From Bacillota bacterium (GTDB lineage: Bacteria; Bacillota; Desulfitobacteriia; Desulfitobacteriales; JAJXUE01), in the NCBI GenBank assembly GCA_021811155.1, contig JAJZPO010000021.1, positions 1 through 38,397 of the forward strand: a stretch of 38,397 nt of DNA, in the 5' to 3' direction. The notes under the pieces are model-generated. The model had not been told where the DNA came from. It did not search any database and was given only the letters and a program-made list of their open reading frames with translations. Made by a program: the position numbers and the translations under genes. The first letter of the stretch is position 1; each line of letters begins with the position of its first letter. Below are positions 1 to 38,397 of this stretch, piece by piece.

Positions 1-100
1 ACGGCTCCTCCGTAATGCTTCTCTGCGCAGAAAGAAAATTCACCCTTGAGCTTACAGGTCTGTTTTCATTCATCAGCGGTGCCGTGAAGCGGCATGCAAG

Positions 101-133
101 TCTGAATTCTGAATTCCGACCCTGACTCCTCAC
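101..133. repeat. GAATTC/GACTCCTGAC-type short intergenic repeat
   Basis: The stretch has two tandem CTGAATTC-like units followed by CCTGACTCCTC. Similar words occur in other intergenic spaces at about 13159, 17229, 23991 and 24200-24276. Positions 1-175 otherwise hold no gene that I can support. The repeat family is seen directly; its origin and function are unknown. Confidence 0.5.
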
Positions 134-169
134 CCTTGAACACAGTATCATTATACACTTTCACCAACA

Positions 170-201
170 CAGAAACACCTGTCTACCAAAGTAAACAGGT
201 G
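170..201 (-). terminator. Probable terminator of spoVS
   Basis: Arms CACCTGT (176-182) and ACAGGTG (195-201) form a 7-bp stem with a 12-nt loop, 25 bases past the spoVS stop. Read on the minus strand the stem is followed by TTTCTGTGTT, a weak U-tract. The position supports a terminator; the short U-run lowers confidence. Confidence 0.45.
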
Positions 202-226
202 AAAAAGCCGGTTGACTGAAGTTGAC

Positions 227-487
227 TTATCTGGGCTCTACGATGAGCTTGATGGCAGTGCGCTCTTCGCCGTCAATCTGGATATCGGTGAATGCCGGGA
301 TACAGATCAGATCGACACCGCTGGGGGCGACAAATCCCCTGGCAATCGCCACCGCTTTCACGGCCTGGTTGAGAGCTCCGGCTCCGATAGCCTGCATTTC
401 AGCCGCTCCTCTTTCCCGCAGCACACCGGCCAGGGCGCCTGCTACCGAATTCGGGCTCGACTTGGCTGAGACTTTTAACACTTCCAC
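227..487 (-). CDS. spoVS: Stage V sporulation protein S (SpoVS)
   Basis: Small Alba-like sporulation protein. In Bacillus subtilis it is needed for normal spore coat and core dehydration and affects septation. The reading frame continues upstream to 535, but I chose the GTG at 487 because AGGAGG lies 8 nt before it. This gives 86 residues, the usual family length, and starts VEVLKVSAKSSPNSVAGA (first residue Met). The whole chain is highly conserved, including the GAGALNQAVKA and ICIPAFTDI stretches. It is the last gene of the ymdB-spoVS end of the block, the same neighbours as in B. subtilis. A sigma-H-like promoter (543-568) precedes it and a hairpin follows it. Identification is very secure. 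Confidence 0.97.
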   Translation of the reverse strand: MEVLKVSAKSSPNSVAGALAGVLRERGAAEMQAIGAGALNQAVKAVAIARGFVAPSGVDLICIPAFTDIQIDGEERTAIKLIVEPR

Positions 488-542
488 TTTTGCAACCTCC
501 TGTTTTGTAGTATTCTTACATGCATTTCCACCCAAAGCATTT

Positions 543-568
543 ACTTCTTCATTTGTCTGTAAATTCCT
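543..568 (-). promoter_or_regulatory. Sigma-H-like promoter of spoVS
   Basis: On the minus strand AGGAATTT (561-568) is followed by 12 nt and then AGAAGT (543-548). Sigma-H promoters follow roughly RWAGGAWWT-N12-RGAAT. The -35 match is very good and the -10 is moderate. spoVS is sigma-H dependent in B. subtilis, which agrees. The start would lie about 45 nt before the GTG. Confidence 0.55.
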
Positions 569-649
569 GTTGCGCCACAGGCAGATTGCTAATTTTCTGA
601 CTATTTCGTTAATTCGGCGTCCCTGTCCGTTTTCCTTCTTTTTTACACT

Positions 650-1432
650 TCAGTCAAGAAATTTTTGCACCCGGACAATTGACAACGCTTTTCCACTCGA
701 TTCGTTCACTTCGACTACTACTCCGTTCAACTGCACGGTTCCCCCCGCTACTTCGAACCGCACCGGCAATTGGGTCAGAAACTTATTGACTATCGTTTCA
801 GTCTTGACACCCAACACCGAATCCCTTGGGCCGGTCATGCCAACATCGCTGATATACGCAGTTCCGCCAGGAAGTATGCGCTCGTCTGCCGTCTGGACAT
901 GAGTATGGGTGCCACAGACCGCGCTGACCCGTCCAGCCAAAAACCAGCCCAGGGCAATCTTCTCCGAGGTCGCCTCCGCATGAATGTCAACAAAAATCAC
1001 CTTTGTCTGCGCGGCCAAGTGCGTTACTGCCTTGTTGGCGACCTGAAAGGGGTCGTCCAAGGGAGGCATAAAAACCCGGCCAGAGAAATTGGCCACGCCA
1101 ATCATGATATTTTTTGGCCCCTGCAAAAGCCCGAAGCCGCGGCCCGGAGTTCCCGCAGGGTAATTGGCGGGCCGGATTAATTTGGTGTCATGGTCGATGA
1201 ATTCAAATACCTGTTTTTTGTCCCAGATATGGTTGCCCGAGGTCAGGCAGTTGACCCCGCTGCGGTATAGTTCTTCCGCTACATCCCGGGTGATTCCGTT
1301 GCCGCCCGCCGCATTCTCCCCGTTGGCAATGGTAAAATCTATCGCATATTCCTGTTGGACTGTTTTCAGGAGTTTCTGCACGGCCATTCTCCCTGGATGG
1401 CCTACAATATCGCCGATAAACAGCAGATTCAT
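650..1432 (-). CDS. ymdB: YmdB-family metallophosphoesterase
   Basis: Cytoplasmic calcineurin-like phosphoesterase. B. subtilis YmdB hydrolyses 2',3'-cyclic nucleotides and influences the biofilm/motility choice and RNA turnover, probably with RNase Y. Two ATGs compete; I chose the second (AAGGAG 7 nt upstream), giving 260 residues and the typical MNLLFIGDIVG start. Metal ligands are visible: D8, E39-N40 (ANGEN), N67-H68 (SGNH), H151 (VDIHAE), H176 and H178 (GTHTH). It lies between a hypothetical gene and spoVS, near rny, as in many Firmicutes. A strong terminator ends just upstream, so it may have its own promoter or depend on readthrough. Confidence 0.95.
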   Translation of the reverse strand: MNLLFIGDIVGHPGRMAVQKLLKTVQQEYAIDFTIANGENAAGGNGITRDVAEELYRSGVNCLTSGNHIWDKKQVFEFIDHDTKLIRPANYPAGTPGRGFGLLQGPKNIMIGVANFSGRVFMPPLDDPFQVANKAVTHLAAQTKVIFVDIHAEATSEKIALGWFLAGRVSAVCGTHTHVQTADERILPGGTAYISDVGMTGPRDSVLGVKTETIVNKFLTQLPVRFEVAGGTVQLNGVVVEVNESSGKALSIVRVQKFLD

Positions 1433-1450
1433 TTCCATACTCCTTCGTGT

Positions 1451-1479
1451 TATAAAACCCCTGGCGCCTGCCAGGGGTA
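1451..1479 (-). terminator. Rho-independent terminator after the hypothetical gene
   Basis: A perfect 8-bp GC-rich stem (CCCCTGGC / GCCAGGGG) on the minus strand is followed by TTTTAT. It sits between the stop of the 170-residue hypothetical protein (1522) and the ymdB start (1432), so it should limit readthrough into ymdB. Confidence 0.8.
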
Positions 1480-1521
1480 TATTTTCAATCTTGCCAAATC
1501 CAAGTTAATTTATTCTCCGGG

Positions 1522-2034
1522 CTACTTGTTAAACACCAGTACCCTGCCTTCCTCGCGTAAAGCCAGAACACTTTTGTCCAGCCGGTTAGCCCGCAGATTT
1601 TCCAGCATATGGCGGATAAGCTCGTCCTGTACCAATAATTCTTCTTCCGGCACCTCCTCCCCCTGGTCTGATACCAGAGTATCGAAGAAGTACTGCCTAA
1701 ACAAGTCGACCAAAAGGTTTAGCTCGTTTTGAGTGACTGTCTCAACATCCCGTTTGACCTCAAACACAACCACTCCCTCTTCCTGGCGAAAATCCAGGCT
1801 GCAAACCCTGCAGGTCCTTCCTTCCAATTGATTAAACAACTGCAAGGAAGTTTTTAACTTTTCGCAGTATTGCTCCAGGTCAGAAGCCTCTTTGATCAAA
1901 AAGAAGGTAAACTTCAACAGTTGTTCGGCCTGATCCACGTTGATTGTGCCCACTTCAGGATAGCGGACCAAAATAGAAACGAGGAGACCGACGCTGTCCG
2001 AAACCTGCCCCCCGTTTTTATACTTTAAATTCAT
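1522..2034 (-). CDS. Hypothetical protein between rny and ymdB
   Basis: 170 residues, not recognised as a named family. It has no signal peptide or membrane segment. It is acidic in its last third (GEEVPEEELLVQDEL) and probably mostly helical. Three cysteines are visible, C57 and the pair C75-x2-C78 (TCRVC), too few for a classical zinc or Fe-S site unless the protein dimerises. The start ATG has AAGGTGG 6 nt upstream, so translation is credible. It has its own terminator (1451-1479), and a large hairpin (2188-2255) separates it from rny. Its place between RNase Y and YmdB, both RNA-turnover proteins, hints at an RNA-related or regulatory job; that is inference only. Confidence 0.75.
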   Translation of the reverse strand: MNLKYKNGGQVSDSVGLLVSILVRYPEVGTINVDQAEQLLKFTFFLIKEASDLEQYCEKLKTSLQLFNQLEGRTCRVCSLDFRQEEGVVVFEVKRDVETVTQNELNLLVDLFRQYFFDTLVSDQGEEVPEEELLVQDELIRHMLENLRANRLDKSVLALREEGRVLVFNK

Positions 2035-2187
2035 GCTGCACCACCTTAGGGGAACGGATAAAATACCTTATTTCTATTCGCTACATCATCGCCTTTTCCT
2101 GCTTTATAAACAAACTGTAAAAATTTTATCTACAAATGCTAAACTGCTCGGGCAGGAGTAATTTTGAGAACAGACGGATGTTAGCGA

Positions 2188-2255
2188 TGCATACGGCCCT
2201 CCCGCCACCTTTGATGTACGCGGTACGCCTGGTGGCAGAAGGGCCGGCATCTGCA
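2188..2255. other. Large branched hairpin downstream of rny
   Basis: Arms 2195-2209 (GGCCCTCCCGCCACC) and 2231-2245 (GGTGGCAGAAGGGCC) pair over 15 positions with two G-T or mismatch sites. They are flanked by TGCA on both sides (2188-2191, 2252-2255). The loop holds a second small palindrome, GTAC-GCG-GTAC (2216-2226). No U-run follows on either strand, so it is not a classical terminator. It could be a palindromic repeat, an mRNA 3'-end stabiliser for rny, or a leader structure of the 170-residue gene. The rest of 2035-2308 shows no gene. Confidence 0.6.
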
Positions 2256-2308
2256 TGGGTCATGGGTTATCGTCCAGATTTATTCGGTCTAAGACTCCCA
2301 ATTCTATT

Positions 2309-3853
2309 TCATTTGGCATAGTCAATCGCTCTGGTTTCGCGGATTACTACCACTTTGATCTGACCGGGATATTCCAATTCTTCCTCAATCCGTTTCGAGA
2401 TCTCCCTGGCTACTTTGGCCGACATGGCATCGTCGATTTTGTCCGGCTTAACCATGATGCGGATTTCCCGCCCTGCTTGAATGGCAAAAGCCTTTTCCAC
2501 GCCCTCAAAGGTATCGGCGATTTCTTCCAGCTTCTGCAACCGCTTGATATAAGACTCCAAGGTTTCTCTTCTAGCCCCGGGCCGGGCAGCAGAAACCGCG
2601 TCAGCGGCTGCGACCAGCACAGCTTCAATCGTTTTCGGTTCCTCATCGCCATGATGGGCCATAATTGCATGAATCACTTCCGGTGACTCTTTGAATTTCC
2701 TTGCCAAGTCCGCCCCAATCTGCACATGGGTTCCCTCGGTGTCATGGTCCACAGCCTTGCCTAGGTCATGCAGCAATCCGGCCCGTTTGGCCAAGGGCAC
2801 ATCTGCACCAAGCTCTGCCGCCATCAGCGCAGCCAGATGAGAAACTTCCATAGAATGCTTTAGAACGTTCTGGCCGTAACTTGTCCTGAACTTCAAGCGT
2901 CCCAAGGTGCGAACCAGTTCAGGGTGCAAACCGTGCACGCCTGTTTCAAACGTGGCTTGTTCGCCCTCTTCGCGGATTTTCTGGTCAACTTCCTTCTGGG
3001 CTTTTTCCACCATTTCCTCGATTCGCGCCGGGTGGATGCGACCGTCCAAAATCAATTTTTCCAAGGCTACCCGGGCAACTTCCCTCCGGATGGGGTCAAA
3101 ACCCGATAGTATAACTGCCTCGGGGGTATCGTCAATTATAAGGTCAATTCCGGTCAGGGTTTCCAGGGTACGGATATTACGACCCTCACGCCCAATAATT
3201 CTTCCCTTCATTTCATCACTGGGCAGAGCAACCACAGATACCGTAGTTTCGGCCACGTGGTCCGCAGCACAGCGCTGAATTGCCAGGGAGATAATATTTT
3301 TTGCCCGTTTGTCAGCCTCTTCCTTAGCCTGGGTCTCAATTTCCTTAATCATCATGGCAGCTTCATGTTTAATCTCATCTTCGATATTGGACAACAAAAG
3401 CTGCCTGGCCTCTTCCGATGTCAACCCGGAAAGCCTCTCCAACTCGGTCTGCTGCTTGCCAATCAAAGCGTTCAATTCTTCGCGGGCCTTGTCTACTTCT
3501 GACTCTTTGCGGTGCAGACCCTCTTCCTTGCGTTCCAAGGTTTCTACTTTGCGATCCAGAGATTCCTCTTTTTGTACAAGCCGTCTCTCCAAACGCTGGA
3601 TTTCGTTGCGGCGTTCCCTGATCTCTTTCTCACCTTCGTTGCGCAGCTGCATTACTTCTTCCTTGGCTGCAACCACTGCCTCGCGCTTTTTCGCTTCTGC
3701 ATCCTTTTGCGCTGCGGCAACTAGGCGTTTCGCTTCTTCCTCCGCGCTGCCGATAGTTTTCTCAGCAATATTCCTGCGCACCATGTAACCGGCTCCCGCG
3801 CCGATTCCCAGACCAAGCAAACCTACCAGAACCATAATCACATTATTATCCAT
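2309..3853 (-). CDS. rny: Ribonuclease Y
   Basis: Membrane-anchored endoribonuclease that initiates mRNA decay in many Firmicutes. 514 residues, a normal length. Order: N-terminal membrane helix (about 4-24), long charged coiled coil (about 30-190), KH RNA-binding domain with [10 protein letters not shown] (217-226), then the HD catalytic domain with [12 protein letters not shown] (H362, D363). The ATG has AAGGGGGTGA closely upstream. It is separated from recX by a gene-free stretch of about 380 bp that carries a terminator (3945-3971), so it is transcribed apart from recX. ymdB nearby fits the known YmdB-RNase Y functional link. Confidence 0.98.
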
Positions 3854-3944
3854 TACTTCACCCCCTTTTCATGTCATTCGCACGTTCAAACAGCTTTTTT
3901 GATGGAAGCTAAGGCCGGGCGCGAACTGGACCTCTGCCAGGCGC

Positions 3945-3971
3945 AAAAAAAAGACCGGCAAAGCCGCTCTT
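3945..3971 (-). terminator. Rho-independent terminator in the recX-rny interval
   Basis: On the minus strand a 7-bp stem with one mismatch (GAGCGGC / GCCGGTC, loop TTT) is followed by eight T. It lies upstream of rny. It could end recX transcription, but it also forms the natural 3' end of the candidate RNA at 3945-4182. Confidence 0.8.
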
Positions 3972-4182
3972 GCGAACACTAACCACATGCCATATGCGGG
4001 CTAAAGTAAAATCAAGGTCTTCACAAGACCCAAACCTTTTCTTATATATCAAACAGCCACAAGCCGTCCCCCAAATATTTAAACCCTACCCCCAGAAAGG
4101 GAATGAGGGAAAATGGAGTCAGTTGGAAATCTATATATAAGAAACCCGCATCTGTGGATTAGCAATCCTAGACTAGCTTCTC
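3945..4182 (-). ncRNA. Candidate structured non-coding RNA (6S-like layout)
   Basis: This 238-nt stretch between recX and rny has no ORF but has the parts of an independent RNA gene. A strong promoter ends at 4189 and a U8 terminator ends at 3945. The 5' part (4145-4162) pairs with the 3' part (3979-4000) through CTAA, CCACA and ATGCGGG blocks. Directly inside this, TTTCTTATATAT (4133-4144) pairs perfectly with ATATATAAGAAA (4038-4049). The 3' side carries an extra hairpin, GGTCTT-GTG-AAGACC (4016-4030). A long rod with an asymmetric bulge containing a small 3' hairpin recalls 6S RNA, but I recognise no diagnostic 6S sequence. It may instead be an unknown small RNA or a recX 3' UTR product. 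Confidence 0.6.
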
Positions 4183-4188
4183 TCCATT

Positions 4189-4217
4189 ATTTTAAAAGAA
4201 TTTGCAAATTCTGTCAA
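4189..4217 (-). promoter_or_regulatory. Sigma-A promoter for the candidate RNA
   Basis: On the minus strand TTGACA (4212-4217), a 17-nt spacer and TAAAAT (4189-4194) form a near-consensus promoter. The -35 is 16 bases downstream of the recX stop codon. The predicted start is about 4182. No ORF follows before the terminator at 3945. Confidence 0.75.
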
Positions 4218-4232
4218 GTTAATAGCCCAAAA

Positions 4233-4748
4233 TTACTCGCTTTCCGTAAACTCCGGCTCAATATCGCTTAAAACTGTCTTTACAGTTTCATAGGAAAAAC
4301 CCCGCAGCAACAGCTTGGCTGCGATTTTCTGCATTGTTTTTAATCTTAATGTCCTGGCCGCCGTGTCGCCTGAAAGCTCGGGATTATGCCGCTGGGCCAC
4401 GCGCCAGAGTTTCGCCGCCAGCCCTGCGGCGGCGGTCAATTCGTCTTTCCCGCTGTAATGTTCCTGCAGCCCCCGCTCAGCCACATCCCTGTCAATGCCC
4501 TTTTTACTCAGTTCATGCCTGAATAGCCGCCTTCCCGTTGGTTTTGACCTGCTCCGGATATAACTCTCCACGTAGGCCCGGTCATCCAGGTAGCCCATAT
4601 CTTGCAGCCGTTCAAGGATTTGTGCCGTGATTGCAGTGTCAAAACCCTTCCGGGCCAGACGTTCCCCCAGTTCTTTTTGCGTGCGCATGCGGAAGCTCAA
4701 TAGGCGCAGGGCGTAGCCCATGGCACGTTCATAGTCAGGGTCATTCAT
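4233..4748 (-). CDS. recX: Regulatory protein RecX
   Basis: Small helical-repeat protein that binds RecA filaments and modulates recombination. I chose the ATG at 4748 (MNDPDYERAMGYALRLLS) with AAAGGGGG about 9 nt upstream, giving 171 residues. The reading frame runs open to 4847, but that extension crosses an intergenic palindrome and is unlikely to be translated. Typical RecX features follow: RMRTQKELGERLARKG, YLDDRAYVESYIRSR and GRRLFRHELSKKGI, repeating three-helix units. It follows recA at about 160 bp, with the palindrome between them, the common recA-recX arrangement. A promoter for a probable RNA begins just past its stop. Confidence 0.93.
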   Translation of the reverse strand: MNDPDYERAMGYALRLLSFRMRTQKELGERLARKGFDTAITAQILERLQDMGYLDDRAYVESYIRSRSKPTGRRLFRHELSKKGIDRDVAERGLQEHYSGKDELTAAAGLAAKLWRVAQRHNPELSGDTAARTLRLKTMQKIAAKLLLRGFSYETVKTVLSDIEPEFTESE

Positions 4749-4788
4749 GAGGCCCTGCCCCCTTTGTTCGAGGTCCGGGTCGCTAATG

Positions 4789-4820
4789 CAGAGTGTCAAG
4801 GGGACAGTCCCCTTGACACT
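4789..4820. repeat. 32-bp palindromic repeat, copy 1
   Basis: Perfect palindrome with 13-bp arms (GTGTCAAGGGGAC at 4793-4805, its complement at 4807-4819) around a single A. Positions 4789-4820 are identical to 13086-13117. It sits between recA and recX. The GTGTCAAGGGGAC style recalls REP-like elements mobilised by IS200-type (RAYT) transposases in Firmicutes; the family assignment is from memory. Confidence 0.85.
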
Positions 4821-4905
4821 CTTAAAATTCGAGGCCCGGGGTGCCAAGTCCCGTGATCCGAATCTAAGTCACAGTGTACTCCTAAAACGCGTTGGTACCT
4901 GTTTC

Positions 4906-5943
4906 TTACTCCGTCTCGTCGCTGGCGCTGGCGCTGGCGTTCTTGACTGTGCCCAGGCTCAAACTCTGGCGGATTTTTTGCTCGATTTCAGCGGTAACCC
5001 CCGGGTTCTGCTTGAGATATTCCTTGACATTTTCCCGTCCCTGGCCAAGCCGGTCGCCGTTATAAGAATACCACGCGCCCGACTTGTTGATAATGTCCAT
5101 GTCCGTGGCTACATCAATGATGCTTCCCTCACGGGAAATCCCCTCACCGTACATGATATCAAAATCGGCCTGTTTGAAGGGAGGCGCGACTTTGTTTTTT
5201 ACCACCTTGACCCTGGTGCGGTTGCCCACCATATCCTGCCCCTGTTTCAGGGTTTCCACCCTGCGGACCTCCAGCCGGATGGTCGAGTAAAATTTCAGGG
5301 CGCGTCCCCCGGTGGTGGTCTCGGGACTACCGAACATCACCCCGACCTTTTCCCGGATCTGGTTGATAAACACCGCCGTGGTGCGGGATTTGCTGATAGC
5401 ACCGGTCAGCTTGCGCAGGGCCTGGGACATCAGGCGGGCCTGCAGGCCGACGTGGGCATCTCCCATCTCCCCTTCAATTTCTGCCCGCGGCACCAGAGCC
5501 GCAACGCTGTCCACCACAATCACATCGATGGCGCCGCTGCGCACCAGTGCTTCACATATCTCCAAAGCCTGTTCGCCCGTATCGGGCTGGGCTACCAGGA
5601 GGTTGTCAATGTCAACACCCAGGGCTTTGGCATAGACCGGGTCAAGGGCATGTTCCGCATCAACAAAGGCGGCGCTGCCCCCCATCTTTTGAGCCTCGGC
5701 TATGATGTGCAGGGCAACCGTGGTTTTACCGGAAGACTCTGGTCCATAGACTTCGATTATCCTGCCGCGGGGCACGCCGCCAACTCCCAGGGCCAGGTCC
5801 AGGGCCAGGGAACCGGTCGGAATAACCTCAACCGTCATCTTGGCGGAGGCCTCTCCCAGCCTCATAATCGAACCTTTGCCAAACTGTTTTTCGATTTGAG
5901 CTAAAGCCATGTCAAGGGCTTTCGATTTGTCAGCGCCCAACAT
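4906..5943 (-). CDS. recA: Recombinase RecA
   Basis: Central recombinase and LexA co-protease. It forms ATP-dependent filaments on single-stranded DNA. 345 residues, usual length. Walker A GPESSGKT at 67-74. Typical blocks are [54 protein letters not shown] and [12 protein letters not shown]. The C-terminus is short and acidic (ASASDETE), as usual. Start ATG has GAGGAGG 7 nt upstream. A consensus promoter (5989-6017) and a LexA box (5965-5978) lie immediately upstream, so it is almost certainly SOS-induced. recX follows downstream. Confidence 0.99.
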
Positions 5944-5964
5944 TCAATATCCTCCTCTTATAAC

Positions 5965-5978
5965 AAAACATTTGTTCG
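5965..5978 (-). promoter_or_regulatory. LexA (SOS) box of recA
   Basis: The minus strand reads CGAACAAATGTTTT. This fits the Gram-positive SOS box CGAACRNRYGTTYC at all but the last base. It lies directly downstream of the -10, over the expected transcription start, where LexA would block RNA polymerase. Confidence 0.85.
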
Positions 5979-5988
5979 CTTAAAACTC

Positions 5989-6017
5989 ATTATAGGTTGT
6001 ACACCAACATTTGTCAA
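5989..6017 (-). promoter_or_regulatory. Sigma-A promoter of recA
   Basis: TTGACA (6012-6017), 17-nt spacer, TATAAT (5989-5994) on the minus strand: a perfect consensus. The predicted start is about 5982, next to the LexA box, with a leader of about 40 nt. Confidence 0.9.
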
Positions 6018-6124
6018 TTATCAATCTGCTTGGCTGTGTGCGAGCAGCAACCGTAATTTTCGCGGCATTTGCTTAAAATTCTACATTGAAGGCCTTTTCC
6101 CTGCTGAACTCCCCGGTAGGCCCA

Positions 6125-6161
6125 TGGAAAAAGCCACAGAGCATCAGGCGCCGTGGCTTTT
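6125..6161 (-). terminator. Terminator of the LysM-GH18 gene
   Basis: On the minus strand AAAAGCCAC and GTGGCTTTTT arms enclose a 15-nt loop, with the T-run at the 3' end. It lies 19 bases past the stop at 6180 and upstream of the recA promoter, separating the two genes. Confidence 0.8.
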
Positions 6162-6179
6162 GAAAGGCTGCAATTCGGG

Positions 6180-7466
6180 CTAATGTTTTTTGACCACAAA
6201 CCTGCCCTCCAGCACCAGCCAGTTTTGCGGGAAGTCATGCCCCAGTACCCAATAACTTACCCCCCGCAGGCCGTATTTGTTTACCAGTTTAAACTTGGCG
6301 TCCACACTGCGGGCATCCTCAAACCATACCTCGTGTTCCCGGCCGTTTCCATCGGTATAGCGGAAATGCGGCGATTGCAGGGTTTCATCGTAGCTGATGC
6401 CCACCCCGTGCACCGCAGCCAGCTGTATTGCCTCCTGCGGGCTCACAGTCCGGGCCCAGGGACCTCCGGGTACGTAGGGGAGGGTCCAGTCATAGCCGTA
6501 CAAGGGCATACCCATCATGATTTTCTTGCGCGGAATGGCTGTCACGGCATAATCCAGCACTTCCTGCACCTTATCGATCGGCGCTACGGCATAAGGCGGG
6601 CCGCCGGACCAGCCCCACTCATAAGTCATGATTACCACATAATCGGCAGCCCGGCCGTGCGCCCGGTAATCATGGGCGCCATACCATTCGCCTGTCTGCC
6701 AATCTCCGGTCTTTGGCGCAAGGGCCGTGGAGAACGGATAGCCTGCTGCCCGCATGCGGTTGGCCACATCATCCAGGAAGTGGTTCAAGAGCTGGCGGTC
6801 CTCCGGCCTTACCCGTTCGAAGTCGATATTAAGCCCATAGTAGCCCCTGGAACGCAGGTGAACAAAGATATTCTGAATCAATCGCTCTTTCACCTGGGGC
6901 TCGACCATAACGGCATGTGCCAGATCTGGACTGAAATTTCTGCCATCGAAATTGGTTACAACCAGTACCGGCGAAACACCTACAGAGCGTGCGGCATCCA
7001 CGATAGCCCGGTCATCAGGCCCTACGATGTCCCCGGTTAGGGTAACGTGATAACTGAACACAGTCAGGTATGTAAGATCCCTGCCCACCTCCAGGACCGG
7101 GGCGGTAGGATCCGCTGGAACTGCCATGGGGTCGATATAAGCATTGACTTCAATGGTTCTGGCCGGCCCGCGGACTACCGGCACCTGAATAATCTGGCCC
7201 ACCCGCAGCTTGTTGGGGTCAACCCCGGGATTGACCGCCATTATTTCCTGTACCCTGATTTTACGGTTTTTGGCAATCAGCCACATGGTTTCCCCGGCTT
7301 TGATTACGTGGGGCGCTGTTTGCGCTGGGATAACAATGGTCTGTCCGGGCACCAAATTGTTCGGGTTGGGTATTTTGTTAACCCTGGCAATCTCACCGGG
7401 CGCCATGCCGAAGCGGCGGCCGATGGACCAAAGGTTATCGCCAGGCCTGACTACATAAATCTGCAC
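6180..7466 (-). CDS. LysM-GH18 glycoside hydrolase, spore cortex/cell-wall type
   Basis: Probable peptidoglycan-acting glucosaminidase of the YaaH/SleL type, used on spore cortex during germination or on spore wall. I chose GTG at 7466 (GGGAGG 7 nt upstream), giving 428 residues; a longer frame to 7547 has no good signal. Two LysM domains (about 2-46 and 52-97) bind N-acetylglucosamine chains: each has VxxGDNLWSI- or VKAGETMWLI-like starts and ends in VPGQTIVIP / RVGQIIQVP. The GH18 barrel follows, with catalytic GLNIDFE (E217) and the C-terminal GVSYWVLGHDFPQNW typical of the family. No signal peptide, normal for spore-deposited members. It is flanked by terminators on both sides. Confidence 0.9.
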   Translation of the reverse strand: MQIYVVRPGDNLWSIGRRFGMAPGEIARVNKIPNPNNLVPGQTIVIPAQTAPHVIKAGETMWLIAKNRKIRVQEIMAVNPGVDPNKLRVGQIIQVPVVRGPARTIEVNAYIDPMAVPADPTAPVLEVGRDLTYLTVFSYHVTLTGDIVGPDDRAIVDAARSVGVSPVLVVTNFDGRNFSPDLAHAVMVEPQVKERLIQNIFVHLRSRGYYGLNIDFERVRPEDRQLLNHFLDDVANRMRAAGYPFSTALAPKTGDWQTGEWYGAHDYRAHGRAADYVVIMTYEWGWSGGPPYAVAPIDKVQEVLDYAVTAIPRKKIMMGMPLYGYDWTLPYVPGGPWARTVSPQEAIQLAAVHGVGISYDETLQSPHFRYTDGNGREHEVWFEDARSVDAKFKLVNKYGLRGVSYWVLGHDFPQNWLVLEGRFVVKKH

Positions 7467-7547
7467 ATCTTCGCCTCCCGCAGAATATCTCCTTACAAAA
7501 TATTCAGCTGACGGGGGCAAATGTACACTGATTTCAAACCGAATCAC

Positions 7548-7585
7548 TAAAAAGCTAAGAACCTTGGAGTTTTGCCAAGGTCCTT
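7548..7585 (-). terminator. Terminator of the DEAD-box helicase gene
   Basis: The minus strand reads a stem of AAGGACCTTGG and CCAAGGTTCTT around a 7-nt loop, then AGCTTTTT. It is 40 bases downstream of the helicase stop. Confidence 0.85.
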
Positions 7586-7624
7586 GTACTTAAGACGGGT
7601 ATAGACTTACAGCAGTCCCTGCGC

Positions 7625-9226
7625 CTAAGAGCGGGCTTTGGCCGGTTCCACACTGACCTTTTTCCCTTTAATCAGGTTGTGGTGCATAGTGTACATGACC
7701 CGCGCAGCCACATCTTCCGGCACTTCCACAAAAGTGAACTTGTCATAGATATTGATCATCCCGATAATGTTGCCGGGGATATTGGCCTCTTCCGCAATCG
7801 CCCGCACGATATCCTGGGGCTTGATCTGGTTGGAGCGGCCGATATTGATGAACAGCCGCACCATTCCCTGCCTGGCCCCGGTGTTGCCGAAGTTGATTTC
7901 TTCTTCTTGTTCAATTTCCGGCTCCCGTACATCCATGCCTTCCACCGCGTATTTAAGGGCGGCGGCAGCCACCTCCACCGAATCATACTCTTCCATGAGC
8001 TCGGTCACCAGATTGCGGTAAGAGGTTAAATGCCCATCCCCCATGATTTTCACCAGATGTCCGCGCAGGGTTTCCAACTGGCGCTCGGCCAAATCAGCCT
8101 GGGTAGGCAGTTCCTGCCGCCGGATGCGGGTCTTGACAAGTTTCTCAATCAGGCGAAGCTGGCGGTATTCCCTGGGGGTCACCAGGGTAATGGCCTGGCC
8201 CTTTTTCCCGGCCCTGCCGGTACGGCCGATACGGTGTACGTAGGACTCGGGATCCTGGGGGATGTCGTAATTGATTACATGTGTGACATTTTCAATGTCC
8301 AGCCCCCTGGCCGCCACATCTGTGGCTACCAAAAGCTCGGCTTTCCCCTCCCTGAAACGCTTCATCACCCGGTCCCGCTGGGTCTGGCTGAGGTCCCCGT
8401 GCAGACCGTTGGCAAAGTAGCCCCTGCTTTCCAGGGCAGCCACCAGTTCATCCACCCCACGCTTCGTGCGGCAGAAAATAATGGCCTGGCGGATGTCTTC
8501 CATATCAATCACCCGGGCCAGAGCATCCACCTTGCTCTTATCCCTGGCCTCATAGAACACCTGATCAATCTGGGGCACGGTTAGTTCATCCCGGCTCACC
8601 GAAATGGTCACCGGATTTTTCATGAATTTGCCGGCCAGCTTGCGGATCTCATAGGGCATGGTAGCCGAGAAGAGCAGAGTCTGCCGTTCTTCCGGGGTCT
8701 TGCTCAGGATGCTCTCGATATCTTCGATGAAGCCCATGTCCAGCATCTCGTCTGCTTCGTCCAGGACCACGAACTTGATGTGCTGCAGTTTCAGAGTACC
8801 GCGGTTTAGATGGTCCAAAACCCGGCCCGGGGTGCCGATGGCAACATGGGCGCCGAAGCGCAGGGCCCGGATTTGCCTGTCGATGGGCTGCCCGCCGTAT
8901 ATTGGCACTGTCTTAATGTGTTTGTGCCTGCCGATCTTGGCAAGCTCTTCAGAGACCTGGATGGCCAATTCCCGGGTCGGGGCCAGGATAATTGCCTGAA
9001 CCTGGTTAAACCGGGGGTTGAGCATCTCCACGATCGGAATGCCGAAAGCTGCGGTTTTGCCTGTCCCTGTCTGGGCCTGACCCAAGACATCTGTTCCCTC
9101 CAGGATCACCGGGATAACCTGGGCTTGAATTGGGGACGGTTCCTCAAAGCCCATATCGGAAACAGCCTGAAAGACTTGGCGGCTCAGCTCAAGCTCGCCA
9201 AAAAAGTTGGTTCTGGTTTCTGTCAT
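7625..9226 (-). CDS. DEAD-box ATP-dependent RNA helicase (CshA/DbpA-like)
   Basis: Cytoplasmic RNA helicase for ribosome assembly, mRNA decay or cold adaptation. 533 residues. Motifs in order: Q motif (FEEPSPIQAQVIP), AQTGTGKT (51-58), PTRELAIQ, TPGR, DEAD (156-159), SAT, HGDLSQTQRD, TDVAARGLD and HRIGRTGRAG. A C-terminal DbpA-type RNA-binding domain (about 455-530, VRLFINIGRSNQIKPQDIVRAIAEEA...) makes it DeaD/CshA-like. The ATG lies 14 nt after GGAG, a longer spacing than usual. It follows cinA by 21 bp, so the two are probably cotranscribed. The exact paralogue (cshA, deaD or dbpA) cannot be fixed from sequence alone. Confidence 0.96.
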   Translation of the reverse strand: MTETRTNFFGELELSRQVFQAVSDMGFEEPSPIQAQVIPVILEGTDVLGQAQTGTGKTAAFGIPIVEMLNPRFNQVQAIILAPTRELAIQVSEELAKIGRHKHIKTVPIYGGQPIDRQIRALRFGAHVAIGTPGRVLDHLNRGTLKLQHIKFVVLDEADEMLDMGFIEDIESILSKTPEERQTLLFSATMPYEIRKLAGKFMKNPVTISVSRDELTVPQIDQVFYEARDKSKVDALARVIDMEDIRQAIIFCRTKRGVDELVAALESRGYFANGLHGDLSQTQRDRVMKRFREGKAELLVATDVAARGLDIENVTHVINYDIPQDPESYVHRIGRTGRAGKKGQAITLVTPREYRQLRLIEKLVKTRIRRQELPTQADLAERQLETLRGHLVKIMGDGHLTSYRNLVTELMEEYDSVEVAAAALKYAVEGMDVREPEIEQEEEINFGNTGARQGMVRLFINIGRSNQIKPQDIVRAIAEEANIPGNIIGMINIYDKFTFVEVPEDVAARVMYTMHHNLIKGKKVSVEPAKARS

Positions 9227-9247
9227 GTAGTTTAATGAATCTCCTTT

Positions 9248-10501
9248 CTAATTGGCTCTACCCCGCATCAGGTAAAGCCGGACCCAGTTAAGGGCCGCGT
9301 TAACGGTTAAGGCGCGAATCCCCTCGCGATTGCCAAAGAAATTAAAGGCTTGAGCTTGTGTTTCCTCCGGCGTCGCCAGCCCCACATACACCAGCCCGAC
9401 GGGCTTTTCCTCTGACCCCCCGCCGGGGCCGGCAATGCCGGTGGAGGACACGGCTAAATCGGTTCCGGCCTGCAGCCTGGCCCCTGCCGCCATTTCCATC
9501 GCGGTCTCGGAGCTGACAGCGCCGTACTTTTCCAGGGTCTCCCGTCGCACTCCCAGGAGCTTGTGCTTCAACTCATTCCTGTAGGTGTTAAAACCGCCCA
9601 GATAATAGGCAGAGCTGCCGGCAACCGCGGTAATCGTCCCGCCGATTAACCCCCCCGTGCAGGACTCGGCAGTCGAGATGGTCATACCTGCTTTGGAGAG
9701 CAGCTCGCCGACCGCTCCGGCCATGGTGAGATCACCGCTGGCAAAAATCTTATCTCCCAGTTCGTGCCTGATCTTCTTCTCCAGGGCATCAAGCGCCTGC
9801 CAAGCTTCCTCTTCGCTGGGGGAAGTGGCAGAGATGCGCAGGTGGAGTTCGGCAGGCTTGGCCAAAAGAGCAACGGTCAGGTTAGAATGCCCCGTCAGCA
9901 TACCGGCGAGAATTTCATCAACCTGGGCCTCATTCATTCCGAAAATCTTAAGCGCTCTGGCTTTGATCACTTCCGGAGCTGATTTGGTTCTATCCTTCAG
10001 GTAGGGTTCCACCGTCTCTTCAAACATCGGGAGCATCTCGGCGGGTGGGCCGGGCAGAATGACAACGGTCTTGTCCCCTTTTTCCACAATAGCGCCGGGA
10101 GCCGTACCCAAATGATTGGGAATCACCTTGCTGCCTGCGGGAAAATAGGCCTGTTTCAGGTTGCTCTCGGGCATATCCCGCCCCAGTTTGGCGAAAAACG
10201 TCTTAACCCCTGCCAGACTTTCCGCGTGAACTTCGAGTGCCAAATTCCAAACCTTACACACCGCCTGTTTGGTCAAATCATCGAGGGTGGGACCCAAGCC
10301 GCCGGTTGTAATCACCAGGTCGGCCCGGTCCAGGGCGGAGCGCAAAACCTGTTCCATCCTCTCCGTATTATCACCCACGGTGGTATGGTAATAAACATTA
10401 ATGCCGAGGGAAGAAAGTCTTTGCGACAAGTAATGGGCGTTGGTATTTAAGGTCTGGCCCAGGAGCAGTTCGGTACCGGTTGAAATCAATTCGGCCTTCA
10501 C
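9248..10501 (-). CDS. cinA: CinA: competence-damage protein / NMN amidohydrolase
   Basis: Two-domain protein of 417 residues, typical length. Residues 1-170 form the COG1058/MoCF domain (STGTELLLGQTLNTN, TTGGLGPTLDDLTK, LPGPPAEMLPMFE), linked to ADP-ribose pyrophosphatase activity in homologues. Residues about 255-417 form the CinA/PncC domain (STAESCTGGLIGGTITAVAG, STGIAGPGGGSEEKPVGLVY), which deamidates nicotinamide mononucleotide. Start is GTG at 10501 with GGAAGGTGG 9 nt upstream. cinA next to recA and pgsA is the Bacillus order. The NAD-recycling activity links loosely to the nad genes in this window. Confidence 0.97.
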   Translation of the reverse strand: MKAELISTGTELLLGQTLNTNAHYLSQRLSSLGINVYYHTTVGDNTERMEQVLRSALDRADLVITTGGLGPTLDDLTKQAVCKVWNLALEVHAESLAGVKTFFAKLGRDMPESNLKQAYFPAGSKVIPNHLGTAPGAIVEKGDKTVVILPGPPAEMLPMFEETVEPYLKDRTKSAPEVIKARALKIFGMNEAQVDEILAGMLTGHSNLTVALLAKPAELHLRISATSPSEEEAWQALDALEKKIRHELGDKIFASGDLTMAGAVGELLSKAGMTISTAESCTGGLIGGTITAVAGSSAYYLGGFNTYRNELKHKLLGVRRETLEKYGAVSSETAMEMAAGARLQAGTDLAVSSTGIAGPGGGSEEKPVGLVYVGLATPEETQAQAFNFFGNREGIRALTVNAALNWVRLYLMRGRAN

Positions 10502-10644
10502 GCTATTTTACCACCTTCCTTGGTATGCTGCAATCTTAACACCAACACTATCACTATTATGTCCCGCAGGAAACAGGTTCGCCTCATTTTTTTGTCAGAA
10601 GGTTACTATTTTTCCCCTCCCAAAACGTTAAATCTGAGTGGGTT

Positions 10645-10686
10645 AAAAAAAAGGATACCCAACAGCCTTCCGGCTATTGGACATCC
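10645..10686 (-). terminator. Terminator of the FtsH-like gene
   Basis: The minus strand has a long stem, GGATGTCCAATAGCC paired with GGCTGTTGGGTATCC (two internal mismatched sites), GGAA loop, then eight T. It closes the ftsH-like unit and isolates cinA, whose promoter must lie at about 10502-10640. Confidence 0.9.
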
Positions 10687-10706
10687 CCGCTCAATCTGTT
10701 ACTGCC

Positions 10707-12194
10707 TCAACTGGCAGCCTTGAGACTATTCAGACACTGGCGCAGTTCCTCACCTGTAATGTTTTCTTTGTCCTCCAGAATCTTAACTACTTCCTGGAAG
10801 GCCGTTAGGTACTCCTGCAGCAGGATGCGGGTTTTTTCTTCCAGGTCGCGCAGAATCTCCGTCGAAGCGTCATGCAGCCTTTCCTGGGGCAGTTGTTCCA
10901 ATTCCACCACCCCGAGGGATGACATCCCCGCCGCAATCATGTGCCTGACCAGGTTCATGGTCTGGCCGTAGTCTCCGGCAGCGCCGGTACTGCGGTCGCC
11001 CAACACCAATTCCTCTGCCAGCGCCCCGGCAAGGGCAATCTTAATCCGGTTTTCCAAAGCGGTCTGGGTATAAAGATAGGTGTCGTCTTCAGGATTGTGG
11101 CGCACATATCCCAAGGCCTTGCCGCGCGGCCGGATGGTCACGGTTGAAACGGAATTGGGGTTGACCAGTTCACCCACCAGGGCATGGCCTGCCTCATGCA
11201 CCGCAACCCTTTTGAGATCAGATGGGCTTGGCTTGCGGTCCGATTTTTCCCCCATTATCACCTTGTCGATACCTTCGCGCAAGTGGCTCTGACAGATCTT
11301 GTCAGTCTGTTCCCTAAGAGCGAAAATAGCGGCCTCATTGGTAAGGCTCTCCAGATGAGCGCCGGAAAAGCCGAAGGTTTCATGTGCAACCTGCTCCAGG
11401 TCCACATCATCAGCCAAAGGCTTGTTGCGGGTATGAATCAGCAGGATTGATTTGCGGCCGTCTTTGTCCGGCAAATCAACCTTTACCTGACGGTCAAAGC
11501 GTCCGGGACGCATCAGTGCCTCATCCAAAGTATCCACTCTGTTGGTGGCGCCCACAACCAGAATTTGCACCTGGCCGTCGCTTTTCAGCCCGTCCATTTC
11601 CACCAAAAGCTGATTCAAGGTCTGGTCATACTCATGGTGGCTGACGTTGGAACCACGTTTGCCGCCCAGGATATCTATTTCATCGATGAAGATTATAGCG
11701 CTGTTTTTCTTCAATTTCTGGGCCCGTTCCCGCGCCGTTCTGAACAAGGTCCTGACCCTTTCCGCGCCGACCCCCGCATACATTTGAATGAACTCGCTGC
11801 CGGACACAGCAAGAAAGACCGAGTCGGTGAAACTGGCGGCGGCTTTGGCCAAGAGGGTTTTTCCGGTTCCCGGCGGTCCCGCCAGTAAAATCCCCTTGAG
11901 GGGACGAATGCCCAGCTTCTTAATCTTTTCCCGCTCCAGGATAAACTCCAGGGCCTCTTTCAGTTCCCCAATGGCTGCGTTCTGCCCGCCAATCATGTCA
12001 AAGGTAAAGTCAGCGCTGCCCGAATATTCCATTTTCCGGGCATTGCCGCCCAGTCCCACGCCGTTGCGGTTGAGCAAAAGCCATATTGACCCCCCCAGTG
12101 CGGCCAGCACGAGAAGAGGAAACACGTTATAGCCTAACAGGGCCAAAAAGGCGACAACTGCCAACCCTACTCCGAGAAAAACTTCCTTTAGCAT
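10707..12194 (-). CDS. Compact FtsH-like AAA metalloprotease
   Basis: Membrane-bound AAA+ zinc protease of the M41 family, 495 residues against about 600-650 for normal FtsH. Two close membrane segments (about 7-40) have almost no loop between them, so the usual extracytoplasmic domain is missing. Walker A GPPGTGKT (106-113), Walker B IIFIDEID (167-174), second region of homology ATNRVDTLDEALMRPGRFDR, zinc site HEAGH (333-337), and a likely third-ligand region GAAGDYGQTMNLVRHM. All catalytic parts are present, so it should be active. It follows, by 30 bp, a small anchored protein, which may be a partner. It is probably a paralogue beside a standard FtsH elsewhere in the genome, inferred. Confidence 0.9.
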   Translation of the reverse strand: MLKEVFLGVGLAVVAFLALLGYNVFPLLVLAALGGSIWLLLNRNGVGLGGNARKMEYSGSADFTFDMIGGQNAAIGELKEALEFILEREKIKKLGIRPLKGILLAGPPGTGKTLLAKAAASFTDSVFLAVSGSEFIQMYAGVGAERVRTLFRTARERAQKLKKNSAIIFIDEIDILGGKRGSNVSHHEYDQTLNQLLVEMDGLKSDGQVQILVVGATNRVDTLDEALMRPGRFDRQVKVDLPDKDGRKSILLIHTRNKPLADDVDLEQVAHETFGFSGAHLESLTNEAAIFALREQTDKICQSHLREGIDKVIMGEKSDRKPSPSDLKRVAVHEAGHALVGELVNPNSVSTVTIRPRGKALGYVRHNPEDDTYLYTQTALENRIKIALAGALAEELVLGDRSTGAAGDYGQTMNLVRHMIAAGMSSLGVVELEQLPQERLHDASTEILRDLEEKTRILLQEYLTAFQEVVKILEDKENITGEELRQCLNSLKAAS

Positions 12195-12224
12195 ACTTCA
12201 CCGCCTTCCAAAAAACCTTCCCAC

Positions 12225-12740
12225 TCACCCATCGGTCGAAATCAGGCTTTTTCCCTGCTGCCGCGGAAATACCTGGTACAGGTATTTGTCCCCCTGCTGA
12301 AATTGCAGGTAAATATAGTCCGAATCCATGTATACCCCATAGCTGTCCAGTTTGGCTTCCTTAGCCGCAGCATAAAATTCTTTCTGCATGGCAGTGAAGT
12401 CACCCTGAACCAGAGCTTCTTCAACGCCAAACCTGACCTTGTCTAACAGAGCCTGCAGGGCCGGACTCCGGTTGTCCTTGAGTATGAGCCTGGAGTTACC
12501 GGCAGCCTCCAGCAGTTCGCTGCAGGTTGCTTTGAGATTGGGCACAGACTTGAGGCTTACTTCGATATTAGAGTTTGAACCCATTGTAACCTTGCTCACG
12601 CCCTGGACTGCCGCCAGTTTGGCGGCTACAGGCTGATCAAGCACAAATCTTTTCCAGGTTAATTGAATGCCGATAAGCGCGCCAAGGGTCACCAGGGCCA
12701 CCAAAATCACGAACCCTGCCCGCTGCAGCTTGAGATCCAC
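12225..12740 (-). CDS. Small membrane-anchored protein upstream of the FtsH-like gene
   Basis: 171 residues, family not recognised. I chose GTG at 12740 (MDLKLQRAGFVILVALV) because GGGGTGA precedes it by 5 nt; another GTG three codons upstream overlaps that site. One N-terminal membrane helix (about 8-25) without a lipobox, then a soluble domain (about 30-171) that would lie outside the cytoplasm. The soluble part begins with a BON- or heavy-metal-like alpha/beta look (AKLAAVQGVSKVTMG... IEVSLKSVPNL) and ends in repeated Tyr-rich strands (DSDYIYLQFQQGDKYLYQVFP). Cotranscribed with the compact FtsH gene (30 bp). It could replace the missing extracytoplasmic domain of that protease; this is speculation. 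Confidence 0.8.
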   Translation of the reverse strand: MDLKLQRAGFVILVALVTLGALIGIQLTWKRFVLDQPVAAKLAAVQGVSKVTMGSNSNIEVSLKSVPNLKATCSELLEAAGNSRLILKDNRSPALQALLDKVRFGVEEALVQGDFTAMQKEFYAAAKEAKLDSYGVYMDSDYIYLQFQQGDKYLYQVFPRQQGKSLISTDG

Positions 12741-12880
12741 CGGAATCACCCCTTTCTATCCATCAATGCACTGGTAAACGTAAAAACAAAAAAACAAACC
12801 AAGAAACCGGCCAAACTTTTGCCTTTTTTGCTGACTAAAGCAAAGAATTTACAGCAAGAGTTCAATTTTTGACTTAAATC

Positions 12881-12889
12881 ATTATAACA
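12881..12889 (-). promoter_or_regulatory. Extended -10 promoter for the anchored protein/FtsH-like pair
   Basis: The minus strand reads TGTTATAAT (extended -10 TGN plus perfect TATAAT) about 140 nt before the GTG at 12740. No convincing -35 is seen at the right distance. The interval 12741-13002 has no gene. Confidence 0.6.
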
Positions 12890-13002
12890 TAACCTGTACA
12901 TTCTTTTGTTTGTAAAGAATTGGTTAAACCAGATTAAGAATTTCCAGTCCCATTTGTTTGATTGCCGCTCACAGCCTGACTTTTCGTCACCAGGAAGCGG
13001 CA

Positions 13003-13049
13003 CAAAAAATAAGCCTTGTTTGCCCCCGACGGGTAAACAAGGCTTATTT
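13003..13049. terminator. Strong terminator after pgsA
   Basis: The arms AAATAAGCCTTGTTT and AAACAAGGCTTATTT, with an inner CCC/GGG, form a stem of about 18 bp. The minus strand continues TTTTTTG, so it should end the rimO-pgsA transcript after it crosses the palindrome at 13086-13117. The plus side has only TTTC. Confidence 0.9.
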
Positions 13050-13085
13050 CTAATGAGTTAACAGATTTGTTTATTCCATCAGTCA

Positions 13086-13117
13086 CAGAGTGTCAAGGGG
13101 ACAGTCCCCTTGACACT
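13086..13117. repeat. 32-bp palindromic repeat, copy 2
   Basis: Identical over all 32 bases to 4789-4820, with arms GTGTCAAGGGGAC (13090-13102) and complement (13104-13116). Here it is followed by TTTTTT on the plus strand. It sits between pgsA and the terminator at 13003-13049. Nearby (13159-13175) is a GACTCCTGAC-type repeat. Confidence 0.85.
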
Positions 13118-13196
13118 TTTTTCGGGCCAGCGCCGCCTCAAAAGAAGCAAGCAGGAATCTGACTCCTGACTTCCGGCTTCCTCTTCCTCAAGCACG

Positions 13197-13808
13197 TTAT
13201 TTTCGCCGCGGACGCCGGCTAAACCTGAATTTCCGCCGTTTTGGTTTTTCTGCCGAGCGCAGGAATTTCCGCCCCTTAATCAGATAGTCCAAACCGGAAA
13301 TCACCGTAAATACCAAGGCCACGTAAATGAACCAGCCGCTGAGTCTGATACCGATCAGGCTCAGGGGCCAATCATGCAGGAGATAGGCTGAAATGGCGAT
13401 GATCTGGGTCACAGTTTTGACTTTCCCCAGCTTGCTGGCCGGAATTACCACCTGGTCAGCAGCGGCTATAGCCCTGAGGCCTGTAACCGCGAACTCCCGG
13501 CTGATAATCACCCACGCGATCCAAGCGGGCACCAACTGCAGCTCGACCAGCGAAATCAGGGCCGCCGAGACCAGCAATTTGTCCGCCAGGGGATCCATAA
13601 ACTGCCCCAGGCGCGTTACCTGCTTGCGCTTTCTGGCAACATACCCGTCCAGACCGTCCGTAAGCGACGCCAACAGAAATATAGCCGCTGCCACGAAACT
13701 TTGGCTGTAAAAAAACTCCTGGCCCTTGGGCAGCCTGAGCAGCAGGAATACCATAAAAACCGGGATCAGGATTATGCGGGCCAAAGTCAATCTGTTTGGC
13801 AGGTTCAT
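13197..13808 (-). CDS. pgsA: CDP-diacylglycerol-glycerol-3-phosphate phosphatidyltransferase
   Basis: Integral membrane enzyme that makes phosphatidylglycerol phosphate, the first committed step to phosphatidylglycerol and cardiolipin. 203 residues, with several membrane helices. The CDP-alcohol phosphotransferase signature is complete: DGYVARKRKQV...G-x3-D-x3-D (residues about 55-80, ending GQFMDPLADK). The C-terminus is very basic (KRRKFRFSRRPRRK), an unusual tail compared with many PgsA proteins. The start ATG overlaps the rimO stop by 4 nt (ATGA), indicating translational coupling. pgsA before cinA-recA is the conserved Firmicute order. Confidence 0.96.
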   Translation of the reverse strand: MNLPNRLTLARIILIPVFMVFLLLRLPKGQEFFYSQSFVAAAIFLLASLTDGLDGYVARKRKQVTRLGQFMDPLADKLLVSAALISLVELQLVPAWIAWVIISREFAVTGLRAIAAADQVVIPASKLGKVKTVTQIIAISAYLLHDWPLSLIGIRLSGWFIYVALVFTVISGLDYLIKGRKFLRSAEKPKRRKFRFSRRPRRK

Positions 13809-15136
13809 GGAGCAACCTCTCCAATCAAATCATAAGTGTCCACTGCGGTAATCCGAACGTTAACTATCTGCCCGGCGTGTACAGCCGGACCGGTAAAAAA
13901 GACTTGTCCGTCTATCTCCGGTGCGTCCCGCTCGGTCCTCCCCACGTAAGGACGCTGCGGGTCGCCTGTCAACCCCTCAACCAAAACCTTTACTGTCCTG
14001 CCAATCCACCTGGCGTTGATTTCGGCCGAGACGGCGCTTTGCAAACTCATCAGACGGTCCAGGCGTTCCTCTTTGATGTCCTCGGCAATCTGGTCTTCCC
14101 TCTCCCCGGCCGGGGTCCCTTCTTCCTGGGAATAGGTGAAAACGCCTACCCGGTCGAACCGCACCCGCTGCACAAAGTCCAACAAGTTTTGAAAGTTCTC
14201 TTCCGTTTCGCCCGGAAAACCCACGATAAAGGTGGTGCGCAGGGCAAGTTCAGGCATGGCACGGCGCAGCCGGTCAATCAGGTCTTCCACTTCGGAGATC
14301 TTTCCCCTGCGGTGCATGGACTTAAGTATTGCATCATCCGCATGCTGCAGCGGCAGGTCCACATACTTGCAAACTTTGGGTTCGGCTGCCATGACATCAA
14401 TCAATTCCTGAGAAAAATAGGTCGGATAGCAGTACAAAAGCCTGATCCATTCAATCCCTTCAACCGGGGCCAGCTGCCGGATGAGATCCGGCAGCCGGTA
14501 TTGGCCATACAGGTCCCGGCCGTAACTGGTTGTATCCTGAGCGATCAGGAGAATTTCTTTGACTCCGGACAAGGCCAGATCTTTTACTTCAGCCACAATT
14601 GAGTCTATGGGCCGGCTGCGAAAAGAGCCCCTCATTTCCGGAATGACGCAATAAGAGCAGCGGTTGTCGCAACCCTCAGCCACTTTGACATAAGCGCTGT
14701 AACCAGGAGTCAGGCGCACACGGGGCGCCTCATGGTCATAAAGAAACTTGGGTGTGTCAACCAGATCTACTCTTTCACCCTCCAGGGCTCTGCGGACTAT
14801 TTCCGCTATCCGGTACACTTCTCCGGTACCGGCTATCCCGTCAAGCTCCGGAATCTCCGCCCGGAGCTCGTCTTTGTATTTTTGAGCCAGGCATCCTGCC
14901 GCAAGCAAGGCGCGGCATTTGCCCTTTTCCTTAAACTGGGCCATCTCCAGGATGGTATTTACAGACTCTTCCTTGGCGGCATTGATAAAACCGCAGGTGT
15001 TGACCACGATGACATCGGCCGCGGCCGGGTTTTCCTCAACTTGAAAGTCGGAGCGGTTGAGAATTCCCAGCATGACCTCACTGTCAACCAGGTTCTTGGC
15101 GCAGCCCAGACTGACTACTGCAACTTTGAGCGACAA
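13805..15136 (-). CDS. rimO: Ribosomal protein S12 methylthiotransferase RimO
   Basis: Radical SAM enzyme that adds a methylthio group to Asp of ribosomal protein S12. I chose TTG at 15136 (AAGGTG 5 nt upstream), giving 443 residues and the usual MSLKVAVVSLGCAKNLVDSE start; the frame is open to 15217 but that part shows no similarity. N-terminal MTTase domain cysteines C12, C48 and C82 bind one [4Fe-4S]; the radical SAM CxxxCxxC is C156, C160 and C163 (GCDNRCSYC). C-terminal TRAM domain (about 378-443) for substrate binding. Overlaps pgsA by 4 nt. Confidence 0.96.
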   Translation of the reverse strand: MSLKVAVVSLGCAKNLVDSEVMLGILNRSDFQVEENPAAADVIVVNTCGFINAAKEESVNTILEMAQFKEKGKCRALLAAGCLAQKYKDELRAEIPELDGIAGTGEVYRIAEIVRRALEGERVDLVDTPKFLYDHEAPRVRLTPGYSAYVKVAEGCDNRCSYCVIPEMRGSFRSRPIDSIVAEVKDLALSGVKEILLIAQDTTSYGRDLYGQYRLPDLIRQLAPVEGIEWIRLLYCYPTYFSQELIDVMAAEPKVCKYVDLPLQHADDAILKSMHRRGKISEVEDLIDRLRRAMPELALRTTFIVGFPGETEENFQNLLDFVQRVRFDRVGVFTYSQEEGTPAGEREDQIAEDIKEERLDRLMSLQSAVSAEINARWIGRTVKVLVEGLTGDPQRPYVGRTERDAPEIDGQVFFTGPAVHAGQIVNVRITAVDTYDLIGEVAP

Positions 15137-15284
15137 AACAGCACCTTCTAGCCATGATTTAACCTGAAAATCGCCGGAATTCCGTCCGCATCTTAACTCC
15201 CGGCAGGGGGCTCGCATATCTTCACTTAGTATAATACAGGGCGTGAACCAGTGTCAAAGACAATTTCCCCAGTCTAAACATTCC

Positions 15285-17219
15285 TCAGACCCCTGGTTTC
15301 CGGCTTCTGCGGCCCCGTTCCGGTACCGCGCTCTTTGCTCCCGCGCTTCTGCGACCTCTGGCGTTTTTGGACCCATCGGTCTTTCCTGCCGCTGGCAAAC
15401 CTTTAGCCTGCTCAGTCTTGCCTTTGGGCGGGGGGATGAGGCTTTTGGGACCGTACCCGATCAAATCCCTCCGGCCCGCTTTCTGCAGCGCTTCCAGCAC
15501 CAGCCTGTAGTTTTTGGGGTTTCTGTATTGGAGCAGAGCCCTCTGCATGGCTTTTTCGTGCGGGTTTTTGGGGACATATACCTTTTCCATGTTTCTCGGG
15601 TCAAGCCCTGTATAATACATGCAGGTGGATAAGGTTCCCGGGGTTGGGATGAAGTCCTGCACCTGTTCCGGATTATAGCCCATGTCCCGGATGTATTCAG
15701 CTAATTCCACAGCTTCCCGCAACCCACTGCCGGGGTGACTGGACATAAAATAGGGTACGAGGTACTGCTCTTTGCCTAATTGTCTCGACGTTGCAAAATA
15801 CTCGCTGACGAAGCTGTCATAAACCCGGCGTCCCGGTTTGCCCATTTTTTCCAGAACCTTGGCGGAGATGTGTTCGGGAGCCACCTTCAATTGCCCGCTG
15901 ACGTGGTGCTCGCACAATTCGCGCAGAAATTCCCGGGAAGAGTCAGCCAGGACATAGTCATAGCGTACTCCGGAGCGCACAAACACCTTTTTTATACCCG
16001 GAAGCTTTCTCAGTTCCCGCAGCAGGGACAGGTAGTCGGCGTGGTCAACCACCAACTCCTGGCACGGCCTGGGAAAAAGGCACTGCCGGTGGGCACAAGC
16101 GCCCCTTTGGGTCTGATGCGAACAGGCGGGCTGGCGGAAATTGGCCGTAGGCCCGCCCACATCGTGGATATATCCTTTGAACCTCGGATTCCAGGTGAAT
16201 TTCTTCGCTTCAGTGATGATTGACTCCCGGCTGCGGCTCTGGATGATCCGGCCCTGGTGAAAAGTCAGCGCGCAGAAAGAGCACGACCCAAAACAGCCCC
16301 GGGAACTGACCAGGCTGAATTCCACCTCTTCGATCGCCGGCACTCCCCCTTGAACTTCGTAGACCGGGTGGTATGTGCCCATATAAGGCAGGGCATAAAC
16401 AGCGTCCAATTCGCCTTGCGTCAGGGGTCTTGCCGGAGGGGTTTGAACTACATAGACGTCAGCGTGAGGCTGAACCAGGGTTTTGCCCCTAACCGGATCC
16501 TGGTTGTTGTACTGGAGCATGAAAGCCTCGGCATATTTCCCTTTGTCACGGGCCGTCTCCTCGTAACCGGCCAGCATCAGATTGTTTTCCAACCCTTCCA
16601 GGCTGTTGGCGGTATAGACAATACCCCGGATGTTGCTAAGTTCCTCTATGGACCTGCCCTCTTTCAGCCCCAGGGCAATTTGTCTGATTGCCTGCTCACC
16701 CATGCCGTAAACAAGTAAATCCGCCTTGCCGTCTACCAGAACCGAACGGCGCACCTGGTCCGACCAGTAGTCGTAATGGGCAAACCGCCTGAGACTGGCT
16801 TCAATCCCGCCCATAATCACCGGCGCTCCTTTAAAGGCTTCCCGGCAGCGGTTGGCGTAGACAATCGATGCCCGGTCCGGCCTTAGCCCTGCCTGGCCGC
16901 CGGGGGAATAGGCATCCCGGGAACGGCGTTTTTTGGCGGCGCTGTAGTGATTGACCATGGAGTCAATATTGCCGGAAGTAACCAGCCAGCCCAGACGGGG
17001 CCTGCCCAGGCGCTGAAAATCCTTACGGTTGCGCCAGTCAGGCTGGGCGATAATTCCCACTCTGTAGCCTTCCTTCTCCAGTATCCGGCTGATGATGGCG
17101 GCGCCGAAACTGGGGTGGTCAACGTAGGCATCACCGGTCACCAGGATAAAGTCGAGCGCATCCCAGCCCCTTTTCTGCATGTCTTCCTTTGAGATCGGCA
17201 AGAAATCTTTTGCAGCCAT
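15285..17219 (-). CDS. YgiQ-family radical SAM protein
   Basis: Large radical SAM protein of unknown reaction, 644 residues. N-terminal domain of about 300 residues ([32 protein letters not shown] split over residues 6-37), which is B12-binding-like, then the radical SAM core with C309-x3-C313-x2-C316 ([11 protein letters not shown]). Further conserved cysteines follow in the [13 protein letters not shown] region, typical for YgiQ. The basic, low-complexity tail (last 45 residues, rich in K, R, G) is variable in the family. It starts with ATG after GGAGAAAGC. The gap to rimO downstream is about 150 bp, with no clear terminator. Confidence 0.93.
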
Positions 17220-17228
17220 GCTTTCTCC

Positions 17229-17254
17229 AATTCTGACTTCTGACTCCTGCCCTG
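17229..17254. repeat. TTCTGACTTCTGACTCCTG short repeat
   Basis: Tandem TTCTGAC/TTCTGAC/TCCTG words like those near 101, 13159, 23991 and 24200. Located just upstream of ygiQ. Confidence 0.5.
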
Positions 17255-17298
17255 TAACATCGAAAGAAAGTGACCTGTCAAGATTCGGCAGGATTTGC

Positions 17299-17329
17299 TA
17301 GGACGTCCAGAACCGTCCCCGTTGTCCTA
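17299..17329. repeat. REP-like palindrome related to the 32-bp repeat
   Basis: Outer arms TAGGAC (17299-17304) and GTCCTA (17324-17329), with AACCGTCCCCGTTGTCC inside. GTCCCC and an outer GGAC/GTCC arrangement resemble the palindromes at 4789 and 13086, but it is not identical. Confidence 0.5.
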
Positions 17330-17344
17330 TATTCTTTCCTGAGG

Positions 17345-17370
17345 TAAAACAAAAAGTCCCGCAAGGGACC
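17345..17370 (-). terminator. Terminator of yajQ
   Basis: Minus strand: GGTCCC-TTGC-GGGACT stem followed by TTTTGTTTT, 9 bases after the yajQ stop. Confidence 0.85.
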
Positions 17371-17378
17371 TTTCGGAT

Positions 17379-17870
17379 TTAGCGGTAATTTACGAACTGG
17401 ATTTCGAAACCCAGATCCTGTTGTTTTAACATGCTGATCACGGCCTGCAGATCATCCTTGTTCTTGCCGGTGACCCTGATCTGATCGCCCTGAATGGAGC
17501 CGTTGACTTTGATCTTGCTGTCTTTGATCAGCTTGTTGATTTTTTTGGCCTTGTCCTGGTCAATGCCTTGGACAATGTTTGCCTCCTGGCGGACAGTGTC
17601 CCCTGCAGCCGGCTGAACCTTGCCGTAGGATAGGGACCTCAGGGATACGCCCCGCTTGACCAATTTGCTTTCCAGAATGTCCACCACGTTCTGCAGCTTG
17701 AAGTCATCGTCGGAAATCAGCACAATTTTGTCCTGTTCCAGCCGGATTTCACTTTTGCTTCCCTTAAAATCAAAGCGCTGCTCAATCTCTTTTTCGGCCT
17801 GGTGGATGGCGTTGGTCACTTCCGGCATCTCAACCACTGAAACGATATCGAAGGAACTCTCTTTTGCCAT
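17379..17870 (-). CDS. YajQ-family nucleotide-binding protein
   Basis: Cytoplasmic protein with two ferredoxin-like folds. Homologues bind tRNA/nucleotides, and in Xanthomonas one binds cyclic di-GMP. I chose ATG at 17870 (GAGGTG 8 nt upstream), giving 163 residues, the usual size, with [20 protein letters not shown]. Family blocks: [40 protein letters not shown], and the closing [12 protein letters not shown]. It has its own terminator. The ORF extends seven codons upstream to 17891, without a better signal. Confidence 0.95.
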
Positions 17871-17911
17871 AGTTTTAACACCTCGCTGCATTTAGTTGAT
17901 CCAACCGTGAG

Positions 17912-18006
17912 ACTCCCACTTCTATAAGTGGGAGTGGTTCCCCGTGCTCTGCTTCGGTGGGGGTAGACTCCCCCACCGAAGTCTCGATGTTCAACTTCAG
18001 TTGAAC
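17912..18006. repeat. Triple-hairpin intergenic element
   Basis: Three perfect hairpins in a row. Hairpin 1: 10-bp arms ACTCCCACTT (17912-17921) and complement (17926-17935). Hairpin 2: 12-bp arms CTTCGGTGGGGG (17952-17963) and complement (17970-17981). Hairpin 3: 8-bp arms GTTCAACT (17989-17996) and complement (17999-18006). No U-run, so not a terminator. Located between rodZ-like and yajQ genes. The style recalls the hairpin ends of IS200/IS605-type elements and their non-autonomous relatives; this is inference. Confidence 0.75.
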
Positions 18007-18017
18007 GAGTTCACTGC

Positions 18018-18758
18018 TTACTGGGGAATGTCCTTGCCGGTCAGAATCTTGTTATGTATGGTCTGTCCCGGTCCTCCCAACGCCGGTAACGGTTTGCCGT
18101 TTAACACCAGGCTGACGCCGCCTGCGTTGCCGACGCTTACCAGCTCTATGCTGCTATTGGCCTTGAAGTTGCTGGTTGAACCGGCATTCCCGAATCCCCT
18201 GAATACTTGTTGACCGTCTGCCTTGATTTCCAACCAACACCTGGCGCTAAACTTTAAGTCCAGGGAAAGACCGCTTACCTGCGGGGTTGCTGTAGGTGGG
18301 GTCACACTGGGAACAGGCTTGGGCTGCGGCTTTTCGGGATTGGTGGCCGCAGGGGTGGTGGTCGGAGGTCTTTGCTCTGCCGGCCTGGCGCTTTTCCAAA
18401 CCCAATCTACCCCAAACAGGGTAATCAGAGCTAAAATGCACAGGCCCGCAATCAACAACCCCCTTGGGATTGAAAGCCGGCGTTCTCGGGCCAGGGGTTC
18501 AACCGGTTTGATTACTTCCTCGGGTTTGGCCGAGGCAGCCTTGAACTCTTCCACAAGTTCCTGGGCATCCAGACCCAGCGTCCGGGCGTAGGTGCGCAAA
18601 AACCCTACCACATACGTATTCCCGGGCAGGAGCTCATAGTTTTCATCTTCCAAAGCCTTGAGGTAATGTGTGCGGATTTTGGTAATTTCCTCCACATCGG
18701 CCAGGCTGAGACCTTTGCGTTGGCGCGCTTCTCGTAAGCTATGTCCAATCGATTCCAT
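18018..18758 (-). CDS. RodZ/YmfM-like HTH membrane protein
   Basis: 246 residues. N-terminal xre-type helix-turn-helix (about 1-70: LREARQRKGLSLADVEEITKIRTHYLKALEDE), linker, one membrane helix (about 108-128, LLIAGLCILALITLFGVDW), Pro/Thr-rich linker (about 133-165) and a C-terminal DUF4115 beta domain outside the membrane (about 168-246). RodZ links MreB to the elongation machinery; YmfM is the Bacillus equivalent and lies in the same ymfK-ymfM-pgsA order. The start ATG has GGGAGG 5 nt upstream. It follows the YmfK-like gene by 18 bp, so they are cotranscribed. Confidence 0.93.
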   Translation of the reverse strand: MESIGHSLREARQRKGLSLADVEEITKIRTHYLKALEDENYELLPGNTYVVGFLRTYARTLGLDAQELVEEFKAASAKPEEVIKPVEPLARERRLSIPRGLLIAGLCILALITLFGVDWVWKSARPAEQRPPTTTPAATNPEKPQPKPVPSVTPPTATPQVSGLSLDLKFSARCWLEIKADGQQVFRGFGNAGSTSNFKANSSIELVSVGNAGGVSLVLNGKPLPALGGPGQTIHNKILTGKDIPQ

Positions 18759-18776
18759 AAGTACCTCCCTGCCAGT

Positions 18777-19544
18777 TTAACTTAAGTCAAAGGCAGAAAA
18801 ACTGGATGAGATTTCCTGGAGCTTTATTTCCTGTCCAGCGTGGTGCCGCAACTCGATAACCAAATCGAACAATTCAATGGAATATCCTCCGTCCCGCACC
18901 AGAATGTCCGGATGTTCCACAATCTTTAACCCTGTCCCACGCAAGATTTGCGCCAGCAATTCCCGGTGAGCCGGTGTGCCCCGCGTCGTGCTGGTGATCG
19001 CGTCAATTAAAAAAATCGTCTCTGCGGCGCTTTCATCCTCTGCCAACTGGGTGCGCATTGTTTGCCTGATAATTGTAGAAGAAACCAGGGTCCATTTTTT
19101 ATTGGCGTAGACGCAAGCGGCAATCGATGCTTCGCTTTTTCCTACCCTGGGCATTCCCCTGATGCCGATAACCTTGTTGCCGCCCTCTTTAAGAATATCA
19201 CCCAGGAAGTTGATCAACAAACCCAACTCCTCCCTGACAAAGCAATAGGTAGGAGGGGTGGTCGCGGCTATCTTCAGCCTCTTGCCGTGCTTCAAGGCAA
19301 TCATGTCCAGGAGTGTTGGTTCCCGCAGCGCTGTCAGCCTGATACTCTGAACCTGCACCAGGGTTTGGGCCAGAACCTTAATCTTTTCTCGTTCCCGGCA
19401 TTCGATTAAAAATCCCCTGCGGCTTTCGCCGATGCTGTTCACCTGAAGAATGTTGAGGTTTAACATACCCAGCAGGTTAGTGACAGAGCTCAGCAAGCCA
19501 GGCCGGTTAACCTTTATGTCGTACTCAAGATACAGTTTTTCCAC
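18777..19544 (-). CDS. YmfK-like protein (DUF3388): ACT-like plus P-loop
   Basis: Cytoplasmic protein of unknown function, 255 residues from the GTG at 19544 (GGAGG 6 nt upstream). A longer frame (to 19703) is mostly antisense or overlapping with mnmH and lacks a good start. N-terminal ACT-like region (about 1-75: YLEYDIKVNRPGLLSSVTNLLG...IGESRRGFLIE). The middle carries a P-loop-like GMPRVGKSEASIA, so nucleotide binding is likely. Homologous in layout to B. subtilis YmfK, whose gene is also followed by ymfM (RodZ-like). The start lies inside the 3' end of mnmH (20-bp overlap). Confidence 0.85.
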   Translation of the reverse strand: MEKLYLEYDIKVNRPGLLSSVTNLLGMLNLNILQVNSIGESRRGFLIECREREKIKVLAQTLVQVQSIRLTALREPTLLDMIALKHGKRLKIAATTPPTYCFVREELGLLINFLGDILKEGGNKVIGIRGMPRVGKSEASIAACVYANKKWTLVSSTIIRQTMRTQLAEDESAAETIFLIDAITSTTRGTPAHRELLAQILRGTGLKIVEHPDILVRDGGYSIELFDLVIELRHHAGQEIKLQEISSSFSAFDLS

Positions 19545-20583
19545 CGGCATCCTCCAACTTGTCCAAAAAGTCCCCCACCTGCTGCAGCGCCCTATCCGGG
19601 TCTGCCATGGAGATAGACGCGTGGTATCCTGGGTGAGGTTGGTTAGGATACCCGTACAACGGGTCATAGTATTCTTCCAGCAGCACGCGGACAAAGGGAG
19701 CATAGGCTCCCGCCTCTAACCAGGACTTCAGCTGCTCCACTTTTTCGTTGCCAAGCCGTTGGCGCAGGCGGTTTAGAGCTGTCTCCAATTCCGGTCCCGC
19801 GCCGCTAAAGGACGTATATTCCTCTACCAGCCGTTTCACCCTGTTCTCAATTGAATCATACACCAGAAGCTGCTTCCCCTGTTCCATATCCTGGTGCAGG
19901 GAATTGGGCAGTGTCACCCGGCCAATCCGTTTGCTCTCGCATTCCACCACAATCCACTTTGCCGGCTGCAGCGCCCTGATTTCTTCCGCCAGGTTGGCTT
20001 CAAATTTTTTCTGGCTCGGGGCCGGGCCCAAGCCAACAGCCCCAAAAACCGAACCACGGTTGTTCGCCAGCTTTTCCAGGTCAACAGCCGGTCTCCCTCG
20101 CAGCTGCAGGGCCTGAATCAGCTGAGTTTTTCCCGTACCGGTATTGCCCCGGATAACTACTACCCCGAAAGGCAAGGGGTCTTGCTGCCAAAACCGGACG
20201 ATGGATTGACGGTAAGCCTTGTACCCTCCCGCCAGGCGGTAAGTCTTGATTCCCATCAAATCCATAATGCCGGCAACCGCCCTGCTGCGCATGCCGCCGC
20301 GCCAGCAAAAGAACACCAGCGGGCCCTTTTCTTCCAGCTCACGGCATTGCTTTAGCATAGTTGGAAGCTTTGGGGCCGCCAGAGACAACCCTAAGTCCTT
20401 AGCTGCCAAGGGGCTGACCTGTTTGTAGGCAGTTCCCACTTCCGCCCTTTCCTCATCTGAAAATAGGGGCAGGTTGACAGCCCCGGGGATAGTGGCCTCG
20501 GCAAATTCACTTTCTGAACGCACATCAACAAAAACAGGGTTGGTCAAACGGCCCAATCCCTCGACAGTAATCTCTTGAATCAT
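19525..20583 (-). CDS. mnmH: tRNA 2-selenouridine synthase MnmH (SelU)
   Basis: Replaces sulfur by selenium in 2-thiouridine at the wobble position of Lys, Glu and Gln tRNAs, using selenophosphate from SelD. 352 residues from ATG at 20583 (GAGGA 7 nt upstream; another ATG 6 codons earlier is less well placed). N-terminal rhodanese domain (about 1-130) with active-site Cys in LVFFCWRGGMRSRAVA; then a P-loop domain with GNTGTGKTQLIQAL. The presence implies selenium metabolism (selD) elsewhere in the genome. Overlaps the ymfK-like gene by 20 bp. Confidence 0.94.
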   Translation of the reverse strand: MIQEITVEGLGRLTNPVFVDVRSESEFAEATIPGAVNLPLFSDEERAEVGTAYKQVSPLAAKDLGLSLAAPKLPTMLKQCRELEEKGPLVFFCWRGGMRSRAVAGIMDLMGIKTYRLAGGYKAYRQSIVRFWQQDPLPFGVVVIRGNTGTGKTQLIQALQLRGRPAVDLEKLANNRGSVFGAVGLGPAPSQKKFEANLAEEIRALQPAKWIVVECESKRIGRVTLPNSLHQDMEQGKQLLVYDSIENRVKRLVEEYTSFSGAGPELETALNRLRQRLGNEKVEQLKSWLEAGAYAPFVRVLLEEYYDPLYGYPNQPHPGYHASISMADPDRALQQVGDFLDKLEDAGGKTVS

Positions 20584-20686
20584 CAATAGTTCCTCATTCA
20601 AAACCGTATTCGACGCATGTCTCGTAATTCCTGCTGTAATTATTTCAATTCACCAAATCCTGCCAAACCACTCAGGAATCGTGAAT

Positions 20687-21871
20687 TTATTTTTGTCTTA
20701 CGGCAGCCGATTTATTCCTGTGAGCCCGGGCGGCTAATGGCAGCACCAGGCGGGCAGCCGGATTGTCCCGCCTGAGGTCTACCGCCCGGTGGAGGCAGAG
20801 TTCATGGCAGCAGAGGCACTCGATACATTTGGTGTAATCGATTAGTTTCGTTCTGCTGTCTATAGCTTTGACAGGACAGCTGTCCACACAGGTCTGGCAG
20901 TTTTTGCAGCGTTTTGGATCAATCTTGGGACGGACTTTAAAAAACTTGATGATACTTTTAAGCACAAAACCCGAACCGCCCCTGCGCCTGGCAGCGGGAA
21001 GTTTAAAATCCGTGATTTGCGGCAGTTTTTCATAGTCGCCGCTCAGCCGGATTTTCTCCAGGTTTGCCTCACCCACCCCCAGCCTGGCTGCCTGGGCCAG
21101 GATCGGGACATCCTGCACCTTCAAACCCAACATCCCGATAGCCACTGCGTCCATGGCCAGGGCATCCTGGCTTAGGAGCAGATAGCCCAGCTGCCTGGCT
21201 TGTCCAGCGGTGGGCCCCGCTCCCTCCATGCCAATAACAGCATCCATGATATTCAGCTTAACACCGCAGGCCAAATGAATATCGGCAATAATCTCGCCAA
21301 AATCCTCCGGACCGGGAGCCAGGCGGTGATATTCGGCCTTGCGGAGCCCTGGTATGCAGCCAAAGACGTTTTTCACCGCCCCGGTATATATTGCCGCCGA
21401 ATGGGCCTTGAATTTGGGCAGATTGATGACGACATCAGCATCCAATACCGGTTTGGCCAGGAAAAAGCTCTTGACAAAACGCCCCGTTCGACTGGGAACC
21501 TCCCTGGCGCCGGCCTGGTCAAAATTTATGAGTTTCGCTCCCTCTTCGGCGGCGACCGTCTCAAATCCGGCCACCTTCAGGGCTTTGGCGGTAGGGGCCA
21601 TTCCCGCAATAGCTCCACCGGCGCTGTCTCCTACCCAGACTTCGCACCCCTGCTCCCGGCAAATGCGGATTAATGCCCGCACCAGTTCAGGGTGGGTAGT
21701 GGCAGCTTGCTGCGGTGGAACCGGGCCGATCAAATTCACCTTCAACAATACCTTTTGGCCAGGCTTGAGAAACTTACCCCAGCCTCCCAAAGGCTTAATA
21801 CCCCGCTCCAAAGCCTGGCGGATTAATTCCGCGTCATAACTTTCACATTGCACCAGCGAGACTTCCGGCAT
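20687..21871 (-). CDS. DUF362 protein with C-terminal two-cluster ferredoxin
   Basis: 394 residues. DUF362 domain (about 1-290: VLLKVNLIGPVPPQQAAT, VWVGDSAGG, NLPKFKAHS, GAVKNVFGCIPGLRKAEYH) followed by two [4Fe-4S] motifs (about 318-365: CKNCQTCVDSCPVKAID and CIECLCCHELCLH). Function of DUF362 is not firmly known; members are electron-transfer or Fe-S proteins of anaerobes. Cytoplasmic, no signal. The ATG has AAAGGGGG 7 nt upstream. There is a gap of about 100 bp to mnmH. Clearly a real gene; only the substrate is unknown. Confidence 0.93.
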   Translation of the reverse strand: MPEVSLVQCESYDAELIRQALERGIKPLGGWGKFLKPGQKVLLKVNLIGPVPPQQAATTHPELVRALIRICREQGCEVWVGDSAGGAIAGMAPTAKALKVAGFETVAAEEGAKLINFDQAGAREVPSRTGRFVKSFFLAKPVLDADVVINLPKFKAHSAAIYTGAVKNVFGCIPGLRKAEYHRLAPGPEDFGEIIADIHLACGVKLNIMDAVIGMEGAGPTAGQARQLGYLLLSQDALAMDAVAIGMLGLKVQDVPILAQAARLGVGEANLEKIRLSGDYEKLPQITDFKLPAARRRGGSGFVLKSIIKFFKVRPKIDPKRCKNCQTCVDSCPVKAIDSRTKLIDYTKCIECLCCHELCLHRAVDLRRDNPAARLVLPLAARAHRNKSAAVRQK

Positions 21872-21958
21872 AACCGAACCCCCTTTGCTCTTCTATATAT
21901 TGTAACAATCTTTCCCGCACAATAAAAGAAGCCGCCCCGGAACATTCCCATACAAAAG

Positions 21959-22000
21959 GAGCCGGTCCCGGTGTTGTATCTTCACCCGGAACCAGCTCCA
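21959..22000 (-). terminator. Hairpin terminator upstream of the DUF362 gene
   Basis: Minus strand: GGAGCTGGTTCCGGGTG pairs with CACCGGGACCGGCTCC (one-base offset), 9-nt loop, followed by TTTTG. This probably ends the desulfurase-niaR transcript or a small transcript in 22000-22254. Confidence 0.65.
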
Positions 22001-22002
22001 GA

Positions 22003-22182
22003 TTCCAATGCCCCCAGATGCAGGCAGTTCAAGCACAAGCACAGCGCGAAGCCGCTGGTAGAGCGTAGTGCCCCAAAATCACAGCTGGCCCAGGTATTAG
22101 TTCTGCCAGAACCTGCTGCCACTTCCAAAGACCCCAGACAGAGGCAGTTCAAAAACAAGTATAGCGCGAAGGCTTTGCCGCC
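22003..22182. repeat. 120-bp-offset direct duplication
   Basis: A core of about 60 bp starting near 22003 recurs near 22123. Shared words include GGCAGTTCAA and ACAAG followed by AGCGCGAAG (22022-22052 and 22142-22172). Open frames of 75 residues (minus) and 89 residues (plus) cross it and both show the repeat. Neither has a clear ribosome site, so I do not call a gene. The interval 21872-22254 otherwise has only the hairpin at 21959-22000. Confidence 0.6.
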
Positions 22183-22254
22183 AAATTCAGCAGCACTTGG
22201 GGCCCCCACAAAATCTTTGCTTACAAAGCCTGCCCCATGATTTTGGGGGGTAGT

Positions 22255-22794
22255 TCAACTGCCTCGCAGCAGGAAGCCGCGGCGGGCAAGTTCCGCGCAC
22301 GCTTGATCCAGGGTTTCCTCATCGGGCCCTTCGACGCTGTGCAGGTGCACCCCATTGGTCAGAGAACTGAGCAGGGAGGCGTCTGTTTCAGAGACTCTTT
22401 TGAGAAAGTCCCGTACATCCTTCCTGGTCCTCAAACCAAGAGGGCGAAAAATGCGGCCGTACACGGAGTGCTCCACTCCCACATCCAGCACCGTCACACC
22501 GAAATCCACCAGGGTGTTGAGTTCTTCTTCCGTGTCTGCCGGCACGTGACGGCTCATAATCACCCTTCTTACCCCCTGCAAAGGCGGCTGGGCCAGGTAA
22601 ATGTACCCGCCCGGGGTGGCCATAATAGGTTCCTTTCTCGCCCGAAGCAGCGCTATGTCCTGGACAATCACCTGCCGGCTTACCCCGGTGAGCTTCGCCA
22701 GACCCGCAGCTTTGAGCGGTTGTTGGCTTTCTTTGAGCAGGCCCAGCAAGCGCGCCCGCCTGTCTTCCCCGGCTTGTCCGTCCTTGCGCAGCAT
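22255..22794 (-). CDS. niaR: NAD biosynthesis repressor NiaR
   Basis: Niacin-responsive transcription repressor (YrxA in B. subtilis), 179 residues. N-terminal HTH (about 10-60: RRARLLGLLKESQQPLKAAG, LTGVSRQVIVQDIALLRA) and C-terminal 3H domain (about 75-175) named for its conserved histidines (SRHVP, VEHSVYG, GVHLHSV), which bind metal and sense nicotinic acid. It is directly downstream of the cysteine desulfurase (24-bp gap), and divergent from nadBCA. Likely autoregulated with both units through the operator at 24131-24152. Confidence 0.95.
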   Translation of the reverse strand: MLRKDGQAGEDRRARLLGLLKESQQPLKAAGLAKLTGVSRQVIVQDIALLRARKEPIMATPGGYIYLAQPPLQGVRRVIMSRHVPADTEEELNTLVDFGVTVLDVGVEHSVYGRIFRPLGLRTRKDVRDFLKRVSETDASLLSSLTNGVHLHSVEGPDEETLDQACAELARRGFLLRGS

Positions 22795-22818
22795 ATTAAT
22801 CCACCTACTACCTTTTTC

Positions 22819-23967
22819 CTATTTATGAAAGCAGAAGCGTTCCGACAAGTCATCTACTACTCTGGATAAATTGGCTGCAAAGCTCAAAATATCCTGCACG
22901 GTTGTGTCAACTCCTACAGTTATGCGAAATCCCTGCGCAGCCTCGCCTGCAGCCTGACCCAAGGCCATGAGCACATGGGACGGTTCCCTGGAACCACTGG
23001 AGCAAGCAGCACCGGTACTGATGGCGATGCCCCGCTTTCCCATTTCAGACACAATGACCTGACCTTCAATGCCGCTGACTCCCAAGTTTACATGATGCGG
23101 CAGGCGCTGAGTAGGATGACCGTTCAGGTAGACGCCCGGGATCAGTAAAGCCCTGTTAATCAATTCGGTGCGCAGCGCCAAGAGACGCAGCAATTCGCGT
23201 TTGTATTCCTGCCCAGCCAGCTCAACAGCTTTGGCCAGGCCCATTATTGCCGGCACGTTTAAGGTTCCGGGCCGCAAACCGCGTTCCTGCCCGCCGCCGT
23301 ACATGAGAGGTTCCAGTCTCACACCCGGTCCCACATACAAAAAACCAACCCCTTTAGGGCCGTACAGCTTATGCCCACTGACAGAAATTAGGTCGGCTCC
23401 GATCTCAGCTGCATCAACCCACACTTTGCCAAATGACTGAATGCAATCGCAGTGAAACAGAATTCCTTTTTGCCGCAATACAGGAGCCAGTTCTGCAACA
23501 GGCTGCAGCGTGCCTATTTCGTTATTTGCATGGCCCACCGAGACAAGCACTGTCTGCGGTGTCAGGCACTCCTGCCATTTCTCCCTGTCCAGCAAGCCGG
23601 TAGAATCCAGCGGAAAAAAATCAACGCCAAACCCTTCTTTCGCCAGGGCTGACATTGGTCCGAGCACAGACTTGTGTTCGATTGACGTTGTTACCAGGTG
23701 GTTGCCTCTTTTCCGCCGGGCCCGTGCTCCCCCAAGAATGGCCAGATTATTGGCTTCCGTTCCGCCGGAAGTAAAGACCACCTGCCGCGGGGAGACGCCA
23801 ATTACCCTGCCGACCCGTTCCCGGGCCTCCTCCACCGCTGCTTTTACCCTAAGCCCAGCTTCATGGGGGCTGTGGGGATTCTCAAACTGAGCGGCAAAAT
23901 AATGGGTCATCTCCTCCTGCACCTCTGGCCGCACCGGGGTCGTAGCAGCATAATCCATGTACAGCAC
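22819..23967 (-). CDS. Cysteine desulfurase (NifS/IscS family) of the NAD locus
   Basis: PLP enzyme that moves cysteine sulfur for Fe-S assembly; in Firmicutes this copy usually serves the [4Fe-4S] cluster of quinolinate synthase NadA. 382 residues, from GTG at 23967 (GGGAGG 7 nt upstream). N-terminal MDYAATTPVRPEV, PLP lysine in SGHKLYGPKG (about 200-210), active Cys in the STGAACSSGSREPS loop (about 318-330). The gene is divergent from nadBCA and shares the promoter region. Start GTG is followed by CTG TAC ATG; the downstream ATG is possible but lacks spacing. Confidence 0.95.
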   Translation of the reverse strand: MLYMDYAATTPVRPEVQEEMTHYFAAQFENPHSPHEAGLRVKAAVEEARERVGRVIGVSPRQVVFTSGGTEANNLAILGGARARRKRGNHLVTTSIEHKSVLGPMSALAKEGFGVDFFPLDSTGLLDREKWQECLTPQTVLVSVGHANNEIGTLQPVAELAPVLRQKGILFHCDCIQSFGKVWVDAAEIGADLISVSGHKLYGPKGVGFLYVGPGVRLEPLMYGGGQERGLRPGTLNVPAIMGLAKAVELAGQEYKRELLRLLALRTELINRALLIPGVYLNGHPTQRLPHHVNLGVSGIEGQVIVSEMGKRGIAISTGAACSSGSREPSHVLMALGQAAGEAAQGFRITVGVDTTVQDILSFAANLSRVVDDLSERFCFHK

Positions 23968-23990
23968 CGCACTACCTCCCTTGGGTATGA

Positions 23991-24022
23991 GAAGTCAGAA
24001 TTCAGGAGTCAGAATTCAGAAT
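23991..24022. repeat. GTCAGAATTCAGGAGTCAGAATTC repeat in desulfurase leader
   Basis: Two tandem GTCAGAATTCAG units separated by GA, upstream of the desulfurase start (23967). Same family as the units at 24200-24276, in the opposite sense to those at 101-133. Confidence 0.55.
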
Positions 24023-24106
24023 ACTTCGAGCTGATAGAACAGTTATTTCGTTCTGGCCGCGATGCCTGAGTTACGATTTATCTCAGCAAAAGGCTGTTTT
24101 GTGATG

Positions 24107-24136
24107 ATTTTAAAGCACAAACAGCTTATGTGTCAA
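24107..24136 (-). promoter_or_regulatory. Promoter of the desulfurase-niaR operon
   Basis: Minus strand TTGACA (24131-24136), 18-nt spacer, TAAAAT (24107-24112). The -35 hexamer is also the left arm of the inverted repeat at 24131-24152. Confidence 0.7.
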
Positions 24137-24152
24137 TACATGTGTCTTGACA
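24131..24152. promoter_or_regulatory. Probable NiaR operator
   Basis: Inverted repeat TGTCAA (24131-24136) and TTGACA (24147-24152) around 10 bp; the wider stretch reads as TGTGTC, TGACACC and TGACA half-sites to 24164. Known NiaR sites are TGACA/TGTCA-type inverted repeats. It lies between two divergent NAD-related operons, and each arm is a -35 box, so one bound repressor would shut both. Repressor identity is inferred from the niaR neighbour. Confidence 0.7.
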
Positions 24153-24175
24153 CCAGTGATGACATTTGATAAAAC
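24147..24175 (+). promoter_or_regulatory. Promoter of nadBCA
   Basis: TTGACA (24147-24152), 17-nt spacer, TAAAAC (24170-24175). Predicted start about 24182, giving a leader of about 135 nt to the nadB GTG at 24316. Confidence 0.7.
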
Positions 24176-24199
24176 TGAAGAAAGGTTATTGCTGTCCGA

Positions 24200-24276
24200 G
24201 AATTCTGGAGTCAGGAGTCAGGAGTCAGAATTCAGACTCGTATCCTAGTTGATTCCTTCTGAATTCTGAGTTCCGA
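24200..24276. repeat. GAATTC/GGAGTCAG repeats forming a hairpin in the nadB leader
   Basis: Three GGAGTCAG units (24207-24230) end in AATTCAG, and the opposite strand version CTGAATTCTGAGTTCC follows at about 24259-24274. The two arms can pair over about 14 positions in the nadB leader RNA. This is where the family is densest in the window. Confidence 0.6.
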
Positions 24277-24315
24277 CCTGTAAGATTGACCTGATAGAGA
24301 TTGGAGTGATCGCCC

Positions 24316-25824
24316 GTGCGGGTAATAGAAACAGATTTTGTCATTGTCGGCGCAGGGATTGCCGGTCTGACCGCTGCCCTCTGGGCTGCTCAGCATGGCG
24401 AAGTGATTATTATCACCAAAGACCAGGCGCACAATTGCAACACTGCGCTGGCCCAGGGCGGTGTTGCAGCAGCCGTCGGCAAGAATGACTCGCCTGAGCT
24501 CCACTTGTCTGATACTCTTTCCGCAGGAGCCGGGGCCTGCCGGCCTGATGCGGTCAGGCTCCTGACCGGTGAAGCTCCCCAGGCAATTCAAACCTTGCTG
24601 GAATGGGGAGTACAATTTGACTTTACCGAGACAGGCGAGCTTGCTCTGGCCAGGGAAGGGGCTCACAGCCTGGCGAGGGTGCTGCACCATGGTGATAATA
24701 CCGGCGCAGAAATCTGGCGGACCCTCTACCAAAAACTGCAGCAAACTGCAGGGATAAGCCTCCTGCCCCACACCTATGCCCTGGAACTCAGCCTGAATCA
24801 GGGGTGTTGTACCGGAGTCTTGGCCGAGTTCCAGGGTGAAATCACTCATTTCTCGTCCCGCGGGGTGGTACTTGCTGCCGGGGGCTGCGGACAGATATTT
24901 GGCCGCACCACCAATTCGTCTCCCAGCACTGGGGACGGCCTGGCTTTGGCCTGGCGCGCCGGGGCTGAACTTACGGACCTTGAGTTTATACAGTTCCATC
25001 CTACCGCTCTGGACCGGGGCTCTAATCCCCTTTTTCTCATCTCCGAGGCAGTGCGGGGAGAGGGAGCGGTTTTGGTGAACAGTCAGGGCGCCAAGTTTAT
25101 GCCCGCATATCACCCCATGGCAGATCTGGCGCCACGGGATGTGGTCAGCAGGGCCATTGTGCAGGAACAATCCGAGGGCCGGGAAGTATTCCTGGATGCC
25201 ACTGCTCTTGGCGCGAAATTTGCCAGGCGCTTCCCCAACATATACCGCACGCTTGTCGGCTACAACATCGACCCGCTCCATCAACCAATCCCGGTCACCC
25301 CGGCTGCTCACTTCATGATTGGGGGAATCAAGACCGACAGTTGGGGCCAAACCAACATCCGCGGGCTGCTGGCCTGTGGTGAAACCGCCGCCACAGGTGT
25401 CCACGGCGCCAACCGGCTGGCCAGCAATTCCCTGCTGGAGGGGCTTGTCTTCGGCCGGCGCGTAGCTCTGGTCCTGGCAAGACTTGAACATGCCAGACCG
25501 CTGCCGCAGCCTGCAGAATTCCCCGGGGCGAAAGCTCTTGACCCAGGTGACCCGCGGCTGACGGCACTGCAGGATACCATGTGGTCAAAAGTCGGTATCA
25601 TCCGGGACGGCCACAAGCTGGAGGAAGCTTCCCGCACACTCCTGGAGCTTCAAGCAGGTGCGGAGGATTTTGAGCTGCACAACATGCTCCAGGTCGCAAG
25701 ACTGATTACCTCGGCGGCTTTAAACCGGCCTGAGAGCCGGGGCAGCCACTTCCGCTCCGATTATCCGGTATCCAACCTGGCCTGGCAGCACAGACACTTT
25801 GTTCCCGGGAGGTTTTCCGCATGA
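24316..25824 (+). CDS. nadB: L-aspartate oxidase
   Basis: First step of de novo NAD synthesis: oxidises aspartate to iminoaspartate with FAD, using oxygen or fumarate; fumarate is likely in an anaerobe. 502 residues from GTG at 24316 (GGAGTGA upstream). FAD-binding GAGIAGLTAALWAAQHG near the N-terminus, substrate and FAD regions NTALAQGGVAAAVG, EFIQFHPTAL, SEAVRGEGAVLVN, HFMIGGIKTD and GVHGANRLASNSLLEGLVFG. The C-terminal helical domain is short, ending RGSHFRSDYP. The stop overlaps the nadC start by 4 nt. Under the shared NiaR operator. Confidence 0.97.
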   Translation: MRVIETDFVIVGAGIAGLTAALWAAQHGEVIIITKDQAHNCNTALAQGGVAAAVGKNDSPELHLSDTLSAGAGACRPDAVRLLTGEAPQAIQTLLEWGVQFDFTETGELALAREGAHSLARVLHHGDNTGAEIWRTLYQKLQQTAGISLLPHTYALELSLNQGCCTGVLAEFQGEITHFSSRGVVLAAGGCGQIFGRTTNSSPSTGDGLALAWRAGAELTDLEFIQFHPTALDRGSNPLFLISEAVRGEGAVLVNSQGAKFMPAYHPMADLAPRDVVSRAIVQEQSEGREVFLDATALGAKFARRFPNIYRTLVGYNIDPLHQPIPVTPAAHFMIGGIKTDSWGQTNIRGLLACGETAATGVHGANRLASNSLLEGLVFGRRVALVLARLEHARPLPQPAEFPGAKALDPGDPRLTALQDTMWSKVGIIRDGHKLEEASRTLLELQAGAEDFELHNMLQVARLITSAALNRPESRGSHFRSDYPVSNLAWQHRHFVPGRFSA

Positions 25825-26654
25825 ACCCATTATTATATGAAGATATAGTCAGACGCGCTCTGCTGGAGGACATGGGTTTTCAGGACCTGACCACTGAAGC
25901 GGTGATTTCCGCTTCCTCCTCCGCTGCAGCTCAGTTCCTGGTCAAGGGACAAGGGGTTATTGCAGGCTTGGAGTTGGCAGCTATTGCCTTCCGGCTGCTC
26001 GACCCGGAAGCTAAGTTTACGGCATTTGTCCAGGACGGCGATGCGGTTGAAACCGGCCAAGTAGTTGCCAGTGTCACCGGGCGTACGCGGGCGCTCTTAA
26101 GCGCAGAGCGGACGGCCCTTAACCTCTTGCAGCGCCTTTCCGGCATCGCCTCGGTTACCCGCCAGGCCGTCAGAGCCGCAGCTGATTTTGATTGCCAGGT
26201 TATCGACACCCGCAAGACCACACCTGGGCTGAGAGCCCTGGAAAAATACGCTGTCAAGGTTGGCGGTGGGCGCAATCACCGTTTTGGCCTCTTTGACGCA
26301 GTTTTGATCAAGGACAACCATATCGCTGCCGCCGGCAGCGTCTCCAAAGCCGTGAACCTGGTCAGAGAGACGGTAGGTCCCATGGTTAAAATTGAGGTGG
26401 AAACTGAAAGCTTGTCCCAGGTGGAAGAAGCCTTGACTGGCGGAGCAGATGTGATCATGCTCGACAATATGAGCTGCCCTTTAATGCAGGAGGCAGTAAA
26501 GCTGATCGGCGGCAGGGCCCTGACAGAAGCTTCAGGAGGAATAACCCTTGCCACACTAAGGGAGGTGGCAAGCACCGGGGTAAAGCTCATTTCCCTGGGC
26601 TGGCTCACCCACTCGGCCCCTGCGCTGGACATAAGTTTGGACATCGCGGACTGA
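25821..26654 (+). CDS. nadC: Nicotinate-nucleotide pyrophosphorylase (quinolinate phosphoribosyltransferase)
   Basis: Turns quinolinate and PRPP into nicotinate mononucleotide, carbon dioxide and pyrophosphate. 277 residues, normal length. Conserved LLSAERTALNLLQRLSGIA, DTRKTTPGLRALEKYAVKVGGG, RNHRFGLFDAVLIKDNH, IEVETESLSQVEEAL, DVIMLDNMS and TEASGGI. The ATG overlaps the nadB stop (ATGA), with GGGAGG upstream inside nadB, indicating coupling. nadA follows after 21 bp. Confidence 0.97.
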   Translation: MNPLLYEDIVRRALLEDMGFQDLTTEAVISASSSAAAQFLVKGQGVIAGLELAAIAFRLLDPEAKFTAFVQDGDAVETGQVVASVTGRTRALLSAERTALNLLQRLSGIASVTRQAVRAAADFDCQVIDTRKTTPGLRALEKYAVKVGGGRNHRFGLFDAVLIKDNHIAAAGSVSKAVNLVRETVGPMVKIEVETESLSQVEEALTGGADVIMLDNMSCPLMQEAVKLIGGRALTEASGGITLATLREVASTGVKLISLGWLTHSAPALDISLDIAD

Positions 26655-26675
26655 AACTGAGAGGGGGATGGGGTA

Positions 26676-27761
26676 ATGAGCCTCATACAAGAACCACTGC
26701 CGTCAGAATACCTGGGTTTAAGCCAGGACGAAATGGACCGGCGTATCCGGCAAAATAAGTCCAGGCTGGGATCGAAGCTTGTAATTCTGGGACATCACTA
26801 CCAGCGGGACGATGTAATCTGTTACGCTGACTACCGGGGTGACTCCCTGAAACTTTCCCAGCTAGCTGCCAGGGAACGTCAGGCGGAATACATCGTTTTT
26901 TGCGGCGTCCATTTTATGGCGGAAACCGCGGATGTTCTTACCTCGCCGCAGCAAAAAGTAATCCTGCCGGATTTGATGGCCGGCTGTTCCATGGCGGATA
27001 TGGCTGAACTGGCCCAGGTGGAGGAATGCTGGGACAGCCTGGAAGCGGAGTACGGCAAGGAAATCATCCCGGTTACCTATGTCAACTCTACAGCGGATAT
27101 CAAAGCCTTTTGCGGTCGTCACAGGGGAATGACCTGCACTTCTTCCAACGCAGGCCGGATTTTCGCCAGGCTTCTGCAGGAAGACCGAATCATCCTCTTC
27201 TTGCCCGATGAACATCTTGGCAGAAATACCGGACTCGAGTATGGCGTAAAACCTGAAGAAATGCTCTTGTGGGACCCTGAGGCCCAGGACAGGGAGCTGC
27301 CCGTCCAGCCGCCGCGTCTGGTGCTTTGGAACGGCTTTTGCTCGGTACACCAGAAATTTACGCCGGACCAGATAGATCAGATACGGAAAAAAAATGCAGG
27401 GATTAAGGTGCTGGTTCATCCGGAATGCAGCAGCGCTGTTGTCAGCAAGGCTGACCTGGCAGGCTCCACCGAATTCATCATTCGCACGGTTTCTGAATCC
27501 CCTGCGGGAAGCAGCTGGGCCGTAGGCACCGAGTTGAATCTGGTCAACCGCCTGGCTAAGGAGAACCCGGACAAGCAGGTGCTTTGCTTGAATGAAACAA
27601 TGTGCCTCTGCGTTACCATGAACCGAATTGACAGGCCCCACTTGCTTTGGGCCCTGGACAACCTGGCCGCAGGCAGGGTGGGAAATCAAATCAAGATAGA
27701 CCCGGCAACCGCGGGCGAGGCGAGACTGGCCCTGGACAGAATGCTTGAGATAAGCAGCTAG
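26676..27761 (+). CDS. nadA: Quinolinate synthase
   Basis: [4Fe-4S] enzyme that condenses iminoaspartate and dihydroxyacetone phosphate to quinolinate. 361 residues, typical of the larger NadA type. Three-domain pattern with LVILGHHYQRDDVICYADYRGDS (residues 35-57), CGVHFMAETADVL, YVNSTADIKAFC, TCTSSNA, HPECSS and CLNETMCLCVTMNR. Cysteines in these blocks supply the cluster. RBS GGGGG upstream of the ATG. The cluster dependence explains the cysteine desulfurase across the operator. Order nadB-nadC-nadA. Terminator at 27785-27830. Confidence 0.97.
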   Translation: MSLIQEPLPSEYLGLSQDEMDRRIRQNKSRLGSKLVILGHHYQRDDVICYADYRGDSLKLSQLAARERQAEYIVFCGVHFMAETADVLTSPQQKVILPDLMAGCSMADMAELAQVEECWDSLEAEYGKEIIPVTYVNSTADIKAFCGRHRGMTCTSSNAGRIFARLLQEDRIILFLPDEHLGRNTGLEYGVKPEEMLLWDPEAQDRELPVQPPRLVLWNGFCSVHQKFTPDQIDQIRKKNAGIKVLVHPECSSAVVSKADLAGSTEFIIRTVSESPAGSSWAVGTELNLVNRLAKENPDKQVLCLNETMCLCVTMNRIDRPHLLWALDNLAAGRVGNQIKIDPATAGEARLALDRMLEISS

Positions 27762-27784
27762 ACGCTCCAAAAAATGCTTGCCAA

Positions 27785-27830
27785 AAGAGAAGGTAGAACG
27801 GACTTCTGTCCCTGCCTTCTCTTCACTTTT
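27785..27830 (+). terminator. Terminator of nadBCA
   Basis: Perfect arms AAGAGAAGG (27785-27793) and CCTTCTCTT (27815-27823), then CACTTTT. Starts 24 bases after the nadA stop. Confidence 0.85.
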
Positions 27831-27931
27831 ATGACGTACTGTTTGCCATATTTTTCACATATTACCCCCTACCGGCATGGTAAAAACATGAAAAATGCCG
27901 TTAAACTTCGTATTTGACCGTTTATCTTCAT

Positions 27932-27950
27932 TATACCCCCCCTTGGTACC
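27932..27950. promoter_or_regulatory. Degenerate CsoR/CstR-type site upstream of the molybdoenzyme operon
   Basis: TATACCCC (27932-27939) is identical to the left arm of the two operators at 32799 and 32977; after a CCC spacer the right side has TTGGTACC, matching only GGTA. A further ATTACCCCC half-site lies at about 27860. Weak alone; supported by the other two sites. Confidence 0.4.
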
Positions 27951-27978
27951 GGGACTAAGAAAATCAACTTGTACCTAG

Positions 27979-27998
27979 CCTGTTTAGATGCAAACAGG
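27979..27998. promoter_or_regulatory. Inverted repeat in the molybdoenzyme leader
   Basis: CCTGTTT (27979-27985), 6-nt spacer, AAACAGG (27992-27998). Perfect 7-bp arms, 103 nt before the start codon. It could be a regulator site or a stem-loop; no protein is suggested by sequence. Confidence 0.5.
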
Positions 27999-28006
27999 AG
28001 ATAACT

Positions 28007-28034
28007 GCGAAAAACGACGTTTTTTGTCGTTCGC
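28007..28034. other. Hairpin before the molybdoenzyme operon
   Basis: GCGA-AAAACGAC pairs with GTCGTTCGC (bulged AAA), loop of about 6 T. It is in the leader, about 65 nt upstream of the ATG at 28101, and is followed by an A-rich stretch. Not a terminator in the gene's direction. Function unknown. The interval 27831-28100 contains no gene. Confidence 0.45.
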
Positions 28035-28100
28035 AAAAAATATCAAAAAAATGTATGCTCACTGTAGTAAGAGAAAATTTGTACAAAGGGGGTTTACGGA

Positions 28101-30770
28101 ATGAGTTCTCAAAAACAGCGCAGCGTTGCGGCCAGGCAGACTACCTCTTCACGCGATGTGGAATGGGTGCCCAGCATATGCAACTTTTGCTCAACGGTCT
28201 GCAACGTGCGCGTTGGGGTAAAAACTGTGAACGGCAAGAAGACAGCTGTAAAAATCGAAGGCAACCCGGACAGTCCGCTTAATCGCGGCAAAACTTGTGC
28301 CCGGGGACAGGCAGGCCTGCGCCAAACCTATGACGCCGCCCGCCTGACCACACCGCTCATCCGGGTAGAGGGATCGAAACGAGGCGAGTGGAAGTTCCGT
28401 CCGGCCAGCTGGGAAGAAGCCTACGGCTATGTGATGCAGAAAATGCAGGAGCACCAGGTGCAGCCCTGGGAAATGAGCATGGTTGGCGGTTGGACATCCT
28501 GCGTGTTCTACATGCCTTTGGCTCTGTCCTTTGTCTTCTCCACCGGCATTCCCAACATCGTGGCTTCCCCCATGCAGCACTGTGTGGCTGCCGGTCACCT
28601 GGGAACCGATATGGTTACCGGAAATTTCAACATCCACGATGAAGTTCTCGCAGACTTCGAAAACTCAAAATACATTATCTTTTCCCTGGCCAACTCAGGC
28701 GTAGGCGCCGCTTCCACCAGCCGCCTGGTTCGCTTCGCCGAAGCCAAAAAGCGGGGCGCCAAAGTAATCGTCCTCGATCCGCGTTTGTCCGAAATGGCGG
28801 CGAAGGCCGATGAATGGCTGGCAATCAAGCCCGGCACCGATTCCGCTTTCTTCCTGGCCATGATTCATGTCATGCTACGCAAGGGGCTGTATGACAAGGA
28901 GTTTGTCACCAATCACACCAACATGCCCTTCCTGGCTGTCGAAAACCAGGGTATGGTCGTGCCCATGATGGAGTCCAACGAACAAGGTTATCCCACCGCT
29001 TTCTGGGTGCTGGATCAAATATCCGGCGAAGTCCGTAAATTGCCAGGGTACAGCAACAAGAACACTGTAGATGTGGACGGGAAAAACCTGCTGCCCGCTT
29101 TAGAAGTGCCCCAGGGCTTTGAAATGAACGGTCAGAAGCCCAAGACCATCTTCCAGTACATGCTCGAACAAACCGCCAAATTTACTCCTGCCTGGGCGGA
29201 AGTAGAGACCGGAATTCCCGCAGCAACCATCGAACGCATTGCAATTGAATTCGGTCAAACCCGCCCGGCCATGGTCGATCCGGGCTGGCACGGAGCCCGG
29301 TATGAGAATATCCTAAATACCCGCCGCTTGCAGGCTATCCTTCAGGCATTGGTTGGCGGACTGGATGTTCCCGGCGGCTGGCTGATGTCCGGGGAATACC
29401 GTGAAAAGCTGATGCACTTTATGCAAGCCATGCAAAAAGGAGAACAGACCAAGGTTCTTAACCTGCCTGGCATGCACTTCCCCCTGGCCGCAGCGGGCAA
29501 ATTCTTTGATCCCAGCCAGTGGCCTCACGGTCGGCCTTCCTTCGCTATGGCCCATTCCATGGCAGAGAAAGCTGCAGGCCGCCCCGGCGTAATTTTCCCG
29601 GCCTTTTCGGACTTTGGTCTGGAGGAAGCTGTGGAAGGCAAGCTGATGTTTAACGGCGAACCCTACCGTATCAAAGCCCTGTTGATGAATGCAGCCAACC
29701 CCGTGCGTCATTTCTTCCCTGATTCCCGCTGGAAAAAACTGCTCACACACCCCAATATGGGACTGGTTGTGGCCATTGACATCCTCCCTTCCGATACGGC
29801 AGCTTATGCCGATGTCATTTTGCCGAATCAAAACTATATCGAACGGGACGAGCCCTTCATCTACGGCGCCGGTCCCTCCCCGGACCTCGCTATCACCACC
29901 CGCTTCAGCGCGGTAGAACCAAATCCAAACACCAAAGGCACCGCCGATATCCTGTTCGAATTTGCCATGGGCTTCGGCGCTTTGGACAAGTATATGGAAA
30001 CCATCGCGAGCATCTCTTCGTATGACCTGAACGACATCAAAGAAGAAGTCGGTAAAGCCACGCAAGGCCAACAGACCTTTACCAGGGCAATCCGTAATGT
30101 TTCCTTTAAGCACCACGCCAAAAACCTGGGCATGACGCCTGAGCAGCTGGAAAAAACCTTGCGCGAAAAAGGCGTTTTGGTCCTGGAGCCGGTGGAAAAG
30201 CTCCTGGAACATGCCGCCATCGCCCGCCATCTCCCTGTGCCCACCCCGTCGGGCCGCATCGAAATCTATTCCCTGATGCTGGCGAGCTTTGTAATGCAGC
30301 AGGGCTACCGCGTAAACTGGGATCCCGGTCTGGTCTATTTCCCTCCCCGCTTGAACCAGGAAAAAAGAGCCAACGAGTTTAACTTCATCTACGGCAAGAC
30401 GCCGACTGTTTCTTACGCTTCCACCAACTCCAACAACCCAATTCTGATGGCTCTCTCCAAAGACAAGGCTGATGAGTTTATGGGTTTGTGGATTCATCCC
30501 AAAAAGGCGGCTGCCCTGGACATCAAGACTGGTGACAATGTTACCCTCGAGAACACTCAGAGCGGGCAAAAGGTCCAAATCAAAGCCTTTGTCACCGACA
30601 TGGTCCGTCCCGATACTGTGTTTATGTCCTCGTCTTTCGGAACGGAAAATCCGCTGCTGGAAAACAGCGCAGGCGTTGGCGCCGCCCTCAACAAAATAGT
30701 TCCTTATGAGGTAGAGCCCATCGTCAGCGCTTTCCGTTCACAAGAATTCACCGTCCGGGTGACGAAGTAA
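28101..30770 (+). CDS. Molybdopterin oxidoreductase, catalytic subunit (PsrA/PhsA-like)
   Basis: DMSO-reductase superfamily enzyme, 889 residues, catalytic subunit of a three-part membrane complex. N-terminal [4Fe-4S] motif C27-x2-C30-x3-C34-x31-C66; probable molybdenum-ligand Cys161 in PMQHCVAAGH, as in polysulfide/thiosulfate reductases and periplasmic nitrate reductase. Molybdopterin-binding blocks: VLDPRLSEMAAKADEWLAIK (split), DPGWHGARYENILNTRRLQ, ILPNQNYIERDEPF, and a C-terminal molydopterin dinucleotide domain (about 770-889). No twin-arginine signal: the N-terminus is MSSQKQRSVAARQTTSS, so the catalytic site may face the cytoplasm. Substrate (polysulfide, thiosulfate, tetrathionate, arsenate or other) cannot be fixed; nearby DsrE and DUF302 genes favour sulfur. 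AAAGGGGG 8 nt before ATG. Confidence 0.93.
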   Translation: MSSQKQRSVAARQTTSSRDVEWVPSICNFCSTVCNVRVGVKTVNGKKTAVKIEGNPDSPLNRGKTCARGQAGLRQTYDAARLTTPLIRVEGSKRGEWKFRPASWEEAYGYVMQKMQEHQVQPWEMSMVGGWTSCVFYMPLALSFVFSTGIPNIVASPMQHCVAAGHLGTDMVTGNFNIHDEVLADFENSKYIIFSLANSGVGAASTSRLVRFAEAKKRGAKVIVLDPRLSEMAAKADEWLAIKPGTDSAFFLAMIHVMLRKGLYDKEFVTNHTNMPFLAVENQGMVVPMMESNEQGYPTAFWVLDQISGEVRKLPGYSNKNTVDVDGKNLLPALEVPQGFEMNGQKPKTIFQYMLEQTAKFTPAWAEVETGIPAATIERIAIEFGQTRPAMVDPGWHGARYENILNTRRLQAILQALVGGLDVPGGWLMSGEYREKLMHFMQAMQKGEQTKVLNLPGMHFPLAAAGKFFDPSQWPHGRPSFAMAHSMAEKAAGRPGVIFPAFSDFGLEEAVEGKLMFNGEPYRIKALLMNAANPVRHFFPDSRWKKLLTHPNMGLVVAIDILPSDTAAYADVILPNQNYIERDEPFIYGAGPSPDLAITTRFSAVEPNPNTKGTADILFEFAMGFGALDKYMETIASISSYDLNDIKEEVGKATQGQQTFTRAIRNVSFKHHAKNLGMTPEQLEKTLREKGVLVLEPVEKLLEHAAIARHLPVPTPSGRIEIYSLMLASFVMQQGYRVNWDPGLVYFPPRLNQEKRANEFNFIYGKTPTVSYASTNSNNPILMALSKDKADEFMGLWIHPKKAAALDIKTGDNVTLENTQSGQKVQIKAFVTDMVRPDTVFMSSSFGTENPLLENSAGVGAALNKIVPYEVEPIVSAFRSQEFTVRVTK

Positions 30771-30783
30771 GGGAGGAAAAAAC

Positions 30784-31380
30784 ATGGCACGCCTCGGTAT
30801 GGTTATTGATATGCGCTCCTGCGTCGGCTGCCAGGCCTGCAGCGCAGCCTGTTCACTGGAAAACCAAACGCCCTATTGGTCCGATAAATGGCGCACCCGG
30901 GTAAAGGATATCGAAAAGGGTGTGTATCCCAACACCGGACGGCACTTGGTTCCCACCATCTGCATGCACTGTGAGGACCCTGCCTGCATGGCGGTATGCC
31001 CGTCCAAAGCCACCTTTAAGAATGAAGACGGTTTTGTGCTGGTGGACTATGATACCTGTCTTGGCTGTAAAGCTTGTATGGCAGCCTGCCCCTACGGCGC
31101 CCGCTACGTCTATGACAAGGAAGATATCGCTGAAGCACGTGCCGTTTACGGGGACAGCGCTCAGCACCAGAAAGTGCACATTGACAAATGCACCTTCTGC
31201 CAGGACCGGATTGCCCGGGGGATGGAGCCGGCCTGCGCCGCCACCTGCCCCACCGCATCCCGCATGGTAGGAGACCTGGACGACCCCGGCAGCAGCGTTG
31301 CCAAGGCTGTCAGCAGCGGTCTGGCAAAGCCCCTGCGCCAGGACCTGGGAACCGGTCCCCGCATTTTCTACATCTATTAA
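30784..31380 (+). CDS. Four-cluster ferredoxin subunit of the molybdoenzyme
   Basis: Electron-transfer subunit (PsrB/DmsB/NrfC type) of 198 residues that passes electrons between the membrane subunit and the catalytic subunit. Sixteen cysteines in four groups: C13-C16-C19-C23, C60-C63-C68-C72, C92-C95-C98-C102 and C136-C139-C151-C155, enough for four [4Fe-4S] clusters. No Tat or other signal peptide, consistent with the catalytic subunit. 13-bp gap from the catalytic gene, with GGGAGG upstream. Ends in GPRIFYIY. Confidence 0.95.
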   Translation: MARLGMVIDMRSCVGCQACSAACSLENQTPYWSDKWRTRVKDIEKGVYPNTGRHLVPTICMHCEDPACMAVCPSKATFKNEDGFVLVDYDTCLGCKACMAACPYGARYVYDKEDIAEARAVYGDSAQHQKVHIDKCTFCQDRIARGMEPACAATCPTASRMVGDLDDPGSSVAKAVSSGLAKPLRQDLGTGPRIFYIY

Positions 31381-31397
31381 GGGAGGGATTTTAAACT

Positions 31398-32285
31398 ATG
31401 GCAAAACCCATGCACTTGGAACGCCAGGAGGCTTATGAATGGCCTGTAGCCGTCTACCTGTTCCTCGGCGGTTTTGGCGGGGCGCTGATTACTCTCGCCT
31501 TTGTCCTCCATTTCTTCAAGGCATCCGCATCCATGACCGGTCCGGCGGTTTTGAGCGGTTTGATCTTGTTCGCTCTCGCGGGCGCAGCCCTGGTTTTCTT
31601 TGATTTGGAGCGGCCGGTAAACGCAATTTATTCGCTCAACAACGCCAAAACCTCCGGCATCTCCTGGGACGTTATCCTGATAGCTCTAAACTTTGTCTCC
31701 GGCATCCTCTTTGTCCTGCCCGAATATGGCAGCATCGAGGCGCTAAACGGACTCGCCGGCGCTCTAGCGCCGTACCAGGCCTTGTTCGGCGCTATCGCTG
31801 CTATAGCCGGACTGCTCTTTCCCATCATCTCCGGCGGACTTTTGGCAGCGCCTGCTTCCATTCCGCTCTGGCATACTCCTGCCCTCCCCCTGCTCTTCCT
31901 GGTTACATCCTTTGCCTTAGGCCTCGCCTATTTAGGCAGCCTGTTTACCCTGAGCGGAACGGTCTATGCTTCCTTTACAGGCGGTATTCTGGCCCTGTCC
32001 CTCTTAACCGCGGGCATTTCCCTGGCTTATCTGGAACATACCCATAACGGACCTGTGGAAGCAAAGGAAGGCGCCCACCGCATGCTAAAGACCCCGCGCT
32101 TCATAGCGCTCTATTTCATCATCGGTTTGGCCTTCCCCCTGGCGCTGAGCGCCTACCTGCTCTTCACAGGCACAGTGCTGACTTGGGCCATGCCTGCCCT
32201 GGCCGTGTCCCTCTTCCTGGGAGGATTCGCTGTGCGCAACTGCGTTATCCTGAACGGCGTTCAAACCTACCCCTGGCCCTATTAA
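31398..32285 (+). CDS. NrfD/PsrC-like membrane subunit
   Basis: Polytopic membrane protein, 295 residues, about eight to nine predicted helices. It anchors the complex and exchanges electrons with the quinone pool. NrfD hallmarks: AYEWPVAVYLFLGGFGGALITLA split at the first helix (about 14-38), FDLERPVNAIYSLNN after helix 2, and conserved polar/charged residues inside helices. Start ATG after GGGAGGG; 17 bp after the ferredoxin subunit gene. It is the last gene of the operon; a bidirectional terminator follows (32320-32364). Confidence 0.92.
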   Translation: MAKPMHLERQEAYEWPVAVYLFLGGFGGALITLAFVLHFFKASASMTGPAVLSGLILFALAGAALVFFDLERPVNAIYSLNNAKTSGISWDVILIALNFVSGILFVLPEYGSIEALNGLAGALAPYQALFGAIAAIAGLLFPIISGGLLAAPASIPLWHTPALPLLFLVTSFALGLAYLGSLFTLSGTVYASFTGGILALSLLTAGISLAYLEHTHNGPVEAKEGAHRMLKTPRFIALYFIIGLAFPLALSAYLLFTGTVLTWAMPALAVSLFLGGFAVRNCVILNGVQTYPWPY

Positions 32286-32319
32286 CAAAGTTTCAGCAGG
32301 TTTTACGCACACGCTAATC

Positions 32320-32364
32320 AAAAAAAGGAGTGTGACTGCAATCGTTAGTCACACTCCTTTTTTT
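32320..32364. terminator. Bidirectional terminator between NrfD and DUF302 genes
   Basis: AAAAAAAGGAGTGTGACT pairs perfectly with AGTCACACTCCTTTTTTT around a 9-nt loop. A/T tracts flank both sides, so it can serve both convergent genes. Confidence 0.95.
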
Positions 32365-32387
32365 ATACCTCAGGGTAGGCGTAATCC

Positions 32388-32774
32388 CTATTTGCTGTTG
32401 TCAATGATTGTTGTAAGCGCACTTTCAACCTCATTGGCAAAACCCTCGAGTTCCGGCTTCTGAAACATCTGCACCAGAGCGGTCGGCCGCAGCGTACTGA
32501 TGACGGTTTTACCACCCTCAGTATGGATATTGATCCTGCAAGGCATGACCAGGCTGACAGCAATTTCAATTTCCGTGGCTGTATGGGCATATTTGGCATT
32601 ACAAACCTCAACAATTTTTAGAGGTCCCCGCTCAAAACCTTTTTCTGCCAGAGTAGCTTGAACATCATGGACATGCTGTACCCGGAATCCATTGGCCTGG
32701 GTCTGGGCCTGTACGGCTGAGACCGCATCATCAAAGGATTTGTCGCTGGTCACTTGGTAAACAAAATCGTACAT
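32388..32774 (-). CDS. DUF302 domain protein
   Basis: Small soluble protein of 128 residues; DUF302 has an alpha/beta fold found beside sulfur, copper and heavy-metal genes, but the activity is not established. Family features: a strand-helix start (FVYQVTSDKSFDDAVSAVQAQTQANGF), VEVCNAKYAHTATE with a conserved Cys and KYA pattern, VSLVMPCRINIHTEGGKTVIST and MFQKPELEGFANEVESAL. Two Cys (residues about 69 and 90) might bind metal or sulfur. Two adjacent ATGs (32777, 32774); GAGGAGG suits the second better. A CsoR-type operator lies just upstream. Confidence 0.92.
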   Translation of the reverse strand: MYDFVYQVTSDKSFDDAVSAVQAQTQANGFRVQHVHDVQATLAEKGFERGPLKIVEVCNAKYAHTATEIEIAVSLVMPCRINIHTEGGKTVISTLRPTALVQMFQKPELEGFANEVESALTTIIDNSK

Positions 32775-32798
32775 CATAAACCTCCTCGCTTACTCTCT

Positions 32799-32815
32799 AT
32801 ACCCCAGGGGGGTAT
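32799..32815. promoter_or_regulatory. CsoR/CstR-type operator of the DUF302 gene
   Basis: Perfect inverted repeat ATACCCC (32799-32805), 3-nt spacer AGG, GGGGTAT (32809-32815). Same layout as 32977-32995. It lies between the likely promoter (TTGCAA-N17-TATATT on the minus strand, about 32833-32861) and the start codon, where binding would block transcription. Confidence 0.8.
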
Positions 32816-32942
32816 TAAATTCTTAATGTAAATATAATACTTGCCCCCCTATTTTGCAAGTCCAATTTTTAAGATTTGCCAAAATTATTTTTCGATAACG
32901 AGTTCATATAAACATTGCTCGTATCTTGACTTGTTTTCGTCG

Positions 32943-32971
32943 TTGACAATCAGCCTGGACGATAGTAATCT
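32943..32971 (+). promoter_or_regulatory. Promoter of the dsrE-like gene
   Basis: TTGACA (32943-32948), 17-nt spacer, TAATCT (32966-32971). The operator begins 5 nt downstream of the -10, over the start site. Confidence 0.75.
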
Positions 32972-32976
32972 CTAAT

Positions 32977-32995
32977 TATACCCCCATGGGGTATA
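32977..32995. promoter_or_regulatory. CsoR/CstR-type operator of the dsrE-like gene
   Basis: Perfect 8-bp inverted repeat TATACCCC (32977-32984), spacer CAT, GGGGTATA (32988-32995). G/C-tract palindromes of this type are bound by the CsoR/RcnR-fold family, including copper-sensing CsoR and persulfide-sensing CstR. No regulator gene of this family is in the window. Confidence 0.85.
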
Positions 32996-33018
32996 TCTTG
33001 CTCTAACAGGAGGAACAG

Positions 33019-33351
33019 ATGGAAAAAGTCATTCTCTTAAGCGATGTAGGTTTGGGAGGCAAGGATAACAAACTGGCGGTAAAGATGATGCGCGGTCTGT
33101 TGAAGGTCATGGGCCAGAAGGATTGGCAGCCAAAAGCCATCTTCTTTTTGGGCGAGGCAGTTCGGCTCTTGGCCGGGGAACACGACATGCTTGGACTCCT
33201 CACCGTGCTTGAAGCACGGGGCATAGAATTGCTGGCCTGCCGGGCTGCAGCAGAAGAACTGCAGCTTGCGGACCAGCTTAAAGCCGGCAAGCTCTCCTCC
33301 ACCGGCATGCTCTTGGACCTGATGGCCAAACATGAAATCATCTCCCTTTGA
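33019..33351 (+). CDS. DsrE-like protein resembling the YedF C-terminal domain
   Basis: 110-residue cytoplasmic protein with a DsrE-like fold (sulfurtransfer family). The layout AIFFLGEAVRLLAGEH...LEARGIELLACRAA...LKAGKLSS (about 40-95) matches the DsrE-like C-terminal half of YedF-type proteins linked to sulfur/selenium handling. One Cys (C74) is at the position expected for the active persulfide-carrying residue. No TusA half is present. ATG after AGGAGG. Monocistronic, and convergent with the nucleoside transporter permease gene; no terminator is obvious in the 17-bp gap. Function in sulfur transfer is inferred. Confidence 0.85.
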   Translation: MEKVILLSDVGLGGKDNKLAVKMMRGLLKVMGQKDWQPKAIFFLGEAVRLLAGEHDMLGLLTVLEARGIELLACRAAAEELQLADQLKAGKLSSTGMLLDLMAKHEIISL

Positions 33352-33368
33352 AACCCAACCTTTTGCTG

Positions 33369-34298
33369 TCAGTGCCCCTTGTCATAGGGTTTGCCGTCAG
33401 CCGCCGGAGCATTGGCCCGTCCGATAAATCCGGCTAAAGCTATTATTGTCAATAAATATGGCAGCATGGAAAAGAAGGCCGGATTCACATACCTGATCAT
33501 GCCGATGGACTGCCCGATAGCGTCCAGAGCATTGGCTGCTCCGAAAAAGATACAAGCTCCAAGGGCTCCCCAGGGGGTCCATTTGCCGAAAATCATAGCC
33601 GCCAGGGCAATGAACCCTTGACCCGCAATTGTTACTTCGGTAAATTCGGCGATGATGCCGATGGACACCGCTGCTCCACCGATGCCGGCCAGAACGCCGC
33701 TGACGATTACACAAATATAGCGAATCAGAAACACGTTTATTCCTACCGTATCAGCAGCCAGGGGATGTTCGCCCACTGCCCTGACTCTCAGGCCAAACGG
33801 CGTCTTGTACAGCACAAGCCAGGCCGCAAAGGTGAAAATAAAGGCCAGATAAACCGTGGGGTAGTTGTTAAACAAGGCTTCGCCAAAATAGGGTATCTTT
33901 GCCAGGCCGGGAACAGCCAGCTTGACCAGTTTGGTCTGAATATGAGGAGTCTGGCCGCCGCCAAAGATTTTATAGAGCATAAACATGGAAAACCCGTTGG
34001 CCATAAAGTTGATAGCCACTCCGCTTACCACTTGGTCCGCCCTGAATGTAACAGAAGCGACAGCGTGGAGCAGCGCCAAAATCCCCCCCGCCGCTCCAGC
34101 CAGAAACAGTCCTAACCAAGGGTTGCCCGTTGCGATGGATATTACCGCTGCAACAAAGGCTCCCATGGTCATCATGCCTTCGAGGCCTATGTTCACCACC
34201 CCGGACCGTTCCGAAAACATTCCTCCCAGGGCGGCAAAGGTCAATGGCGTGGCATAGAGGAGTGTGTTCCCCAGGAGAGTAGCCAGAATCGCGAGCAT
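33369..34298 (-). CDS. Nucleoside ABC transporter permease (NupQ/YufQ-like)
   Basis: Integral membrane permease of the BMP-type nucleoside importer, 309 residues, about eight helices, branched-chain-amino-acid-type permease fold. Conserved motifs: MFSERSGVVNIGLEGMM near the N-terminus and the cytoplasmic-loop GLRVRAVGEHPLAADTVGIN (split) which contacts the ATPase. Its ATG shares one base with the stop codon of the other permease gene upstream (TAATG), so expression is coupled. Last gene of the operon. Confidence 0.94.
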   Translation of the reverse strand: MLAILATLLGNTLLYATPLTFAALGGMFSERSGVVNIGLEGMMTMGAFVAAVISIATGNPWLGLFLAGAAGGILALLHAVASVTFRADQVVSGVAINFMANGFSMFMLYKIFGGGQTPHIQTKLVKLAVPGLAKIPYFGEALFNNYPTVYLAFIFTFAAWLVLYKTPFGLRVRAVGEHPLAADTVGINVFLIRYICVIVSGVLAGIGGAAVSIGIIAEFTEVTIAGQGFIALAAMIFGKWTPWGALGACIFFGAANALDAIGQSIGMIRYVNPAFFSMLPYLLTIIALAGFIGRANAPAADGKPYDKGH

Positions 34299-35365
34299 TA
34301 GGCTTCCCTCCTTTTCAACCGCAGCAGCCAGCGCACCATTTCTTTGGTTGCTACGAAAAAGACTATACCGGCAATAACCACCCGAATGATGGCATAGGGA
34401 ACCTGGGTCTGATACTGCATCTGGATCGCGCCGGTTTTCAGGGCGCCGAACAGGAAGGCGCCAAACAGCACGCCGAAAGGATTGTTGTTTCCAATCAAAG
34501 CGACAGCAATCCCGTCGAATCCCACTCCTGGCAGGACCGGTGAGACGGCCATCCTGCCAAAAACCCCGAGTATCTCCACCGCTCCGCCTGCGCCCGCCAC
34601 AGCCCCGCTGATCAGCATAGCCAGAACGATGTTTTTCGTGACATTTATGCCGCCGTATTGTGCTGCCATTGGATTGAACCCCACTGCCCGCACTTCATAA
34701 CCCAGAGTGGTGCGGTAAAGGATAAAGGCAATCGCGACCATAAATAAGAGGGCAATCAGTATCCCCCAATGCACCCTCGCGCCGCCGGTCAGGTGCTTCA
34801 AGGCGACTATAGTCAGGTCCGCGCTCGGCGCTACATTGGCAGTCGCCTCCTGAGCCGTAACCCGGAAGTAATTGCGAATCAGGAAATTAACCAGGATGAG
34901 AGAAACATAATTAAGCATGATGGTAGTGATAACTTCGTGTACCCCAAACTTGCCCTTCAGCAGGCCGGGGATTGCGGCCCAGCACGCTCCAGCCAGGGCG
35001 CCTGCACCGATTGCCAGCATCACGTGAATTAGCCAGGGCAGCCCGGGCAGTGCGGCCCCTACCAAGGCTCCAGCCAGCATTCCCAAGACGAACTGGCCTT
35101 CCACCCCGATGTTGAACAAACCGGTCTTAAACGCAAAGGCGACAGCCAGTCCCGTATAAATCAAAGGTGTCATCGAGCGTATAGTTTCACCAAAGGAAAA
35201 ACTGTCGCCAAAAATTCCTGCAAAGAGTCCCCGGTAACCTTGTACAGGGCTATATCCCATCCAGACCATGGCAATGGCTCCTACGACTAATCCAAGCACA
35301 ATAGCCAAGGCAGGTACACCGGCCAACTCCAGGATTTTTCTGGAATTAGGCTTTAGGCTGACCAT
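34298..35365 (-). CDS. Nucleoside ABC transporter permease (NupP/YufP-like)
   Basis: Second permease, 355 residues, with about nine to ten helices. Contains MTPLIYTGLAVAFAFKTGLFNIGVEGQ and the ATPase-contact loop GYEVRAVGFNPMAAQYGGIN (20 residues). Pairs with the other permease to form the membrane channel. The ATG has GGGAGG 8 nt upstream. 22-bp gap after the ATPase gene. Confidence 0.94.
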   Translation of the reverse strand: MVSLKPNSRKILELAGVPALAIVLGLVVGAIAMVWMGYSPVQGYRGLFAGIFGDSFSFGETIRSMTPLIYTGLAVAFAFKTGLFNIGVEGQFVLGMLAGALVGAALPGLPWLIHVMLAIGAGALAGACWAAIPGLLKGKFGVHEVITTIMLNYVSLILVNFLIRNYFRVTAQEATANVAPSADLTIVALKHLTGGARVHWGILIALLFMVAIAFILYRTTLGYEVRAVGFNPMAAQYGGINVTKNIVLAMLISGAVAGAGGAVEILGVFGRMAVSPVLPGVGFDGIAVALIGNNNPFGVLFGAFLFGALKTGAIQMQYQTQVPYAIIRVVIAGIVFFVATKEMVRWLLRLKRREA

Positions 35366-35386
35366 CTGTTTTCCCTCCCCGCACGC

Positions 35387-36895
35387 TTAACCGGCGGCTC
35401 CTGCCATCATCAACCCCAGCATTTCTTCTGTCGCCTCCGAGGCGGACACGGCGCCAACTATACGTCCCTCATAGATCACCGCAATCCTGTCACTCAAGGC
35501 CATGATTTCGTCCAGGTCCAGGGAAACCAGCAGAACCGCCTTGCCCCTGTCTCTTTGCCCAACTATTCGCTTGTGAACAAATTCAATAGCGCCTACGTCC
35601 AGTCCGCGCGTCGGCTGGGCCGCAATTAACAGTTCCGGATCCCCGTCCACCTCCCTGGCAATGATTACCTTTTGTTGGTTGCCGCCGGAAAGGGACCGCG
35701 CAAAGGCCTTCTCATCGGTAGGGCGGATGTCAAATTCCCGGATCAGCCTGCGGGCATGCTGCTCAATTTGTTTGTGATTAAGAATCAGCCCGTTGGCAAA
35801 TCCATCCTGATAATAAGTCTCCAGAATCATGTTTTCTTCGATATTAAAGTCCAATACCAGACCCCTGGCCTGACGGTCCTCAGGTATATGAGAAATGCCG
35901 CAGGAGATTACTTTTCGTGGGGTGTAATTGGTGATATCCCGCCCCAGCATCATGACTTTACCAGACTGGGCCTTGCGCAGTCCGGCAATTACTTCGACCA
36001 GCTCAGACTGGCCGTTACCGTCCACTCCTGCCAGACCGACAATTTCACCCCTGCGGATCTCCAGCGAAACCCCTCTCAAAGCCGGCAGTTTGCGGTTGCT
36101 TAAAGCATACAGATCTATTAGTTCCATAATCTTTTCGCCTGGAACCCCAATCTGTTTGTTAATTTGCAAGGATACCTGGCGCCCTACCATTTTGGCGGCC
36201 AAATCTTGCGGGTTGGTGTCCCGGGTCCGAACAGTATCAACCACCCTGCCCCGCCGGATAACAGTCACACGGTCGGATACAGCCATGATTTCCTTAAGTT
36301 TATGGGTGATAAAAATTATGGATTTTCCCTCTTTAATCAGGTTGCGCATTATTTCAAACAGTTCCGTAATTTCCTGAGGTGTAAGAACCGCAGTAGGTTC
36401 GTCCAAGATCAAGATCTCTGCCCCGCGGTAGAGGGCTTTCAGAATCTCTGTCCTTTGCTGCATGCCGACAGAGATATTCTCTACCTTAGCCCTTGGGTCA
36501 ACCTGCAGACCGTAACGCCTGGAAATCTCCTCAACCCGTTCGACGGCGCGGGAAAGGTCCAGGAAGCCAAACTTTCGCGGTTCATGGCCAAGCACAATGT
36601 TTTCGGCCACAGTCATGGGCGGAATGAGCATAAAGTGCTGGTGGACCATGCCAATCCCCATGGCAATAGCAGCATTAGGATTGGTTATCTCCGCCTTCTT
36701 GCCGTGTATATAAATGTCTCCTTCAGTCGGCTGATATAATCCATAGAGAACATTCATCAAAGTTGATTTCCCGGCGCCGTTTTCCCCCAACAAAGCATGG
36801 ATTTCACCGGGGGCAACGCTGATATTTATTTTGTCGTTAGCCACCACCCTGGGAAAAACTTTGCTGATGCTGCGCATTTCAATCACCGGCTCCAT
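35387..36895 (-). CDS. Nucleoside ABC transporter ATPase (NupO/YufO-like)
   Basis: Double ABC ATPase, 502 residues from ATG at 36895 (AGAGGTG about 9 nt upstream; a longer frame to 36907 adds four codons). First half: Walker A GENGAGKST, signature ISVGMQQRTEIL, Walker B LILDEPTAVLT. Second half: degenerate Walker A GVDGNGQSELVE, signature LSGGNQQKVI, and AAQPTRGLDVG. This two-half pattern is normal for sugar/nucleoside (RbsA-like) importers. A hairpin (36921-36959) separates it from the lipoprotein gene. Confidence 0.95.
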   Translation of the reverse strand: MEPVIEMRSISKVFPRVVANDKINISVAPGEIHALLGENGAGKSTLMNVLYGLYQPTEGDIYIHGKKAEITNPNAAIAMGIGMVHQHFMLIPPMTVAENIVLGHEPRKFGFLDLSRAVERVEEISRRYGLQVDPRAKVENISVGMQQRTEILKALYRGAEILILDEPTAVLTPQEITELFEIMRNLIKEGKSIIFITHKLKEIMAVSDRVTVIRRGRVVDTVRTRDTNPQDLAAKMVGRQVSLQINKQIGVPGEKIMELIDLYALSNRKLPALRGVSLEIRRGEIVGLAGVDGNGQSELVEVIAGLRKAQSGKVMMLGRDITNYTPRKVISCGISHIPEDRQARGLVLDFNIEENMILETYYQDGFANGLILNHKQIEQHARRLIREFDIRPTDEKAFARSLSGGNQQKVIIAREVDGDPELLIAAQPTRGLDVGAIEFVHKRIVGQRDRGKAVLLVSLDLDEIMALSDRIAVIYEGRIVGAVSASEATEEMLGLMMAGAAG

Positions 36896-36920
36896 ACGGG
36901 CAACCACCTCTTACCGAGTA

Positions 36921-36959
36921 AAGCCAGGCCAGGGCTAATCTGTAGCACCGGCCTGGCTT
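36921..36959 (-). terminator. Hairpin/attenuator between lipoprotein and ATPase genes
   Basis: AAGCCAGGCC (36921-36930) and GGCCTGGCTT (36950-36959) form a perfect 10-bp stem with a 19-nt loop. On the minus strand it is followed by TACTC only, so it is a weak terminator or mRNA stabiliser. It would let the binding protein be made in excess over the membrane parts, common in ABC operons. Confidence 0.65.
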
Positions 36960-37044
36960 CACCGCAATTAGCCAGGAGGTCGTTCTTCGCCTAGCCTTTG
37001 AACTCCCTCAGTCTTGGCTCGCCTGACAAGATTCTCTCAATATT

Positions 37045-38133
37045 TTACTGCTTGGGAAGCTTCAACATATAGCTGTCAAATTCGGCCTTCGTCTTGGGGA
37101 CTGAAATTTCTCCGGAAATGATTTTTTGTTTGTAACTGTTCACCAGGTCAATTACCGCTTGCGGAGTGTTCTTGCTGGTGGTGGGGGCGATGTCGATGCC
37201 GCCTTCTTTCAGACCGTAAACAACCACTTGTCCGCCCTTCCACTCGTTATTGGCCAGACGCTTGGAGATATCAAATACGGCATTGTCCACTGATTTGATC
37301 ATGGAACTCAAAGTGTTGTCAGGCGCAAGTTTGTACTGGTCGGAGTCAACCCCGATAGCCCAAACCTTCTTGTCGCTCTTGCTGTTTTCCACAGCAGACT
37401 CAAACAGGCCTTTGCCGGTCCCGCCCGAGGCATGGTAAATAACATCAGCCCCCTGCGAATACATCGAGTTCGACAGGGCCTTGCCTTTGGCGCTGTCAGT
37501 AAAGGAAGCCGCATATCCGGACAGCACTTTGATACCGGGATCAACAGCGGCTACGCCGGCGCGGAATCCATACTCAAATTTCTTGATGAGGTCGATTTCA
37601 ACCCCGCCGAGGAACCCTACTGTCTTCGTCTTGGTCATTTTAGCGGCAATAACCCCCATCAGGAAAGAGCCCTCTTCCTCCTTGAAGGTTACACACACCA
37701 CGTTTTTCGGGGTAATGTTCTGACCGTTATTATCAAAGTAGGCAAAGTCTACAATGCCGAATTTCTTGTCAGGATTATCCTTAGCCGCTTTATCAATTGC
37801 GTTGGCCATGGCGAAGCCGATGCCCCAGGTCAAGTCATTGCCGCCCCGGACAAGAGTACTCAGGTTGGTATCGTAGTCTGCTTCCTGTTTGGATTCCAAT
37901 ACCTTGACTTCAGCGCCAAGATCGGACTCGGCTTTTTTTAAGCCGCGGTAAGCTGAAGCGTTAAAGGATTCGTCATTGACCCCGCCCACATCGGTGGCCA
38001 TGCCGACTTTGAGTTTCTTCGTTTCGGACTTGGCGCCGGAGTTGGGAGCAGTGGTGTTTTCTGTCTTGCCGCAGCCTGCCAGGCTGAGCAACATTACAGC
38101 CACCGTCAGGAACACCAGGATTTTTTTGAACAC
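37045..38133 (-). CDS. BMP-family nucleoside-binding lipoprotein
   Basis: Surface lipoprotein that captures nucleosides for the ABC importer (Bmp/PnrA type), 362 residues. Signal peptide with lipobox LAGC, lipidated Cys21. Mature N-terminus is Ser/Thr/Asn-rich, then the BMP fold: KVGMATDVGGVNDESFNASA, TWGIGFAMANAIDKAA, GFLGGVEIDLIKKFEYGFRAG, ADVIYHASGGTGKGLFE, and WAIGVDSDQYKLAPDNTLSS (20 residues). Start is GTG at 38133 with AGGAGG upstream. First gene of the operon. Two strong stem-loops (38272-38352) lie upstream. Confidence 0.96.
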   Translation of the reverse strand: MFKKILVFLTVAVMLLSLAGCGKTENTTAPNSGAKSETKKLKVGMATDVGGVNDESFNASAYRGLKKAESDLGAEVKVLESKQEADYDTNLSTLVRGGNDLTWGIGFAMANAIDKAAKDNPDKKFGIVDFAYFDNNGQNITPKNVVCVTFKEEEGSFLMGVIAAKMTKTKTVGFLGGVEIDLIKKFEYGFRAGVAAVDPGIKVLSGYAASFTDSAKGKALSNSMYSQGADVIYHASGGTGKGLFESAVENSKSDKKVWAIGVDSDQYKLAPDNTLSSMIKSVDNAVFDISKRLANNEWKGGQVVVYGLKEGGIDIAPTTSKNTPQAVIDLVNSYKQKIISGEISVPKTKAEFDSYMLKLPKQ

Positions 38134-38271
38134 TGTTTTCCCCTCCTATAACCTTTTTCAGGAAATATTATGTGGCAGGCCCGGTCTGTATCACAACATT
38201 GTACACACAGAAATTACCAAATTCCGCGCACAGACTCTTCCCTCAAAGTATGGGCTTGACTCCACCTACAA

Positions 38272-38309
38272 GAAATGCGCGCTTCGTTTTTCCTCAGCGC
38301 GCGCATTTC
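38272..38309. other. Stem-loop in the region upstream of the BMP gene
   Basis: Perfect 11-bp arms GAAATGCGCGC (38272-38282) and GCGCGCATTTC (38299-38309), 16-nt loop containing a T5 run on the plus strand. No U-run follows on the minus strand. It may be a leader structure of the BMP operon. Confidence 0.6.
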
Positions 38310-38323
38310 AGTGCCCGTGTTCG

Positions 38324-38352
38324 ATATACTCGGCAAAAGTTGCCGAGTATAT
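38324..38352. promoter_or_regulatory. 13-bp palindrome upstream of the BMP operon
   Basis: Perfect arms ATATACTCGGCAA (38324-38336) and its complement (38340-38352) around AAG. About 190 bp upstream of the BMP start. It can act as a dimer-binding operator or as an RNA hairpin. The regulator is not in the window. Confidence 0.6.
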
Positions 38353-38397
38353 ACTTTCCTCTCTCAATAAATTAACCATATCTCATCTATGCTTCGT

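What the first reader, a model, noticed from the sequence alone, without database searches (positions are those of the whole stretch)
3945..4217. Unannotated structured RNA gene between recX and rny
A near-consensus promoter (TTGACA-N17-TAAAAT, 4189-4217) fires into a stretch with no ORF and ends at a U8 terminator (3945). Inside, two separate blocks pair at long range: 4145-4162 with 3979-4000, and directly adjacent 4133-4144 with 4038-4049 (12 perfect bp). A small 3'-side hairpin (4016-4030) sits in the bulge. This rod with an asymmetric bulge is the general layout of 6S RNA, and the A/U-rich inner duplex looks -10-like, but I see no diagnostic match. It could be a divergent 6S RNA or a new small RNA next to RNase Y, the enzyme that would degrade it.
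Basis: partly seen in the sequence, partly recalled or inferred. Interest (0 to 1): 0.8.

Follow-up and report, generated by a model that had tools for sequence, protein, structure and literature searches.

The report
RNase Y leader with on-off terminator
The stretch is almost certainly the untranslated start of the mRNA for RNase Y, the enzyme that begins mRNA breakdown; it can fold into a stop signal or a competing go-ahead shape, and an undescribed version of this switch sits in front of the RNase Y gene across many Clostridia-like bacteria.

Summary
The reading as 6S RNA does not. Rfam has no match, and 57 of 60 genomes of the order carry a canonical 6S elsewhere.

The RNA lies on the same strand as rny and ends 91 nt before its start codon. 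About 40 order relatives have the same recX-RNA-rny arrangement. Across Bacillota, a terminator lies in the last 220 nt before rny in 122 of 147 loci, against 49 of 735 shuffles; the median gap is 54 nt. Few gaps hold even a weak promoter-like match, so rny must usually be read through this terminator.

The RNA's 5' end pairs with the terminator's 5' arm or loop. The two strands coevolve (z -9.7; negative control -0.1), also when strands are swapped between nearest relatives (p 0.003). The terminator and antiterminator folds are nearly equal in energy (median difference 0.6 kcal/mol, 53 genera). A covariance model finds one copy per genome, always before rny.

Best explanation: a transcription attenuator in the rny leader. 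What it senses is inferred: most likely RNase Y activity, by analogy with rne leaders.

The parts
4189..4217 (-). sigma-A-type promoter, -35 TTGACA (4217-4212), 17-nt spacer, -10 TAAAAT (4194-4189)
   Evidence: identical hexamers and spacing in both f1 relatives; near-consensus promoter with a 17-nt spacer found before the RNA in nearly every order relative
3945..4182 (-). leader RNA (terminated form about 238 nt); start at 4182 is predicted from the -10 box
   Evidence: homologues 98% and 81% identical
4170..4180 (-). P0 5' strand (antiterminator strand): GAAGCU..UCU
   Evidence: pairs with 3970-3960 when the terminator 3' arm is absent; coevolution of this strand with the terminator region
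3960..3970 (-). P0 3' strand = terminator 5' arm and loop; shared by the two competing folds
4144..4164 (-). P1 closing stem, 5' strand
   Evidence: structure; closing stem coevolves, z -16.3
3977..4001 (-). P1 closing stem, 3' strand
4133..4143 (-). P2 inner duplex, 5' strand UUCUUAUAUAU, part of the conserved core GGUUUCUUAUA(UAU)AGAUU
4039..4049 (-). P2 inner duplex, 3' strand AUAUAUAAGAA
4050..4132 (-). apical domain closed by P2
4008..4038 (-). P3 hairpin on the 3' side between P2 and P1 (core 4015-4031)
   Evidence: equivalent hairpin at the same place in f2 leaders
3951..3971 (-). intrinsic terminator hairpin, mutually exclusive with P0
   Evidence: perfect 13-bp stem at -15.7 kcal/mol in L003
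3945..3952 (-). U8 tract of the terminator
3854..3944 (-). 91-nt spacer between terminator and rny start; ribosome-binding site GGGGGUG at about 3865-3859; no promoter found
2309..3853 (-). rny, RNase Y (RNase_Y_N, KH, HD), the regulated gene
4233..4847 (-). recX, upstream neighbour (recA 4906-5943 precedes it)

Best explanation
[quoted passage not shown] Transcription starts from the promoter at 4217-4189 (predicted start about 4182). As the RNA emerges, its 5' strand (P0+P1) can pair with the 3' part of the leader, including the 5' arm of the terminator; that blocks the terminator and RNA polymerase runs on into rny. If that pairing is prevented or broken, the terminator (3971-3945) forms and only the roughly 240-nt RNA is made. 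The two folds are nearly equal in energy, so a small input can tip the balance. Shown by sequence evidence: conserved location in cis, conserved promoter and terminator, mutually exclusive and coevolving pairings. Inferred: that the switch works in cells, and what tips it. My preferred input is RNase Y itself: spare enzyme attacks or binds the leader, probably the 5' strand or the conserved UUCUUAUA core, which favours termination and keeps RNase Y in balance (about 0.4 for this last step).
For: Location: recX-RNA-rny synteny in essentially all order relatives in which both genes were found. Model R2 hits 45 of 46 f2 genomes and 5 f3 genomes, one locus each (a second contig in G073), all just upstream of rny on the same strand (coordinates). 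Obligatory read-through: apart from one outlier of 135, the terminator-to-rny gap is 16-104 nt, and most gaps hold no promoter-like site (the ones found score 8-9 of 12). Named carriers have gaps of 24 nt (Moorella stamsii) to 61 nt (Thermincola). Terminator in 122 of 147 rny upstream regions against 49 of 735 shuffles. Mutual exclusion: the 5' strand pairs into the terminator 5' arm or loop (at least 3 pairs) in 50 of 53 genera when the 3' arm is not yet made; E(term)-E(antiterm) median -0.6 kcal/mol, IQR -3.1 to 1.5; window -77.1 against -76.5. Coevolution: cognate strands beat swapped strands, closing stem z -16.3, P0 alone z -9.7, negative control -0.1, terminator arms as positive control -9.4; nearest-relative swaps, P0 17 of 20, sign p 0.003, closing stem 21 of 24, p 0.0003. 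Column counts in f2: 79.5% of cells paired against 40-54% when slid, with a two-sided CG/UA change inside P0. Precedents: B. subtilis RNase Y cleaves its own 164-nt 5' UTR, mainly in the first 50 nt, and thereby limits its own synthesis (PMC10303841); in Synechocystis 95.9% of polymerases stop within the rne 5' UTR and stress relieves it (PMC10989929).
Against: No transcript, start site or termination has been measured. The window's terminator has a G.G mismatch, so it may be leaky. Upstream recA-recX transcripts could also feed rny in species without a recX terminator. A few gaps do hold weak promoter-like matches. RNase Y is a membrane enzyme, so cleavage during transcription is not obvious; the sensor could be something else. 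Three of 53 leaders (L074, L089, L152) show no P0 overlap, P0 alone reaches p<0.05 in only 28 of 41 order loci, and several clades have only a short leader plus terminator. Clostridium, Romboutsia and most Paenibacillus loci lack the terminator, so it is not universal.
Confidence: 0.8

Rival explanations
1. A small-molecule or ion riboswitch: the conserved core around P2 (GGUUUCUUAUA..AGAUU) binds a ligand that stabilises or destabilises the closing stem and so sets rny read-through.
For: Conserved, partly unpaired core nucleotides across families f1, f2, f4 and other Bacillota joined to a terminator/antiterminator platform.
Against: Only rny is ever downstream, whereas riboswitches usually control several transport or biosynthesis genes; no ligand is suggested by the gene.
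Confidence: 0.2
2. A stand-alone trans-acting small RNA with an ordinary terminator; rny is expressed from recA-recX read-through or leak, and the pairing of the RNA's ends is only a closing stem.
For: A strong promoter and terminator define a 238-nt unit; in the window the promoter is only 15 nt after the recX stop codon with no terminator between.
Against: Always upstream of rny, never elsewhere; terminator commonly 15-60 nt before the start codon; some genomes have a terminator-like hairpin after recX (L013-L015), so rny would have no promoter; the coevolving P0 overlaps the terminator itself.
Confidence: 0.1
3. An RNA-polymerase-binding leader: the structured RNA acts on polymerase (processive antitermination, as put RNA or EAR, or 6S-like) to govern read-through.
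For: In B. subtilis RNA polymerase pulls down rny mRNA about 64-fold enriched (PMC11077062).
Against: Bacilli-type loci in the sample (L070, L071) show no recognisable terminator version of this leader; the simple pairing switch already explains the anatomy.
Confidence: 0.06
4. A divergent 6S RNA.
For: Rod with an asymmetric 3'-side hairpin and an A/U-rich inner duplex.
Against: No RF00013 match even at E 10 in the region; canonical 6S elsewhere in 57 of 60 order genomes; inner duplex fully paired, no open central bubble; fixed position before rny.
Confidence: 0.02

Closest known systems
rne 5' UTR of Synechocystis (PMC10989929)
   Same: Leader of the main decay-initiating endoribonuclease; most polymerases stop in the leader; proposed feedback by the enzyme.
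   Different: Different enzyme (RNase E), different phylum; there termination is tied to a U-rich cleavage site, and an antiterminator pairing of the kind seen here was not among the passages read.
rne 5' UTR of E. coli (Rfam rne5, RF00040 from memory)
   Same: Cis-acting leader by which a decay enzyme controls its own level (stated in PMC10989929).
   Different: Works through mRNA decay rather than an intrinsic terminator (own knowledge); no sequence relation found by Rfam search.
rny 5' UTR of Bacillus subtilis (PMC10303841)
   Same: Leader of the same gene, sigma-A promoter, 164 nt, cleaved by RNase Y mainly in the first 50 nt, autoregulatory.
   Different: No terminator or attenuation mentioned; Bacilli-type loci in the sample show no CCGAG-type terminator.
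Terminator/antiterminator riboswitches and attenuators of Bacillota
   Same: Two mutually exclusive folds, near-equal energy, intrinsic terminator just before the ribosome-binding site.
   Different: Ligand unknown; the antiterminator strand is the RNA's own far 5' end; associated only with rny.
6S RNA (RF00013)
   Same: Long closing stem and a 3'-side hairpin.
   Different: No open bubble, no covariance-model match, coexists with true 6S in the order.

Membership tests
6S RNA (RF00013) | match to the curated covariance model | tested here: not met
6S RNA (RF00013) | being the genome's 6S gene | tested here: not met
   57 of 60 order genomes have a canonical 6S at another locus; none was found in the window's own assembly
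6S RNA (RF00013) | binds RNA polymerase and templates product RNA | not testable with these tools
   needs binding and pRNA assays
intrinsic transcription attenuator | terminator between promoter and the gene's start, with no other promoter | tested here: met
   (predicted sites only; a few gaps hold weak promoter-like matches)
intrinsic transcription attenuator | alternative pairing mutually exclusive with the terminator, conserved by coevolution | tested here: met
intrinsic transcription attenuator | regulated read-through in cells | not testable with these tools
   needs RNA-seq, Term-seq or reporter fusions
riboswitch | direct binding of a small ligand by the RNA | not testable with these tools
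   no ligand known
rne5-type RNase autoregulatory leader | sequence or structure match to Rfam families | tested here: not met
   no gathering-level match for the element in the window, 40 related loci or 10 named loci
rne5-type RNase autoregulatory leader | enzyme level controls its own leader in cis | not testable with these tools
   precedent for rny in B. subtilis only (PMC10303841)

The most novel reading that the evidence does not exclude
A widespread, undescribed class of cis-regulatory RNA in Bacillota in which RNase Y, the enzyme that starts mRNA decay, is sensed during transcription of its own leader: enzyme action on the 5' antiterminator strand flips a near-isoenergetic fold to termination, giving decay-coupled attenuation of RNase Y.
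Probability: 0.35. Interest if true: 0.85.

Novelty: new variant of a known kind. Interest (0 to 1): 0.72.

Why it matters
RNase Y sets the pace of mRNA decay in most Bacillota, and its homeostasis has been studied mainly in B. subtilis. A terminator/antiterminator switch in front of rny over a large share of the phylum would mean that its supply is set by transcription attenuation, as reported for RNase E in a cyanobacterium, suggesting that decay enzymes of unrelated families converged on leader control. It is directly testable in culturable anaerobes such as Moorella, Desulfosporosinus or Desulforamulus, and would add a class that Rfam lacks.

Tried and rejected
6S: rejected. Known Rfam families: only chance hits below threshold in the region. 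A model from the three f1 leaders alone (R1) did not find the f2/f3 leaders, because sequence turnover is fast; that negative was misleading until the intergenic regions were read by eye. Leader peptide: no conserved start codon seen in the aligned leaders; judged by eye only. Other novel-RNA surveys: three papers (PMC11109978, PMC8632094, PMC6429828) hold no mention of rny, RNase Y, recA or recX in their main text; their supplements could not be searched. The simple terminator scan mislabels the window's own terminator because of its G.G mismatch. Duplex z-scores for P0 alone are modest in single genomes (p<0.05 in 28 of 41), so the case rests on the joint coevolution test. The phylum sample includes related genomes, so the 122/147 count is not a count of independent cases.

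Full report
The observation. The window holds recA (5943-4906), recX (4847-4233), the element, then rny (3853-2309) and ymdB, all on the minus strand. Promoter, absence of ORF, long-range stems, 3'-side hairpin and U8 terminator are all present. The fold beats all but 1 of 200 shuffles. The element is single copy in its genome.

Conservation. Two family relatives carry it at 98% and 81% identity, promoter included, in the same place. A model from these three finds nothing in other families of the order, but reading the intergenic regions shows the same design in the order relatives: consensus promoter, a core such as GGUUUUCUUAUAGAUUUC whose 5' part pairs with a later GUAGGAAA, a hairpin on the 3' side in f2, a long closing stem and a terminator 16-135 nt before rny. 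In f2 the individual folds agree. The same layout, with 5' GGGAGAAACUAG and terminator CCGAGUUUCUxCUCGG, occurs before rny in f4 and in many other Bacillota families. Named carriers include Desulfosporosinus, Thermincola, Desulforamulus aeronauticus and Moorella stamsii; Clostridium, Selenomonas, Romboutsia and most Paenibacillus loci show no such terminator.

Not 6S and not in Rfam. RF00013 does not match the region, while 57 of 60 order genomes have a canonical 6S elsewhere. No Rfam family reaches threshold at the element in the window, in 40 related loci, or in 10 named loci.

Why a leader. The terminator lies before rny with a median gap of 54 nt, and few gaps hold more than a weak promoter-like match. 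In gaps of 15-40 nt, which also hold the ribosome-binding site, a separate promoter hardly fits. The covariance model R2 finds one copy per genome, always just upstream of rny and on its strand.

Why a switch. The 5' 45 nt pair with the 45 nt that end in the terminator's 5' arm and loop. Exchanging strands between genera destroys this: z -16.3 for the whole stem and -9.7 for the part that overlaps the terminator, against -0.1 for an interior segment and -9.4 for the terminator's own arms. The permutation ignores relatedness, so strands were also swapped only between nearest relatives: cognate pairs win in 21 of 24 (stem) and 17 of 20 (P0) informative pairs. Column counts on 13 f2 leaders agree. 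Folding with and without the terminator gives near-equal energies over 53 genera, median -0.6 kcal/mol; in the window -77.1 against -76.5. These are predicted energies, not measurements.

Mechanism and its limits. Sequence evidence supports a terminator/antiterminator switch in the rny leader. What moves it is not shown. Autocontrol by RNase Y is favoured because B. subtilis RNase Y cleaves its own 5' UTR, mainly in the first 50 nt (PMC10303841), which is where the antiterminator strand lies here, and because a cyanobacterial rne leader is controlled by premature termination (PMC10989929). A ligand-binding riboswitch remains open. An RNA-polymerase link is hinted at by RIP-seq in B. subtilis (PMC11077062).

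Novelty. I found no description of a terminator switch before rny in the papers searched. The library is open-access only and supplements were not searchable, so an unnamed entry in a motif list cannot be excluded. Attenuators and RNase autoregulatory leaders are known kinds; this class is a new variant.

Noticed in passing
window 4791-4821 and 13088-13118: A palindromic repeat (GAGTGTCAAGGGGACAGTCCCCTTGACACTC-like) between recA and recX; the genome holds 51 strand-wise matches with up to 2 mismatches (many are the two strands of one palindrome) against 0 for the reversed control.
   Followed up: partly
G000 whole assembly: No canonical 6S gene is found in the window's own assembly although it is rated 99.5% complete and both close relatives have one; probably an assembly gap.
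   Followed up: partly
L107, L121, L127, L144 and similar loci: Some Bacillota have only a short leader (50-100 nt) with the same CCGAG-type terminator right before the rny ribosome-binding site, possibly an ancestral or reduced form.
   Followed up: partly
L001, L003, L010-L044 P0 helix: P0 carries a mismatch at the same place in most of the order (U.U in f2 and f3, A.C in L003; in L001 the spot is a small internal loop), as if the antiterminator must stay weaker than the terminator.
   Followed up: no
L037: A second terminator-like hairpin lies between the leader terminator and rny.
   Followed up: no
window 1522-2034: A 170-aa ORF between ymdB and rny without a Pfam match.
   Followed up: no
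L180 124-282 and 5736-5893: Two TwoAYGGAY RNA (RF01731) matches flank the rny region in a Peptococcaceae MAG.
   Followed up: no
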